Notes under the pieces: generated by a model
Database searches by the model: none
Told to the model about the DNA's origin: nothing
What the model saw: the letters and a program-made list of their open reading frames with translations, nothing else
In this document: positions 1 to 49,434 of the stretch, in pieces
Layout: every line of letters starts with the position of its first letter
Position numbering within the stretch: position 1 is the first letter of the stretch
NCBI RefSeq assembly: GCF_030068505.1
Contig: NZ_JAQOSO010000025.1
Span: forward strand, 1 to 49,434
Length of the DNA stretch: 49,434 nt
Source of the DNA: Roseofilum capinflatum BLCC-M114
Lineage (GTDB): Bacteria > Cyanobacteriota > Cyanobacteriia > Cyanobacteriales > Desertifilaceae
Direction: 5' to 3'
Made by a program: the position numbers and the translations under genes

Positions 1-168
1 GCGGCCGCTCGCCCCTACAAAAATGTCTCACTGTTATTTGAATTGACTATAATCGCACAGAGACAAGCTCTCTTGTTGGCCGGTAGGATCGAATGGGAAG
101 GGACGGATTGGTTGGCAAGACTTTCTCAAGCTTTAGCACCGACGTTTGTGGATGTGTATCTGGCTTGA
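1..168 (+). other. Open frame running in from the window edge, unidentified
   Basis: Frame 1 on the plus strand is open from the first base to a TGA at 166-168 (55 codons) and reads plausibly near its end (..WLARLSQALAPTFVDVYLA). I recognise no family. It may be the 3' end of a gene truncated by the window edge, or chance. Part of it (51-89) also matches the antisense of the WD40 gene 3' end at 4846-4884, which on the minus strand reads PTGQQESLSLCD. That weakens the case for a plus-strand protein. Confidence 0.2.
51..89. repeat. Copy 1 of a 39-bp imperfect direct repeat
   Basis: Bases 51-89 match 4846-4884 in the same orientation with about 4 mismatches. On the minus strand both encode PTGQ(Q/E)ESLSLCD, which is the C-terminus of the large WD40 protein at 4844-9973. 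This copy reads on to a stop a few codons later but has no WD40 sequence in front of it, so it looks like a detached fragment of a WD40 gene end. Confidence 0.6.
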
Positions 169-184
169 ATACAGTTAGGATGGT

Positions 185-943
185 CTATTGCAGATAATCC
201 TGTACTGTTTCAACGGATAAGGATAGGATTTGGGCGATCGCCTCTGCATCGAGTCCCATAGCTGCTAATGGGGCGATCGCCTGACGCTGGGCCTGCTTGA
301 GTTGCTCGATCTCTTCCTGCTTTTGTCCAAGCTCCAGGTCTTTTTGTTCGAGTTCTAGCCGCGTATTTTCTACCCGTGCGATCGCCTCCACATAAGTCGC
401 AAACCGCTCTCCACTCGGACTATACAGTTGCAATTCTCCCGCCTCTGTCAGCACAAACCGCACATTTAACAGGGGACTCACCCAATTTTGCATGGATGCT
501 ATCGGCACTAAATTCCCCTGTTTCTGACGTATCCATCCTTTTAGCTTGCTTCGATCTGGGTCAAACAGGTAATATTCCTGGACTCCATAACGGGTATAAA
601 ACTTCAGTTTTTTGTCTTCTAATTCTTTGAGCGTGTTACTCGGTGAAGCAATTTCAAAGACCACTTGGGGAGCAATGTTATTTTCTTCCCATTGTCGATA
701 GGAGCGGCGATCGCCTTTAGGTCTACCGAATGCCACCATTACATCCGGAGCTACACGAGTCACATTATCTCCTTCTACGGGATACCAGAGCAAGTCTCCA
801 GCAATAAACACATCCGGGTCATTGCTATACAGAGCATCTAAACCGCCTTGAATGGTTGTAATGTAGCGAAATTGGATCGTATTGTCAGCCAAGGGTAACC
901 CGTCGCTTTCTGGATACTCAATTTGGGGATGAACTGAAACCAT
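185..943 (-). CDS. Uma2 family (DUF820) putative endonuclease with C-terminal coiled coil
   Basis: This 252-residue protein belongs to the Uma2/DUF820 family, restriction-endonuclease-fold proteins that are hugely expanded in cyanobacteria and often lie next to mobile or accessory genes. Visible family signatures are VAPDVMVAFG (around 65-75), PQVVFEIASPSN (around 92-103) and a lysine-containing helix followed by YGVQEYYLFDPD, which together form the PD-(D/E)XK-like core. After about residue 185 there is a glutamate/glutamine-rich coiled coil and a short helical tail (AIAQILSLSVETVQDYL) that resembles a helix-turn-helix segment, as in many long Uma2 proteins. The ATG at 943 is the only plausible start. 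It is transcribed away from the AAA/S8 cassette. The natural substrate of the family is not established. Confidence 0.85.
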   Translation of the reverse strand: MVSVHPQIEYPESDGLPLADNTIQFRYITTIQGGLDALYSNDPDVFIAGDLLWYPVEGDNVTRVAPDVMVAFGRPKGDRRSYRQWEENNIAPQVVFEIASPSNTLKELEDKKLKFYTRYGVQEYYLFDPDRSKLKGWIRQKQGNLVPIASMQNWVSPLLNVRFVLTEAGELQLYSPSGERFATYVEAIARVENTRLELEQKDLELGQKQEEIEQLKQAQRQAIAPLAAMGLDAEAIAQILSLSVETVQDYLQ

Positions 944-1191
944 GATAGAAGAATGGGGGACAGTGAGCCAAGAGATGATCCTATTTTATAGCAACAGCAT
1001 TAGGGTTTCAGGTTATCCCAAACTCACATAAATTAAGCTATAATTGAATAAAAAATCAACTTCACGACTTTTGAGAGAGCTACGTTCAGACTAAACCAGA
1101 AAGTTCTCTTTTTGTGAAGTTTTCTTAACATTTCAGCAGAGTCTCGGTATTGTAGGACTGAAGCCAACGCTTTCGGGTGACCCAGCACAAG

Positions 1192-2235
1192 ATGAAGGGA
1201 GAAGTGCTAAAACGTTTATTTCGTGCTGTTGCCAGTGAAGATTCACAGGCCACACAGAGTATGCTGTCGATTATCGTTGAAGAAGAGCGAAAACTAGGCC
1301 ACACAAGACTTGCTGAACAGCTAGAAGGTATTATCCAAAAAAGCGCTCCCCCTTCCAAACCCAAAAATTTAGCGACGGATGCCCATCGGGAAATTCCTAC
1401 AACCTCAAACCCTGTGTTCTCGAAACCAGAGAATATGCGATCGCTGACCCGATTATCGAGTAAACACCGATTTAACCATCCATTTATTGTTACGATACCT
1501 CGTGAAGCACTGCGACATCATATGATCCTTTCAGAGATTGTAGAAAATCGGTTTCGCCGAATTGAAAGGGAATATGCTGCTCGTGAGCGTTTGGCTCATC
1601 ACGGTTTGCGCTATCGTCAAAAAATTTTACTTCATGGCTCGCCAGGCTGTGGTAAAACCATGGGAGCCGAGCGTATTGCTTGGAACACTGGGTTAACTCT
1701 GGTTAAAGTACGCTTTGATGCCATGGTTTCTTCCTACTTAGGAGAAACAGCCACCAACTTACGTGAGGTATTTGAAATTACTGCTGCATCTCCTTGCTTG
1801 CTATTTATTGATGAATGCGATGCACTGGCTAAATCTCGTGAAGATAGCCAGGATGTTGGGGAGATTAAGCGAGTGGTCAATACTTTCCTTCAGTTACTTG
1901 ATGAGTATGAAGCCTCCAATGGCTTACTGGTTGCTGCAACTAATCTAACTAAATTTTTGGATGAAGCGGTATGGCGGCGATTTGATGATGTAATTGAAGT
2001 TCCTAAACCAACAGAGTTAGAAATTGAAGCCATCCTTAAACAAACTCTTTACTCAGTATCGCTAGGTTCGATTAATTGGAGTTCGATTGTACAACAAATG
2101 ATCGACTTTTCAGCAGCACAAGTTGTGAAGGTTGGACAAAATGCAGCTAAACGAGCCATATTAGATCGAGAAGAGCTAGTTATTCAAGAACATCTAGAAG
2201 AGTCAATTCAAGAGATTTTAGTTTCTCATGTCTGA
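1192..2235 (+). CDS. AAA family ATPase, partner of the downstream S8 peptidase
   Basis: This is a single-domain AAA+ ATPase of about 347 residues. Residue numbers below count from an upstream in-frame GTG at 1177, five codons before the chosen ATG. Walker A is GSPGCGKT (154-161), Walker B is LLFIDECDAL (208-217), sensor 1 lies in VAATN (252-256), and WRRFDD (266-271) carries the likely arginine finger. The first 60 residues are helical and probably bind the substrate or partner. The fold is like the FtsH/26S type that remodels proteins. I prefer ATG 1192 to GTG 1177; neither has a good Shine-Dalgarno sequence. The stop overlaps the next gene's ATG by 8 bp, implying translational coupling and joint action with the peptidase. 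AT-rich codons and few HIP1 sites suggest acquisition. Its biological target is unknown. Confidence 0.85.
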   Translation: MKGEVLKRLFRAVASEDSQATQSMLSIIVEEERKLGHTRLAEQLEGIIQKSAPPSKPKNLATDAHREIPTTSNPVFSKPENMRSLTRLSSKHRFNHPFIVTIPREALRHHMILSEIVENRFRRIEREYAARERLAHHGLRYRQKILLHGSPGCGKTMGAERIAWNTGLTLVKVRFDAMVSSYLGETATNLREVFEITAASPCLLFIDECDALAKSREDSQDVGEIKRVVNTFLQLLDEYEASNGLLVAATNLTKFLDEAVWRRFDDVIEVPKPTELEIEAILKQTLYSVSLGSINWSSIVQQMIDFSAAQVVKVGQNAAKRAILDREELVIQEHLEESIQEILVSHV

Positions 2236-4828
2236 TCGACCAAAGCAATATCCTCATCTTTCACTACGTCTAGTCCGAGAAGGAAATGCGAGGCTTTTTG
2301 TGGGGGTAAAATCTGATATTACGTTGAGAAATCAAGGGAATGCTGGAGGACATAGTAGAAAGCTAAAATCTTCGATTGATTTCATCACAACCCATTGGCA
2401 AGAAGAGCAGAAGAAACGTGAGCAAGAGGGCAAACCAAAGCTACCAGACGCAGTTTCCTTTATCTTAGAAGTCGATCCTGATAGTTTTAATGCTGAAGAT
2501 CTCAAAAGCTTTGGTATTGAAGTAGTTGCTGACTTAGAGCAAGGGTATATCATTGGTGCATCAGCAGATACAGAGTTATCAGAACTGAGGAAAAAGATCG
2601 ATAACTTTATTGAGGCTGAAAAGCATGTCGGCAAAGTTCCAGAAATTTGGGACATATTAGAAGGAACTAAACGTCCAGAATATATTCTTTCTGATAGTCT
2701 TCAAGCTGAGTGGGAGAATCTTCGTGAGCAACAAGAGTACATTGTAGATGTGGGGATTTCTTGTATTAAGGTTCAAGAGCAATATTCAAGGTATCCAAAT
2801 AGAAAACAATATAAAAGTGATGAAACCTTTAAAAAAGGCATAACAAAGTGGCTAGACAAGAATCATTTATCTGAGCAAGAGTTCGATAATTTACATTGGG
2901 ATCGCGAACAAAAACTTGATTCATTTATTAGACAATACCGTGGAGACATATTAAAGAGTATACCATTTTCAGATAGTTTTTCCTGTCGAATAAGAATTAG
3001 CGGCAAAGGTTTAAAGGATCTAGTTCTCAATTTTCCCTATATTTTTGATGTCAGTAAACCTGATGAATTTAGTGTTCCTTCAGCAAGATCTAGTGATTCT
3101 GAATCCGATCCAAAAGCATTTACTCTAGAAGCGCCCGAGCAAAATGCACCTAAAGTCTGTGTGATTGATAGTGGTATTCAAGAACTCCATCCTCTACTAA
3201 AAGCTGCCATTAATTCCCATCATTCCAAGTCATGGGTTCCTAAAGAATTGGATACAACAGTTGATTATGTTGAATATGGTGGACATGGAACGAGAGTTGC
3301 TGGTGCAATTCTTTATCCTCGTGGAGTACCTAAAATGGATTACCAACAAGCTATATGTTGGCTTCAAAACGCCAGAATTCTCAATCGGGATAACCAGTTA
3401 CCTAGAGATCTATTTCCTCCGAAAGTTTTAGAAGAGATTGTTGCATACTATTACGATCGGTTCAGCACTAGAATTTTTAATCACTCTATTGCCGCGATTC
3501 GTCCTTGCAGAACACAATCTATGTCTGCTTGGGCTGCTACGATAGATAAGCTTACTTGGGAGAAAGAAGGAGATATTCTACTTATAGTAGCAGCAGGCAA
3601 CCTAAATCCTAAAACAGACTTTATAACCCGACCATCTATTGATTATCATCTTCAAAAGGGACAATATTACCCAGATTATTTATTGGAGAAATCTGCAAGG
3701 ATTGCCAATCCTGCTCAAAGTTTCCAGGCTTTAACTGTTGGCTCTGTTGCTCATGTGACTTATAAAGATTCCAATTTGCGGTCAATGGCAGAAAAAGATC
3801 ATCCTTCTGCTTTCTCTTGTACGGGATTAGGAATTTGGGACACGATTAAACCTGAAGTTGTTGAGTATGGTGGAGATTATGTTACTGACTCAGCAATTTC
3901 ACCAAATTTTTCCACACCAGAAGGTGTTTGTCCTGAGCTAGTACGTTCAACCCGCAATGGAGGTAAACCAGTTAGTGCTGATGCTGTGGGGACTTCATTT
4001 GCCGTGCCTAAAGTCTCTCACATTGCTGCTGCTCTAGCCGCAGAATTTCCTCAAGAGAGTGCTTTACTTTATCGTGCTTTAATTGTTCAATCAGCACGTT
4101 TACCGGACTGGACAAATGAATCAAAAGAAAAACTCTATCAAGGGATTCGGACAATGGGTTATGGTATCCCTAATCTTGATCGCGCTCTAGAGAATACTCC
4201 CAATCGTATAACATTAATTACTCCAGGCAATGAGAGGATTAGCGCTAGAGGAGTTAGAGTTTATCAAGTTCAGATTCCAGAGATGTTTCTAAGACCGGAT
4301 GAAGACCTTGATTTTCTGGTTGAAATCACTTTGTCTTATGTGGCTGAACCTCGTCGAACTCGTCGGCATCGTCGCAAGTATTTATCGACTTGGTTAGATT
4401 GGAGATGTAGTAACCGAGGAGAAAATCCGGATCGGTTTCTGGAAAAAGTTATTAAAGAATATAAAGCTGGAGAGGATGTAGAAAAAGGTGCAGATGGATT
4501 TCAGTGGACACTAGGAAAAAAGCAATTCAAACCTGATTCTCAGGGAAAGAAGAGACCGAAAGGAATTGATGGTATAGTTAAGAAAATATCAAGAAGTAAT
4601 GGAACGATTCAGAAAGACTGGGCAATAGTAAAGTCCTATAACTTACGTGAGGGATTCTGTATTGCTGTAGTTGCACATCCGGGTTGGAATCAGAATGAAG
4701 ATGCGACTGTACCTTATTGTTTAGTAGTGAGCTTTGAAGCTGTGCAATCAGAAGTTGCGATTTATGACGCTTTTGTTCAGGTTCAGCAATCTCTCCAGGT
4801 ACAAGAGAAAGTACAAGTCTCTGTTTGA
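2228..4828 (+). CDS. Large S8 (subtilisin-like) serine peptidase, cytoplasmic type
   Basis: An 866-residue protein with the complete subtilase triad: Asp314 in VIDSG, His353 in GGHGTRVAG and Ser590 in GTSFAVPKV, with the oxyanion Asn458 in VAAGN. The peptidase domain spans about 305-640. The first 300 residues are charged, form no recognisable propeptide, and include long helices. The C-terminal 200 residues form a beta-rich region of unknown type. No signal peptide or membrane segment is present, so it should act in the cytoplasm, unlike most secreted subtilases. It overlaps the AAA ATPase gene by 8 bp, and the pair fits an ATP-dependent remodeller plus protease. Such AAA-subtilase pairs recur in bacterial accessory regions and have been suspected of defence roles. 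The stop lies 15 bp from the convergent WD40 gene stop. Confidence 0.88.
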   Translation: MSDRPKQYPHLSLRLVREGNARLFVGVKSDITLRNQGNAGGHSRKLKSSIDFITTHWQEEQKKREQEGKPKLPDAVSFILEVDPDSFNAEDLKSFGIEVVADLEQGYIIGASADTELSELRKKIDNFIEAEKHVGKVPEIWDILEGTKRPEYILSDSLQAEWENLREQQEYIVDVGISCIKVQEQYSRYPNRKQYKSDETFKKGITKWLDKNHLSEQEFDNLHWDREQKLDSFIRQYRGDILKSIPFSDSFSCRIRISGKGLKDLVLNFPYIFDVSKPDEFSVPSARSSDSESDPKAFTLEAPEQNAPKVCVIDSGIQELHPLLKAAINSHHSKSWVPKELDTTVDYVEYGGHGTRVAGAILYPRGVPKMDYQQAICWLQNARILNRDNQLPRDLFPPKVLEEIVAYYYDRFSTRIFNHSIAAIRPCRTQSMSAWAATIDKLTWEKEGDILLIVAAGNLNPKTDFITRPSIDYHLQKGQYYPDYLLEKSARIANPAQSFQALTVGSVAHVTYKDSNLRSMAEKDHPSAFSCTGLGIWDTIKPEVVEYGGDYVTDSAISPNFSTPEGVCPELVRSTRNGGKPVSADAVGTSFAVPKVSHIAAALAAEFPQESALLYRALIVQSARLPDWTNESKEKLYQGIRTMGYGIPNLDRALENTPNRITLITPGNERISARGVRVYQVQIPEMFLRPDEDLDFLVEITLSYVAEPRRTRRHRRKYLSTWLDWRCSNRGENPDRFLEKVIKEYKAGEDVEKGADGFQWTLGKKQFKPDSQGKKRPKGIDGIVKKISRSNGTIQKDWAIVKSYNLREGFCIAVVAHPGWNQNEDATVPYCLVVSFEAVQSEVAIYDAFVQVQQSLQVQEKVQVSV

Positions 4829-4843
4829 TCACTGTATTACTCT

Positions 4844-7800
4844 TCAATCGCACAGAGAGAGGCTCTCTTCTTGGCCGGTGGGATTATTCTCCAAATAGCC
4901 TTGTAACCATTCACACCCTGTTTCCAGCAACTGGTCAAGCTCTAACTGCTCTAAATGCCATAGAGTAACCCGTCCATCTCCACCGACGGAAATCAGGGTT
5001 TTGCCATCGGAGGTAAAACTGAGTCCGTTGATGGAACGATGGGAACTTGCAGTCAGTACATGCAGTAAGGTTCCATCTTTGCGCCAGAGGCGAATCATGT
5101 TATGGCTGGCGGATGCTAATCGTTCTCCGTCTGGACTAAAAACAACACTGGTGACCGTGTTGCCTTCATGTTCCAGGGGTTCAACCAGGAGTTGCCCTTG
5201 GCGGTTCCAGAGTTTGACCCGACTATCATAACTGGCTGTGGCGATCGCCTGACCATCGGGAGAAAACGTTACTCCCCAAACTCCTGCCCGATGGCGCAGA
5301 GTGCCCACCTGAGTGCCATCTGTGCGCCAGAGCTTCACCCGTCCCTCATCGCTGGCAGCAGCCACAAGCTGACCATCGGGGCTAAAACTGACCCAATTAA
5401 TGGCAGAATTATCCGTAACCAAGGTTTTTAATAATGTGCCATCTCTGCGCCACAACTTCACCCTATAATCCTTACTCCCAGAAGCAATCAACTGACCATC
5501 CGGACTGACACTGACACTGAGAACCACATCCCGATGACCTTTCAGAGATTGCAGCAGCTCTCCCTCTAGGTTCCAGACTTTGACTTGGCGATCGTCCCCT
5601 GCGGTTACCAACTGCTGGCTATCTGGTGTAAACGCCACCCCCCAAACCTCTCCCTGATGACCTTTCCAGGACTTCAACTTCCTCCCATCCGGCTGCCATA
5701 GGGTAATCATGCCATTCTCCCCAATCGTGGCAATTTTCCGACCATTTCCACTCACGCTCACCCCATTGAGCGGCCCACCCCCGTCCCAAACCTCCATCAA
5801 AGCCTTATTCAAACGCCACACCTTCGCCGACTTATCCAAACTTGCTGAAACAATGCGATTTCCATCCGGACTAAACGCCACCTTGGGAACCCAATGGGTA
5901 TGACCCATTAACGTTTTTTGTAAAGTGCCATCTAAAGCACTCCAAATTTTAATCGTCTTATCCTTACTGGCCGTTACAAACTGTTCACCATCCGCACTAA
6001 ATCGTACATCCAAAACTGTATCGTCATGGGCTTCAATTTCAGTAATCAACCCTTCTTCAGTCCAAAAACCAACCGTTCCTTTTCGCTGACCTGTTTGCTC
6101 CTCAATTACCTGACCGGCAACCGCCAACAATCCCCTGGGCGACCAACTCATCCCATACACTTCTTGCTCAGTGATAAACGTTTTCACGAGGGTTCCATCC
6201 AAGCGCCAAAAACGAATTTTACGCTCTAAACTCGCCGTCGCCACCCACTGACCATCGGGAGAAAATACCACACTTAAAACTGAAGAATCATGGGGTAAAC
6301 TCACTACCTCAGAGCCATCTTGGTTCCATATTTTCACCGTTTTATCGCGACTAGCAGAAGCCATTAACGGATTCTCTAGATCTTGATTAGCAGCTAGGTC
6401 AATAATTTGGTCAGTATGGCCCTTTAATTCCACATATTCTATCCGATCTGAGCTGGTTACTGCGGCCAACTCAGGCAACTGGCCTAAATTCCATACTTTA
6501 ATCGTATGATCCCAACTGCCAGATGCTAACCGTTGGCCATCGTCTAGAAATACTAAACTGGTAATAACCTCTGTATGACCGGGAATGGTAAAACCAGGCT
6601 TTCCTTGTTCATCCCAAATGCGAATTGTGCGGTCTTCTCCTGCGGTAGCAATCACTTTTCCATCGGGGCTAAAGGTGGCTGCATAAACCCCATCTTTATG
6701 ACCCTCTAAGCGATTTTCTTCGCTAATTTTGTAAACGGCATAGGATAAGGTTTTCTCAATCGTATCCGACACCGATTTTGGCACAAATGGTGTAGTTTTA
6801 ATTTGCTCTCCTGCTTTAATTCCTGTGGTTAAGCCTTCAATTTCTTTATTTAATCCCACTAAAGCCTCGGACGATGTGCCTAACGTTTTGATTTGATTAA
6901 TCACTCCATTCCAAGCAAATCCTGTTAACCCGACAATAAAACAACCTGCACCCACTAAAAGAGAATTTAAGATCAATTTGCGCTGTTTTTCGCTCTTTTT
7001 TTCTTTCGCTTTCGCTTCAGCTAATGCGGTTAATAAATCATTCTCTTGGCGTAGTTTGTCCAGCATAAACTGTCCTTCTGAAAACCGTTGCTTTTCCTGA
7101 TCTAGGGCTTCGGAGTCAGAAATGGAATGATTTTCAGCATCAGGACTATAATCCCCCAAGTTTTTTTCCACCAGTTCATAGCGCTCATCCGCTAACTTAG
7201 AAATGAGCAAATTTTGATGGCGTAATTGGTCAATTTCTTTCTGGTTTTGGGCATTTTGTTGCTGAAGTTGGGATCGCTCCTGATTAATCGCCTGATTTTT
7301 CTGGGTTTGGATAAACTCCACTAGATAATCATGAATCAACTGATAGCGCGGTTCGGGTTGTTCGGGAATCAGATAAATTAAGCCTGAACCACAGAAAATT
7401 TCTAAAATTAGGGTCAGGGTTTCGGAGGCGAGATCGGAACCCATTTCTACTAAAATTTCTGACTTGGTTTTTAGGGGGCGATTTCCGTCTTCATCAATAA
7501 AAGAGTAAACCGCTTTGCGGGCGTGATACTCATTCTTTTGGCCACAATCCTCAATGACGGAGTTCAAAAAGTTCTCGACTAATTTCTGCTTGGATTCTAC
7601 TTGACGATATTGTTCTAATGTGGTAATGTTGAGGTCTTGAAGTTGAGAGCCAACAATTTGTAATTCAATGGGTCTCACTTCATGGGTTCCCACAGATAAA
7701 TCTGCAACTAAGGCTTCAATTAAATCATCATCGAGTTCAAACTGAGTGTGACGAGTCAAATTTTTAATGACTTCAAAGGTATGCGCTCTGGAAAAATTAC

Positions 7801-9973
7801 CCAATGCATAGCGGTTACTTTTATCGAGCAAATTACAGCCGATACCCTCTAAGGATATATTTTGTTCAATTTCTAAGAGATGGTGTAAATAATCTTCCCG
7901 AATCGAAATAATAATTTTGAGTCCAGAGCGATGCAAACAGTGTTCTAAAAATTGATAAAATTCTTGTCGTTTTTCAGTCCGATCGCAGACAAAGAAAAAT
8001 TCTTCAAATTGGTCAAAAATGAGTACCGTTAATCCATTTTGCTCGGCGATTTCATCTAAGTTTTGCAGATAAAGTTTTGGGGTGTAATCGGAAAGTTCAG
8101 AATGGCTAAATTGAAAGGGTTTTAAGGATTCCTGTAAGGCTTTCCCCAAGTTCACTACCCAATCGGAATAGACCCGCATCACGACGGGAATCGGAATTTG
8201 ATCGCCGAGAGTTTTTCGGTGTAAAGTGGGTACTAATCCTGCATTAACAATTGAACTTTTTCCGACTCCAGAAGGGCCATGAATGACGGTAATTTTATAA
8301 TCGGAACGACTAATCCGATAAACTAGGTTTTGAACATCATTTTGACGGTTCGAGGTGGAGATGGCTTCGGCAACTCCTCCCATTTTTTCATCGGTTTCTA
8401 TCGGATTAGAAAAGAGGGGATTTAAGGCTTGTTGAGTGGGTCTTAATTGGGCTGCACCGACAAAGGGGCGTAATCCATACTGGGATTGGACGGCACGCTG
8501 TTCTTGTTTGAGTAAGAAGGCTTCTCGATAACACTGTTCGTGAAAATAGAGCGATCGCACGCCTTTTAATAAGCGTAAATATCGGTGTGGGTCGTGGCGA
8601 GAATTGCTTTCTTTGATCGCTATTTTTAGCTTCTGTTTTGCTTGTGTTAACTTCTGATTTGCCCGTTCCTGCTGCTTCAGATGGCGCAAACATCGAACGA
8701 ATTGTAATTGAAATAACTGAGACCAAAGGAGAGGGTATAATCCCTGGGATACAGGGGTGAAAGTATTGCTGTCACTGGGGTCTATTTCTGAATCTAAGAT
8801 GGCTAAACATTGCTCGAATCGATCGCGGGCTGTTTCCCATTCTTCTTGTCCTAGGGCTAGTTTGCCTAAAAAACCATAATCGAGAGCTAACTGAAGGGGT
8901 AAGCCATACTGCTGATGTAAATTTAGGGACGTTTGGGTAAACTCTAACAGGGTTTCCCAGTCTTGCAAATGTTGCAGTACATCACTGACTTGTCCCGTGA
9001 TTTGTGCCATTAAATCTTGCCGTCCAGCCTCTTGAAAGCACTGTATAGATTGATGAAAATAATACCAAGATTGTTCCCATAATTCTTGCTGTTCGGGCTT
9101 CTCTTGGGCGGGATAAAAATAACAGAGGCCCAGATAAAATAGGAGTAAGCCTTGATGCTCTAAATTGCCGTCAGAGGATAACTGTTGTTCGTAAGTTAAG
9201 GCGGTTTGATAATAGCCGATCGCGGCTTCAATCTGACCTTGCATCAGTCGGTCATGACCTAACAGAATGGCAACTCTTGCTTGTAAACCGGGAGCAAACA
9301 GGGCTTCTCGACGCTCTAAGGTCGAGAGGGCAAATTCTAACTCGGCTCGATGTTGGCCGCATCCTCCCCGTTTGGAGTTAATAAAAGAGAGGGGAAAGGT
9401 GAGAAGTTGTTTCTGCTCACGACTTAAGAGATTATTTAATAAGGTTTGGGATTTTTGGAGAATGAGGGTCGAGAGCGCTTTGGTGCTGAGATCGAAGGAG
9501 ATGGGATTGGCGGCAAAGTTGGCAAAATCGGGGGCAAGTTGCAAAAATTGATAGAGTAGGCGATCGTTAACCCATAAGACGAGGGGACAGTTGAGTTGTT
9601 TGCGAAATTCGTCCCGGATAACGTTGGTGGAAATTAAGATTTCTTCTAAGTTAATGACCGATTCTAGACCTAAGACCAATAATGCAGAGGGTTGATCTGG
9701 AGTTAGGGCTAGATCGGCTTTAACGCTGCGATAGAGATGGGTAACATTGGGGGATAATTGCAGGCATCTAAACGAGGAAAAATTAGGCGATCGCGCCTTC
9801 AACACCTCCGATAGCTGCTCTAATACCTTTTCTCGCAGTTGACCATAGTTACAGCGTACCAGAATTAAGGAAAACTGACCTTGAGACAGGGTAATCGCTC
9901 GCGCCAACTGGTTCAGGGCCCGTTCATTGTCTATGAAGTCGCAATCTTCCCACTGTTGTTCTGTGCTAACCAT
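4844..9973 (-). CDS. Giant TPR - STAND NTPase - transmembrane - WD40 propeller protein
   Basis: 1709 residues. In order: an alpha/beta domain that looks like a degenerate P-loop or effector-type domain (1-170); TPR-like helical repeats (about 215-500); a STAND-type NTPase (about 520-890) with Walker A GPSGVGKSS (566-574) and Walker B TVLIFDQFEEFF (649-660); a coiled coil (890-1000); one transmembrane helix (about 1000-1021) preceded by a lysine-rich stretch; and about 14 WD40 repeats (1085-1690), enough for two propellers. By the positive-inside rule the NTPase is cytoplasmic and the propellers lie on the other side of the membrane. STAND proteins are ligand-triggered switches that oligomerise on ATP binding. 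Its start overlaps the upstream ATPase gene by 43 bp, indicating a two-gene operon. The ligand and output are unknown. Confidence 0.85.
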   Translation of the reverse strand: MVSTEQQWEDCDFIDNERALNQLARAITLSQGQFSLILVRCNYGQLREKVLEQLSEVLKARSPNFSSFRCLQLSPNVTHLYRSVKADLALTPDQPSALLVLGLESVINLEEILISTNVIRDEFRKQLNCPLVLWVNDRLLYQFLQLAPDFANFAANPISFDLSTKALSTLILQKSQTLLNNLLSREQKQLLTFPLSFINSKRGGCGQHRAELEFALSTLERREALFAPGLQARVAILLGHDRLMQGQIEAAIGYYQTALTYEQQLSSDGNLEHQGLLLFYLGLCYFYPAQEKPEQQELWEQSWYYFHQSIQCFQEAGRQDLMAQITGQVSDVLQHLQDWETLLEFTQTSLNLHQQYGLPLQLALDYGFLGKLALGQEEWETARDRFEQCLAILDSEIDPSDSNTFTPVSQGLYPLLWSQLFQLQFVRCLRHLKQQERANQKLTQAKQKLKIAIKESNSRHDPHRYLRLLKGVRSLYFHEQCYREAFLLKQEQRAVQSQYGLRPFVGAAQLRPTQQALNPLFSNPIETDEKMGGVAEAISTSNRQNDVQNLVYRISRSDYKITVIHGPSGVGKSSIVNAGLVPTLHRKTLGDQIPIPVVMRVYSDWVVNLGKALQESLKPFQFSHSELSDYTPKLYLQNLDEIAEQNGLTVLIFDQFEEFFFVCDRTEKRQEFYQFLEHCLHRSGLKIIISIREDYLHHLLEIEQNISLEGIGCNLLDKSNRYALGNFSRAHTFEVIKNLTRHTQFELDDDLIEALVADLSVGTHEVRPIELQIVGSQLQDLNITTLEQYRQVESKQKLVENFLNSVIEDCGQKNEYHARKAVYSFIDEDGNRPLKTKSEILVEMGSDLASETLTLILEIFCGSGLIYLIPEQPEPRYQLIHDYLVEFIQTQKNQAINQERSQLQQQNAQNQKEIDQLRHQNLLISKLADERYELVEKNLGDYSPDAENHSISDSEALDQEKQRFSEGQFMLDKLRQENDLLTALAEAKAKEKKSEKQRKLILNSLLVGAGCFIVGLTGFAWNGVINQIKTLGTSSEALVGLNKEIEGLTTGIKAGEQIKTTPFVPKSVSDTIEKTLSYAVYKISEENRLEGHKDGVYAATFSPDGKVIATAGEDRTIRIWDEQGKPGFTIPGHTEVITSLVFLDDGQRLASGSWDHTIKVWNLGQLPELAAVTSSDRIEYVELKGHTDQIIDLAANQDLENPLMASASRDKTVKIWNQDGSEVVSLPHDSSVLSVVFSPDGQWVATASLERKIRFWRLDGTLVKTFITEQEVYGMSWSPRGLLAVAGQVIEEQTGQRKGTVGFWTEEGLITEIEAHDDTVLDVRFSADGEQFVTASKDKTIKIWSALDGTLQKTLMGHTHWVPKVAFSPDGNRIVSASLDKSAKVWRLNKALMEVWDGGGPLNGVSVSGNGRKIATIGENGMITLWQPDGRKLKSWKGHQGEVWGVAFTPDSQQLVTAGDDRQVKVWNLEGELLQSLKGHRDVVLSVSVSPDGQLIASGSKDYRVKLWRRDGTLLKTLVTDNSAINWVSFSPDGQLVAAASDEGRVKLWRTDGTQVGTLRHRAGVWGVTFSPDGQAIATASYDSRVKLWNRQGQLLVEPLEHEGNTVTSVVFSPDGERLASASHNMIRLWRKDGTLLHVLTASSHRSINGLSFTSDGKTLISVGGDGRVTLWHLEQLELDQLLETGCEWLQGYLENNPTGQEESLSLCD
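4846..4884. repeat. Copy 2 of the 39-bp imperfect direct repeat
   Basis: This copy is the true 3' end of the WD40 gene on the minus strand. With copy 1 at 51-89 it brackets the Uma2, AAA and S8 genes in direct orientation, at about 89% identity. Confidence 0.6.
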
Positions 9974-11334
9974 TGTTTAAACTTTTGATGCTCGCATAGG
10001 GCAGGATTAAGGGCAAACCAAGAGCCTTCTGAATCTCGATACTCAAAGACGAACATGCTCCGTAATAGGGTCAAGTATTCGAGGTCTCCCTGTACGCTTT
10101 GGTGATTAACCACCCGATACAACAGTTCCCATTCCTCATCCTTAATGGAGGTGGTTAAATAATCCCGGCGGTCTCGAATCACTGCTTCTAGTATATCCCG
10201 TGTAAAGGGCGGGTCTTCTTGTTGCAGACAACTAAAGAGCATTCCTAACAGGTTTCGCATGTGACCCCCACTGACTTCACAGAGCCGGTCTAAGGTGTCG
10301 GGGTGGTCAAAGAGTTCTAAAATATGGCCTTGCTGTTCTTCTAGGGTTTGGTCTGGAAAGGCACGGGTTAAGACCATATGGTGCAACAGTTCCATTCCCT
10401 GGGAAAAGGGTTGTCCACTGCGGGTTTTGACGGGAACCATGGGTAAGACTTTGGGGGTAATGCCTCCTCCGAGGCGATTTTTGAGGGTTTCGCATTCACT
10501 GGAAAAAATCAGGGAGAGGGGAATGGTATAGACGAGGTGACAGTCGAGTTGACGCAGTTGCGCTCCCCGGTCAATGAAGAGATATTCGGGTAAGAGTCGT
10601 CCGGTGGGCCCGGCTTGATTATGTACCCGGTCGAGGTTATCGACGATAACGACTAATCCTTTTTTTCCCTGACGCTTGAGTTGGCTGTTGGCGACTTGCA
10701 GCAGTTCTTGGTTAATGGCTGCTAAGATACTGGCGGTTCGGGGTTCGAGATAGTTGCGGAGACGATGGCGCAGTTTTTGGCTTTCTTTGGTTTTGGCGGT
10801 GATTTTGGCGATACCGAGGGGAAGGGAAAATTCCATTTCGCCGCTCGTGTTGGCGCTGAGGTCTCCGACTCCGGGAATGGAGGCTTCGGCACTGAGGTCG
10901 ATGGGGGTTTGGAGGAAGTCTACGGCATCTTTGAGCAGGGTTTTGAAGGTGCGCGGTTGCAGTTCGATGGAGCGCTGCTGTAGATGTTCGCTGACTTGAC
11001 GGGCGATCGCCAGTAAAATGTCGGTAATGTCGATATCGCCCATATCCAGGTCTTCTGAGGACTCGAAATAGACGACCTCAAAGCCTTGTTCTTCTAGCAA
11101 AGCCTTTAAGCGCAGGAGTTCGGTGGATTTCCCGCAGCCAATATGGCCGGTGAACAGTTGGCAAGTGGGGCGATCGGGGGATAGGGTGATGATCGTACGA
11201 CCCAAAGCTTTGACAATTTTGCCCCCCCGCACAGAAGAAAAATCAATATAATAACGACGGTTGTCTGGATCGCCCAAGTCTAACGGTGCAGATGGATTAC
11301 AAGCTTGGTAGAATCGCCCTAAGTCTATGGTCAT
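9931..11334 (-). CDS. P-loop ATPase paired with the STAND-WD40 protein
   Basis: A 467-residue P-loop NTPase with Walker A GHIGCGKST (63-71) and Walker B LVVIVDNLDRV (227-237), the latter typical of AAA/STAND ATPases. The region 100-200 is a poorly conserved insert. The C-terminal 180 residues are helical and end in a winged-helix-like segment. There is no signal peptide or membrane helix, so it is cytoplasmic. Its 3' end overlaps the start of the 1709-residue STAND-WD40 gene by 43 bp, strongly suggesting that the two ATPases form one complex or signalling chain. Nothing in the sequence defines the effector. Function is unassigned; a regulatory or conflict-related role is inference from the domain class. 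Confidence 0.75.
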   Translation of the reverse strand: MTIDLGRFYQACNPSAPLDLGDPDNRRYYIDFSSVRGGKIVKALGRTIITLSPDRPTCQLFTGHIGCGKSTELLRLKALLEEQGFEVVYFESSEDLDMGDIDITDILLAIARQVSEHLQQRSIELQPRTFKTLLKDAVDFLQTPIDLSAEASIPGVGDLSANTSGEMEFSLPLGIAKITAKTKESQKLRHRLRNYLEPRTASILAAINQELLQVANSQLKRQGKKGLVVIVDNLDRVHNQAGPTGRLLPEYLFIDRGAQLRQLDCHLVYTIPLSLIFSSECETLKNRLGGGITPKVLPMVPVKTRSGQPFSQGMELLHHMVLTRAFPDQTLEEQQGHILELFDHPDTLDRLCEVSGGHMRNLLGMLFSCLQQEDPPFTRDILEAVIRDRRDYLTTSIKDEEWELLYRVVNHQSVQGDLEYLTLLRSMFVFEYRDSEGSWFALNPALCEHQKFKQWLAQNNSGKIATS

Positions 11335-11343
11335 AAGTTCGTG

Positions 11344-11358
11344 TAGCGCTACGCGCTA
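11344..11358. repeat. Perfect inverted repeat TAGCGC-TAC-GCGCTA
   Basis: A 6-bp perfect stem with a 3-base loop sits just upstream of the ATPase start and abuts the heptamer array. It looks like part of a dispersed repeat unit rather than a regulatory site. Confidence 0.4.
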
Positions 11359-11404
11359 GGGAATGGGGAATAGGGAATAGGGAATGGGGAATAGGGAATG
11401 GGGA
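11359..11404. repeat. Heptanucleotide tandem repeat (GGGAATA/GGGAATG)
   Basis: About six units of period 7 built on GGGAATA and GGGAATG. This is the short tandemly repeated repetitive (STRR) class common in filamentous cyanobacteria. A related array occurs in the opposite orientation at 47745-47792. Confidence 0.7.
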
Positions 11405-11460
11405 CATTGGGCCCCCAACCAAGACCCATTTTTAATTTTTTCGGCTGTTGCCGACATGAA

Positions 11461-11509
11461 AATTGTTAATTATTAATTGTTAATTGTTAATTGTTAATTG
11501 TTAATTGAT
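11461..11509. repeat. TTAATTG heptanucleotide tandem repeat
   Basis: Seven units of a TTAATTG-type heptamer, one of them shortened, directly follow the stop codon of the small secreted protein gene. It is very AT-rich and unrelated in sequence to the GGGAATA array 60 bp away, but has the same period. Confidence 0.7.
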
Positions 11510-11510
11510 A

Positions 11511-11720
11511 CTAGCATCCTAACCAGGTACAATCTCCTCGGCCGCCCCGTTGATCTCTGGCTGCTGGATTCACCAAGGGTTGTATGAGATTGGGGTTGCT
11601 CTGCTCGGAAGTCGCAAAAGAGTCTAGGGGTTGCTCCGAGGGCAGAAGATGGCCATAAACAGGATTCATTCCTAAACACAATAGGATCATAATCGGTGCA
11701 ATTTTACGAGTGTTCCACAT
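11511..11720 (-). CDS. Small secreted protein, unknown function
   Basis: A 69-residue open frame. The ATG at 11720 has a strong Shine-Dalgarno (AAGGAGAAGG ending about 5 bases upstream), so this start is preferred to the longer frame beginning at 11783. The N-terminus MWNTRKIAPIMILLCLG followed by MNPVYG is a typical signal peptide with a likely cleavage after about residue 23. The mature part is about 45 residues, polar, and ends RGGRGDCTWLGC with two cysteines that could form a disulphide. I do not recognise the family. The gene stands alone between the HerA-type ATPase and a heptamer repeat, in the same direction as both neighbours, and could be a small exported peptide. Confidence 0.6.
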   Translation of the reverse strand: MWNTRKIAPIMILLCLGMNPVYGHLLPSEQPLDSFATSEQSNPNLIQPLVNPAARDQRGGRGDCTWLGC

Positions 11721-11934
11721 GATAACCTTCTCCTTCACCCCATCGATCGGGGAATTTGATAGAAACTCAGGTACATTAAGCATGACCTAATTCACTATTC
11801 ATCTCATCCCCTCAGACTTCAGGAAAATACAGGGCTGGTCTAGTCTCTATAGATCTAGAGACGATCAACCCGGTGTAAAAGTTCATAGTACCCATTACTT
11901 ATTCATTTCGCTAATATAGACCGATCGCCACATA

Positions 11935-13635
11935 TCAATCGATACTTCTGCCATTAAACACTTGGGGGGCTTCTCGTTTCGCTGGCGGGGCGGCGCTGGC
12001 TTGCCGTTGTTGCTGCTGGTCTTTTTGGAAGTAATGTTGCCAGAGTTCGGGGGCGTTGAGGGTGTCGCCTCCGTGACGGGTGAGCCGTTGGCGGATGCGA
12101 CAGAGAACGGGGGTATTGACGCACGCTCCGGCAATGATGGCTTGACCTTTGGTGAGGGCGGGCAGTTCGTTGAGCAAGTCCCGTCCGGCGGCTTCGACCC
12201 CATGTTTGAGGCTGTCTTGGTCTACGGGGTTGATGATGCGGAGTAGAAATTGGCTCATGCATTGGGAGAGTACGTCGGAGTCGAGTTTACCGGGGCGCTG
12301 GGTGATCAGTCCGACTCCTAAACCAAATTTACGCCCTTCGCTGAGGATGGTTCGTAGCATGGCTTTACACCGGGAGGGTTCGTGAGCGGGGGCGAAGCGA
12401 TGGGCTTCTTCGAGGAGGATGAAGACGGGGAAGGGAAGATAGTTGTCATCGTCGGGGAGGAGGTTTTGTTTTTGCGTGTTCATCCGCGCTTGATAGCTTT
12501 GGCGCAGGAGAGCGGCGCAGATGACTTGTTGTTCTTCTTGGGGGATTTCGTTCATTTGCAGAACGGTGACTTGTCCGGGTTCAAACAGGTTTTGGGGGGT
12601 GAGGTGTTTGTAGGCGTGGAAATGGGGCGATCGCTCTAACCGTTCGAGTTTCCATTCTAGAGCGGGCGCTGAAGTTCCCACTTTTTCGTTCCCTTCGTCG
12701 TCGGTTTGGCGATCGGCTTCATAAACGGCGGCGATCAGGTCTTGTACATCCCACCGATATTCGGAGTTTTTGTGCTTTTTGAGGATGTTGAAGGCTTTGC
12801 TGAGGATGGACTGTTGGCGATCGCTCATCGTCGGCAACAGCATCAAAATATCGTAGTAGTCCAAAGACGACAGCCGAATATGCACGTCTTCTGGCAGCAA
12901 AATTTTCACTTGGGGACTATAGCCATCTTCGCCGCGAAATGCGCCATGGCCTTGTAAGTCGGCTAAGGTTCCATACTCTCCGTGGGGGTCGAAAATTAAG
13001 ACGGGGGCGCGGTTATGGGGGGCGAGAAATTCTTCAATCAGTACCCCAGCCGTGTAGGATTTACCGGAACCCGTGCCCGCAAGAATGGCTAAGTGGGTAC
13101 TGACTAATTCTTTCACATCTAATACCACGGGCACATTGCCACCGGGACGCAGGAGAATTGACCCCATGTGGGCGCTCCCCACTTCTGCTTGCTGTTTGCG
13201 GTTGATTGCCGACTGTAAGAGGCGATCGCTCGCTAACATCACCTTAGCTCCCGGATTGGGGGACTGGCGAGGGTTAAGAAATCCTAAGTTGGGGTGAAAA
13301 TACCCAATTACATCTACCGTCACTTCATACAATTCTGGATTTTTATCCGTAAATCCGACTAAAGCGGCGATCGCCTCTGGACTGGTTTCTGGATCTGCAA
13401 AGATGCGATCGGGTAAGTGATCGATTAGACTTATCTTTGATATTTTGCCGAGAATTTCCCGCTCTCGATCCCCAGAAACCAACGAATAATAAACAAATTC
13501 CCCGATTTTGACTTGGCGATTATTCGTTGTAATAAACACATATTGATTTCCCGTTTCACCTGGGCCTTTGACGGTTCCAATAATGGGGGAAGAAAGGGTG
13601 GGCGGGAATTCTGGGGAGTCTTGTACCTGGGTCAT
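11935..13635 (-). CDS. HerA-type (DUF87) hexameric ATPase/translocase
   Basis: A 566-residue FtsK/HerA-clade ATPase. An N-terminal HAS-barrel-like beta domain (about 15-140) is followed by the RecA-like core with Walker A GTGSGKS (187-193), Walker B FILLEEAHRFAP (405-416) and a later TQRPGKL motif (445-451) typical of HerA. HerA proteins form hexameric DNA translocases and usually partner the nuclease NurA in DNA end processing, or SIR2/nuclease proteins in defence systems. No nurA-like or effector gene is adjacent here, so the partner is unknown. The glutamine-rich tail after 535 is probably disordered. The start at 13635 gives a family-typical length. Confidence 0.85.
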   Translation of the reverse strand: MTQVQDSPEFPPTLSSPIIGTVKGPGETGNQYVFITTNNRQVKIGEFVYYSLVSGDREREILGKISKISLIDHLPDRIFADPETSPEAIAALVGFTDKNPELYEVTVDVIGYFHPNLGFLNPRQSPNPGAKVMLASDRLLQSAINRKQQAEVGSAHMGSILLRPGGNVPVVLDVKELVSTHLAILAGTGSGKSYTAGVLIEEFLAPHNRAPVLIFDPHGEYGTLADLQGHGAFRGEDGYSPQVKILLPEDVHIRLSSLDYYDILMLLPTMSDRQQSILSKAFNILKKHKNSEYRWDVQDLIAAVYEADRQTDDEGNEKVGTSAPALEWKLERLERSPHFHAYKHLTPQNLFEPGQVTVLQMNEIPQEEQQVICAALLRQSYQARMNTQKQNLLPDDDNYLPFPVFILLEEAHRFAPAHEPSRCKAMLRTILSEGRKFGLGVGLITQRPGKLDSDVLSQCMSQFLLRIINPVDQDSLKHGVEAAGRDLLNELPALTKGQAIIAGACVNTPVLCRIRQRLTRHGGDTLNAPELWQHYFQKDQQQQRQASAAPPAKREAPQVFNGRSID

Positions 13636-13932
13636 GGCCTAGCCTAGGTTGATTGCTTACGAAAAGATTAAAAAAAGATAAAAAAAGAGGCACTTTGGAC
13701 GAAATGGCTTGCCTGGGGAAAAAGTTTGCGGAATTTTCGGATTTCTTTTGGTAGAACCTTATTGTACCCTGTGATTAGGCTTTGTGGATTAGAAATCTTC
13801 CCCAATGGATTAAAGAATTAGAGTTAGTTTCAACCCTTTTCTATTCGCCATTGAGCCATAGATATCTGATTCGATCTTAACCCTTTTACGGTTTTTTTCA
13901 CTGATTCTTCATCAATCTGGGGGTACAACACC

Positions 13933-14979
13933 ATGATGCCACACAATGTTCTGAAAGCAAGGGAAAACACGGATATGAATTGTACCCTTAAGGTGAACTC
14001 CACCCATTATAACCTACCCTATCTCTTAAAATCTCTTGATGCTTGTCCTCCAGAGTGGAATCATGATATGGAAAATCATAACGTAGACTGGGAGATGGCA
14101 TCACTAGAAACTGACGCTTCTGTATCCCATGCGGGGCCAGCCATGTCCCAGAGGTTGCGCCAAGTCCAGGTCTTAGTCGCTGAACGCACAGCCCAACTGG
14201 AATTAAGCCTCAAGGTGCAGGCGAAACTCTATGAACAAACTCGCCGCCAGGTGGAAGAACTGCGTCATCTTAATGAACTAAAAGATGAATTTTTAAGTAC
14301 CATTAGTCATGAATTGCGGACTCCTTTAACCAGCATGAGCTTGGCGATCCGGATGTTACGTCAACCGGGAATTTCGCCCGATCGCCAACAAAAATATCTG
14401 GAAATTTTAGAGAGCCAATGCCAACAGGAAATCCATCTGATCAATGACTTACTAGCCCTGCAAGAATTGGAAGAACAGACGGTGGACATGGAGCGTCAAG
14501 CCTTGGAACTGCAAGGGCTGATGGATAACATGACCGCCGGATTTGAGAGTCAATGGAGCCATAAGCAGTTGACTTTAGACCTAGAAATCGCCCCAGACGT
14601 GAAAACCGTGGAAACAGAACCCGAAAGCCTCAAGCGCATTCTGGCAGAACTATTAACCAATGCGGGCAAATTCTCTGATGTCCAGACTCAGGTGAAGATC
14701 GCCGTCGAACCCTATCACGCAGAGGGGATAGAGGGGGTGCAAGTGGCGATCGCCAATCAAGGAATAGGCATTGAGGAGCAGGAATTACCAGAAATTTTCC
14801 ATAAATTCCGTCGTGGAACAGGAATCACCGATCGGGCGATCGCCGGAACCGGTTTAGGTCTAGCCCTGGTGAAAGCTTTAGTGGAACAATTAGGAGGAAC
14901 CATTACCGTCAGCAGTCAGCCCCTAAACTCTCGATCCTCCTGGGAAACTTGTTTTACGCTTATCCTTCCCCAGAGTTAA
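13933..14979 (+). CDS. Orphan sensor histidine kinase
   Basis: A 348-residue HisKA-HATPase kinase. The phosphoacceptor is His126 in STISHELRTPLTS. The N box is in ILAELLTNAGKF, and the nucleotide-binding G boxes are QGIGIEEQE and GTGLGLALV. The first 110 residues contain no recognisable sensor domain, only a polar segment and a coiled coil (about 72-120) leading into the kinase. There is no transmembrane helix, so it is soluble and probably receives its signal from a partner. No response regulator gene lies nearby. Two adjacent ATGs at 13933 and 13936 lack a clear Shine-Dalgarno; an internal ATG at 13975 is possible. UbiB follows 47 bp downstream on the same strand. Confidence 0.85.
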   Translation: MMPHNVLKARENTDMNCTLKVNSTHYNLPYLLKSLDACPPEWNHDMENHNVDWEMASLETDASVSHAGPAMSQRLRQVQVLVAERTAQLELSLKVQAKLYEQTRRQVEELRHLNELKDEFLSTISHELRTPLTSMSLAIRMLRQPGISPDRQQKYLEILESQCQQEIHLINDLLALQELEEQTVDMERQALELQGLMDNMTAGFESQWSHKQLTLDLEIAPDVKTVETEPESLKRILAELLTNAGKFSDVQTQVKIAVEPYHAEGIEGVQVAIANQGIGIEEQELPEIFHKFRRGTGITDRAIAGTGLGLALVKALVEQLGGTITVSSQPLNSRSSWETCFTLILPQS

Positions 14980-15026
14980 TGCTAGGCTGTGATAGCGGTT
15001 GTGAATCTTAACGGGTAACCCCCAGA

Positions 15027-16700
15027 ATGCTCAAAATTACTCAACCTCGATCCCGGCGCTGGCAACAACTCACCTATTCTCCCGTCATCCGTCAAATTCA
15101 AGTTTTTTTGGCGGCCTTTCGCTTCATTGCTCTGTTGCTCTGGGATCGCTGGCGCGGGGGGCCCTCTTCCGCCCTCAAACGTAAACGAGCTAGGGGTTTG
15201 GTGAAAACCCTGCTTAAACTAGGGCCCACGTTTATTAAAATCGGTCAATCTCTCTCCACCAGAGCGGATCTCCTGCCTACGGAATATGTAGAAGCCCTGG
15301 AACAACTGCAAGATCAAGTTCCTGCTTTCAACCCAGAAACGGCGATCGCCATTATCGAACTCGAACTTGCCGCATCTGTGGGCGCAATTTTCCAAGACTT
15401 TGACCCCATTCCCCTCGCGGCTGCCAGTCTCGGCCAAGTCCATCGCGCCACCCTCCACACCCAGGAAGAAGTGGTGATCAAAGTTCAACGTCCTGGTTTA
15501 AGAGCATTATTTGATGTGGATGCTAAAGCCATTTATCGAGCCATCCAAGTCACCGAACTCCTGTTTGCCTGGACGCGCAAGTATGAACTGCGAACCATCT
15601 ATAATGAATTTTTTCGCATTCTCTATCAAGAAATTGACTATAAACAAGAAGCCTTAAATGCAGACCGCTTTCAGCAAAACTTTGCCAACTATCCCGAAAT
15701 TATTGTTCCCCGCATTTATTGGCGCTACACCACCCAAAAAGTGTTAACGATTGAATATTTACCCGGTATTAAAGTCGATAATCGGGAAGCCCTGATTGCC
15801 TGCGGTTTAGATCCTCAGAAAATTAATCAAATTGGCATTTGTTGTTATCTCAAGCAACTCCTCTTAGATGGTTTTTTCCAGGCCGATCCCCATCCCGGTA
15901 ATTTAGCGGTAACCTCCAAAGGGCAACTGATTTTCTATGATTTTGGCATGATGGGGGAAATTCAGTCTTTAGCTAAAGACCAAATGATCCGCAATTTTTT
16001 TGCTGTCTTACGCAAAGATACGGATGAGGTAGTCGAGACCCTAATCAACATGGGATTAATTGAACCCATGGCCGATATGACCCCTGTGCGCCGCTTGATT
16101 ACGTTTTTGTTGGATCGGTTTACGGAACGGCCGGTGAATTTCCGCGAGTTTACTTTAATTAAGGATGAACTCTATACCATGTTTGAGCAGCAACCGTTCC
16201 GCTTACCCGCCGAGATGACGTTTGTGTTAAAAGCTCTCACAACTCTTGATGGTATCGCCCGCATTTTAGACCCAGAATATAATTTAGCGGCTTCTTCTCA
16301 ACCCTTTATTCGGGAAGTCACCGCAGGAAAAGGGACAAGATATTTAGTGGGGGAAACTCTACGACAGGTGAAGTTGTGGGTGCAGTCTCCTTTTGAAAAA
16401 CCAACGGTTACCGATCAATGGTTTGAACAGTTAGAAAAACGGATGGAAACCGGAGACTTAGCGTTTTCTGTGAGGGCTAAAGAGAGCGATCGTCTCTTAG
16501 AGTCTCTCAGCTTAGGACTACAAAGCTTACTCTATCTCTATGGGGCTGGCTTTACCTTGATTTCTAGTAGTATCCTGTTTGTCGGTCAATTTTCAGGATG
16601 GGCGATCGCTCTCCTGTGTGGATCGGGCGTGTTTATCATCTTTTGTGTGCGATCGATCTTCCGTCTCTCTGTACGCAACCGCCTCAACCGCATATCTTAA
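15027..16700 (+). CDS. ABC1/UbiB (AarF) family atypical kinase
   Basis: A 557-residue UbiB-type protein-kinase-like protein. Signatures are KIGQ (71-74), the alanine-rich nucleotide loop AAASLGQVHR (131-140) that replaces the usual glycine-rich loop, the lysine in VIKVQRP (K152), QADPHPGN (285-292) and YDFG (304-307). The C-terminus has one or two transmembrane helices (about 505-545), as in family members that sit on the membrane. UbiB/ADCK proteins support quinone biosynthesis, and cyanobacterial/plastid homologues are linked to plastoquinone and tocopherol metabolism. The precise substrate is unknown. It is convergent with rnpB. Confidence 0.88.
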   Translation: MLKITQPRSRRWQQLTYSPVIRQIQVFLAAFRFIALLLWDRWRGGPSSALKRKRARGLVKTLLKLGPTFIKIGQSLSTRADLLPTEYVEALEQLQDQVPAFNPETAIAIIELELAASVGAIFQDFDPIPLAAASLGQVHRATLHTQEEVVIKVQRPGLRALFDVDAKAIYRAIQVTELLFAWTRKYELRTIYNEFFRILYQEIDYKQEALNADRFQQNFANYPEIIVPRIYWRYTTQKVLTIEYLPGIKVDNREALIACGLDPQKINQIGICCYLKQLLLDGFFQADPHPGNLAVTSKGQLIFYDFGMMGEIQSLAKDQMIRNFFAVLRKDTDEVVETLINMGLIEPMADMTPVRRLITFLLDRFTERPVNFREFTLIKDELYTMFEQQPFRLPAEMTFVLKALTTLDGIARILDPEYNLAASSQPFIREVTAGKGTRYLVGETLRQVKLWVQSPFEKPTVTDQWFEQLEKRMETGDLAFSVRAKESDRLLESLSLGLQSLLYLYGAGFTLISSSILFVGQFSGWAIALLCGSGVFIIFCVRSIFRLSVRNRLNRIS

Positions 16701-16726
16701 ACCCAACCTATTTCCTGATACAAAAA

Positions 16727-17114
16727 GAGGGAAAAGTAAGTCATAAGCCGGATTCTGTTCTCCAAGATCTGCTATGAGAGCTTGGGGGGAATTATCTATC
16801 TGGGATATGGGTTACCCCATACCTCTAGCGGTTTCATTATGCTGGAACCGGTAAAAGACCAACCTTAGTTCCATCTGCCTTGCTCCCAACCGGGGTTTAC
16901 CGAGCCAGTACCTCTCGATACTGCTGGTGCGCTCTTACCGCACCCTTGCACCCTTACCTGTGTGCTTGATGCACCATCGGCGGTATGTTTCTGTGGCACT
17001 CTCCTCACGATCGCTCGCACTGGGCGTTACCCAGCAAGTCTGGTCTTTCGGGAGTCCGGACTTTCCTCAGATCGAGTTCTCCCGATCTGCAACTCCCTCC
17101 CTTACTTTTCCCTG
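16727..17114 (-). ncRNA. rnpB: RNase P RNA (M1-type, bacterial class A)
   Basis: The minus strand shows the diagnostic core GAGGAAAGTCCGG (17068-17056), the universal segment containing GGGTGCAAGGGTGCGG (in the 16925-16960 area), and the 3' motif ACAGAATCCGGCTTAT (16758-16743). Helix P1 can be drawn from GGGAAAAGTAAG at the 5' end (17112-17101) pairing with CTTACTTTTCCC at the 3' end (16740-16729), which defines ends near 17114 and 16727. A T-rich stretch follows the 3' arm. It is the catalytic RNA that removes tRNA 5' leaders. It lies 17 bp beyond the stop of the small gene 17132-17386 on the same strand and may share its transcript. Confidence 0.93.
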
Positions 17115-17131
17115 TTCTTAGTGTATCTAAA

Positions 17132-17386
17132 TTAGGGTCTGCGATCCGAGGTTCCTAATTCTAAATGCCAGGCATCTGCCAGCACATGACTTAACCAACT
17201 GCGTTGAGAAGCATCTAAAAAGCCATCATCGGCTAAGATTTCTTCTCTGAGATCCTCTAAGGATTGACCTTGGGAACGGGAAATCTTAATCACTCCGGCG
17301 ATCGCTGCCGCCACCAACTCCTCATCTACAGGCTTGTGGCGCAACGCTATGATATCTTGAGAATGCTCTGGAATTGGGTAGTTCAT
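17132..17386 (-). CDS. Conserved small hypothetical protein upstream of rnpB
   Basis: An 84-residue, acidic, helical soluble protein with no signal peptide or membrane segment. I do not recognise a named domain. It ends 17 bp before the 5' end of rnpB on the same strand and starts about 80 bp downstream of a consensus sigma-70 promoter (17473-17500), so a short transcript carrying this gene and possibly rnpB is likely. Codon use looks ordinary for the window. Function is unknown. Confidence 0.6.
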   Translation of the reverse strand: MNYPIPEHSQDIIALRHKPVDEELVAAAIAGVIKISRSQGQSLEDLREEILADDGFLDASQRSWLSHVLADAWHLELGTSDRRP

Positions 17387-17453
17387 CGTTATCTGAATCG
17401 GTTTAACCTCAATTGAAGGGATAATGAGAATAATGTAAACTTTTGTAACATTA

Positions 17454-17479
17454 TTATAATCACGTAACCGCGATTATAA
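17454..17479. promoter_or_regulatory. Palindrome overlapping divergent -10 elements
   Basis: Arms TTATAATC (17454-17461) and GATTATAA (17472-17479) form a perfect 8-bp inverted repeat. It contains TATAAT on the plus strand (17455-17460) and on the minus strand (17478-17473). It lies between the divergent cruA-type gene and the small gene upstream of rnpB, so it could be a shared operator. Confidence 0.45.
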
Positions 17480-17500
17480 CACATTTTTTGTTTTTGTCAA
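17473..17500 (-). promoter_or_regulatory. Consensus sigma-70 promoter for the small gene / rnpB
   Basis: On the minus strand TTGACA (17500-17495) and TATAAT (17478-17473) are both perfect consensus hexamers separated by 16 bp. Transcription would start near 17466 and give an 80-nt leader for the 84-residue gene. Confidence 0.65.
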
Positions 17501-17537
17501 GACTGGTTTTGTATTTTTAAGCCCTCCTTCAGAATCC

Positions 17538-19544
17538 ATGCAAGAACTCCTCTATTTAGAAATCCCCCAACCCGATACCTCTGCTGTGCGTACTTGGTTA
17601 CAGCAACACTACGACCCCCCCATCGGGGAGAAGTTCCTCACTGCCGATGGTCTCAGGCTCCATTTCCCTCAACGAGACCCCCTGTCCCTGTTCGTTTGGT
17701 CAGTACAGCGCACCACTTATCTAAAACTCTTCCGTTGGTCAAACACGCCCATTCCCCAAGAGGGCAGAGTGATTAATCACCTCAAAAACCAGCTCCAGCG
17801 ACAATTCCCCCACGAATACCCGGAACCTCCAGAAATCGACCTCTCCAAACAGTCCATTTTTGAAGCCTTAGCCCCCTATTATCCGCAAACGGTGCGCTAT
17901 TTCCAGAAAATGCCCAGGGGAGAATACGACCTAAACCGGGTATATTGGTGGGAAAAACGATGGCGGGAAAATGTGCGAAATCCCCAAATTCCTAGCCCAG
18001 TCATTCGCCCGTTGCAAACCCCTTTATCGGCAGAGAATACTTACGATTTAATTTATATCGGCGGTGCATTGGGAGCTATCCATTCCGCAGTCATGGCAGC
18101 GCGAGGCTATCGGGTGTTATTGATTGAGCGTTTGCCCTATGGTCGCATGAATCGGGAATGGAATATTTCTAGGGATGAATTTGCTCGATTAATTGAGTTA
18201 GGCTTGTTTACGGAAGATGAGTTTGAAGACTTAATTGCACGGGAATATGTAGATGGATTTAATAAGTTTTTCGATAGCAATAATCCGGAGCATCTGAGAG
18301 CTAAAGTCTTGCACACGCCTAAAGTGTTGAATATTGCCATGGCTTCCGATAAGCTGTTGGGCAGTTGCGGCGAAAAATTACGGCAAGCGGGGGGCGAAAT
18401 TCGGGATGAAACGGAATTTCAATATGCGGAAGTGGCCGACAATGGGGTGAGGTTGACCTTAAAGCATTTGGGCACTGGGGAAACATCTCAAGTGCAAGGG
18501 CGGCTGCTGATTGATGCTATGGGGACAGCTTCGCCCATTGCCTGGCAGTTGAATGGAAATCGGGCATTTGATAGTGTTTGTCCCACCGTGGGCGCGATGA
18601 TTGATGGCGGGTTTGAACCGGGAGTTTGGGATTCTGATTATGGGGATGTTTTGAATAGCCATGGGGATGTTTCTAGGGGACGGCAGTTGATTTGGGAGTT
18701 ATTCCCTGGGGCGGGTCAAGAGTTAACGTTTTATCTGTTCCACTATCATCAAGTGCATCCCGATAATCCGGGTTCTTTGCTGGAAATGTATGAGGACTTT
18801 TTTACGATTTTGCCGGAGTATCGACGCTGCGATCTGGATCAATTGGTGTGGAAAAAGCCGACTTTTGGCTATATTCCGGGACATTTTAGTTTAGGTAATA
18901 GCGATCGCATTATAGCGGCCGATCGCGTCTTGGCCATTGGTGATGCGGCCTCCCTCCAGTCTCCCTTGGTGTTTACTGGGTTTGGCTCCTTGGTGCGTAA
19001 CCTTCCCCGGTTAACTGCTCTGCTAGATGTGGCGCTCAAGTACGATCTACTGAGCAGTCAACATCTAGCCGCCATTCGTGCCTATCAAGATAATACCGCC
19101 GTCACCTGGCTCTTTTCTAAGGGGATGATGGTTCCCACCCATCGCCATATTCAACCCCAGCTCATTAACTCCATGCTGAATACGTTTTTCGGGTTATTGG
19201 CCGATGAACCGCCAGAAGTGGCGGATACTTTTATCAAGGATCGCACCACTTGGCTGTTATTTAACCGGTTAGCCTTAAAAGCAGCCTTCAAAAATCCTGC
19301 CTTACTCCTGTGGATCTGGGACTTAGCGGGAGCCAAGGATCTGTTGCGCTGGTTATCGACCTATGGCAGTTTTACCACGAAGGCTTTTATTCACGCCCTG
19401 TTACGTCCCTGGTTTCCCCAGTTTACTCGATGGTGTGCGGGATGGATGGGCGATCGCTATCCGGGATTATGGCTCAAGATTTTAAGCTTAAACTATAGTC
19501 TCTCTGGCAATTGGGGGCAAGCGATTCAAGATTTGGGCGATTGA
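17538..19544 (+). CDS. cruA: CruA-type lycopene cyclase (CruA/CruP family flavoprotein)
   Basis: A 668-residue FAD-dependent protein of the CruA/CruP lycopene cyclase family, which converts lycopene to cyclic carotenes in green sulfur bacteria and many cyanobacteria. After a 165-residue N-terminal region comes the dinucleotide-binding segment DLIYIGGALGA (170-180), then the family signature RMNREWNISR (203-212) and a later flavin-binding GDAASLQSP stretch (near 470). The last 150 residues are hydrophobic and helical, consistent with membrane association. The length and long N-terminus favour CruA over CruP; the split between the two rests on recall of family features, so the symbol is moderately certain. 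It starts at ATG 17538 and is divergent from the rnpB-linked gene. Confidence 0.75.
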   Translation: MQELLYLEIPQPDTSAVRTWLQQHYDPPIGEKFLTADGLRLHFPQRDPLSLFVWSVQRTTYLKLFRWSNTPIPQEGRVINHLKNQLQRQFPHEYPEPPEIDLSKQSIFEALAPYYPQTVRYFQKMPRGEYDLNRVYWWEKRWRENVRNPQIPSPVIRPLQTPLSAENTYDLIYIGGALGAIHSAVMAARGYRVLLIERLPYGRMNREWNISRDEFARLIELGLFTEDEFEDLIAREYVDGFNKFFDSNNPEHLRAKVLHTPKVLNIAMASDKLLGSCGEKLRQAGGEIRDETEFQYAEVADNGVRLTLKHLGTGETSQVQGRLLIDAMGTASPIAWQLNGNRAFDSVCPTVGAMIDGGFEPGVWDSDYGDVLNSHGDVSRGRQLIWELFPGAGQELTFYLFHYHQVHPDNPGSLLEMYEDFFTILPEYRRCDLDQLVWKKPTFGYIPGHFSLGNSDRIIAADRVLAIGDAASLQSPLVFTGFGSLVRNLPRLTALLDVALKYDLLSSQHLAAIRAYQDNTAVTWLFSKGMMVPTHRHIQPQLINSMLNTFFGLLADEPPEVADTFIKDRTTWLLFNRLALKAAFKNPALLLWIWDLAGAKDLLRWLSTYGSFTTKAFIHALLRPWFPQFTRWCAGWMGDRYPGLWLKILSLNYSLSGNWGQAIQDLGD

Positions 19545-19550
19545 TGAAAA

Positions 19551-19577
19551 AATCCTCCCTCATGTAGAGGGAGGATT
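19551..19577 (-). terminator. Rho-independent terminator between cruA and chlP
   Basis: A perfect 11-bp stem, AATCCTCCCTC (19551-19561) and GAGGGAGGATT (19567-19577), with a 5-base loop. On the minus strand it is followed by TTTTTT, so it best serves chlP. The plus-strand side has few Ts but may also help cruA. Confidence 0.8.
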
Positions 19578-19631
19578 CGATATAATCTTTATTCTAATCG
19601 GTGATTACTACAGTATGTCACCTTACAGCAC

Positions 19632-20852
19632 TTAAGGAGCTAGGGCATTACCCCGGAGCAAGCTACCAATGGTTTTAGCCGTAATCTTCATTTGTACTAA
19701 AGGATTGGCAGGAACCACGGTTTTGTACAAGTAGCTGTCAAAGGTGAGCCGTTGTACATCTTTGTCCGAACACATCTCTACAAAGGCTTCGCGGGTGGCA
19801 TCGGTGCGATAGAAGACCTGTTGCAGGATATCGAGTACCTTGTAGGTCAAACCATATTTCTTATCCCAGCGTTGGAGGTAAACCTTGAGGTCTTCTTCCG
19901 TGGGAATGCGTTGACCATTGTTAGAAAACTCGACGATCGCCTCCGCGCACATGCGACCGGATTTAGCCGCAAAGTAGATCCCTTCTCCGGAAGATTTAGT
20001 TACCGTTCCTGCTGCATCACCGACAAGGGCAACTCGACCGCGTACCCGGTGAGGACGGGGATGTTCGGGGATGGGGTGAGCTTCAACTTTAATGATTTCT
20101 CCACCCACCAAGCGTTTGGCTGCCCGGGCCCGAATTCCGGCTTGTAGTTGTTTAATTTTGGCTTGGTTCACTTTCATGGTTCCCGTTCCCACGGCCACAT
20201 GGTCGTATTTCGGGAATACCCAAGCGTAGAAGTCTGGGGATACATCGTCTCCGACATACATTTCCGCCAGGTCTTCATAGTAATTCATCAGATGGTCAGG
20301 GAGACGGATACGCTCTTGGAAGGCGATCGCATAATTATAGTCTCCTGCTTTAATCGCTTTAGCGACCCTGGAGTTGGCCCCATCTGCACCGACTACCACA
20401 TCCACCTGGAGGGTTTTGGCGACTCCCACCGTACCTCCCTGAGAATGGTCACTATAGTGCAGGGTGTAGGGATCTGTACTATTGGTCGGAAGTTCGAGTT
20501 TATGAACCGTGCCGTTAATTAAAGTCGCGCCGAGTTCAGCCGCGCGATCGCGCATGAAGCCATCTAGCACTTCCCGGCGACACATACCAATATACTCGTC
20601 GTTCCGGTCTAAATTAATATCGACTTCTCTGTTCGACGGTGAGATCATTTTCATTTTTCTCACGCGCCGGTCAATAATCTGGGGGGGTAAGTCAAATTCA
20701 CTTACCATACAGAGGGGAATCGCTCCACCGCAGGGTTTCGCGTTGTCTAGCTTACGCTCAAACAGATAGGTTTCAATCCCTGCCTTTGCTAGGGTCTCAG
20801 CAGTGCTTGAACCTGCTGGCCCCGATCCAACTACAGCAACCCTTATACCCAA
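19632..20852 (-). CDS. chlP: Geranylgeranyl diphosphate/chlorophyll reductase
   Basis: ChlP reduces the geranylgeranyl chain to phytyl for chlorophyll and tocopherol synthesis, using NADPH and FAD. The N-terminal RVAVVGSGPAGSST is the FAD Rossmann motif. PCGGAIPLCMV and a later VGDAAGTVTKSSGEG are hallmarks of the geranylgeranyl reductase family. I chose TTG 20852 as start because GGAG lies 6 bases upstream and it gives 406 residues, the usual cyanobacterial length. The open frame also allows TTG 20867 (411 residues). It is divergent from the acyltransferase gene, with a 251-bp gap, and ends at a strong terminator. Confidence 0.93.
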   Translation of the reverse strand: MGIRVAVVGSGPAGSSTAETLAKAGIETYLFERKLDNAKPCGGAIPLCMVSEFDLPPQIIDRRVRKMKMISPSNREVDINLDRNDEYIGMCRREVLDGFMRDRAAELGATLINGTVHKLELPTNSTDPYTLHYSDHSQGGTVGVAKTLQVDVVVGADGANSRVAKAIKAGDYNYAIAFQERIRLPDHLMNYYEDLAEMYVGDDVSPDFYAWVFPKYDHVAVGTGTMKVNQAKIKQLQAGIRARAAKRLVGGEIIKVEAHPIPEHPRPHRVRGRVALVGDAAGTVTKSSGEGIYFAAKSGRMCAEAIVEFSNNGQRIPTEEDLKVYLQRWDKKYGLTYKVLDILQQVFYRTDATREAFVEMCSDKDVQRLTFDSYLYKTVVPANPLVQMKITAKTIGSLLRGNALAP

Positions 20853-21022
20853 AGGTTTTCTCCACAATCGTTACACAACACGAATGGAATCGTATCACTT
20901 TCTGGGAATTTTCTGGGCCACTTACGGCTGAATGTAACTAAACTGAAACAGACCTTAACACAATGATACGAACTTAGTGAGGACAGCTATGGTTAGCATA
21001 AGACTCTGCTGTATAAACTTAA

Positions 21023-21063
21023 GTTGACAGAGATCAAAAGAGTGGTTAAAGATGAAGATTTGA
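21023..21063 (+). pseudogene. Fragment resembling a Uma2 gene 3' end
   Basis: Bases 21023-21063 align at about 83% with 23923-23963, which spans the last codons and stop of the intact Uma2 gene. In the equivalent frame it reads VDRDQKSG-stop, against VDIDQKSS-stop. No other Uma2 sequence precedes it, so it is a detached tail sitting in the chlP/acyltransferase intergenic region. Confidence 0.5.
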
Positions 21064-21103
21064 CCCGCGTCCCCTAGGATGCGATCGCCGCTCTGAACCC
21101 CCC

Positions 21104-21946
21104 ATGACCAACAATCTGCATCAAAAACCAGGAGATGGATGGTCTCTAGACGAACGAAACCCCGAAGTGATTGAATCCTGGATGTCGATTTGGGGCTGGT
21201 TGTATGATTACTATTTTCGGGTGCAAACGGAGGGTTGGCATCAGATTCCCACCGATGAACCCGTCCTGATTGTTGGCTCCCATAACGGCGGTTTAGCCTC
21301 TCCAGACATGGTAATGATGATTTATGACTGGTTTCGTCATTTTGGCACACAGCGCCTGGTTTACGGACTAACGCACCCCCATATCTGGACGATCAACCCC
21401 CGTGTCGCCCAGGAAGTGGTCGCCCTTGGAGCCATTCGAGCCAACCCAAAAATGGCGATCGCCGCCTTCCAAAAAGGAGCCAGCGTCCTCGTCTATCCCG
21501 GAGGAGCGCAAGACGTTTTCCGTCCCTATTCCCAACGCCATAAAATCGAATTGGCCGGCCGTAAAGGATTTATTAAACTCGCCCTGCGGCAAAACGTGCC
21601 CATCGTCCCCGCCATTTCCTACGGGGCCCACGATACCCTCATGGTTCTCGGCGATATCTATCCCCTGATGAAACAGCTCCATGAATGGGGACTCCCTTGG
21701 CTCTATAACCTCGATCCGGAAGTCTTCCCCATCTATCTCGGACTGCCCTGGGGTATTGCTTTTGGCCCCCTACCCCACATTCCCCTACCCATCCAGGTTC
21801 ATACCCGCATCTGTAAACCCATCCGGTTTGACCGGCACGGACGCAAAGCAGCCCGCGATCGCTATTATGTCGATCAATGCTATCAGGTTGTACAAACCAC
21901 AATGCAAGCCGAACTCGATCGCCTGATTTCCAGCATCAATCCTTAA
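21104..21946 (+). CDS. Lysophospholipid/DGAT-like acyltransferase (phytyl ester synthase-like)
   Basis: A 280-residue LPLAT-superfamily acyltransferase. Motif I is HNGGLASPD (60-68) with the catalytic histidine-aspartate pair. Motif III-like YPGGAQDVFRP (131-141) and GRKGFIKLA (152-160) resemble the MGAT/DGAT2-like branch to which plant phytyl ester synthases and the Synechocystis enzyme Slr2103 belong; those make acyl esters of phytol, plastoquinol or diacylglycerol. No signal peptide is present; hydrophobic patches suggest peripheral membrane binding. It is divergent from chlP, whose product makes phytyl groups, which fits a role in phytyl or chlorophyll-breakdown lipid metabolism, but substrate specificity is inference. 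Confidence 0.8.
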   Translation: MTNNLHQKPGDGWSLDERNPEVIESWMSIWGWLYDYYFRVQTEGWHQIPTDEPVLIVGSHNGGLASPDMVMMIYDWFRHFGTQRLVYGLTHPHIWTINPRVAQEVVALGAIRANPKMAIAAFQKGASVLVYPGGAQDVFRPYSQRHKIELAGRKGFIKLALRQNVPIVPAISYGAHDTLMVLGDIYPLMKQLHEWGLPWLYNLDPEVFPIYLGLPWGIAFGPLPHIPLPIQVHTRICKPIRFDRHGRKAARDRYYVDQCYQVVQTTMQAELDRLISSINP

Positions 21947-22113
21947 CCCAGCCCTAATCCCAAATTCTCCCTTAGTTAACCCCATAATCAGGTTTTTGGG
22001 CTATTTCTCCCCCCTCTTTAATCGCTCAATCATAAACTTTTCATAAAAAATACATAATAATAACCCAATTTCTAGTGATAAGATCGCCAATGAGTGCGCT
22101 TCGAGGGTTTGTC

Positions 22114-23106
22114 GTGATCCGTTCTGCGACTTTGGCGATTCAGCCAACGCTACCATCTGTCAATGAAAATAACCGCCTTCGGTTATTTGCTGGCTCTGCT
22201 AACTTACTTTTGGCTCAAGAAGTCGCCCGCTATCTGGGGGTAGATTTAGGGCCAATGGTTCGTAAACGGTTCGCTGATGGCGAACTTTATGTTCAAATAC
22301 AAGAGTCTATTCGCGGTTGCGATGTTTATTTAATTCAACCGTCTAGTTCCCCGGTCAACGACCATTTAATGGAATTGTTGATCATGATAGACGCTTGTCG
22401 TCGAGCATCTGCCCGCCAAATTACAGCCGTTATCCCCTACTATGGTTATGCCAGAGCTGACCGTAAAACAGCCGGTCGTGAATCAATTACCGCTAAATTA
22501 GTGGCGAATTTGATTACCGAAGCTGGAGCCAGTCGCGTCCTAGCCATGGATTTACATTCTGCCCAGATCCAAGGCTATTTTGATATCCCCTGTGACCATG
22601 TTTATGGTTCTCCCGTTTTAATTGATTATCTTTTAAGTAAGCAATTACCCGATCTGGTCGTAGTTTCTCCGGATGTCGGTGGAGTCGCTAGAGCAAGAGC
22701 ATTTGCCAAAAAACTCAATGATGCGCCCTTAGCGATTATTGATAAGCGCCGTCAAGCTCACAATGTGGCCGAAGTTCTGAATCTAATTGGAGATGTGGAA
22801 GGCAAAACGGCTGTATTAGTCGATGACATGATTGATACCGCCGGAACCATTTCCGAAGGGGCGAGAATGCTGCGCCAAAAAGGTGCAAGACAGGTTTATG
22901 CTTGCGCGACCCATGCGGTTTTTTCCCATCCAGCCGTTGAACGTCTCTCTAGTGGCGTATTGGAAGAGGTGATTGTTACGAATACGATTCAATTACCTGA
23001 AGCTAAACATTTTCCCCAACTGCGAGTGCTGTCTGTGGCGAATTTAGTGGGGGAAACCATTTGGCGCATCCATGAGGATAGTTCCGTCAGTAGTATGTTC
23101 CGATAA
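22114..23106 (+). CDS. prs: Ribose-phosphate pyrophosphokinase (PRPP synthetase)
   Basis: Makes phosphoribosyl pyrophosphate from ribose 5-phosphate and ATP for nucleotide, histidine and tryptophan synthesis. The PRPP-binding loop VLVDDMIDTAGT (234-245), the catalytic flexible-loop region YYGYARADRK (109-118) and the DLHSAQIQGYF segment are intact. I chose GTG 22114 because GAGG lies 7 bases upstream and the resulting start MIRSATL matches the typical cyanobacterial N-terminus, giving 330 residues. ATG 22090 and GTG 22075 extend the same frame. A 10-bp stem hairpin follows the stop. It is cytosolic and essential in most bacteria. Confidence 0.93.
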   Translation: MIRSATLAIQPTLPSVNENNRLRLFAGSANLLLAQEVARYLGVDLGPMVRKRFADGELYVQIQESIRGCDVYLIQPSSSPVNDHLMELLIMIDACRRASARQITAVIPYYGYARADRKTAGRESITAKLVANLITEAGASRVLAMDLHSAQIQGYFDIPCDHVYGSPVLIDYLLSKQLPDLVVVSPDVGGVARARAFAKKLNDAPLAIIDKRRQAHNVAEVLNLIGDVEGKTAVLVDDMIDTAGTISEGARMLRQKGARQVYACATHAVFSHPAVERLSSGVLEEVIVTNTIQLPEAKHFPQLRVLSVANLVGETIWRIHEDSSVSSMFR

Positions 23107-23113
23107 GTCTGGT

Positions 23114-23137
23114 AGGGGCGAAATAGGTTTCGCCCCT
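23114..23137. terminator. Hairpin after prs
   Basis: AGGGGCGAAA (23114-23123) pairs perfectly with TTTCGCCCCT (23128-23137) across a TAGG loop, 8 bp after the prs stop. It lacks a T tract, so it may instead be one of the dispersed GTAGGGGCG palindromes; the same TCGCCCCTAC string occurs at 9-18. Confidence 0.55.
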
Positions 23138-23222
23138 AGAGATAGGTTAAAAATTTTGGGGGAACCCCTAAAAGTTTGGTCTCGATCTTGATCATAGCCT
23201 TCTGAGAGGAACAAGCGATCGC
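23136..23222 (-). pseudogene. Internally deleted copy of the Nudix hydrolase gene
   Basis: Bases 23136-23165 match the 3' end of the intact Nudix gene (24037-24066) with 3 mismatches in 30, including the stop codon, and read VPPKFLTYL-stop against VPAEFLAYL-stop. Bases 23174-23222 match the 5' part (24365-24413) with about 7 mismatches in 49, reading DRLFLSEGYDQDRDQT against DRLFLSEGYDKDKDQT. The intervening 300 bp, including the Nudix box, are deleted and the junction is out of frame. The remnant lies about 870 bp from the intact gene, with a Uma2 gene between them. Confidence 0.75.
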
Positions 23223-23298
23223 GGGCGTTTCCCCAATACTATTAAAATGTGAAGGTAAAATGTGAAGGTTATGCTCAATCCATTTGAGGAACTCCACC

Positions 23299-23949
23299 AT
23301 GTATGCGGTTATTTCTAATGACGAAATTCAACTGCCACCAGGCAGTGTGGTGCGGCTACCGGGAACCTGGCAAGAGTATCAAACCTTATGCGATCGCCGG
23401 GGGGACGGTTCCATTCCCCGCATTAAATATCATTCTGGAGAAGTCTTCCTCATGTCTCCCTTGGCAAAACATGGACGAGATGCCAGTCTTATCGCAGACC
23501 TGATCAAAGTGTTGCTGGATTGGACAGGGCGCGAATATGATGCCTTTACCCCAGTGACGATGCAACTGCCAGAAGAAAGTGGCATCGAGCCGGACTATTG
23601 TTTTTATATTGACCATTGGCAAGCTGTTTCAGGTAAGGAACGGATTGATTGGCTCCATGATCCCCCACCAGATTTGGTATTGGAAATTGATGTCACCAGT
23701 TATTCAGATGCCCAGGATTATCTGCCCTATCGAGTGCCAGAAGTTTGGTTATTTCGTAACCAAAAACTCTTGATTTACCAACTTCAAGGAAATGAGTATA
23801 GTGTTCAATCCCAAAGCCAATATTTCCCAGAGGTAAACCTTGCGGATGTGGTTGCCCAATGTTTGACCCTTGCTTATCAGCGAAACACCAGCACAGCAAT
23901 TCGTAACTTGAAGCAACAGTTGGTTGACATAGATCAAAAGAGCAGTTAA
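23299..23949 (+). CDS. Uma2 family (DUF820) putative endonuclease
   Basis: A 216-residue Uma2/DUF820 protein. Conserved parts are the GEVFLMSPLAKHG stretch, IEPDYCFYI, PDLVLEIDVTS and the YLPYRVPEVWLF segment that make up the PD-(D/E)XK-like fold. The ATG at 23299 has GAGGA upstream; the frame itself opens at 23284. It is shorter than the Uma2 at 185-943, lacks its long coiled coil, and belongs to a different subgroup. It sits between a decayed and an intact Nudix gene, so it may have arrived as part of a duplication or insertion. The cellular role is unknown. Confidence 0.85.
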   Translation: MYAVISNDEIQLPPGSVVRLPGTWQEYQTLCDRRGDGSIPRIKYHSGEVFLMSPLAKHGRDASLIADLIKVLLDWTGREYDAFTPVTMQLPEESGIEPDYCFYIDHWQAVSGKERIDWLHDPPPDLVLEIDVTSYSDAQDYLPYRVPEVWLFRNQKLLIYQLQGNEYSVQSQSQYFPEVNLADVVAQCLTLAYQRNTSTAIRNLKQQLVDIDQKSS

Positions 23950-24036
23950 AGATCGAGACTTGAATATATCCCTCTTCTTTCACTCTGGGAAAATTAAAAT
24001 CGAAACCCAATCCTAAAACTTAGTCCAGGTACGATA

Positions 24037-24468
24037 CTAGAGATAGGCTAAAAATTCTGCGGGAACAACTCGCACTTCTCCTGATTTACACGCCTCAATA
24101 TTGACCCAGAGGGCGGTTTTGCTGCGTTTATTTTCGTGGAAGGTAAAGCGGTTTTGCTGATAAAAAGTGGGGTCTACAAATTGGGCGCGATAGAGTTGAA
24201 TGATTTCGTGACCGGGTTTACTTTGATGAGTAAAAATGCTTTCTATGCAGCCTAAATACTCGATTTCGGTGAGTTCGGCGTTTAATTCTTCCTGAAATTC
24301 CCGTTTGAGTGCTTCGCGGGAGGTTTCCCCAAAGTCAACACCCCCCCCTAATGCGCGATAGAAGGTTTGGTCTTTATCTTTATCATAACCTTCGGAGAGG
24401 AAGAGGCGATCGCCGTCTCGAATCAGCCCCAGAGCAATAACGCGGATTTTTGGCTTTTTCTTAGACAT
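24037..24468 (-). CDS. Nudix hydrolase
   Basis: A 143-residue Nudix hydrolase that would cleave a nucleoside diphosphate linked to another moiety. The Nudix box runs from Gly42 through Glu48, Arg56-Glu57 and Glu60-Glu61 (GGVDFGE, REFQEEL), a complete match to the GX5EX7REUXEE pattern, with the metal-binding glutamates present. The substrate cannot be inferred. I chose ATG 24468, which lies 8 bp after the stop of the DUF3531 gene; the longer frame to 24519 would overlap that gene. It is last in a minus-strand run with ftsY. A broken copy lies at 23136-23222. Confidence 0.88.
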   Translation of the reverse strand: MSKKKPKIRVIALGLIRDGDRLFLSEGYDKDKDQTFYRALGGGVDFGETSREALKREFQEELNAELTEIEYLGCIESIFTHQSKPGHEIIQLYRAQFVDPTFYQQNRFTFHENKRSKTALWVNIEACKSGEVRVVPAEFLAYL

Positions 24469-24476
24469 GATGAGAC

Positions 24477-24920
24477 TTAATATTGCACAAAGGTATCTTG
24501 GGTTTCCGGAATCGGCCAATCTGCGTTAACGCCACCAATAACCAAGGTTTCAAGGGCCACGTATTCCTGACTCAGTTGCCGCAAGGCATTAATCAGGATA
24601 TCGAGAGCCAGAGCATCACTGGTTCCCAGGTCAAACCAACAGCGTCCCCAATTTCCCTGGTATTCTAAGTCTCCCATATTATGCATCAACGCCATCAAGG
24701 AGCGATCGGCTTGCTCCCCATCATAGCTCATATAACTCAGTTCTAAACCCTCCTCTTGCACTTGCAGGTTTTCTGCATTAAATCCGCCCAACTTGCCCAA
24801 ATAATACCAAGCATCAAAGGCTTCTTGCACATACAGCTTTTCTGCATCACTAGGAATTGTATTAAATTCCATCCAGATCCAAACATCGAAGGGATTAAAT
24901 TCGCGAAAGATAACATTCAT
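24477..24920 (-). CDS. DUF3531 family protein
   Basis: A 147-residue soluble protein with the N-terminal REFNPFDVWIWMEF signature and C-terminal DILINALRQLSQEY helix that I recognise as the DUF3531 family, conserved in cyanobacteria and plastid-bearing plants. No catalytic motif is evident. It starts 2 bp after the ftsY stop and is followed 8 bp later by the Nudix gene, so the three are likely cotranscribed. Function is unknown. Confidence 0.7.
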   Translation of the reverse strand: MNVIFREFNPFDVWIWMEFNTIPSDAEKLYVQEAFDAWYYLGKLGGFNAENLQVQEEGLELSYMSYDGEQADRSLMALMHNMGDLEYQGNWGRCWFDLGTSDALALDILINALRQLSQEYVALETLVIGGVNADWPIPETQDTFVQY

Positions 24921-24922
24921 AA

Positions 24923-26458
24923 TTATCCACTAATTAAGGCTTCTACAAATTCATAGCTGGAAAAGGGACGTAAATCTTCAATACCTTCTCCTGCACCAAT
25001 AAAGCGGATGGGTAACCCTAATTGTTGGGAGACGGCGAGGGCAACGCCGCCTTTGGCTGTACCATCTAATTTGGTTAAAACGACTCCACTGAGTTGGGCG
25101 ACTTCGGCAAACACTTGGGCTTGACGTAAGCCGTTTTGTCCTAGGGTGGCATCTAAAACTAACAGAGATTCTACTTTGGCATCGGGGGCTTTTTTGTCAA
25201 TAATGCGACGAATTTTACTCAGTTCTTCCATTAAGTTTTTCTTGTTTTGCAGTCGCCCAGCCGTATCCACGAGTAAGAGGTCTATTTTTCTCGATTGTGC
25301 GGCGTTGATGGCATCATAAACAACTGCTGCGGGATCTGTATTTTTACCAGGATTGGCAATCACATCTGTGCCGGTTCTTTCTCCCCAAACTTTTACTTGT
25401 TCGACGGCGGCGGCTCGGAAGGTGTCGGCTGCACCGATTAAACATTGATAGTCGGATTTTTTGGCTAAGTGCGCTAATTTACCAATGGTGGTGGTTTTGC
25501 CTACGCCGTTGACTCCGGTTAACATCCAAATGTTGAGGACATTTTGTTCTGGGGCAAAGGTGGTATCGTAGGCTTGGCCACCGGGATAGTCAAGAATATT
25601 ACGGAGAAGTTGTTTGAGGTAGGCGATCGCCTGTTCTGGGGGTAAACTTTCCTCGCGCAGCTTGGCTTGTAATTGTTCGATAATGCGATCGGTGGCTTCA
25701 ACGCCTACATCTGCCTGCAAGAGCAAGGATTCGACTTCTAGAACTGCGTCCTCATTCAGGGGCCCTTGACCGACAACCGCCTTTAATTGATTAATCAATC
25801 CGCGCCGGGTTTTCCCTAATCCCTGGCGCAACTGTTGTAACCAATTAATCTCTTCTACGGACACCTCATCCGGTCGTCTGCCTTGCTTGGCGAGTACCTC
25901 AGCCGACCAAAGGAAATCTTCATCTAACTCTTCAGGGGCTGGAGAACGACGGGGTTTTGTTTCTGGTTCCGGTTCTTCAACTGCCTTTTCTTTCAGCTCT
26001 TCTAACCTCGCTCCCCGCTCTGCTTTGGCTCGCTCTAGGAAGGAGAGAGGCGCTGGCGTGGGTTCGGGTTGCGGTTCCGGTTCACTTTCAATGATGGGTT
26101 CCGGTTCGGGCGCTGTTTCTGTTTTGCTCTCAACTACCGGTTCTGGCTCCGGTTCTGGTTCTGGTTCCGGTTCTGAAGGTTCAACCGTAGGTTCTGGTTC
26201 TTCAGGTTCTTCCGGGATCACCTCTGCTTCCGGTTCTTCTACTTTCTCCTCAACTTCAGCAGACTTTTGGGCTTCTTGTTGTTGAATATTTTGATAAGCA
26301 GCCTTTGCCCAAGCCAGATAATCTACAGCCTCTTGAGTTTTTTCCGCTTCAGCCTGCTCCAGTTGCTCCGGCTCCGGTTGCGGTTCTGGGGCAGGTGCAG
26401 GGGTTTCAGAAGGGGACTCAGAGCGATTAAACTGGCGGCGAAACCAATTAAAGACCAT
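24923..26458 (-). CDS. ftsY: Signal recognition particle receptor FtsY
   Basis: The 511-residue SRP receptor GTPase delivers ribosome-nascent chains to the Sec translocon. An acidic N-terminal A region (1-180) is unusually rich in Glu-Pro repeats. The N domain spans about 190-300. The G domain has G1 GVNGVGKTT (315-323), DTFRAAA (345-351), DTAGR (398-402) and TKLDGTAKGG (462-471). It is membrane-associated rather than integral. The Glu-Pro tract is encoded by a run of imperfect GGTTCTGGTTCC-like hexamers on the plus strand. It heads the run with DUF3531 and Nudix and follows the solute-binding lipoprotein gene by about 100 bp. Confidence 0.95.
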   Translation of the reverse strand: MVFNWFRRQFNRSESPSETPAPAPEPQPEPEQLEQAEAEKTQEAVDYLAWAKAAYQNIQQQEAQKSAEVEEKVEEPEAEVIPEEPEEPEPTVEPSEPEPEPEPEPEPVVESKTETAPEPEPIIESEPEPQPEPTPAPLSFLERAKAERGARLEELKEKAVEEPEPETKPRRSPAPEELDEDFLWSAEVLAKQGRRPDEVSVEEINWLQQLRQGLGKTRRGLINQLKAVVGQGPLNEDAVLEVESLLLQADVGVEATDRIIEQLQAKLREESLPPEQAIAYLKQLLRNILDYPGGQAYDTTFAPEQNVLNIWMLTGVNGVGKTTTIGKLAHLAKKSDYQCLIGAADTFRAAAVEQVKVWGERTGTDVIANPGKNTDPAAVVYDAINAAQSRKIDLLLVDTAGRLQNKKNLMEELSKIRRIIDKKAPDAKVESLLVLDATLGQNGLRQAQVFAEVAQLSGVVLTKLDGTAKGGVALAVSQQLGLPIRFIGAGEGIEDLRPFSSYEFVEALISG

Positions 26459-26556
26459 AGGATTACGTGCAGATGGTAGGAGGAACAGTGCGATCGCAAT
26501 CTACAGTGTATCATTGGGCATTCACTAAAGGATAGAAATCTGATTATTGAACTTTC

Positions 26557-27846
26557 TTAAAAACTGAGGCTATTCCAAGTTTCAGCCGCATCGGATAGTG
26601 CTTGATCTACTGTTTTTTCGCCTAACATGGCGGCTTGCAGATTGTCGTAAATGGCTCCTTTTAATTCGGTTAAGCCTTTCATGGCGGGAATGAGGACTTC
26701 TGCGGAGTCTAATTGCTGAGAGCTAATTAAGCGGGCTGTTTCTACGGGAGTGGATTGGGAAGTAGATTTGAGTTGGGCTTGATACTCTTGTACGGATTTT
26801 ACCGTGGAGGGCAAGACATTGGCGGCTTGGGCAAAGGCGAGTTGGTTTTGGGGGTTGGTGACGAAGAGGGCGAATTTGAGGGCGTTTTCGGGTTGAGCGG
26901 TTTGACGAGGGATGACTAGGTTCATGACGGCAACGTTGATTTTACCGGTGTTTCCGGTAATTTGGGGGGAACTTTGGGTCACTTCGGCTATGGTGGGGGC
27001 GTTGGTGGCGATCGCATTCATAAATTCTGCTCCAGAGAATAATAGCGCCACTTCTCCCGCTTGGTAGAGTTCAATGGCTCGTCGATGTCCCTGGGTTAGC
27101 ACTTCCCTGGGTAACCAGCCTTTTTGGTATAAATCCACCCAATATTGAAAAGCGGCTTTGCCTTCAGGAGTGTTAAACGCAGCTTTTCCCTGCTCGTCTA
27201 CTAACGTCACGCCCATTTGTACCAGGGACTCTAGAACCTCCGAGGAATCTTCGGGGACAAAGGTGACAAAAAAGGCGAATTTCCCCGTTTTTTCCTTGAC
27301 TTGTTGGGCAACTTGGGCTAATTCAGCATAGGTTGTGGGGGATTCGGTAATGCCTGCTGCCTGCAAAATAGACTGATTATGGAGGGTGATCCGGGTGGTG
27401 AGATACCAGGGTAAACCAAACGTCATCTCGTTGAGGGTGTTGGCTTTCCAAATACCTGGCAAATAGAGATCGCGATCGCCCTCACTCAGGCTCTCTTCTA
27501 GGGGTAACCAAGCTTGACGAGCCGCTAAGGTCGAAGCAAAATTAGGATTCAGATTCACCACATCTGGAGCCGTGCGTGCGGCTACCGCAGTTAAAATTTT
27601 ACTCTCCATCGCCGCCCAAGGCACATCCACCCAACGAATAGTTACGCCTGGATTTTGCCCCTCAAACTCAGCAATCAGATCGTTAAAATAATCCGTAAAC
27701 TTGGGTTGCAATTGCATCGTCCAAAACTCCACTTCCCCGGAAGCAGAACGGTTGGGTTGGGGAGCGCCACAACTGATCAGCCAAGTGAGACAAAAGGCGA
27801 TCGCCATCCAAACCCAAAACGACTTACGACGAAAAGAGAGCATCAT
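26557..27846 (-). CDS. ABC transporter solute-binding lipoprotein (sugar type)
   Basis: A 429-residue family 1 (sugar/glycerol-3-phosphate type) extracellular solute-binding protein. The N-terminus has a basic stretch, a hydrophobic helix and the lipobox LISC with Cys26, so it should be a lipoprotein in the periplasm. FWTMQLQ, VRWVDVPW-like and GKAAFQYWVDLYQKGWLP segments match this family. No permease or ATPase gene is adjacent, so it must work with a transporter encoded elsewhere. ATG 27846 is followed immediately by a second ATG. The substrate is unknown; carbohydrate is most likely. Confidence 0.88.
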   Translation of the reverse strand: MMLSFRRKSFWVWMAIAFCLTWLISCGAPQPNRSASGEVEFWTMQLQPKFTDYFNDLIAEFEGQNPGVTIRWVDVPWAAMESKILTAVAARTAPDVVNLNPNFASTLAARQAWLPLEESLSEGDRDLYLPGIWKANTLNEMTFGLPWYLTTRITLHNQSILQAAGITESPTTYAELAQVAQQVKEKTGKFAFFVTFVPEDSSEVLESLVQMGVTLVDEQGKAAFNTPEGKAAFQYWVDLYQKGWLPREVLTQGHRRAIELYQAGEVALLFSGAEFMNAIATNAPTIAEVTQSSPQITGNTGKINVAVMNLVIPRQTAQPENALKFALFVTNPQNQLAFAQAANVLPSTVKSVQEYQAQLKSTSQSTPVETARLISSQQLDSAEVLIPAMKGLTELKGAIYDNLQAAMLGEKTVDQALSDAAETWNSLSF

Positions 27847-28004
27847 AACCCAACCTAAAGAGCAAAGCTATAATTATCAAGCATCTAGGCTCAAGAATCA
27901 ATTGACCGGTACGTTGAACCCCAATTAAGCTATAACAGGATTATTACCACCTCTTGTCGAAGAAAGAGGCGATCGCCCGACTCCAACTTAGGGAAGCTAC
28001 TGCT

Positions 28005-29117
28005 GTGATTGTTCTTGATAAACTTAAAAGTCTAGTCTCAAAACGACCAAAAGGGATTGGAGTCGAATTGACTCCCGAACAGATTAATATTGTTCAAGTC
28101 CTGAAAAAGGGTCAAGCCTATAAACTCCAGTCTTTTCATTCCTTAGAAGTGCCCGAAGGCATCTATGAAGACGGACAAATTCTCGATGCTCCTGCCATGG
28201 CGGAACTGATTCAAACCTGTTTAGCGGAAAATAAAATAACCGTTAAAAATGCTGCTTCGGCGGTTTCTGGACGAGAAGCCGTTACCCGCCTAATTCCGGT
28301 TCCGGCTGAGTTAGATGATAACGAACTGCGGGAAATGGTACTGAACCAGGAAGCGGGATTATATCTCCCATTCCCACGAGAAGAAGCCGATGTAGATTAC
28401 CAGAAACTCGATCTGATGGTCGATGATGATGGGATTGAAAAAGTACGGGTTTTACTCGTGGCGACCCGCAAAGAAGTCACCGATAATTATATTAATACCT
28501 TTGAACAGGCAGGATTGCGGCTGGATGTGTTAGAAATTGGTAGCTTTTCCCTGATTCGTACCATTCGCGAAGAGTTGCGGCAATTTGCCCTAGGGGAAGC
28601 GGTGGCGATCGCCAATATAGAATTTGAAGGCACAGAAATCGCGATCGTTGTCGATGGTGTACCCCAATTTTCCCGCACCGTTCCCATCGGAACCCAGCAG
28701 ATTCAAAATGCCCTCTGTCAAGCCATGAACCTGCCCCCATCCCGCAACCCGGAAATCCTCCAAGGAATGACCATTCCCCTCACTCCTGTCGATAGTGTGC
28801 AAACGGGGATGACTGGCTCCAACCCTGGCGCGGCTGCTATGGTAAGAGTATTGGGAGAATTAGCCGATGAACTGCGGCGATCGATTGACTTTTATGTAAA
28901 CCAAGGGGAAAACCAAGAAGTAGCCCAACTTCTCCTAGCCGGTAGTGGGGCAGGAATCGGTCAATTAGATGAATTTTTAACCCAAAGGCTTAGTGTTCCC
29001 ACCTCCCAAGTCGATCCCATTGAAGCTCTCTCTTTAGAAGCAGAAATGGAAATCCCTCCCGCCCAGCGACCAGGATTAGGTATCGCCTTGGGTCTAGGCT
29101 TACGATATGTGATGTAG
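28005..29117 (+). CDS. pilM: Type IV pilus assembly protein PilM
   Basis: An actin-like ASKHA-fold cytoplasmic protein that binds the N-terminus of PilN and links the assembly platform to the inner-membrane complex. GVELTPEQINIVQV near the start, the central region with REEADVDYQKLD, and the C-terminal LLLAGSGAGIGQLDEFL are characteristic. I chose GTG 28005 (370 residues, family-typical), with AGGGA about 10 bases upstream; a TTG at 27954 extends the frame by 17 residues. It is the first gene of a pilM-pilN-pilO operon; pilN follows 12 bp later. Confidence 0.9.
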   Translation: MIVLDKLKSLVSKRPKGIGVELTPEQINIVQVLKKGQAYKLQSFHSLEVPEGIYEDGQILDAPAMAELIQTCLAENKITVKNAASAVSGREAVTRLIPVPAELDDNELREMVLNQEAGLYLPFPREEADVDYQKLDLMVDDDGIEKVRVLLVATRKEVTDNYINTFEQAGLRLDVLEIGSFSLIRTIREELRQFALGEAVAIANIEFEGTEIAIVVDGVPQFSRTVPIGTQQIQNALCQAMNLPPSRNPEILQGMTIPLTPVDSVQTGMTGSNPGAAAMVRVLGELADELRRSIDFYVNQGENQEVAQLLLAGSGAGIGQLDEFLTQRLSVPTSQVDPIEALSLEAEMEIPPAQRPGLGIALGLGLRYVM

Positions 29118-29129
29118 AGGTAAAACCCC

Positions 29130-29930
29130 ATGTATGGACTCGATATTAATTTTCTTAAAGATAGACCCGGATATTTAGAAACTCCTTCAACAACCCAAAA
29201 AAGTGGAGGTGGTGGTGGAAGTAGCGCTAGTCCCACAGAGGTGCTTCCCATTATCGTGGGTTTAGTGGTGGGATCGGCCGCCGTGGGCGCAATCTTGGGC
29301 TGGAAACTATTTATTGTTGACCCCAAAAACGCGGAACTACAAGCGCAGTTAGACGGCATTAACGCCAACATTGAACAACAGGAAGCGAAAACCCAAGAAA
29401 TTGAGTCAGTACAAGCCCAAACTGAAGCGATTCGGGCCCAAACTTTGGCTCTAGCAACGGTGTTTAACCAGATTAAACCCTGGTCAGCCCTGCTGCAAGA
29501 AATCCGCGATCGCGCTCCGGCTACCATCCAAATTAGTAGCGTTGAACAAATAGAGATCGAACTGCCAGATCCCAATGCTCCTCCAGAAACCCCAAACGCA
29601 ACCATGGATGTAAAAGGGCTACAAATCACTGGAACTGCCCGCAGCTTTGATGATGTCAATGATTTTATGCTGCTGCTAAAAAACTCCGATTTTCTCGGTG
29701 GCGACAAAACGGAACTCTTACGGGCAAGTCTGCAATCTAATAACACTCAAGTCGAAGTTCCAGAAGGTAGCGATATCGAAGTAACGCTCCCGGATGTGGT
29801 GGCCTTTAATATTGAAACTCCCCTATCCGACAAAGGGGCATCAGAATTAATGGCCCAACTCGAAAGTAAAGGAGCCATTGGATTAGTCAGTCGTATTGAA
29901 ACACTTAGACAAAAGGGGATTTTAGAATAA
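29130..29930 (+). CDS. pilN: Type IV pilus assembly protein PilN
   Basis: A 266-residue bitopic inner-membrane protein. The N-terminal MYGLDINFLK is the conserved PilN tail that docks into PilM. A Gly/Ser linker leads to one transmembrane helix (about 39-63), then a coiled coil (65-120) and a periplasmic ferredoxin-like domain. It heterodimerises with PilO. The stop shares one base with the pilO start (TAATG), indicating translational coupling. GAGG precedes the ATG by about 9 bases. Confidence 0.88.
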   Translation: MYGLDINFLKDRPGYLETPSTTQKSGGGGGSSASPTEVLPIIVGLVVGSAAVGAILGWKLFIVDPKNAELQAQLDGINANIEQQEAKTQEIESVQAQTEAIRAQTLALATVFNQIKPWSALLQEIRDRAPATIQISSVEQIEIELPDPNAPPETPNATMDVKGLQITGTARSFDDVNDFMLLLKNSDFLGGDKTELLRASLQSNNTQVEVPEGSDIEVTLPDVVAFNIETPLSDKGASELMAQLESKGAIGLVSRIETLRQKGILE

Positions 29931-30643
29931 TGACACTAGCAGGAGATTTAGGAACCGTCGGGGCCGAAGAAGAGAGCAAAGGCGGTAGTCCAATTAATCT
30001 AATTATTGGCATCGGCATTGGTGTGGTTGGCTTAGGAATTGCTGGATACTTGTTCATCAGCCAGTTGCGGCCAGCCATGGAGAGAACCAACGAACTGCAA
30101 ACAGAAGTCAACGATAAACAAATTCAGGTTAAACAAGAGCAAGAACTACAAAATCAGCTTCTGGCAGCTCAGGAAGACCAACAGTTAGCCAAGCAGCAAA
30201 GCGAAGAAATTCAGACCCTATTTGCCGATGATGCCGCTCTAGAGACGCTACTGCTGGATATTAATCGCATTCTCAAGGAACGAGGAGTCGAATTAATCCA
30301 GTTTGAGCCAGATTCTGAGGGGATCGAATTAGTAGAGGATGGCTCCTTGGGGACAGAAGTCGATGGTAAACTCAGGCGCAGGGGCTACCGCCTCCAATTT
30401 TCCGGAACCTTCGATCAGACTCGGTTGGTGTTACTCAATCTTGAGCGTCTGCAACCCTTGTTGGTTATAGAGTCGATGAGAGTAACAGTCGATCCGACTT
30501 CCCAAGAGGTACTGTATCAAGGGGGGAGTTTAGTGGCTCAGAATACGCCCACGTTAACGACAGAAATGGAGATTCACGCCCTATTACCGGCTGAATTGCC
30601 ACCCCCTCCACCCCCAGAAGCGGAAGAAGGAGCTGAAGGTTAA
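29930..30643 (+). CDS. pilO: Type IV pilus assembly protein PilO
   Basis: A 237-residue bitopic inner-membrane protein with one transmembrane helix (about 22-44), a coiled coil (45-95) and a periplasmic domain including SMRVTVDPTS. It pairs with PilN to align the pilus machine with the secretin. The C-terminus is Pro/Glu-rich. It is the last gene of the pilMNO run: no pilQ secretin gene follows, and the next gene runs the opposite way. Assignment rests on order and topology more than on sequence motifs. Confidence 0.85.
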   Translation: MTLAGDLGTVGAEEESKGGSPINLIIGIGIGVVGLGIAGYLFISQLRPAMERTNELQTEVNDKQIQVKQEQELQNQLLAAQEDQQLAKQQSEEIQTLFADDAALETLLLDINRILKERGVELIQFEPDSEGIELVEDGSLGTEVDGKLRRRGYRLQFSGTFDQTRLVLLNLERLQPLLVIESMRVTVDPTSQEVLYQGGSLVAQNTPTLTTEMEIHALLPAELPPPPPPEAEEGAEG

Positions 30644-30775
30644 GAGGATTTACAGCGCTTTCCGCTATCGCAGACATGAATGCGCCCTCTGTTGGGGAAT
30701 GGCAGGGACTTTCCCCTTCTCCCTTCGACTTCGCTCCCTAAATTGTTATGCAAAGTATCGGACTCAAAGTATGGG

Positions 30776-30840
30776 GTAAGGTGGGCAGGGTTGGTTTGTC
30801 GAATTTGAATGATGTCGCGCTCTCCTCCTGCCCACCCTAC
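30776..30840. repeat. Long-stem inverted repeat (dispersed type)
   Basis: GTAAGGTGGGCAGG (30776-30789) pairs with CCTGCCCACCCTAC (30827-30840), 13 of 14 bases. It lies between the convergent pilO and hybrid kinase genes and may act as a terminator for either. The GGTGGG theme recurs in the element at 49256-49378. Confidence 0.5.
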
Positions 30841-30909
30841 GATCTTTCACTGTCATAGTTTGTCTCAGTTTTTCAGAACGGTCTTCACCCCGACGAATCG
30901 AGGGATGGA

Positions 30910-33900
30910 CTAGAGCATTCTGCGTAGATCTTCAAATAAACGGTAAGCCTCATCCATCTCGAAGTCTTCGAGCTGATCTTCGAGCTGGGAAATTTTTGGT
31001 TCTAGGGGAGTATTAGCCGCTTCGTGTTTTAAATCATCTACTAAGGCGATCGCCTCAATCAAATCGGTCTCTAGTAGTTCTAGAATCTCACCAATCAAGC
31101 CCGCAATCCGTTCCCGGTTCCATTGTTTCTGCTCTTCTTGAGTCTCAGGTAACCCTTGAATGCCCTCTAGAACTTCCTCTAAGGCTTCGAGTAATTTGAC
31201 TTTACCGAGCTGCAACTGTTCAATATTGAGGGTCTCTAATCCCAGCATCTGTTCCAAAGTCCGGGCCCATTGGTACACTTGTTCGGCTCCGATATTACCG
31301 GCTGCTCCTTTCAAACTGTGAACCTGTTCTAATGCTTGTAGCCAGTTTTGAGAGTCGATCGCGGCCTGGAAATGTAAATCAAAGTCCTGACATTGTTGAT
31401 AAAATACCTTCAGTAATCCTTCGTAGGATTCCCAGTTGCCTCCAATACGGTCTAAACCGGCATCAACATTAATACCAGGTAGAGAGGGGGTAATGGGTTT
31501 CTGGTCTTCATTCTGATGCGACTCATCGCTGGCGCGGCTCACCTCTAGGGCTGGAGTATACATTCCTGGAGGAATCCAGCGCACGAGAGCTGAGTATAAC
31601 TCGTCTGGATTCACGGGTTTAGCCACATGATCGTTCATGCCTGCGGCTAAACTTTTAGCCCGATCGCCATCCATAGCATGGGCAGTCATGGCAATAATGG
31701 GCACAGTCGCAAACCGCTCCGTTTCTAAATCTCCCTCCTCTGCCATTGCCCGAATCTTCCCCGTTGCCGTTAATCCATCGATCTCCGGCATCCGAATATC
31801 CATCAAAATCAGATCGAAAGCGTAGGATTTGACTCTCTCGATCGCCTCTTTACCATTTGTCGCCCAATCCACCTTCAGCCCCACACTCTGCAACAACTCC
31901 CGTGCAATCAAAGCATTCACCTCATTATCTTCGACCAACAAAATCTGAGCGCCTTGGATCTGTTGCAGTTCTTCCTCTAAAACAGAACCAGAAGGAGTGA
32001 GTCTATTGTCGTGCAGAGGGACGTTATAGCCCAAAATAATCATAATCGTCTCTAATAATTGAGAGCGATTAATTGGTTTAGTCACCAAATGATTCTCATC
32101 TAACCAAGGGGTCTCTCCTAGAAACCGTTCTTGAGAATGGGCGGTAACCATTAAAATGTGAGGGATAGCAGACCAATTGGCATCGGATTTAATCTCTCTT
32201 AAAGTTTCCACACCATCCATTCTGGGCATATAAGCATCAATTAAAACCAGGTCGAACGGCTTATCCATTGTCTCTTGTAAGGAAGCGATCGCCTCTTGGC
32301 CAGAACCCACGGCGATCGCTTGCAAGCCAAACGAATTTAAGATCTTAATGAGCATCTCCCTAGAAAAAGGATGATCGTCAACCACCAATACCCTGAAGCC
32401 TTCCCAATTAGGTAGCTCCAAAGATTGATAGTTCTCCCCTAAACCACACAAATACGGAAACTCCAATTCAAAAGAAAAAGTCGTCCCCTGATTCACCTGA
32501 CTTTCGACCTGAATCATGCCCCCCATTAACGTCACCAGACGTTTGCAAATGGCTAATCCTAACCCAGTTCCCTGGTATTTGCGACTAATGGACGCATCCG
32601 CCTGGGTAAAGGCTTCAAATAAGGTATTGAGCTGATCTGGAGTTAACCCAATCCCCGTATCGTTGACTTCAAACTTAAGCTTAACCGACCGTTCCGTTAA
32701 GGCGGAGGTCTCAATAGCAATCATCACACAGCCTTGTTCCGTAAACTTAATCGCATTACTGGTCAGATTAATTAACACCTGGCTCAACCGCAGAGAATCT
32801 CCGATCGCATAACTGGGCACATCACTATCGACTTCAAACAACAAGTCGAGTCCTTTTTCTTTCGCCTTAAATGAAAACAGATTATACAAGTTGTCTAAAA
32901 TTGATTCTAATTGAAAGGGAGCCTTTTCGAGTTGCATTTTCTCCGCTTCAATCTTAGAAAAGTCTAAAATATCGTTCAAAATTGCCAAGAGGGACTGGGC
33001 TGATTTTTCAATGTTTTTTAAGTAATCTTTCTGCTCTTCATTTAAGTCAGTTTTCAGGATCAAATGAGTCAGACCTAAAACCCCATTCATCGGGGTGCGG
33101 ATCTCATGACTCATGAGCGCTAAAAACTCACTTTTAGCCCGATTTGCATATTCGGCAGCTTCCTTGGCTTCTTGTAATTCTTGTTCGACTAATTTGCGCT
33201 CCGTAATATCTACGGACATGCCAATCACCCGGATCGGTTCTCCGTTTGGATCTTGTACAACGGTGGCATTGACTTCAAACCACAGATAAACCGCATCGTC
33301 TGGATCTTCAGAAACGATCACTCGATGCTCAACTTGGAACGATCCCCCTTCGGCGATCGCCCTTTGATTGGCGCGATCGAGAATTTCAACATCATCAGGA
33401 TGAACCCTAGCTAAAGACTCCTGATAAGAGAGTTGTACCGGCATATCTGATGTAACTGTTGAGGAAAAATAGATTTGATCGGTTCGCAGATCGTGTTGCC
33501 AGGCGATCGCCTTAGAAACCTCTAAAGCTAATAATAATTGAGTTTCTCGCTCTTGCAGGGCGAGTTGGGCTAATTTTCGAGCAGTGATATCAAAGCGAAT
33601 GGTCAAATATTGAAAGGGTTTACCCTTCTCATTAATGAAGGGCACAATGGTACTAGAAACCCAATATAACTGGCCATCTTTAGAGCGATTACAAATTTCT
33701 CCAGTCCAAATGTTGCCGCCACTAATGGTAAGCCAAAGATCTTGGAAAAAGGCGGGTTCATGGTAGCCTGAGTTGACAACTCGATGGGTATAACCGATCA
33801 GTTCCTCCCGTGAGTAGCCGGAAACCCAACAAAAATGCTCATTAACGTAAGTAATAATTCCTCTTGAATTCGTAATGGCAACAATTGCGGATTGATCGAG

Positions 33901-36900
33901 AGCCTCCTTAAAACAAGATAACTCAGCAATCAGTTCCTGGCGTTCTAGCTCCCCTTGTTTGCGGGTGGTAATTTCTCGGAAAATTCCCTGAATTAAGGTT
34001 TCATCTTCAATGGTAATGACGGAAGCAGACACATCAACCGGCACAAGCTCGTCAGTTTCATCTTGGCACTCTATATCGAAGAGTTGATAGATGTCTTGAT
34101 GGGCGATCGCCTCAAACGCCCTTATAATCTCTACTGATGCTTCTGGTGGGAACAAGTCACTCCAGTACATTTGGCACAGTTGCGCTCGACTGTAGCCGAA
34201 TAATTCTTCTGCCTTGATATTAACTTCCTGAATTTTGCCCTGGCAATCTGTTAACACAATCGCATCCCCTGCTCCATCCATGAGCGCTCGATAGCGAGCT
34301 TCCCGATCCTGTAGAGCCGCCGTGCGCTCAATTACTTTATGTTCGAGTTGCTGATTGAGTTCTTCCAGGAGACGGCTGGCTTTTTGGCGTTCGAGTTCTG
34401 CCCCTGCACGAGCTGCAAACACCCGAAGGATTTTTTCTGCCCACTGGGGATTTTGCAAGGGTTGAGTGTCTAAAATACAAAGATTACCGATCGCCTCTCC
34501 TTGAGTATTATGTAAGGCAATTCCCAGATAGCTCTCGGCAGAGATTTGCGCTAAATACAGATCGTCGGGAAACTGCTGCTGAATGCACTCAACACAAGCA
34601 TAAACTCCCTCTTCAAGACTTTGCTCGCAAGGCGTGTTTGCCAACTCACAACTAAAATTGGGTTGCCATCTCCCCTCACCCCAAAACGCTAAAGTAGAGA
34701 GTCTATCCTCAACCCTTTCCGTCACGATGGCATAAGAAACCTTGAGGGTTTGGCTAATATATTCAACCAAGGTCGGAAAAAAATCTGCTCCAGTGGTTGC
34801 TGCGGTTCCCATGACCAAATTATCTAGGGCAGCTTGGGTTTGTTTGCGCTCGGTAATATCTTGCATCAGCCCTAACACATGGTGGGTTCCTTCTTCACCC
34901 TGGAGTAAAGATGTGGAGATGGCGATCAGTCGTTTAGAACCATCCTTGCGTTCAATTTCCCATTCTTCAGCCATCAGGTTATTCCCGTCTCGCATCTGCT
35001 CCATGCGAGCGATCGCCTGCTCTTGGATTTTCGGGTCTGGATACAAACTCTGATACCAGCCTAAGCGATTAATTTCCTCTAGGGTATAGCCGGTAATCCT
35101 TTCCATTTGCTGATTCCAGACAGTGAACTGGACAAAAGGAAATCCTTCAATGTTATGACAGACACATAACCCTTCCGCCATTTGGTCTAAAATTTGCCCA
35201 GAAAAGCGATTTTCCTGTTCAATACGCAATTGGGCGGATTGGCGATCGCTAATATCCGTCACACTCCCCACATAACCCAGCACTTCCCCAGTATGATCGC
35301 GCTCGACCACCGATTGTCCATAGACCCAAATCACCCGACCATCCGTATGTTGCAGGCGGCACTCTAGGCCAAAAGAGGCATTGTTTTCAACCGCTTGTGT
35401 CCAAGCCTTCAGCAGTCTTGGCCGATCCTCTGGATAGATCGTGTCGATCCATTTGTCTCCCAGAGCTTCCTCTGGAGGGACTCCCGTCAGGGCAGACCAT
35501 TGGCGATTCACATAAATACACTGACCTGCCCGATCCATGCGGAAAATAGCCACGGGAAGGGCTTCTGCTAAACTGGCGTAACGTTTCTCACTTTGGCGCA
35601 GACGATGTTGGGCCTCTTCTTTTTCTTTGAGTTGCTGTTGTAGGTTTTCGTGGGTGGTTGCCTGTTGAAGGGCAATCTCTAAATGTACGCCTAACCCTTG
35701 CAAGAGCTTGACTTCTGACGGTTTCCATAGACGCGGTTGCCCACTTTCGCTCACATTCAGCCAACCCCAGACTTGAGAGGTGCAATTGTTGCAATGTAAA
35801 GGGACTAGAATTTGCGATCGAATATCCAAGTCCCTCAACTGTTGGCGATAACCCTCGGAGAGGGGAGCGGTTTCAATGTTGGCGAGGTTCCAAATCCCGT
35901 CTTCAAAAGAGTCGCGATCGATCTCTGGGATACAGCAGCCGATGATCTCACCGAGGTGAGACAATTGGCCGGGATCGATGGATTCGGCAACGACCTGGAC
36001 TTCTCCATGGGGTTGTTGCTGCCATATTTGCACCCGATCTGACCCCAGTAAGGGTCTGACCTGTTCCACGGTCGTTTGCAAAATGGGGTCTAAACTTAGG
36101 GAAGAGCGAATCTGAGCAGCAATATCCGCCATCAGTTTCTCTCGCTCTAATTCGGCATTGCGAGCTTCGAGTAAGGCTACCTTCTCCGTTTGCAGGTGTA
36201 TGACTTGTTGTTCCAAACTTTCGGCTACTTTATATAGCTCTAGAGGGTTGAGCGATAATGCTTCGCATCGCTGTCGCGATCGCCATAAGTGGGTTTCTGA
36301 GATCATTCCACAGAGTTGGCCTTCAGTAGACGTAACCACCACACGGCTGATTAAGTGCTTCTCCATCAGTTGCACTGCTGCTAACAGGGAATCATCCGGT
36401 CGCAGGGTAAATACCGGATGACTCATCACATTCTCGGCGATCGTCCGTTCCCCGTTCACCCCCAAAGCATGAAATTGCACCAAATCACGCTCTGTAAGTA
36501 TACCCACCGGAACCCCATTTTCGGCGATCGCCACACAATCGGCCGAATGCTCGGCCATCTTTTGGGAAATCTGCCATAGGGAATCCTGGGGACTCGCGCA
36601 AATCACCTCCTGTGTCATCACTTCTTGCACTAAACACAAGCGCAATATATCCATCGGCCCAAACCCTGGCCTCAGACTCTCATAAGTCACCAATCCCACC
36701 AGATTGTCTTCCGGGTCAACAATCGGTAGATGGCGAATTTGATGCACTTTGAGTCGGTTAATCCCGATTGATACATCCGTAAACTCTTCCTCCTGTAAAG
36801 TAATGACGGGATGGGTCATCACCTCTGAAACAGTGAGTTGGTCTAGGGGTTGTCCTTGAGCAAATAAGCGTACCAGATCTTGCTCTGTCAGAATACCGGT

Positions 36901-37125
36901 TACTTTTCTACTTTCTGTGACAATAACGCAACTAGAAAGGGATTTAATATAGAGATCCTCAGCCATCCTCTGGTGACTATCCGTTAAGTTGCAATTGATG
37001 CAAACGGTACTCATTTTGGCGATCGCCTCACTCACGGGAGCATCGGCTGATACAACCAAGGCATCTCTGAGGATAGCGTCGTGACACTCGCTCCGTTTCA
37101 TCAAGATGGTAAAGTTCAAGAACAT
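30910..37125 (-). CDS. Multi-sensor hybrid histidine kinase (CBS x4, GAF, PAS, HK, REC-REC, HPt)
   Basis: A 2071-residue cytoplasmic signalling protein. In order: two CBS pairs (about 10-290), GAF (330-495), PAS (510-630 and 640-765), GAF (780-915), three more PAS domains (935-1310), HisKA with His1340 in [10 protein letters not shown], HATPase with GTGLGLAI (1519-1526), receiver 1 with Asp1630, receiver 2 with Asp1776 in LILMDIRMP, and an HPt domain with His1936 in [11 protein letters not shown]. All phosphorelay residues are present, so it can carry out a complete internal relay. The first GAF lacks a bilin-type cysteine. CBS domains suggest adenine-nucleotide sensing. No transmembrane segment is seen. 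An ATG at 37101 is an alternative start. A kinase-less paralogue lies 147 bp upstream on the same strand. Confidence 0.9.
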
Positions 37126-37272
37126 GGCTCAGTTTACAGCGCTTCACGCTGGTAATCGGTCATCGGTCATCGGTTAGCCGTTTTTCCCTTAAAAATTACC
37201 ATAGCGTACAAATCAGCATGGAGGAGACGCGGGTGTCCAGTTCCATCCCATTGCCGTAGCATCTAACGGGTC

Positions 37273-39267
37273 TCAAATTTCTGCTACTCGATCTTCCCGG
37301 TCTTGATTGAGTTCTTCTAGGGCTAACTGGGCCTGTTTGAGATCGGTTTCCATATGTTTGCGATCGCTAATATCAGTGATGCTACTTACATAACCGATGA
37401 CCTCTCCCTCATGGTTGCGCTCTACTGTCGATTGAGCATAAACCCAGCACATCTGGCCATCAGGCTGTTGCAAACGAAACTCTAATTCACAGCTAGAGTG
37501 ATGTTCGAGAGCATGAACCCAGGTATTTCTCACCCGTTCCCGGTCGTCTGGATGTACGGCCTGCATCCATCCCTCTCCCATGGACTCTGCTTCCGAGAGT
37601 CCGGCCAATAGACACCAGCGCTGATTGACATACACACATTGACCGGCCTCATCCGTGCGAAATACCCCTACCGGCAGGCTCTGGGCTAGAGTAACGTATC
37701 GTTTCTGACTCTCGATCAGGAGGCTTTCAGCCTGTTGTCTTTCCCGCAGTTCTTGGACTAATTTTTGGTGGGTGCTTGCTTGGCGGATGGCGATCGCCAG
37801 TTGTACCCCAATTTCTTCTAATAGGGTCTGTTCTTCCTGACTCCAGTTGCGATAATGGTCGCATTGGTGGCTGATTAGAAATCCCCAGAGTTTTTCTTCT
37901 AGGGCGATAGGAATTACGAGATTGGACTTGATGTGATACTGGGCTAATCGGTCGAGATGGCAGGGGGTATAGCCAGCCCTGTCCACATTAGGGACAGCAA
38001 TGGAGCGATCCTTAGTTAGGTTACTAAAACAAGAGTCGGCGATCGTATGGCCGAAGACGGAGGGCCATTGAGGATCGACGGATTCAGCAATGATGTGCCC
38101 TTGGCCCTTGCCTTGAAATTCACACACTACCACGCGATCGCACCCTAAAAGCCTCCTCACTTCCGAGACAGCCACCTCTAAAACCTCTTCTAGATCCAAG
38201 GACTTACGAATCCGGTTGGCAATATCGGCCACCACTTGCTCCCGCTCCCGTTGCGCTTCCAAAGCAGCCGTTCTCGCTTGCACTTGGGCTTCGAGTTCAG
38301 CGTTGCGCCTCTGCAACAGAGACAGTTTTTCTGCCTCTAGATGGTTAACTTTACCTTCTAAGACTTCCACCAATTTGTAGAGTTCTAAGGGATTTAGAGC
38401 CTGTAACAGGCTAGTTTGAGTCACAATTCCCAACAGTTCTCCATCCTCGCGTGTCACCACCACTCTCCGGATAAAATATTGCTCCATCATTTGCTGTACC
38501 CTCCAGAGAGAATCTTGGGGTTTAACCGCAAAAATGGGGCTGCTCATTAAGCTCTGAGCCATGTAGTCTTGCAGATGGGGATAGAAACTATGAAATTGAA
38601 CCAAATCTCGCTCGGTAATCATGCCCACAGGAACATTGAGGGAACCGCTAGAAGTCTCACGAGATTCTACGATCGCCACAGAACTCACCCGGTGGTTGGC
38701 CATCAGTTGGGAAATCTGCAATAGAGAAGTCTGAGGAGCCGCACAAATTACCTGGGGACTCATCACTTCTTGGACTTCTCGCAGACGCAATAGATCGATA
38801 GGGCAAGAGATCTGGCGTAAGCTTTCATGGGTGATTAGACCTGCTAGGTGGTTTTGGGCATCGAGAATGGGGAGATGGCGAATCCGGTGCTGTTTGAGCA
38901 AGTTAATGGTAAAAAACAAGTCAGTCAACTCTTCTTCTTTGAGGGTGACAACAGAAGGACTCATCACCTGTTCAACGCGCAAATAGGAAAGGGGTTGCCC
39001 TTGGGCCAGTAAACGGACGACATCACGCTCAGTGAGGATACCGATCACTTTTTGGTTGTCGATGATAATGACACAACTGGAGAGGACTTCGAGGTGGAGT
39101 TGATTCCGTTGAGTGTCTTGAGTGCGAGTAGTGTGGCAACACAGATGGGCAGCACTCATTTTCGAGATCGCCTCTCGCACATTGGCATTAGGAGCGACCA
39201 CCAAGGGATGTCTAACAATGGCGGATTTGAGTTCAGTCGGGGTTAGATCTGTGGCAGGATTTAACAT
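37273..39267 (-). CDS. CBS x4 - cyanobacteriochrome-type GAF - PAS protein without kinase
   Basis: A 664-residue paralogue of the first 640 residues of the downstream hybrid kinase: two CBS pairs (about 10-290), a coiled coil (300-345), GAF (345-500) and PAS (515-640), ending in a short coiled coil with no output domain. The GAF carries DSCF (411-414) and Cys436-His437 in GYTPCHLDR, followed by NLVIPI and HQCD. These are the DXCF motif and the bilin-anchoring Cys-His of two-cysteine cyanobacteriochromes, so covalent phycocyanobilin/phycoviolobilin binding and blue-light sensitivity are predicted. The stop is clean, with no nearby kinase remnant. Lying just upstream of the kinase gene, it may pair with it through the shared CBS/coiled-coil parts; that is inference. 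Confidence 0.85.
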   Translation of the reverse strand: MLNPATDLTPTELKSAIVRHPLVVAPNANVREAISKMSAAHLCCHTTRTQDTQRNQLHLEVLSSCVIIIDNQKVIGILTERDVVRLLAQGQPLSYLRVEQVMSPSVVTLKEEELTDLFFTINLLKQHRIRHLPILDAQNHLAGLITHESLRQISCPIDLLRLREVQEVMSPQVICAAPQTSLLQISQLMANHRVSSVAIVESRETSSGSLNVPVGMITERDLVQFHSFYPHLQDYMAQSLMSSPIFAVKPQDSLWRVQQMMEQYFIRRVVVTREDGELLGIVTQTSLLQALNPLELYKLVEVLEGKVNHLEAEKLSLLQRRNAELEAQVQARTAALEAQREREQVVADIANRIRKSLDLEEVLEVAVSEVRRLLGCDRVVVCEFQGKGQGHIIAESVDPQWPSVFGHTIADSCFSNLTKDRSIAVPNVDRAGYTPCHLDRLAQYHIKSNLVIPIALEEKLWGFLISHQCDHYRNWSQEEQTLLEEIGVQLAIAIRQASTHQKLVQELRERQQAESLLIESQKRYVTLAQSLPVGVFRTDEAGQCVYVNQRWCLLAGLSEAESMGEGWMQAVHPDDRERVRNTWVHALEHHSSCELEFRLQQPDGQMCWVYAQSTVERNHEGEVIGYVSSITDISDRKHMETDLKQAQLALEELNQDREDRVAEI

Positions 39268-39370
39268 TCACAGTTAGGAGCTATGTCTATATTCTTGATT
39301 ATCAACGATCGAATAAAGCGTGTATGATAAAAACTCAGAAATCTTAAGAGCCACACCACCCAAGCCCGTT

Positions 39371-40414
39371 ATGGATCAGTCCCCTGCCGACTTATTAGCC
39401 CTTTTGGGGGAACAACCCCAACTCGATTTTAATTTACCCGATCCTGATGATGAGGAGATTGCCGATCAGGAGTTTCAGGAGCGTCTAGATACGGCCTGGT
39501 TGGTTTGCGATCGCTTTGATTTGCAAACGGATATTTGGCGGGGTAGAATTTTGCGGGCGATCCGCGATCGCGAAAAAAAAGGCGGTGATGGTCGGGGTAC
39601 GGGGTTTATTAATTGGTTAAAATCGAAGGAAATTACTAAAAGTCAAGCCTATTCTTTAATTCAATTGGCCAATAGCGCCGATACCTTAGTCGAAGAGGGA
39701 CAATTAGACCCCGAATCGGTGAATAATTTTAGTAAACGGGCCTTTGTAGAAACGGCAAAAGCACCGGTAGAAGTGCAACAATTGGTCACCGATGCAGCCA
39801 GTCGGGGCGATCGCATTACCCGCCGAGAAGTGAAACAATTGGCCGATGAATGGACAGCCATGTCTTCCGATCTCTTGCCCAATGAAGTCAAGGAAAAAGC
39901 CGCCTCCGGAACCATGGCTTCTAAGCATTTGGCCCCCTTAGTCAAAGAATTGGGCAAACTCCCGGATACTCACCTACAGAGTATTCAACAAGAGGTAGCG
40001 GCTAACCCGGATGTGGAAACGGTTAAACAAATGACCTCAGAAGCCCGGAGTCTAGCCAAATATTTGGATGCAGCCGCCCAAGTGCAAATCCTGAGTCAAT
40101 CCTCCGTAGATTTAGAGATGGCCCTAGATGAGAGCTTGCGGTTAGGGTGTTTAAGTACGGCCTCGGAACTGCTCAAACAAGCCACCCAACTCGAACAAAC
40201 GGTAGCCAAATTATATTTAACCTGGCGAAGGTTGGGGAATCTAGCCGATCGCCTGTTTGTAGACACAGGAGCGAGTACCCCCCATCTAAGATCCATGCTT
40301 AATCAACTCGGCCCCCTCACCAGTGAAATTCTAGAGGTTCCCCTACAAGATCGGCTCCCCGATGAAGAAGGCGATCGCTCCAGCATCCGCCTACAATGGC
40401 TCTCAGATTCCTAA
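39371..40414 (+). CDS. Conserved cyanobacterial hypothetical protein (DUF3102-like N-terminus)
   Basis: A 347-residue soluble, mostly helical protein. The part RILRAIRDREKKGG to INWLKSKEITKSQAYSLIQLA resembles the DUF3102 segment found in ParB-like and phage-associated proteins, which carries a helix-turn-helix-like fold. The remainder is unassigned and helical. I chose ATG 39371; a GTG at 39320 extends the frame, but a TATGAT hexamer at 39323-39328 would then lie inside the gene. It is divergent from the cyanobacteriochrome gene. A chromosome- or DNA-related role is a guess. Confidence 0.6.
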   Translation: MDQSPADLLALLGEQPQLDFNLPDPDDEEIADQEFQERLDTAWLVCDRFDLQTDIWRGRILRAIRDREKKGGDGRGTGFINWLKSKEITKSQAYSLIQLANSADTLVEEGQLDPESVNNFSKRAFVETAKAPVEVQQLVTDAASRGDRITRREVKQLADEWTAMSSDLLPNEVKEKAASGTMASKHLAPLVKELGKLPDTHLQSIQQEVAANPDVETVKQMTSEARSLAKYLDAAAQVQILSQSSVDLEMALDESLRLGCLSTASELLKQATQLEQTVAKLYLTWRRLGNLADRLFVDTGASTPHLRSMLNQLGPLTSEILEVPLQDRLPDEEGDRSSIRLQWLSDS

Positions 40415-40497
40415 ATCTAACTCTCCAGACCGATGAATAGAGGATAACTTTACGCTATCATCAGATAAATCAATGAAATAGCACTCATTCATGCAAA

Positions 40498-40614
40498 TTA
40501 TCCTAGGGTCAGGGGATCGAGACCGAGATGAGCGATCGACTCTTGAGCGGTCTTTCCCAGAATGAGATGAAAACCGGCAAGGGTTAAGTTACACTTAAAC
40601 CTACTAATCGTCAT
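40498..40614 (-). CDS. Candidate 38-residue small protein antisense to the ado leader
   Basis: ATG 40614 to TAA 40498 on the minus strand encodes 38 residues (MTISRFKCNLTLAGFHLI then a polar tail). GGAGG lies 4 bases before the ATG, the main evidence for translation. It is too short for family recognition. It lies wholly in the 275-bp gap upstream of ado, on the opposite strand. It may be chance. Confidence 0.3.
   Translation of the reverse strand: MTISRFKCNLTLAGFHLILGKTAQESIAHLGLDPLTLG
40584..40598. promoter_or_regulatory. Palindrome in the ado upstream region
   Basis: TTAAGT-TAC-ACTTAA is a perfect 6-bp inverted repeat about 90 bp before the ado start. It could be an operator for ado; no known regulator motif is matched. 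Confidence 0.3.
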
Positions 40615-40689
40615 CAGTCCTCCCATCGGCAAAAACGGTTTGCCATCAAATCAGGATTACCATCATACACATTAGGAGATTAATCACCT

Positions 40690-41385
40690 ATGCAGCAGCT
40701 TGCAGTTAGCACTGAACTCGACTATCAAAGTGAAACTTACAAAGATGCCTATAGCCGGATCAATGCGATCGTCATTGAAGGGGAACAGGAAGCCTATGAC
40801 AATTACATTAACTTGGCTAGTCTGCTGCCCAATGACAAAGAAGAATTAACCAAGCTGGCGAAAATGGAAAAACGCCACATGAAAGGCTTCCAGGCTTGCG
40901 GCAACAACTTAAGCGTCACCCCCGATATGGCGTTTGCCAAAGAATACTTTAATCAACTGCACCAAAACTTTCAGGATGCTCTAGCCGAAGGCAAAGTGGT
41001 TACCTGTCTGCTGATCCAATCCTTGATTATTGAGTGCTTTGCGATCGCCGCCTACAATATCTATATTCCCGTGGCTGACCCCTTCGCTCGCAAAATCACC
41101 GAAGGAGTCGTCAAAGACGAATATACCCATCTCAACTTCGGAGAAGAATGGCTCAAAGCCAACTTTGAAGACTCTAAAGCCGAACTGCAAGAAGCCAACC
41201 GGCAAAACTTGCCCATCGTCTGGAAAATGCTCAATCAAGTGGAAAAGGATGCCAAAATCCTAGCCATGGAAAAAGAATCCCTGATTGAAGACTTCATGAT
41301 TGCCTATGGTGAAGCCCTCGGCAACATTGGATTTAAAACCGGGGAGATCATGCGGATGTCTGCCTATGGTCTGCGACCCTGTTAA
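40690..41385 (+). CDS. ado: Aldehyde deformylating oxygenase (alkane synthesis)
   Basis: A 231-residue ferritin-like di-iron enzyme that converts fatty aldehydes to alkanes plus formate using oxygen and an external reductant. All six iron ligands sit at the canonical positions: Glu32, Glu60, His63, Glu115, Glu144 and His147. Length is exactly the family norm. AGGAG lies about 11 bases upstream of the ATG. It is cytosolic and acts with the aldehyde-producing reductase encoded next. A strong terminator separates the two genes, so ado probably has its own transcript. Confidence 0.97.
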
Positions 41386-41439
41386 CCTGGGTTGAGACAG
41401 TTTTCCATTGATTTATTGCTTTCCCAGATTCGCGGACAG

Positions 41440-41474
41440 AGACCGGTCGGACTTAGCTCTCCGATCGGTCTTTT
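41440..41474 (+). terminator. Rho-independent terminator between ado and aar
   Basis: AGACCGGTCGGA (41440-41451) pairs with TCCGATCGGTCT (41460-41471) with one mismatch across an 8-base loop, followed by TTTT. It lies 55 bp after ado and 72 bp before aar. Confidence 0.8.
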
Positions 41475-41545
41475 GCGCTGTCGATTTCCTATTTCGTTCC
41501 ATTCTCCTTTACTCTAAATAGCAGACGGCTTAACTTAGTACATCC

Positions 41546-42574
41546 ATGTTTGGTCTGATCGGTCACCTTACTAGCTTAGAACATGCCCAATCCGTTGCCA
41601 GGGATTTGGGATATCCAGAATATGCAGATCAGGGGTTAGATTTCTGGTGTTCTGCCCCCCCGCAAATTGTGGACAACATAAAAGTCACCAGTGCTACCGG
41701 ACAAGTAATTGAAGGTAAGTATATCGAATCGTGTTTTCTACCTGAAATGCTTGCCAATCGGCGGATTAAAGCGGCAATCCGCAAAATTCTCAATGCCATG
41801 GCCCATGCCCAGAAAAATGAAATTGATACCACCGCCTTGGGGGGATTTTCCTCAATTATCTTTGAAGAATTTAATCTTCATGACAACCCACGGGTGCGAA
41901 ATGTAGAATTAGATTTTCAAAAGTTTACGACCGGTAATACCCATACCGCTTATATTATTTGCCAACAGGTGGAGCAAGTAACGGCTCAGTTGGGGATCGA
42001 TCTATCCCAAGCAACGATCGCCGTTTGTGGAGCAACCGGCGATATCGGGAGTGCCGTCTGTCGATGGCTGAACCAGAAAACAGATGTGGCAGATTTGCTA
42101 TTAGTCGCTCGCAATCAAGAACGGCTGAGAACCCTGCAATCGGAACTCGGACGAGGCAAGATCTTGGCCCTAGAAGAGGCTCTACCCCTAGCCGATGTGG
42201 TGGTTTGGGTGGCGAGTATGCCCAAAGGGGTAGAAATTGACCCTTCAACGTTGAAAGATCCCTGTTTGATGATTGATGGGGGATATCCAAAAAATTTGGG
42301 CACGAAACTGCAAGATACCGGAGTGTATGTGGTCAATGGCGGCATTGTGGAACATTCCCTGGATATTGAATGGCAAATTATGCAGATTGTGCAAATGGAC
42401 GTACCTCAACGTCAATTATTTGCTTGTTTTGCCGAAGCCATGCTTCTGGAATTTGAACAGTGGTATGAGAGTTTTTCTTGGGGACGTAATCAAATTACCG
42501 TGGAAAAAATGGAGAAAATAGGCAAATCTTCCTTAAAACATGGATTTCGCCCCCTGTTATTGTCCAAAATGTAA
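41546..42574 (+). CDS. aar: Long-chain acyl-ACP reductase (fatty aldehyde forming)
   Basis: A 342-residue NADPH-dependent enzyme that reduces acyl-ACP to fatty aldehyde for the deformylating oxygenase. The nucleotide-binding motif GATGDIGSA is at 162-170 and the catalytic Cys294, in [10 protein letters not shown], is at the position known for cyanobacterial AAR. The N-terminal [14 protein letters not shown] is typical. It follows ado after a terminator and precedes accA by 84 bp, the conserved order in alkane-producing cyanobacteria. A weak TACTCT -10-like hexamer lies near 41510. Confidence 0.97.
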
Positions 42575-42658
42575 GGCAAAAATCTGCCTGTAGATGACCC
42601 GAATCCGATAAAATTGGAAACGGGTGGATCAATAAACTGTTATTTTCCTTTAGTGAAT

Positions 42659-43639
42659 GTGAGTACCTCTGAACGTAAACCCCTACTGCTCGATTTTGAA
42701 AAGCCACTGTTTGAGCTAGAAAACCGAATTAAACAAATTCGGGAATTGGCCCAGGAAAACGGTGTCGATGTCTCGGATCAAATTCATCAGTTGGAAGGAC
42801 GAGCGATTGAACTGCGAGAGGAGATTTTTACCAATTTGTCTCCCGGCCAACGATTGCAATTGGCTCGCCATCCCCGTCGTCCCTCGACGTTGGACTATAT
42901 CCAATCTATCAGTCAGGAGTGGATTGAGTTGCATGGCGATCGCTGTGGCGGTGACGATCCGGCCCTGGTGGCCGGTATTGGCCGCATTGAAGGGCGATCG
43001 GTGGTGATGCTCGGCCATCAAAAGGGCCGGGACACCAAAGATAATGTGGCCCGTAATTTTGGCATGGCTTCACCCGGAGGCTATCGCAAGGCCATGCGAT
43101 TGATGAATCATGCCAATCGCTTTGGGATGCCCATCCTAACATTTATTGATACTCCAGGGGCTTGGGCAGGGTTGCAAGCAGAAGAACTAGGACAGGGAGA
43201 GGCGATCGCCTATAATTTGCGGGAAATGTTCCGCCTCGATGTCCCCATTATTTGCACCGTCATTGGTGAAGGCGGATCGGGAGGAGCATTAGGCATCGGT
43301 GTGGGCGATCGCCTGCTGATGTTTGAACATGCGGTCTATACCGTCGCTACCCCAGAAGCCTGTGCTGCCATTCTCTGGAAAGATGCTAAAAAATCTCCCC
43401 AAGCAGCAGAAGCCCTCAAAATTACGGCCGAAGACTTAAAACAATTGGGGATTTTAGATGACCTATTACCTGAACCCCTAGGTGGCGCTCATGGCGACCC
43501 CCTAAAAGCCTCTCATATCCTCAAAACCTCTATCCTCCGTCACCTGTCTGAACTCGATACCCTATCCCCTAAACAACGTCGAGACCAGCGCTATCAGAAG
43601 TTTAGACAGATTGGAGTCTTTTTGGAAGCCAGCGCCTAG
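42659..43639 (+). CDS. accA: Acetyl-CoA carboxylase carboxyltransferase subunit alpha
   Basis: The alpha half of the carboxyltransferase that transfers carboxyl from carboxybiotin to acetyl-CoA, giving malonyl-CoA for fatty-acid synthesis. [34 protein letters not shown] and [14 protein letters not shown] are the crotonase-fold signatures. I chose GTG 42659 (MSTSERKP..., 326 residues, matching the usual cyanobacterial length); GTG 42653 and TTG 42614 are in frame upstream. It lies just after aar, linking substrate supply to alkane synthesis. Confidence 0.95.
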
Positions 43640-44063
43640 GCTCTGGGCTTGTGTTAACCGGGGCGATCGGAGTTATAATGACCTCTAGTAACAATTGTTT
43701 ACATTTCCCTCATTACCGATTTGAGTTTTGCTTATCGAAGAAGTTTAGATGACAACGGCTTAACCTCCCTGGCGTGGGCTGTCCCAACTTCTCCGGCTTT
43801 ATTTCAATTTCTCCAAAGCGTAGCCCCAGTATCGGGCTACAAAGCATCTCTGGTGATGTCAACCCTAGATTCTTTAGATCCCCATAACTGCAAAACGATC
43901 TCAAACCCCATTGCTTCCTCCCTCAGCAGCGATCGAGGCATGGAACAATACCCCCGCCAGACACTTGACGACAAGTTGCTCTGGCTCCATCTGAATCCAG
44001 GCAAAGTGACCCTTTGTCTGTCTTAGCTCACCCACCTGAAATGAAAAGAGAGTTTTCTATCTT
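43640..44063. other. 424-bp gap before folE, no supported gene
   Basis: It holds a TATAAT hexamer at 43674-43679 with no good -35, which could give a leader of about 380 nt. A plus-strand frame (TTG 43721 to 44026, 101 codons) is open but low-complexity in residue use, with a rare start and no Shine-Dalgarno. I see no riboswitch I can name and no tRNA. Confidence 0.4.
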
Positions 44064-44780
44064 ATGACTATTGCTTCCTCTAATGGTTCTCCTTCCATGA
44101 GTTCTTCTTCGGATCAGAAGACCAAGGAAAATCAACCGTTGTCGAGTCGGCCGGATCGTGCTACGACCCATGGTATGGAGTCTAGAATTTCCCATCCTCC
44201 CTCTGAGGTCAGCAATGAAGCCTTAACCGATGCCGTGCAGACCATGTTAGCAGAACTCGGCGAAGATCCAGAACGCGAAGGACTGCTCAAAACCCCCAAA
44301 CGAGTGGCAGAAGCCATGCGCTTCCTCACCAATGGCTATCATCAATCCTTGGAAGAGCTGGTTAATGGAGCCATTTTTGATGAAGGCCATGATGAAATGG
44401 TACTCGTGCGCGATATTAACCTGTTTAGTTTGTGCGAACACCATATGCTGCCGTTTATGGGTAAGGCCCATGTGGCCTATATTCCCAATCAAAAGGTAGT
44501 AGGTTTAAGTAAATTAGCGCGGATTGTGGAAATGTATTCCCGTCGCTTGCAAGTGCAAGAACGCCTAACTCGGCAAGTAGCCGAAGCCATCCAAGAAATC
44601 CTTGACCCTCAAGGAGTCGCGGTGGTGGTCGAAGCCAATCATATGTGTATGGTGATGCGCGGCGTGCAAAAACCCGGCTCTTGGACAGTCACTAGCTCCA
44701 TGGTGGGTGTGTTTAAGGAAGACCAAAAAGTGCGTGAAGAGTTTTTAAACTTGATTCGTCATCAACCGAGTTTCTTCTAA
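44064..44780 (+). CDS. folE: GTP cyclohydrolase I
   Basis: The first step of tetrahydrofolate (and pterin) synthesis: GTP to dihydroneopterin triphosphate. The zinc ligands are Cys124 and His127 in SLCEHHML, and Cys195 in NHMCMVMRG. The C-terminal [13 protein letters not shown] is conserved. The first 50 residues are Ser/Pro-rich, extra relative to E. coli FolE, and probably disordered, as often in cyanobacteria. It is a cytosolic homodecamer. The gene stands alone on the plus strand. Confidence 0.95.
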
Positions 44781-44827
44781 TATCAAGCCTGGTTTCCGCA
44801 AGCGGACATCAAAATGGGATTCAAGAA

Positions 44828-44844
44828 GCGGGCAAGATGCCCGC
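44828..44844. repeat. Dispersed hairpin GCGGGC-N5-GCCCGC
   Basis: A 6-bp perfect stem with loop AAGAT, flanked by AGAAGC and ACTCC. It is 48 bp after folE and may act as its terminator, although no T tract follows. Confidence 0.5.
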
Positions 44845-44874
44845 ACTCCTGAAATCGGTTGATATTACTAGAAT

Positions 44875-44891
44875 GGGAGCGTCTCGCTCCC
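44875..44891. terminator. Hairpin at the end of the TPR gene
   Basis: GGGAGCG (44875-44881) pairs with CGCTCCC (44885-44891) with a 3-base loop, 7 bp beyond the TPR gene stop at 44899. It lacks a clear T tract in either direction. Confidence 0.4.
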
Positions 44892-44898
44892 TAGATGG

Positions 44899-45540
44899 TT
44901 AATTGGATGGGGGTTCGAGTTTCTGGCGCAAATCGGATAAAACCCGATCGATTAACTCAACCACCTCGGTCTGGCCTAAGTTAATATAGCGCTCCTGGGC
45001 AGCTTCTAGGGACGTAATCGCCTCTTCCCATTTCTCTTGTTTGATATAGGCGACGGCTGAATTATGGTAAGACATGGGAGCATCAGGATTGAGGGCGATC
45101 GCCTCCTGAAACGCGGCGATCGCCTGATCGTATTTCTCCTGACTCCCTAGGGCAATACCCAAATTATTATAGGTCTCCCAATTCTGGGGATTAATCTCTA
45201 GGGCCTGTTGAAAGGCATTCACCGCTTCCTCAAATCGGCGATCGTGGCCCAGAGCAATACCCAGATTAGAATAAATTTTCTCTGAATCAGGATAAATTTC
45301 TACCGCCTGTTGAAAGGCTTCTACCGCTTCAGCATAGTCCCCCAATTTCATCAACTCAATCCCTTGCTGATTATACTTTTGAGCCTCCTGAAGATCCTCA
45401 TTGCTCGTCTCCTCTTGAGCCATCCATAGGAGAACATCTGTCCGAGCGAGGGCCGGTTGTGCCCAAAAACCGAGTCCTAAAGTAACCAGAGCGATCGCAC
45501 AATAGACGTTTGTCAAAATTGGAGTGAAACTAGAAAACAT
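44899..45540 (-). CDS. Secreted TPR-repeat protein
   Basis: A 213-residue protein with an N-terminal signal peptide (hydrophobic stretch ending FWAQPALA-RTD) and about four tetratricopeptide repeats (about 50-185), including YNNLGIALGSQEKYDQAIAAF. It is probably periplasmic and mediates protein-protein contacts. I chose ATG 45540, preceded by AGGTG 6 bases upstream; the longer frame to 45576 would put extra residues before the signal peptide. The partner is unknown. A palindrome (45579-45597) overlaps a TATAGT -10 upstream, suggesting a regulated promoter. Confidence 0.8.
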   Translation of the reverse strand: MFSSFTPILTNVYCAIALVTLGLGFWAQPALARTDVLLWMAQEETSNEDLQEAQKYNQQGIELMKLGDYAEAVEAFQQAVEIYPDSEKIYSNLGIALGHDRRFEEAVNAFQQALEINPQNWETYNNLGIALGSQEKYDQAIAAFQEAIALNPDAPMSYHNSAVAYIKQEKWEEAITSLEAAQERYINLGQTEVVELIDRVLSDLRQKLEPPSN

Positions 45541-45574
45541 GAGACACCTGAAGCCATATGAGGATAATGCATAC

Positions 45575-45597
45575 ACTATACAGTCGCTTAAACTGTA
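45575..45597 (-). promoter_or_regulatory. Palindrome over a -10 element upstream of the TPR gene
   Basis: TACAGT (45579-45584) and ACTGTA (45592-45597) are a perfect inverted repeat with 7-base spacing. On the minus strand TATAGT (45580-45575) lies at its edge. It could be an operator; no -35 is convincing. Confidence 0.3.
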
Positions 45598-45754
45598 ATA
45601 TAACCAGCACCCTAACCTAGAGGCTAGGACAACCTCACGTTTGCCAGTTCATTGGTTTTCGATGTTATCCTGGTTCTGGTCATCTTAGTCCAAGGACTTC
45701 AGGGCATTTTCAAGGGTCTCTTAATATTCCGATCGCAAAACGTAACCATTTGAT

Positions 45755-46555
45755 ATGAAAGCAAGTAGCAACCCTATCTCTCCCTTAGCCTCCCGGTCAC
45801 TGCAACTGGTAGGCTTAGTGATGATTGTCTCGTTTATTATTGATATTCTCATTATTGCCATTCCTCCTGACCTGCTCAGTCCCCAATGGAGACTGAGTTT
45901 TACCAGTCAGTTCATTGACCGAGGTGTAATTCCTTTAGTGGGAGTTGCCCTCCTGTTAGGAGGAGTTTGGATCAAAGAGTCCGAGGGAACCAGCAGCTCT
46001 AAACAAGGGATGTTAAGATCGGCAGCAGTATTGGTCTCCCTGGTCTTAGGGCTGGTCTATCTCTTAGTGGTTCCCCTCCACAGTATCGATACGGTGCGAA
46101 GTCGTAACCGCGCCCTCAGAAGTCTAGATGCTCAAGCCCAACAAGCGGAAGAACAATTGCAAGCGCAATTGGACAACCCGCAATTTCAAGCGGGTTTAGA
46201 TCAGCGTCGCGAACAGTTTAGAACCCAGATTAATACCTTAATTAGCAATGAGGAGCAGTTTCAACAAGCTCTAGAGGAAGCACCAGAGGAACAAGCTCAG
46301 TTACTCCAACAGTTCAGGGATAATCCCGGTGCGATCGATAACTTCATCGATCAACAGGTTGATGCTCTACCCCAACGGGCTAGAAGTCAAATTGAGCAAG
46401 AAAAAACCCAACGGGAAGAAAGGGCCCAAGTCACTACGCTCAAATCTATGTCTCAATCGATGAATGGGGCCCTATTGGCCGTTGGCTATTTGGGAATTGG
46501 TTTGGCTGGTGTGCAACTCGGAGGCGGTGGCAAACGGAAGAAACGCCGTCGATAA
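45755..46555 (+). CDS. HpsJ-like membrane protein (polysaccharide-associated)
   Basis: A 266-residue integral membrane protein with three N-terminal transmembrane helices (about 15-37, 55-70, 88-107), a long coiled coil (115-230) rich in Gln and Glu, and one C-terminal helix (238-256) followed by a Lys/Arg tail. The N-terminal pattern with ...RLSFTSQFIDRGVIPLVGVALL matches my recall of the HpsJ family, named for a hormogonium polysaccharide gene. The mechanism is unknown. A glycosyltransferase gene follows on the same strand after a terminator, compatible with a role in polysaccharide secretion. Confidence 0.6.
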   Translation: MKASSNPISPLASRSLQLVGLVMIVSFIIDILIIAIPPDLLSPQWRLSFTSQFIDRGVIPLVGVALLLGGVWIKESEGTSSSKQGMLRSAAVLVSLVLGLVYLLVVPLHSIDTVRSRNRALRSLDAQAQQAEEQLQAQLDNPQFQAGLDQRREQFRTQINTLISNEEQFQQALEEAPEEQAQLLQQFRDNPGAIDNFIDQQVDALPQRARSQIEQEKTQREERAQVTTLKSMSQSMNGALLAVGYLGIGLAGVQLGGGGKRKKRRR

Positions 46556-46566
46556 GACCCTGAGAG

Positions 46567-46619
46567 AAAAACCGATCGCCCACACCTAGAAACCGATAGG
46601 GATCGGCGATCGGTTTTTT
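46567..46619 (+). terminator. Rho-independent terminator after the HpsJ-like gene
   Basis: AAAAACCGATCGCC (46567-46580) pairs with GGCGATCGGTTTTT (46605-46618), a perfect 14-bp stem across a 24-base loop, followed by Ts. It lies 12 bp after the stop at 46555 and encloses a HIP1-like core. Confidence 0.8.
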
Positions 46620-46671
46620 GCTCTCCATTGATGCTCCATGACCCTGAAGTATTCGCTCTGATTGACTGAAA

Positions 46672-47589
46672 ATGTTCTCCATTTATATCCTCACCTATAA
46701 CGAAGAACTCGATATTGGCCCCTGTATTGAATCGGCCCTATTATCCGATGATGTGATTGTTGTAGACTCGATAAGTAGCGATCGCACCGTCGAAGTAGCC
46801 CAACGTTATCCCGTCCGCGTCGTTGAGCATAAATTTGAAAGTCACGGCCGTCAACGCACCTGGATGCTCAAAGAAGTCCCCGCTAAACATCCTTGGATTT
46901 ACATCCTCGAAGCTGATGAGCGCATGACTCCTGAGCTATTTAACGAGTGTTTAGAGACGATTAAATCAGCCGACAAAGTAGGCTATTATGTGGCCGAGAG
47001 AGTGATTTTCATGAATCGTTGGATTCGTCACAGTACCCAGTATCCTCGGTATCAATTACGCCTTCTGCGCCCCGATCGCGTTTGGTTTTCTGATTATGGT
47101 CACACCGAACGAGAAGTCTGTGATGGCCCCACCGGATTTCTCAAAGAAACCTATCCCCACTATACCTGTAGTAAAGGTCTGAGTCGCTGGATCGAAAAGC
47201 ATAACCGCTATTCCACCGATGAAGCAGCCGAAACTATCCGTCAACTGGAAAAGGGAAACGTCAATTGGGCTGATTTAGTGTTTGGGAAAACTGAAGTCGC
47301 CAGACGACGAGCGCTCAAAGATTTGTCCTTGCGCCTGCCCTTTCGACCGATTGTAAGATTCTTCTATATGTATTTTATTTTGGGCGGATGTTGGGACGGT
47401 TCCCCTGGTTTAGCTTGGTGTACCCTACAGGCCTTTTATGAGTATCTAATTTTATTGAAAACCTGGGAAATGCAGTATTTACCAGTTCCTGACTTAGATC
47501 TACACAGTCTAAAGCCACAGGAAGATTCTGCCCAGAATGCTCAAGAGGCAGTTCCCCTAGAACCCAAAGAAGTCAAAGTCAGTGAATAA
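46672..47589 (+). CDS. Family 2 glycosyltransferase
   Basis: A 305-residue GT2 enzyme of the WaaE/KdtX-like subgroup. The N-terminus reads YILTYNEELDIG, then DVIVVDSISSDRT for nucleotide-sugar binding and ILEADER with the metal-binding acidic triad. There are no N-terminal membrane helices; a hydrophobic segment near 225-250 may touch the membrane. The sugar donor and acceptor are unknown. It lies after the HpsJ-like gene's terminator, so it is probably transcribed separately; the Gln/Glu-rich tail after 270 looks disordered. Confidence 0.88.
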   Translation: MFSIYILTYNEELDIGPCIESALLSDDVIVVDSISSDRTVEVAQRYPVRVVEHKFESHGRQRTWMLKEVPAKHPWIYILEADERMTPELFNECLETIKSADKVGYYVAERVIFMNRWIRHSTQYPRYQLRLLRPDRVWFSDYGHTEREVCDGPTGFLKETYPHYTCSKGLSRWIEKHNRYSTDEAAETIRQLEKGNVNWADLVFGKTEVARRRALKDLSLRLPFRPIVRFFYMYFILGGCWDGSPGLAWCTLQAFYEYLILLKTWEMQYLPVPDLDLHSLKPQEDSAQNAQEAVPLEPKEVKVSE

Positions 47590-47744
47590 TTCTTCCTTGC
47601 TTCCCTAGACTTCCCTTCGTGTAGATAGCCATCAATTCGTCGGCGGTTCCACAGATCGCCGGCAAAGTGTTTTAAAATAGCCAATAGTGGGGATCATCTT
47701 GATGGGGAGTCAAGATTCGGGAGTCGGGCTAGAAAGCGGGTTAC

Positions 47745-47792
47745 TCCCTATTCCCTGTTCCCTATTCCCTGTTCCCTATTCCCTGTTCCCTG
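47745..47792. repeat. Heptanucleotide tandem repeat (CTATTCC/CTGTTCC)
   Basis: About three units of a 14-base pair of heptamers, the reverse-strand relative of the GGGAATA array at 11359-11404. It lies directly before the DUF502 gene, and the longer in-frame reading of that gene would translate it into LPIPCSLFPVP-like repeats. Confidence 0.7.
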
Positions 47793-47806
47793 AGTACAGA
47801 ATCTTT

Positions 47807-48571
47807 GTGTTCCAACGCTTGAAGCAAGATTTAAAGAATGATTTGATTGCTGGGTTGCTGGTGGTGATCCCCTTGGCAACCACAATCTGGCTCACCATTA
47901 CGATCGCCAGTTGGGTGGTTAATGTCCTCACTCGGATTCCCAAACAGGTCAACCCGTTTGATGGACTGCATCCGATTTTGGTCTATTTTCTCAATTTGGT
48001 GGTGGGATTAGCCGTTCCCTTACTTAGTATCCTTGTGATTGGTCTGATGGCTCGGAATATTGCCGGCCGCTGGTTGCTGGATGTGGGGGAGCGTATTGTG
48101 CAGGCCATTCCCTTGGCCGGTTCCGTTTATAAGACCTTAAAGCAATTGCTGGAAACCTTGCTGAAAGATTCTAAAGATAAGTTTCGGCGAGTGGTATTAG
48201 TGGAATATCCCCGTGAGGGTCTATGGTCGATGGGGTTTGTGACTGGGCCCCTAAGTCCAGAGTTACGTTCCAAGTTTCCAGAGCCAATGATTAATGTGTT
48301 TATCCCCACAACACCCAATCCAACAACGGGATGGTATGCGATCGTGCCAGAGAAGGATGTAATTAATTTAGCGATTTCCATTGAGGATGCCTTTAAGGTG
48401 GTGGTTTCGGCAGGCATTGTTAACCCCACGGTGGGATTACTCGCTCCTGCGAAGGGCCAATCAGGATATACACTAGAGGATCGGAAGAATTCGACCGTGA
48501 CTGAGAATCCGGCGGAAAAACTAGGCCTGGCCGTTTCTTTGAGTCTGGAGGAATCTTCTGAAGTTGAGTAG
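47807..48571 (+). CDS. DUF502 family membrane protein
   Basis: A 254-residue membrane protein with two transmembrane helices at its N-terminus (around 12-35 and 60-85) and a soluble domain with GFVTGPLSPELRSKFPEPMINVFIPTTPNPTTGW, the DUF502 signature. I chose GTG 47807 (MFQRLKQDLKNDLIAGLL), which matches the usual start; an upstream ATG at 47702 would force translation through the heptamer repeat. nusB follows 34 bp later, an order common in cyanobacteria. Function is unknown; DUF502 proteins are found across bacteria and in plants. Confidence 0.85.
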   Translation: MFQRLKQDLKNDLIAGLLVVIPLATTIWLTITIASWVVNVLTRIPKQVNPFDGLHPILVYFLNLVVGLAVPLLSILVIGLMARNIAGRWLLDVGERIVQAIPLAGSVYKTLKQLLETLLKDSKDKFRRVVLVEYPREGLWSMGFVTGPLSPELRSKFPEPMINVFIPTTPNPTTGWYAIVPEKDVINLAISIEDAFKVVVSAGIVNPTVGLLAPAKGQSGYTLEDRKNSTVTENPAEKLGLAVSLSLEESSEVE

Positions 48572-48605
48572 TGTTAGAGGGCCAATCTTCGGCTTTTAAT
48601 GGATT

Positions 48606-49232
48606 ATGCAACCGCGCCAAATTGCTCGTGAACTTGCTTTGCTCAGTCTTTCCCAGTTTTCTAATTATCGGGGAAAAGAGGCTCCAGCACTGGAGAAAAT
48701 GATGTTAGCTGCGGTAAAGATGTTGCAAACGGAGGCTTCAGAATCCTTGGAGGTGGCAGCCGCTCAGTTGCAGCGAGGCAGCGATCGCCTGTTGGAGAGT
48801 GAAACCGTAGCGCCTAATATTGCCAGTTCTAGGGCCATGGTGAAAGAATCCATTGAACTGACTCAAACGGCGATTAATCGTTTGGGAAGTGCCATGGAGT
48901 TTCCAGAAATTCTCCATCAATGTCGCGATCAAAAATCAGTTCAAGATTATGCCCTAGAATTGCTCAGTCGGGTGAGTCAAAACCGTCAGGAGTTGGATTC
49001 CCTGCTCTCTAAGGCGATGGTGAATTGGCAGCTAGAGCGCATTGCGCGTATCGATCAAGATATTCTCAGAATTGCCGTGGCCGAAATTTTGTACGTTAAT
49101 CTCAATGAACGGATTGCCATTAATGAGGCAGTGGAATTAGCAAAACGCTACAGTGGCGAACAGGAATATCGGTTCATTAATGGGGTATTGCGTCGGGTGG
49201 TGACCCTGCTCAAGGAAGAGAAGTCCAATTAA
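48606..49232 (+). CDS. nusB: Transcription antitermination factor NusB
   Basis: A 208-residue all-helical RNA-binding protein of the NusB family, needed for processive transcription of rRNA operons. The C-terminal half carries the core: RIARIDQDILRIAVAEILY and INEAVELAKRYSGEQEYRFINGVL. The N-terminal extension (about 60-100 residues longer than E. coli NusB) is typical of cyanobacteria. It follows DUF502 in the same direction. Confidence 0.93.
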   Translation: MQPRQIARELALLSLSQFSNYRGKEAPALEKMMLAAVKMLQTEASESLEVAAAQLQRGSDRLLESETVAPNIASSRAMVKESIELTQTAINRLGSAMEFPEILHQCRDQKSVQDYALELLSRVSQNRQELDSLLSKAMVNWQLERIARIDQDILRIAVAEILYVNLNERIAINEAVELAKRYSGEQEYRFINGVLRRVVTLLKEEKSN

Positions 49233-49255
49233 ACCCCTATAATTACCAATCCTTG

Positions 49256-49378
49256 TAGTGCCGTGACACAGCTAAAAATGTGCATTAGCGTAGGGTGGGT
49301 TAGGCGGCTAAAACCTAGACTGTGATAGCAATCTATCAATCCGCCGTAACCCACCATTTTAGGGTTGTCACGGCAGTA
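49256..49378. mobile_element. MITE-like inverted-repeat element
   Basis: The ends TAGTGCCGTGACACAGCTAA and the reverse complement of the other end, TACTGCCGTGACAACCCTAA, match at about 17 of 20 bases, giving terminal inverted repeats. Subterminal GGTGGGTTAGGCGG pairs with CCGCCGTAACCCACC. It is 123 bp long, contains no gene, and starts and ends at TA, as in elements related to IS630/mariner types. The transposase source is not in the window. Confidence 0.55.
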
Positions 49379-49434
49379 GTGGACCGGCAAGCTTAATTTT
49401 GTGGGCAACGCGATCGCTGTAATTTATTCCATTA

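Follow-up and report, generated by a model that had tools for sequence, protein, structure and literature searches.

Gene A' of Roseofilum capinflatum BLCC-M114 very probably encodes what a deletion left of a CBS-cyanobacteriochrome hybrid histidine kinase: the N-terminal sensory part remains and the catalytic part is gone. The original prediction had treated the lack of a kinase as the architecture of this receptor. Instead, the missing kinase reflects a deletion, observed in a single genome, because three syntenic orthologues are full-length hybrid kinases, orthology breaks off at position 37278 and a remnant of the next gene, C, lies in the gap beyond. A' thus looks like a reduced relative of a common cyanobacterial light-sensor kinase rather than a new receptor design. 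All positions refer to the window, the whole stretch of 49,434 nucleotides that was analysed, and the features discussed are collected in Table 1.

Table 1. Positions of gene A', its domains and motifs, the deletion scar and gene D in the window.
Feature	Positions	Strand	Basis or remark
Gene A', probable truncated hybrid kinase: CBS x4 - linker - GAF - PAS	37273-39267	minus	664-aa ORF
CBS region of A', about aa 17-291	38395-39219	minus	limits by eye from alignment
GAF domain of A', aa 358-494	37786-38196	minus	Pfam, E 1.8e-21
DSCF motif of A', aa 411-414 (second Cys = C413)	38026-38037	minus	alignment
Canonical Cys-His of A', aa 436-437	37957-37962	minus	23 residues past C413 versus the usual 28
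PAS domain of A', aa 523-633	37369-37701	minus	Pfam PF00989, match over about aa 523-635
Deletion scar between A' and D; orthology with G005 gene A ends at 37278	37126-37278	minus	DNA alignment
38-nt internal remnant of gene C, a lost REC-histidine kinase gene	37215-37252	minus	alignment versus shuffles
Gene D leader, which matches that of the G003 copy	37126-37207	minus	score 70 versus shuffle maximum 24
Gene D, 2071-aa CBS-GAF-PAS-...-HisKA-HATPase-REC-REC-Hpt hybrid kinase	30910-37125	minus	Pfam

A' is an open frame that ends after the PAS domain

In the list of open reading frames of the window, A' is uninterrupted, and a Pfam scan (E up to 0.001) recovered the anatomy given in the original prediction: four CBS domains, a GAF domain and a PAS domain without an output domain. 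The strand, which that prediction had left unstated, is minus, and the residues it had named, D411-S412-C413-F414 and C436-H437, are exact in the translation. The CBS match comprises four stretches (E 5.9e-39; best stretch, residues 239-291), so that A' carries the paired CBS domains of a CBS (Bateman) sensor. Two of the CBS repeats retain a G-x-x-T-x-x-D pattern (GILTERD and GMITERD), which we take to be tied to adenosine-ligand binding and which is a putative ligand site here. When all 664 residues were scanned at E up to 0.001, no Pfam family was found beyond the PAS domain. HisKA and HATPase are absent from the Pfam matches to these residues, as is a C-terminal GGDEF domain; A' itself is therefore neither a hybrid histidine kinase nor a SesA-like CBS-cyanobacteriochrome diguanylate cyclase.

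Full-length orthologues and a scar between A' and D

Syntenic orthologues of gene A were found in three genomes of the same genus, G005 (Roseofilum acuticapitatum BLCC-M154; 1907 aa), G001 (1862 aa) and G002 (1601 aa). All three end in REC and, by Pfam, all three contain HisKA, HATPase_c and Response_reg, which makes them hybrid kinases. The closest comparison is with the R. acuticapitatum protein (locus L213), to which A' is 73% identical over residues 1-663. The two share the CBS4-GAF-PAS order and the GAF clade, but the orthologue runs on into HisKA-HATPase-REC by Pfam whereas A' ends after the PAS domain. Similarly, a CBS kinase of Spirulina sp. CS-785/01 (G036/L183) has the same domain order and GAF clade at 49% identity, but extends to 1850 aa, a difference known here from its length.

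In G005, G001 and G002, gene A is followed on its 3' side by a REC-kinase gene, C (about 364-371 aa), and then by gene D; the G005 cluster has one extra kinase gene between A and C. At the syntenic place G003 lacks both A and C, and G004 has just a 45% copy in a different neighbourhood. The five other same-genus genomes searched yielded no further syntenic copy without a kinase. In the ancestral Roseofilum cluster, gene A (CBS4-GAF-PAS...-HisKA-HATPase-REC) and gene D, a second CBS-GAF-PAS hybrid kinase, would have flanked one or two REC-kinase genes.

At the DNA level, A' matches G005 at 51 of 53 nucleotides down to 37278 and at none past that point. The intergenic gap between A' and D is 147 nt long and contains both the gene C remnant and the leader of gene D. 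The remnant scores 41 against G002 and 36 against G001, whereas the highest score from 100 shuffles was 26; against G005 its score of 28 equals its own shuffle maximum. The junction also holds 26 nt of filler, of which at most 17 were matched in neighbouring loci, and no direct repeat was found around it. We propose that DNA was lost from codon 664 of gene A into the interior of the REC-kinase gene, together with most of the remainder of that gene, and that a new stop codon would have arisen directly past the truncation point.

Two further features of the junction were observed. The final 53 nt before the break (37278-37330), which lie in the linker before the PAS/kinase segment, stand out against an identity to G005 of about 75.5% gene-wide, and gene conversion of this stretch is possible. 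Additionally, an exact 12-nt inverted repeat, GGTCATCGGTTA, brackets the junction at 37165-37176 (in the leader of D) and 37391-37402 (within A'); the same 12-mer is present in the G005 locus.

Relocation of the kinase part within the genome was considered and rejected. The lost 1243 residues have no close copy elsewhere in this genome (completeness 99.06), the best match reaching 43% over residues 797-1240, and gene C likewise has none, with a best match of 37%.

Selection on the remaining codons

The surviving codons of A' are under purifying selection, with no visible decay. Compared with G005, dN/dS is 0.16 over the ORF (CBS 0.13, GAF 0.19, PAS 0.19). Lineage-specific amino-acid changes number 58 in A' and 58 in G005, with 47 unassigned, in a count that uses G001/G002 as the outgroup although the tree leaves their placement unresolved. 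Since dS between A' and G005 is near 1, most of the substitution record is probably older than the truncation. The lack of decay fits a recent deletion and a retained function equally.

Ancestry of the GAF domain

The claim that this is a cyanobacteriochrome GAF holds by descent: sequence, tree and predicted fold agree in placing it within the cyanobacteriochrome radiation, and its ancestors were two-cysteine (DXCF) cyanobacteriochromes. Compared with solved structures, its best five matches were bilin-binding GAFs aligned along the whole domain or most of it, namely 6oap, a dual-sensor kinase GAF (E 6.7e-33), 6bhn (NpR6012g4, a red/green cyanobacteriochrome), 8k9o (RcaE), 5zoh (AnPixJ) and 3vv4 (TePixJ; E 5.2e-23).

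The GAF alignment combined A' with 67 of 119 references, hand-picked among the 75 listed, and a control alignment omitted G001 and G002 (66 rows). Placement in a tree had been proposed as a check on the original prediction, with a position outside the cyanobacteriochromes counting against it. In a quick maximum-likelihood tree of 86 GAFs, in which many deep forks are open, A' falls within the cyanobacteriochrome radiation and outside the two phytochromes of its own genome, which split off at a support of 100. Four alignment rows (L058, L029, L039 and L091) are absent from the tree, probably through a different reading of the first codon. A' groups with its three orthologues at support 100, and the Spirulina CBS kinase adjoins them at 95. 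Together they lie inside a 31-row clade of CBS-linked GAFs (support 85), 27 of which carry both cysteines. TePixJ sits in a group neighbouring this clade, not within it.

An AlphaFold2 model of the GAF, built from the alignment of the tree's relatives, had a mean pLDDT of 86.7. In a Foldseek search with this model, the 50 PDB matches listed were bilin-binding GAFs or phytochromes by title; one of them, 3w2z, is titled just "the cyanobacterial protein" and is presumably AnPixJ. Superposed on TePixJ (4glq), the model gave a TM score of 0.86 by target length, and a Spirulina control was slightly better at 0.90. A chance motif, or a GAF that is non-bilin by descent, was rejected on the structure matches, the tree and the Foldseek result. 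The A' GAF thus has the canonical cysteine and histidine (C436-H437), the Asp-X-Cys-Phe motif (D411-S-C413-F) and the tree placement of a DXCF GAF. It resembles TePixJ (3vv4, 4fof, 4glq) in its DXCF and CH cysteines and in its fold, at 28-32% identity over these entries. TePixJ itself is not known to have CBS domains.

Cysteine spacing and the predicted pocket

While the motifs are kept, A' lacks two usual, though not definitional, DXCF traits: a spacing of 28 between the cysteines and a helix past DXCF. C413 and C436 are 23 residues apart. In the 135 two-cysteine CBS+GAF ORFs that we retrieved (described below), the spacing is 28 in 119, 29 in six, 27 in five and 25 in two; 26, 23 and 20 have a single ORF each, and the one with 23 is the G005 orthologue. 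The spacing of 26, with both cysteines, belongs to an Oscillatoriales MAG. Short loops in two-cysteine CBS GAFs were also seen in Goleter apudmare (20) and in two Chamaesiphon MAGs (25; L210, L223 and L224 for the three). For the GAF spacing survey, 144 unique GAFs were kept from 172 domain matches after dropping those below 40 bits, those shorter than 120 aa and repeats; removal of the own copy left 143 plus A', some of these GAFs being without CBS domains. A tyrosine nine residues past the second Cys is present in 111 of the 119 spacing-28 ORFs and is lost in A'.

The A' GAF model has no helix of at least four residues past DXCF; the one control compared, a Spirulina GAF modelled by the same procedure, has a 12-residue helix (residues 77-88) directly past this motif. 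In TePixJ, one report describes H498 and W499, four and five residues past the second cysteine, as holding the B-ring propionate (PMC6955287). The TePixJ cysteines are 28 apart and the segment bearing these two ligands is present; in A' this segment is shortened, and it is helix-free in the model. Other TePixJ residues named in that report, D492, C494, C522, H523 and N535 (PMC6955287), align with D411, C413, C436, H437 and N449 of A' by manual count on the alignment.

The pocket differs again in the orthologues, with Cys-Tyr in place of Cys-His in G005 and both the canonical cysteine and the motif Asp gone in G001 and G002. Among 172 CBS+GAF ORFs, Cys-Tyr with DxCF occurs in 13 and strict DxCF with CH in 79. 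We suggest that in Roseofilum the GAF lost five residues, which in the models removes the helix behind DXCF, and that the sister copies were altered as well, by change of the histidine (G005) or loss of the canonical cysteine (G001, G002).

Because of the five-residue deletion and the pocket changes in the orthologues, a blue/green photoreceptor role is doubtful. Judged from sequence and model, bilin binding by the A' GAF is itself doubtful, and we infer that it may have been lost or weakened. Neither the short loop nor Cys-Tyr need abolish bilin binding, since both occur in other two-cysteine or DxCF GAFs. Three Fe_bilin_red matches in the genome exceed the family cut-off, which makes bilin synthesis by this strain probable.

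CBS-linked cyanobacteriochrome GAFs are widespread

The original prediction regarded the pairing of CBS domains with a cyanobacteriochrome as unusual, a view that the counts below do not support; at the sequence level such fusions are ordinary. Of 291 genomes sampled from the class, 142 have A'-like proteins (E<=1e-60), with some matches not spanning both CBS and GAF; among relatives the number is 27 of 39, and both counts include the own genome. A similarity-based retrieval gave 172 distinct CBS+GAF ORFs, 135 of them with both cysteines; these loci were chosen by similarity to A' or its CBS region and near relatives were counted separately, so that the fractions are no census. The 172 ORFs derive from 199, with A' itself left out. 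In the classification of loci, 79 of 80 were classified (L228 has no row), each by its first GAF, although the CBS-linked GAF can be a different one.

Four closed CBS+GAF ORFs are shorter than 660 aa (472, 589, 590 and 628 aa). On inspection by eye, the stops of two of them, L087 and L173, are directly followed by GGDEF-like frames, and the length of L124 is 628 aa in one count and 2074 in another. Additionally, in L087/L240 (G049), a CBS-GAF-GGDEF gene, the frame contains one or two TAG codons, while the counterpart in the related genome G068 is open.

CBS4-GAF-GGDEF proteins are represented by L036 (= L196, Aphanothece sp. CMT-3BRIN-NPC111, 697 aa), with both cysteines. Like A', this protein carries a two-cysteine DXCF GAF after its four CBS domains; unlike A', it has the 28 spacing and ends in GGDEF. 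SesA/Tlr0924 is a described CBS-DXCF GAF-GGDEF receptor. CBS domains were not mentioned in the main text of the Tlr0924 papers searched, and a search for SesA/Tlr0924 in Thermosynechococcus and two small genomes returned as best matches CBS-GAF-GGDEF proteins without the cysteines (L153, L088), not SesA. A scan of contigs with the A' protein alone gave 12 pattern matches, none of them confirmed.

In the accessible parts of the open literature searched, we found no description of a CBS-cyanobacteriochrome receptor. Those parts that deal with cyanobacteriochromes and CBS domains present CBS domains as general energy-sensing modules, mention that a multi-sensor kinase of Arthrospira has one, and tabulate CBS domains in thermophile kinases. 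Open literature on output-less receptors and on Roseofilum photoreceptors had nothing on the A' protein.

Kinase D and other genes in the window

Gene D lies directly downstream of A' in the same orientation and is a paralogue of its CBS-GAF-PAS front end, with 47.4% identity over 614 aligned residues. In contrast to A', its kinase is intact, and its first GAF belongs to a different clade and is without the canonical Cys. This Cys is lost in the window and G003 copies of the first GAF, and the G001 and G002 copies have Cys-Tyr without the Asp-X-Cys-Phe motif. The first GAF of D groups with CBS-linked, mostly two-cysteine GAFs, making it a second altered pocket in the cluster.

On the other side, a gene for a 364-aa protein (39320-40414) is divergent from A' and has counterparts at the same place in G001, G002, G003 and G005; the protein had no Pfam match at E<=0.001. 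At 40690-43639 lie a gene for a long-chain fatty aldehyde decarbonylase (PF11266), then one for a 342-aa protein, and accA (PF03255). The 342-aa protein has dehydrogenase matches, all below cut-off, and is presumably an acyl-ACP reductase. Elsewhere in the window, two minus-strand genes lie side by side: one (4847-9973) encodes a 1709-aa protein that has an nSTAND1 NTPase and 11 WD40 stretches, the other (9934-11334) a 467-aa AAA-type ATPase.

Discussion

In the full-length relatives, the CBS pairs and the GAF would feed the kinase through PAS and coiled-coil segments. The A' protein is probably still made, and it would be folded but without catalytic output of its own. We consider a recently truncated, still undecayed gene more likely than a sensor-only partner of kinase D, which would pair through CBS, coiled-coil or GAF contacts with the front end of that kinase. 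A deliberate sensor-only receptor, in which adenylates would be sensed by the CBS domains and blue/green light by the GAF, with signalling through protein-protein contact, is unlikely. Such a receptor may act as a putative regulatory or dominant-negative partner of D, and the position, orientation and similar front end of D would suit it. So would the intact A' frame, which is under purifying selection and has gathered no more changes than the branch of the full-length G005 gene, the retention of both cysteines, D411 and H437, some of which are changed in the orthologues, and the bilins probably made by the strain. Additionally, no promoter- or terminator-like site was found between A' and D in 37050-37420, a weak point given shuffle means of just 0.3 and 0.9. 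However, the scar at the truncation point also took out gene C, which looks like an accident. Moreover, the five other Roseofilum genomes hold three full-length copies, no gene (G003) or the diverged copy elsewhere (G004). A split two-input switch, in which a kinase-less A', formed by the deletion and retained by selection, with a DXCF pocket working despite the missing helix, pairs with kinase D (its own first GAF being without the bilin cysteine) and lends it light sensing or blocks it, seems improbable.

Whatever the truncation, the GAF could be a functional DXCF (blue/green) cyanobacteriochrome, a possibility that we hold tentatively and rather doubt. The retained DSCF and CH, the five residues matching those named in TePixJ, the clade and fold, the existence of other short-loop two-cysteine GAFs and a model that fits TePixJ barely worse than the control all speak for it. 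Set against these are the spacing of 23 where 119 of 135 have 28, the missing tyrosine, the shortened and helix-free H498/W499 segment and the changed pockets of the orthologues. An assembly artefact, with the strain having a full kinase and the draft joining the wrong pieces, is very improbable. The draft is in 120 contigs and contains many similar sensors (82 matches to A' at E<=0.001), but neither the lost 1243 residues nor gene C has a close copy in the genome, and the scar combines an interior fragment of C with unmatched filler and no shared repeat.

The design of the receptor is not new, as CBS-linked two-cysteine GAFs form a large cyanobacterial group (135 of the 172 ORFs fetched). With A' as the truncated sensory part of a hybrid kinase, one genus shows both a stepwise change of the pocket and the loss of a kinase, and would lend itself to a natural test of the requirements of a DXCF pocket.
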